Below, in pieces: positions 1-6,710 of a DNA stretch of 6,710 nt. Both the position numbers and the translations under genes were made by a program. Under the pieces are notes generated by a model. That model made no database searches and was not told the origin of the DNA. It saw only the letters and a list, made by a program, of their open reading frames with translations. This DNA is from a bacterium (lineage in GTDB: Bacteria; DYJV01; JALVYZ01), in the NCBI GenBank assembly GCA_027037705.1, contig JALVYZ010000391.1, positions 1 through 6,710 on the forward strand, read 5' to 3'. Position 1 is the stretch's first letter, and the number at the start of each line of letters is the position of its first letter.

Positions 1-887
1 AATCCATCCATTTCCACTAATAACTGATTCAATGTTTGCTCCCTTTCATCATGTCCACCACCTAATCCTGCTCCTCTATGCCTTCCAACAGCATCAATTT
101 CATCTATAAAAATTATACATGGAGCATTTCTTTTACCTTGAATAAATAAATCTCTAACTCTTGCAGCTCCAACTCCAACAAACATTTCAACAAAATCAGA
201 GCCACTTATGCTAAAAAATGGAACATCTGCTTCACCTGCAATTGCTTTAGCAAGTAAAGTTTTCCCAGTTCCTGGTGGTCCTATCAAAAGTACTCCTTTA
301 GGAATTTTCCCACCTAATTTAGTAAATTTTTTTGGATCTTTTAAAAATTCAATTATCTCCTGTAATTCTTCTTTAGCTTCATCAATCCCTGCTACATCTT
401 TAAATGTAACTTTATTTTCATCTTTATTTAGTAGTTTTGCCCTTGATTTGCCAAAAGAAAAAGCTTTTCCACTTCCACCTGACATCTGTCTCATAAAGAA
501 TATCCATACTCCAATTAATAAAAGCATTGGGAACCATGAAATTAAAATAGATTGCCAGAGAGATGTTTTTTCTTCTGGTTTTACTGTAATTAATATATTA
601 TTTTCTTTTAATGTTTTAATTAAATCAGGGTCATTAGGAGCATAACATGAATAATATTGACCATTAATTGTATGAAGCTTAATTTGATCCCCTTGTATTA
701 TGACACTTTCTACCTGCTTTGTTTTGATTAAATTTAGAAAATCAGAATAAGTAATTTCTTTAGAAACAGAATGTGGTGTGTTAAAAGCATTAAACACCAT
801 AATAACTATTAAAATTATAACTAACCATAAACTTATGTTTTTTATAAAATTATTATCTGGTCCTCCTTTTGGAATTTTTCCGTTAAT
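1..887 (-). CDS. ftsH: ATP-dependent zinc metalloprotease FtsH, N-terminal part, truncated by window edge
   Basis: Membrane-anchored AAA+ protease that degrades unassembled or damaged membrane proteins and some soluble regulators. Only the first 295 codons are present. They show a short cytoplasmic start, a first membrane segment (about residues 18-35), a periplasmic domain of about 75 residues, a second membrane segment (about 112-132) followed by a Gly/Ser-rich linker, then the AAA+ domain. That domain has Walker A GPPGTGKT (203-210), Walker B IIFIDEID (258-265) and the sequence [15 protein letters not shown]. The zinc-protease domain lies outside the window. No ATG, GTG or TTG precedes the first membrane segment in this frame back to the stop at 957-959. 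The first in-frame ATG (codon 30) would begin inside that segment. The chosen start is ATT at 885-887, six bases after AAGGAGG. tilS lies 130 bp upstream on the same strand. Family assignment is certain; the start is inferred. Confidence 0.96.
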
Positions 888-893
888 AGCTTT

Positions 894-900
894 CCTCCTT
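894..900 (-). promoter_or_regulatory. Shine-Dalgarno site that fixes the ATT start of ftsH
   Basis: On the minus strand a perfect AAGGAGG is followed by six bases (AAAGCT) and then ATT AAC GGA in the FtsH frame. The arrangement nearly matches the Memo gene leader (AGGAGGAAAGTT then ATG), which supports ATT as the initiation codon. A second AAGGAGG lies inside the reading frame around 862-868 (codons Lys-Gly-Gly), but no usable start codon sits at proper spacing after it. Confidence 0.7.
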
Positions 901-914
901 TTAGTTTTGTGTGT

Positions 915-978
915 GTTGGTGATAGTAATGAAATTAGTATTATAAAAAATTTTTCTTTATTTTATCACTAACACCAAC
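915..978. repeat. Imperfect inverted repeat in the tilS-ftsH spacer
   Basis: The arm at 915-929 (GTTGGTGATAGTAAT) and the arm at 964-978 (ATCACTAACACCAAC) are reverse complements at 13 of 15 positions, separated by 34 AT-rich bases. It lies between the tilS stop and the ftsH ribosome-binding site. It could be an operator, or an RNA hairpin in a tilS-ftsH transcript. There is no U-tract right after the stem, so a standard terminator is unlikely. Confidence 0.55.
939..944 (-). promoter_or_regulatory. Possible -10 box for ftsH
   Basis: The minus strand reads TATAAT, a perfect sigma-70 -10 consensus, inside the loop of the inverted repeat and about 50 bases upstream of the ATT start. At 16-18 bp spacing the -35 position shows no good match (TGATAA at 17 bp). 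In DNA this AT-rich such a hexamer is expected by chance, so the call is weak. If real, ftsH has its own promoter in addition to read-through from tilS. Confidence 0.3.
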
Positions 979-1017
979 ATTAAATTTTAACAGTTTTAAA
1001 TTACCATATAAGTAAAA

Positions 1018-2379
1018 CTAATTCAATAAAATTTTGAATTTTAACGCTTTTTTTGAATTTTTATCAATTTTTACTTTTTCACTTATCCTTAAATTATTTA
1101 CATTAATTATTTCACCAGTATTGTCTTCAAAAATAAATAAATCTCTTCTTATTCTAAATGGAATTTTTTGGTTTATAAAAAAGTCTTTTAACTTAACTGA
1201 TTTGTTCATTCCAAGGGGGGTAAATCTATCTCCATTTTTAAAAAATCTCACTTTTAATGGGAAGTTAACTTTATCATAGTCAACATATTCTTCATTTTTT
1301 TTATTGGAAAAATTTATGTCTTTTACATCTACTTTCTCAATAATTATTTTTCCATTGCCAAAAATGTATTCACCAGGTTTTGATAGAATTAATTCACTTT
1401 TTTCTTTTTTTAAATCTTGAGTGGTAAAAAGAATTTCTCTGTATTCTTTGAATATTCTAAGTTTATGTATGTAAAGTTTTTTCGTTGTTTCTTTTGATAA
1501 AATAATTTTGTCAATTTCATTTAAAAGATTTTCAGAAAAATTTACATTTAAATCAATTAATATGTTTTTATATATTTCAAATCTTATAATTTTAAAATTC
1601 CAGAATTGATTTAAATTTTCTAATTTTAAGCAAAGTCCAATTTTATTTCTTTTTACTGCTTCATGAAAAATTTGGTTAATAATAAAGTTTAAAACTTCTT
1701 CAATTTCTGAAATTTTACTTTTGTAAAAGTCTATTATTGAAAATAGATCAACTTCAAATTCTTTTTTTAAGAATGGAATAAGCTTATATCTTATTCTGTT
1801 TCTTAAAAATTTTGTATCAAAATTTGAGGAGTCATCAATATGATTTAAATTATTTTCTTTTATAAATTTTTCAATTTCTTCTCTTTTAAAACATAAAATT
1901 GGACGAACTAATTTGTCATTTTTTAATTGAATTCCTTTTAAAGAGAATATACTTTTTTTTCTGAAAAAATTTATAAAAAATGTTTCTACTTGATCATCTA
2001 AATGATGGGCTGTAGCAATTTTTGTAAAATTATAATCATTAGCAATTTCATTAAAAAAATTATATCTTTCTATTCTTCCAGCTTCTTCAATGCTGATACC
2101 TTTTTTTTTAGCTATTTCTTTAATATTTATACTTCTTGTAAATATTTGCAGGTCATTTTTTTTTGCAAAATCAATACAAAAATCCATATCTCGTATGCTT
2201 TCAGGACCTCTAAGATTATGATTAAGATGTGCAAGTGCAAATTTAAAATTATTTTTAATTAAAAGATAGGCTAAAAATACAGAATCTTTACCGCCTGAAA
2301 AACCAACTAAAATTTTATCATTTATATTAATTAATTGATTTTCTTCAATAAATTTTAAAAATTTTTCATTTATTGTCAT
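1018..2379 (-). CDS. tilS: tRNA(Ile)-lysidine synthase TilS
   Basis: Cytoplasmic enzyme that attaches lysine to C34 of the CAU-anticodon tRNA-Ile using ATP. This changes both codon reading (AUA) and charging identity, and the enzyme is essential in most bacteria. The 453-residue length is normal. The N-terminal N-type ATP-pyrophosphatase domain has the PP-loop SGGKDS (28-33), HLNHNLRG (51-58) and the family motif ATAHHLDDQVET (122-133). The C-terminal substrate-binding domain is recognisable from about 376 (RFFKNGDRFTPLGM, then KLKDFFINQKIP). The ATG at 2379 is preceded by an in-frame TAA three bases upstream, so it cannot start earlier, and no other start lies near enough downstream to keep the PP-loop. 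No Shine-Dalgarno sequence precedes it, unlike the other genes here. It lies 57 bp after aspS, so it is probably co-transcribed and may rely on coupling or leader structure for translation. Confidence 0.96.
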   Translation of the reverse strand: MTINEKFLKFIEENQLININDKILVGFSGGKDSVFLAYLLIKNNFKFALAHLNHNLRGPESIRDMDFCIDFAKKNDLQIFTRSINIKEIAKKKGISIEEAGRIERYNFFNEIANDYNFTKIATAHHLDDQVETFFINFFRKKSIFSLKGIQLKNDKLVRPILCFKREEIEKFIKENNLNHIDDSSNFDTKFLRNRIRYKLIPFLKKEFEVDLFSIIDFYKSKISEIEEVLNFIINQIFHEAVKRNKIGLCLKLENLNQFWNFKIIRFEIYKNILIDLNVNFSENLLNEIDKIILSKETTKKLYIHKLRIFKEYREILFTTQDLKKEKSELILSKPGEYIFGNGKIIIEKVDVKDINFSNKKNEEYVDYDKVNFPLKVRFFKNGDRFTPLGMNKSVKLKDFFINQKIPFRIRRDLFIFEDNTGEIINVNNLRISEKVKIDKNSKKALKFKILLN

Positions 2380-2405
2380 AAGTTAAAGCAATTTTTTAGT
2401 ATTAA

Positions 2406-2434
2406 TAGCTGAAATATAAAAAAACTATCAGCTA
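2406..2434. repeat. Perfect 7-bp inverted repeat between aspS and tilS
   Basis: TAGCTGA (2406-2412) and TCAGCTA (2428-2434) can form a 7-bp stem with a 15-base loop. It starts only two bases past the aspS stop codon. In minus-strand RNA the loop contains a run of seven U. The downstream flank is AU-rich but lacks a continuous U-tract, so this is a weak or non-standard terminator at most. It could be an mRNA processing or stability hairpin that sets relative aspS and tilS expression. Confidence 0.4.
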
Positions 2435-2436
2435 AT

Positions 2437-4200
2437 TTATAATGTTATTTTTATATTTAATTCTTTTAGCTGTTTTTTATCAACTTCAGATGGAGCTCCA
2501 GTCATTAAACATGTAGCTTTTTGAGTTTTTGGAAATGGAATTACATCTCTAATATTTTCAGAGTCTGTTAAGAACATCAATAATCTATCAAATCCAATTG
2601 CCAAGCCTCCATGAGGTGGAGCACCATATTCAAATGCTTCAAGTAAAAATCCAAATTTTTCTTTTGCATCTTTTTCTTCAAGTCCTAATGCATTAAATAC
2701 TTTTTCTTGAATATCTTTTCTATGGATTCTTATACTTCCACCTCCAAGTTCAATTCCATTTAAAACAATATCGTAAGCCTTTGATCTTACTTTATCTGGG
2801 GAAGTTTCAAGTAATTCAATATCTTCATCCAATGGAGATGTAAATGGATGGTGAAGAGCTACGTATCTTTTCTCTTCTTCATCCCATTCTAAAAGTGGAA
2901 AATCTATTACCCAAACAAATTTAAATTCATTTTCATTTATTAAGTTTAATCTCTTAGCAAGTTCTTTTCTTAAATGTCCTAACGATTCATTAACTATTTT
3001 AGAGCTATCAGCTCCAAAAACAACTAAATCTCCTGGTTCTAAATTTAATCTTTCCTGTAACTTTTGTTTTTCATCATCTGAAAAGAATTTTACAATTGGA
3101 CTTTGCCATTCATTTTCTAAAATTTTAATCCATGCCATACCTTTTGCACCATATATTTTAACAAATTCAGTTAAATCATCAAGATCTTTTCTTGAAAATT
3201 TTGCTCCATCTTTAACTTTAATTGCTTTTATTATTCCTTTGTTTTTTACTGCATTTGCAAAAACTTTAAATGATGTATTCTGAAAAATATCTGTTAAATT
3301 AACTAAATGTAAATCAAATCTGATATCAGGTGCATCAAGGCCATACTTATCAATAGCTTCAGAATATGTAATCACTGGAAAATTTTCATTGAACTCCAAT
3401 CCTTTTATTTCTGTAAAAATTTTTTTAATTAAATTTTCTGTAATATTCATTACATCTTCTCTATCAACAAAACTCATTTCCATATCAATTTGGGTAAATT
3501 CTGGCTGTCTATCTGCTCTTAAATCTTCATCTCTAAAACATCTTACTATTTGGTAATATCTGTCAAAGCCTGATATCATCAAAATCTGTTTAAATAGCTG
3601 GGGCGATTGAGGTAGAGCATAAAATTTCCCAGGATTTACTCTACTTGGTACAAGATAATCTCTTGCACCTTCTGGAGTTGATTTTGTTAAAAACGGAGTT
3701 TCTATCTCAAGGAAATTATTTTCATTTAAAAAGTTTCTAACAATTTGTGCTGTTTTATGTCTAATGACTATATTTTTCTGCATCTTGGGTCTTCTAAGAT
3801 CGAGGTATCTGTATTTAAGCCTTAAATTTTCACTAACTTCAATTCTGTCTTCTATTATAAAAGGAGGAGTTTTAGCTGGTGATAAAATTTCAACTTTTTT
3901 TACAATGACTTCAATTTCTCCTGTTGGTAATTTAGGATTCACTGTGCCTTCTGGTCTTGGAGAAACTTCTCCTTCAATTGCGATAACAAATTCTGCTCTT
4001 AACTTATGTGCAATTTTGTGAACTTCTTGTGAAATTTCTGGATTAAATACTATTTGAGTAATTCCTGTTAAATCTCTTAAATCTATGAATACAATGCCTC
4101 CATGATCCCTCCAATTTTCAACCCAGCCACAAAGTTTAACTTTTTGGCCATTATCTGTGATTCTTAAATCACCACAGTAATGTGTTCTGTATTTACTCAT
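2437..4200 (-). CDS. aspS: Aspartyl-tRNA synthetase, bacterial type, probably non-discriminating (AspRS / Asp-tRNA(Asn) synthetase)
   Basis: Class IIb aminoacyl-tRNA synthetase that charges tRNA-Asp with aspartate in the cytoplasm. At 587 residues it has the normal bacterial length. It has an N-terminal OB-fold anticodon-binding domain (about 1-105), the catalytic core with QSPQ (198-201), and motif 2 with [18 protein letters not shown] (222-239). A GAD-type insertion spans roughly 290-410. Further on come [12 protein letters not shown] (482-493) and motif 3 with [14 protein letters not shown] (526-539). The anticodon-binding domain has His33 in RDHGG and Gly85 in RPEG, where E. coli has Leu and Lys. 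In the Pseudomonas enzyme this His/Gly pair goes with charging both tRNA-Asp and tRNA-Asn, so I infer a non-discriminating enzyme working with GatCAB. ATG at 4200 follows TTTGGAGG by seven bases. It is the first gene of the minus-strand group aspS-tilS-ftsH and divergent from the Memo gene. I found no convincing promoter. Confidence 0.97.
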
Positions 4201-4239
4201 AAATTTCCTCCAAATTATTATTTATTTAACAAATCCTTC

Positions 4240-4308
4240 ATACCCTCCATTAATACTTGAAAACTATTGCATAATCATTTTCAATACCCTCTTTTTTAAA
4301 ATGAGGGT
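4240..4308. repeat. Repeated ATACCCTC words in the divergent intergenic region
   Basis: ATACCCTC occurs at 4240-4247 and again at 4284-4291, exactly 44 bp apart (close to four helical turns). An inverted GAGGGT follows at 4303-4308. The second and third words can form a 6-bp stem over an 11-base loop, followed after eight bases by six T residues (4317-4322). The region lies between the aspS and Memo start codons, where a terminator would be out of place, so an operator-like role is more plausible. No regulator is identified. Confidence 0.35.
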
Positions 4309-4392
4309 TGGAGAGGTTTTTTATTATATTAAAAAAGTAAAAAATAAAAGCAAATTCACATATAAATTTTAGCCAATATAGTCAAGTTTTTC

Positions 4393-4421
4393 TTGAAATT
4401 TTTTAATAAAAAAACTATTGT
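4393..4421 (+). promoter_or_regulatory. Candidate sigma-70 promoter for the Memo-AMMECR1 gene
   Basis: TTGAAA (4393-4398, 5 of 6 matches to TTGACA) and TATTGT (4416-4421, 4 of 6 matches to TATAAT) are separated by exactly 17 bp. Transcription would start near 4428, leaving a leader of about 22 bases that still contains the AGGAGG site at 4438-4443. The background is AT-rich, so chance matches are possible. Confidence 0.45.
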
Positions 4422-4437
4422 AAAAATAAGAATTAAT

Positions 4438-4443
4438 AGGAGG
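4438..4443 (+). promoter_or_regulatory. Shine-Dalgarno site that sets the Memo gene start at 4450
   Basis: AGGAGG lies six bases before ATG at 4450-4452. The reading frame stays open upstream to a TTG at 4393, which would add 19 Lys/Asn-rich residues. That TTG has no ribosome-binding site, overlaps the candidate -35 box, and the extra residues are not part of the Memo fold, which begins at RKPAVAGMFYP. Confidence 0.85.
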
Positions 4444-4449
4444 AAAGTT

Positions 4450-5808
4450 ATGATAAGAAAACCAGCAGTTGCAGGGATGTTTTACCCAGGAGATAAATCA
4501 TCATTATTAGCAGAAATTAAGTCTTATTTAAATAATGTTAATGTCCCAAAAATAGACAATGTAAAAATTATTATTTCTCCTCATGCTGGATACATGTATT
4601 CTGGTCCTGTTGCTGCGTATGGTTACAAAACAATTGATGGGAAAGAATATGATAATGTATTTATTTTTGCACCTTCACATAGAGCACAATTTAGTGGAAT
4701 TTCTGTGTATAATGGAGAAGGATATGAAACTCCCCTTGGAATAGTAGAAATTAATCAGAATATAGTTAAAAAGCTTTTTGAAGAATCTAATTTAATAAAA
4801 TTTTATGAATATGCACATGTTCAGGAACATTCATTAGAGGTTCAATTACCATTTTTACAGGTGGTTTTGAATAATAAATTTAAGTTAATCCCTGCGCTTG
4901 TTGGTACTCACAATATAAATGAGTTAATTGAAATTGCTAAAATTGTAAATGATTATATTGGAGAAAAAGATTTAATTGTTTTAAGTACAGATTTGTCTCA
5001 TTATTATAACTCTAATAAAGCAAAAATATTGGATTCTGTAGCTATAGAAGATATTAAAAATTTAGATATTGAAAAGTTTTATAATGATATAGCTTCAGGA
5101 AAGACTGAAGCATGTGGTTTTGGGCCTTTGATTATTGGAATGGCAATAGCAAAATTAAGAGGATGGAATAATTGTGAAATATTAAAATATGCAGATTCTG
5201 GAGATGTTTCAGGAGATAAATCTCAGGTTGTGGGATATGTTTCTGCTGTAATTTATGATAATTCAGAAGATTTTAGTTTAAATGAGTATGAAAAAGACAT
5301 ATTACACAAAATTGCTTATGAATCTATAAAATCAAAACTTGAAAATAGACCTTTTTTGCTGGAATATGAAGTAACTCCAAATTTAGCACAAAAGAGAGGA
5401 GTTTTTGTAACACTTCACAAATTTGGTCAACTTAGAGGTTGTATTGGAAATATTATTGGAATTGAACCTTTACATGAGACTGTTAAAAATATGGCAAGAG
5501 CAGCAGCTTTTGAGGACCCAAGATTTCCATCTTTAAAATATGAAGAACTTAAAGATATTGATATAGAAATTAGTGTATTAAGTCCTTTAAAAAAAGTTAA
5601 AGATATAAATGAAATTGAAGTTGGCAAGCATGGAATTTACTTGAGAAAAGGTTTCTACTCAGGTTTATTACTTCCCCAGGTTGCTACAGAATATAATTGG
5701 GATAGATTAACTTTTTTAGATCAAACATGTTTAAAGGCAGGGATGCAGCCTGGTTGCTGGAAAGATAGAGATACTGAAATATATATCTTTTCTGCAGATG
5801 TTTTTTAA
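4450..5808 (+). CDS. Fused Memo-AMMECR1 protein (AmmeMemoRadiSam system proteins B and A in one chain)
   Basis: A 452-residue two-domain protein. Residues 1 to about 270 form a Memo domain, a fold related to class III extradiol dioxygenases. It has RKPAVAGMFYPGD (3-15), SPHAGYMYSG (43-52), APSH (74-77), EHSLEVQLPF (126-135), STDLSHY (179-185) and EACGFGP (220-226). His45, His77 and Cys222 appear to match the human MEMO1 metal ligands His49, His81 and Cys244. Residues from about 276 to 452 form an AMMECR1 domain with LRGCIG (328-333), FPSLKYEEL and a C-terminal stretch with WDRLTFLDQTC and GCWKD. In many bacteria and archaea these two families are encoded together with a radical SAM protein, whose gene is not in this window. 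The system's reaction is unknown to me; metal-dependent redox chemistry or RNA/protein modification are only possibilities. No signal peptide or membrane segment is visible. ndk follows 100 bp downstream on the same strand. Confidence 0.93.
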   Translation: MIRKPAVAGMFYPGDKSSLLAEIKSYLNNVNVPKIDNVKIIISPHAGYMYSGPVAAYGYKTIDGKEYDNVFIFAPSHRAQFSGISVYNGEGYETPLGIVEINQNIVKKLFEESNLIKFYEYAHVQEHSLEVQLPFLQVVLNNKFKLIPALVGTHNINELIEIAKIVNDYIGEKDLIVLSTDLSHYYNSNKAKILDSVAIEDIKNLDIEKFYNDIASGKTEACGFGPLIIGMAIAKLRGWNNCEILKYADSGDVSGDKSQVVGYVSAVIYDNSEDFSLNEYEKDILHKIAYESIKSKLENRPFLLEYEVTPNLAQKRGVFVTLHKFGQLRGCIGNIIGIEPLHETVKNMARAAAFEDPRFPSLKYEELKDIDIEISVLSPLKKVKDINEIEVGKHGIYLRKGFYSGLLLPQVATEYNWDRLTFLDQTCLKAGMQPGCWKDRDTEIYIFSADVF

Positions 5809-5908
5809 AAATATATTGAAAATAAATAAATAATATGGCATTAGCAGTTGGTTTTTAAATTATTTTTATTGATGGTAAAATCTAATAAAATGAAGGAGGA
5901 TAATTAAT

Positions 5909-6322
5909 ATGGAGAGAACACTTGGAATCATTAAACCTGATGCTGTAAGTAAAAATGTTATAGGTAAAATTATTTCAATTATTGAAGAAAATGAAATAAA
6001 AATAAAAGCAATGAAAATGGTTAAATTAACTGAAGAACAAGCAAAAGGTTTTTATTATGTTCATAAAGATAAACCTTTTTTTAATGACTTAATTAAATTT
6101 ATGACTTCAGGTCCTGTTGTTTTAATGCTTTTGGAAGGGGAAAATGTTATTGAAAGATGGAGAAAAATAATGGGTGTTACAGATCCAGCAAAAGCAGATG
6201 AAGGAACAATTAGAAAATTATATGGAACTGATATTGAAAAAAATGCAGTGCATGGATCAGATGCCCCAGAAACTGCTGAATATGAAACAAAATATTTTTT
6301 TAATGCATTGGAGGTTTGTTGA
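5909..6322 (+). CDS. ndk: Nucleoside diphosphate kinase
   Basis: Cytoplasmic enzyme that transfers the gamma-phosphate of ATP to NDPs and dNDPs through a phosphohistidine intermediate, balancing NTP and dNTP pools. At 137 residues it has the usual bacterial length. It begins ERTLGIIKPDAV, with Lys9 in the conserved nucleotide-contacting position. It has FMTSGPVVLMLLEG (64-77), the region GVTDPAKADEGTIRKLYG (89-106) and the active-site signature NAVHGSD (112-118), with His115 as the phosphorylated residue. ATG at 5909 follows AAGGAGG (5893-5899) by nine bases. It ends with TGA, and a degenerate heptamer array begins four bases later. It lies 100 bp after the Memo gene with no clear terminator or promoter between them, so co-transcription is possible but not shown. 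Confidence 0.97.
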   Translation: MERTLGIIKPDAVSKNVIGKIISIIEENEIKIKAMKMVKLTEEQAKGFYYVHKDKPFFNDLIKFMTSGPVVLMLLEGENVIERWRKIMGVTDPAKADEGTIRKLYGTDIEKNAVHGSDAPETAEYETKYFFNALEVC

Positions 6323-6325
6323 AAG

Positions 6326-6360
6326 ACAGTTGGGAGTATGGAGTGCGGAGTCGAGAGTTA
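6326..6360. repeat. Degenerate heptamer array, core xxAGTxx, five units
   Basis: Five consecutive 7-bp units all carry AGT at positions 3-5. Three in a row are GGAGTAT, GGAGTGC and GGAGTCG (6333-6353), flanked by ACAGTTG before and AGAGTTA after. The array begins four bases after the ndk stop codon. Unit length and words resemble the short tandem heptanucleotide (STRR) repeats known from filamentous cyanobacteria, but nothing else here suggests a cyanobacterium. Confidence 0.75.
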
Positions 6361-6371
6361 TTAAAAAAATG

Positions 6372-6411
6372 AAAATGCGTAGAAGCGAAAATGCGAAGAT
6401 GCGGAAAAGCA
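6372..6411. repeat. Degenerate octamer array, consensus AARATGCG, five units
   Basis: Five consecutive 8-bp units: AAAATGCG at 6372 and again at 6388, AAGATGCG at 6396, with the diverged TAGAAGCG at 6380 and GAAAAGCA at 6404. The register is exact at 8 bp throughout, although the preceding array has period 7. Confidence 0.75.
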
Positions 6412-6425
6412 TATTTAATTATTAT

Positions 6426-6449
6426 CGCATTAACACATTTACGCAACGA
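6426..6449. repeat. Degenerate octamer array in opposite orientation, consensus CRCATTWA
   Basis: Three 8-bp units, CGCATTAA (6426), CACATTTA (6434) and CGCAACGA (6442). Their reverse complements (for example TTAATGCG) resemble the AAAATGCG units just upstream, so the two octamer arrays form an imperfect inverted pair around a short AT-rich loop (6412-6425). Confidence 0.5.
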
Positions 6450-6453
6450 GTTT

Positions 6454-6481
6454 AAGGTTGAAGGCTGAAGGCTGAAGGATG
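6454..6481. repeat. Heptamer array, consensus AAGGCTG, four units
   Basis: Four consecutive 7-bp units: AAGGTTG, AAGGCTG twice in a row, and AAGGATG. Only position 5 varies. A decayed fifth unit (AAGAAAA) and a short A-run follow. This is the most regular of the arrays in the ndk-glyQ spacer. Confidence 0.85.
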
Positions 6482-6490
6482 AAGAAAAAA

Positions 6491-6525
6491 TACGAACCAC
6501 GAGCCACGAATTACGAACAACGAAC
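6491..6525. repeat. Heptamer array, consensus YACGAAC, five units
   Basis: Five consecutive 7-bp units: TACGAAC twice (6491, 6512), with CACGAGC, CACGAAT and AACGAAC. ACGA is present in all five. From this array on, the plus strand is rich in A and C and poor in G, the reverse of the preceding G-rich arrays. The segment that follows (6526-6574) is A-rich with recurring AATAAC words and no clear period that I can defend. Confidence 0.8.
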
Positions 6526-6574
6526 AATAAATAACTACTAATAACAACGAATAACGTATAAATAACTAAAAACT

Positions 6575-6598
6575 AACACCATCACCAGCACTAACACT
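6575..6598. repeat. Hexamer array, consensus AxCACY, four units
   Basis: Four consecutive 6-bp units: AACACC, ATCACC, AGCACT and AACACT. The array ends ten bases before the glyQ ribosome-binding site, so it probably lies in or near its leader. The same word family occurs in period 6 beside ftsH (964-981 on the plus strand and 912-929 on the minus strand). Confidence 0.65.
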
Positions 6599-6618
6599 TA
6601 TTTAATTTGGAGGAAATA

Positions 6619-6710
6619 ATGTTATTTCAAGATGTTGTAATGAATCTTCAAAAATTTTGGGCAGATTATGGATGCATTATTCAACAGCCATATGATATAG
6701 AAGTTGGAGC
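6619..6710 (+). CDS. glyQ: Glycyl-tRNA synthetase alpha subunit, N-terminal part, truncated by window edge
   Basis: Catalytic alpha chain of the bacterial alpha2-beta2 class II glycyl-tRNA synthetase, which charges tRNA-Gly. Only 30 codons are visible. They read [19 protein letters not shown] followed by [11 protein letters not shown]. The elements FQD, LQ-FW, GC and QPYD-EVGA match the highly conserved GlyQ N-terminus. ATG at 6619 follows GGAGG (6609-6613) by five bases, in the same TTTGGAGGAAA context as aspS. It is separated from ndk by the 296-bp repeat patchwork. A beta-subunit gene (glyS) would be expected downstream, outside the window. I see no convincing promoter, and none of the structure expected of a T-box leader. 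Confidence 0.93.

Follow-up and report, generated by a model that had tools for sequence, protein, structure and literature searches.

The ndk–glyQ spacer of a bacterial genome as a probable mosaic of dispersed, oriented short-period repeat modules

Introduction

In the 6,710 nt stretch of DNA analysed here (the window), the genes ndk and glyQ lie in the same orientation and are separated by a chain of short tandem arrays that differ in word and period. The question raised by this locus is whether such a chain grew in place or was brought in. Heptamers are the commonest class of intergenic tandem repeat in prokaryotes and have no known function (SPADE survey 2018, PMC6344855). Intergenic repeats of TAACTGA occur in Beggiatoaceae, Cyanobacteria and Bacteroidetes (MacGregor 2015, PMC4679880); in one genome they are mostly forward and lie shortly upstream of start codons, in some genomes other heptamers are intermixed, and they are missing from the shorter spacers of close relatives (PMC4679880). 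Heptamers of the STRR/LSSR type have been described from Calothrix, from Nostoc (GGGGATT) and from Xanthomonas (GGGAATC) (Mrazek 2007; Rehm 2015, PMC4692102).

Organisation of the ndk–glyQ Spacer

The ndk and glyQ genes and the spacer modules between them are all on the forward strand. The upstream gene, ndk (nucleoside diphosphate kinase, nt 5909–6322; Pfam NDK, E 6.5e-57), is an ORF with an intact stop codon at 6320–6322. Further upstream (nt 4450–5808) is a fused Memo-AMMECR1 gene (PF01875 and PF01871), in which two domains of the AmmeMemoRadiSam set are joined in a single protein.

The spacer (nt 6323–6604) consists of consecutive arrays with periods of 7, 8, 8, 7, 7, 10/7 and 6 bp. Module a (GGAGTNN, period 7, nt 6332–6359) begins 9 bp past the ndk stop and has four units; it was delimited by period scan and has copies at about 20 loci, with unit order conserved. 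Module b (AARATGCG, period 8, nt 6371–6410), found by Tandem Repeats Finder (TRF) and by its copies, is the left arm of an imperfect hairpin whose right arm is module c (CGCATNWA, period 8, nt 6426–6449; period scan, copies and folding). Module d (AAGGNNG, as AAGGCTG; period 7, nt 6454–6484; TRF and genome-wide word count) is linked by an A-run, GAAGAAAAAAYACGAACC, which was seen at four other loci, to module e (YACGAAC, period 7, nt 6491–6525; TRF). There follow module f (AATAACNACNAATAAC, AATAAC-type, mixed period 10/7, nt 6526–6570; TRF) and module g (CTAACACCATCACCAGCACTAACACT, AACACY, period 6, nt 6573–6598). The latter lies directly 5′ of the glyQ ribosome-binding site (nt 6605–6618; TTTGGAGGAAATA, with TTTGGAGATAATA in the relative), which, from comparison with L052, is probably a remnant of the ancestral spacer. 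The downstream gene glyQ (glycyl-tRNA synthetase alpha) begins at nt 6619, and the 30 aa visible to nt 6710 match Pfam tRNA-synt_2e (E 3.3e-9).

Both direct reading and the period scan with TRF bear out the preliminary description of this locus in placing several word families end to end. It had counted six arrays, and these exist as described, except that there are seven segments, nt 6526–6570 having been merged with its neighbours. The exact register that it reported is kept within modules but is broken between them by phase breaks and A-rich linkers.

The arrays are real when the spacer is set against 1000 shuffled versions that preserve its dinucleotides, the comparison that the preliminary description had proposed. 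Autocorrelation at period 7 was 0.473, compared with 0.295 in shuffled sequence (z 7.0, 0/1000), and period 14 also stood out (z 4.7, 0/1000). The best local windows at periods 7, 8 and 10 were equalled in only 0–1 of the 1000 shuffles, and the best-local-period cover was 0.609 vs. 0.403 ± 0.018 (0/1000). TRF, run independently, reported arrays of periods 7, 8 and 10. The G+C content of the spacer is 35%, against 27% for the window.

Dispersal of the Modules through the Genome

The genome to which the window belongs (2.05 Mb in 496 contigs, 93% complete) carries spacer-like sequence at 51 places by blastn. Trimers of the module d word AAGGNNG were found at 71 sites when up to three mismatches were allowed, and trimers of its reversal at none; the 6-bp module g has 38 sites and its reversal none. 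A sample of contigs totalling 243 kb has about 31% of its intergenic DNA in short-period arrays, compared with 3% in shuffles, a share that is biased upward because these contigs were picked for containing spacer matches and the word definitions were fixed after inspection of this genome. Site counts over the whole genome, the polarity and the comparison of orthologues are much less affected. Intergenic arrays in the same sample have prevailing periods of 6, 7, 8 and 10, while those in coding sequence are mostly of 6, 8 and 9. Additional module families occur elsewhere in the genome, such as GGTTAGTTNA (period 10), GTGAAYWGTGAA (period 7) and AATGAATAATGAAAAA (period 7), and in all there are at least ten diverged word families, with periods of 6, 7, 8 and 10.

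Probable Insertion into Operon Junctions

The comparison genome, G001, is of the same order, with an ndk 74% identical; it was the sole relative of the phylum used, so that insertion and deletion are polarised by one genome. Only 21 bp separate its ndk from its glyQ, compared with 296 bp here, and the ribosome-binding stretch before glyQ is alike in both genomes (TTTTGGAGATAATAATG vs. ATTTGGAGGAAATAATG); the modules would therefore have been added between the ndk stop and this stretch. A decayed coding gene, which the preliminary description had named as a competing possibility, was rejected: the spacer ORFs have no Pfam match, and the relative has a spacer of 21 bp at this place.

Sampling 490 kb of G001 added three conserved co-directional pairs: their module-filled gaps of 209, 206 and 179 bp in the present genome correspond to 8, 8 and 21 bp there, while 13 array-free pairs have median gaps of 2 bp in the present genome and 12 bp in the relative. 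One pair flagged as array-bearing shows the reverse, with 52 vs. 269 bp; its orthology is doubtful, the proteins being only 34–37% identical. Arrays occupy 4.5% of the intergenic DNA of G001, which is near background; the spacer finds two weak matches there and module g has no site. On these comparisons, the modules appear to have been inserted into junctions between co-oriented operon genes.

Polarity, Position and Hairpin

Among 121 gaps sampled (91 co-directional, 30 divergent or convergent), the co-directional ones contain 88 modules in sense and 5 in antisense orientation, and only two modules were found outside such gaps. Modules a and d follow the upstream stop at a median of 15 and 7 bp, module g precedes the downstream start by a median of 30 bp, and a precedes g (6:0). 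Polarity and position thus obey an mRNA-like rule, which selection could explain by sparing only those orientations that do no harm, as could function.

The imperfect b–c hairpin folds with z −4.1 here, and eight other places gave values from −2.5 to −6.0. Since it pairs about equally well on the antisense strand, a role in RNA is not implied. The spacer folded as a whole is not special (z −1.4 against shuffled sequence), only b–c standing out, and Rfam covariance models gave no match to it up to E 1. A promoter or terminator hub was rejected, as counts in the spacer equal those in shuffles. Long b–c hairpins with a common non-periodic core like ATATTCTAATTGAYGYATGA were seen at L084 2940–3130, L084 140–330, L087 14505–14768 and L088 50–215; the core sits between two octamer-array arms, and the whole resembles a small inverted-repeat element.

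The rule of polarity and position, with the near-confinement of modules to co-directional gaps, is what might be expected of functional mRNA elements that tune expression of the downstream gene, a possible although doubtful reading. Its parts, which are no firmer, would be purine runs resembling an SD sequence (GGAG, AAGG) behind the stop, a b–c hairpin serving in processing or stabilisation, and, ahead of the next start, an unstructured leader rich in A and C. The recurrence of the hairpin at nine places is in keeping with it, and the TAACTGA repeats just upstream of starts offer a parallel (PMC4679880). However, the orthologous junctions of the relative manage without any module, module composition varies freely from junction to junction, and neither the whole-spacer fold, the Rfam search nor the equal stability of the antisense hairpin speaks for RNA function.

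Shared Blocks and Local Slippage

The preliminary description favoured local slippage expansion followed by mutation, and slippage at heptamers is also a published guess for this class of repeat (Mrazek 2007, as cited in PMC4679880). On that account, different local seeds would have expanded independently at each junction, which would fit the short periods and the differing unit numbers between copies (d and g). The order of units argues otherwise. The succession GGAGTCN-GGAGTGC-GGAGTCG-GGAGT of module a recurs at many loci, as do CACGAACCACGAGCCACGAATTACGAA and CTAACACYATCACYAACACYAACAC, and at different loci the GC variant is second from the 3′ end and the CG variant last. These variants are not exchangeable between positions, as none of 5000 within-array permutations reproduced the order. 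In module g, 14 of 21 copies share the same length of 26 bp, ATCAC is mostly the second unit, and the right boundary, ACACTWATTTA, is common to its copies.

The joins between word families recur as well. The a–b block GGGAGT..AAAAAAATGAAAATGCGTAGAAGCGAAAATGCGAAGATGCGG is 91% identical over 79 bp in L084 and 82–87% identical at further places. The d–e block including its A-run linker was found in L002, L004, L008 and L083, the first three sharing GAAGAAAAAACACGAACCACGAGCCACGAATTACGAA, and the f–g block is present at about ten loci. Since unit order and junctions are shared between loci, ready-made modules were most simply copied, with slippage adjusting their length; unit number varies among copies of d and e, and g differs too. 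The arrays would accordingly be pre-formed dispersed modules, not six local slippage events.

That unrelated loci share both the order of units and the joins between modules largely refutes independent slippage as the origin of the modules, and ancestral junctions of 8–21 bp are also too short to have seeded seven arrays. Slippage is left to explain differences in unit number only, and as the source of the modules it is quite improbable.

Occurrence in Other Genomes

Similar words do turn up in other genomes, as the preliminary description had supposed. Four exact copies of AAGGCTG occur in at least 117 bacterial genome stretches from about 13 phyla, including the isolates Thiocapsa sp. KS1, Halochromatium roseum and Pseudomonas citronellolis. 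In IMG/VR, 3.5 copies of the word were found in 49 stretches compared with 6 for the reversed word, eight times commoner. The arrays of other words that flank AAGGCTG sites have overwhelmingly a period of 7 (144 arrays, compared with 25 for period 8 and 7 for period 6).

The suggestion that such words recur across phyla as spurious peptides holds in part against reversed-word controls. It is clear for AAGGCTG. In Planctomycetota it is supported for ACGAACN, with 42 sites in 6 of 246 genomes and 0 sites for the reversed word, and in Omnitrophota for GGAGTNN, which occurs in 10 of 237 genomes while its control occurs in 3. For these other spacer words it fails in viral contigs, where they show no excess over reversed words (15 vs. 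37; 8 vs. 10). Spacer-like sequence is nearly absent from 29 bacterial genomes of other families. Modules g and h are essentially absent beyond their own genome and look private to its lineage; a viral-contig match to g was rejected as a repeat in the coding sequence of an unrelated phage, and a match to h as an unrelated array.

Some heptamer arrays of other phyla lie within genes, part of them apparently in frame (L180 near nt 7318, L184 near 6411, L317 and L289 near 1500). From reading them, we take the host genes to be DHH/RecJ-like and trpE-like, with two from Omnitrophota that look like valS-type tRNA synthetase genes. Thiocapsa sp. KS1 carries a very long perfect AAGGCTG array (L231 nt 5664–5887 and beyond) beside CTGCCTC heptamers. 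In L314 (Planctomycetota), mixed 8–9 bp words (CACGAAGGACACTAAGAG, CGCAAAGACGCAAAGACGCC) crowd the spacer around YACGAAC arrays, giving another multi-word mosaic.

The prevalence of periods near 7 across phyla, together with the A-runs that separate modules and insertions at defined places, could be taken to indicate a dedicated array-making enzyme, either a reverse transcriptase, telomerase-like or otherwise, that synthesises from a template, or a REP/REPIN-type transposase. An origin of the retroelement type (DGR, retron or telomerase-like) finds no counterpart in the present genome, which has no match to RVT_1 at 93% completeness, while the same search was positive in the controls E. coli, Bacteroides ihuae and Methanosarcina acetivorans. 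The many different words would require many templates, there is no REP-like palindrome apart from b–c, and no enzyme is linked to the arrays, so that such a writer is very improbable. An assembly or binning artefact is scarcely credible: although a genome of 496 contigs is probably metagenome-assembled, orthologous genes flank the inserted modules at four junctions, and isolates carry words of the same class.

Comparison with Known Repeats

REP/REPIN, ERIC and further dispersed intercistronic repeats are extragenic and often lie within transcribed regions. The modules resemble them in being dispersed and extragenic and in the hairpin of the b–c part, which is imperfect and built of octamers. 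REP/REPIN elements have a short palindromic core and a RAYT transposase; the modules yielded no palindromic core of the REP kind, and only a minority of them are inverted repeats (for REPINs, compare PMC3116915).

The likeness to cyanobacterial STRR-type heptamers drawn in the preliminary description stands, as modules a, d and e have period 7 and the arrays share with STRR/LSSR tandem units of 5–11 bp, mostly 7, that are intergenic and beyond chance. STRR/LSSR, however, are described as local one-word arrays that vary by local slippage of that word, whereas the present modules are dispersed, have a fixed unit order and mixed periods, and vary only in unit number. The TAACTGA repeats are closer in setting, being likewise intergenic heptamer arrays, in one genome mostly forward and near starts, and the relative's spacer is likewise short and without arrays. 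They differ in having one dominant word, as against at least ten word families here with periods of 6, 7, 8 and 10 and a set polarity, with unit order preserved and some modules tied to the upstream stop. None of 16 stretches of the present genome contains three tandem copies of TAACTGA, and the near-start position is occupied by another word. Intergenic heptamer repeats are thus a known, broad and unexplained class; what is new here is a modular, oriented operon-junction repeat family.

Origin and Significance

The ndk–glyQ spacer is probably a mosaic of copies from a modular repeat family, dispersed in the genome and specific to its lineage, which invaded the junctions of co-transcribed genes. 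Spread would have been by copying of existing blocks, most likely through recombination or gene conversion, for which the many near-identical arrays flanked by A-runs may have served as partners, and replication slippage would then add or drop units. Selection would purge insertions that break transcription or translation, and therefore sense-oriented modules between co-directional genes would remain. The A/C-rich, unstructured module by the start probably keeps the ribosome-binding site free, so that insertion is tolerated. Neither a target-site duplication nor a terminal inverted repeat was recognised at the modules, and no enzyme that might copy them came to light, RVT_1 being the domain searched for.

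A stronger proposal, which is rather unlikely, is that a machinery yet to be named copies a limited module set, in one polarity and at a preferred position, into co-transcribed junctions, where it acts on the mRNA, and that the same process makes the heptamer arrays of many other phyla. If so, the related arrays of these phyla would share one making process. The origin and role of heptamer arrays, the most abundant intergenic tandem class of prokaryotes, are open (PMC6344855). In the present genome, the arrays are diverged enough to provide unit-order fingerprints by which copying can be separated from slippage, and with rules of polarity and position in operons, the function of such arrays becomes a plain question for reporter tests.
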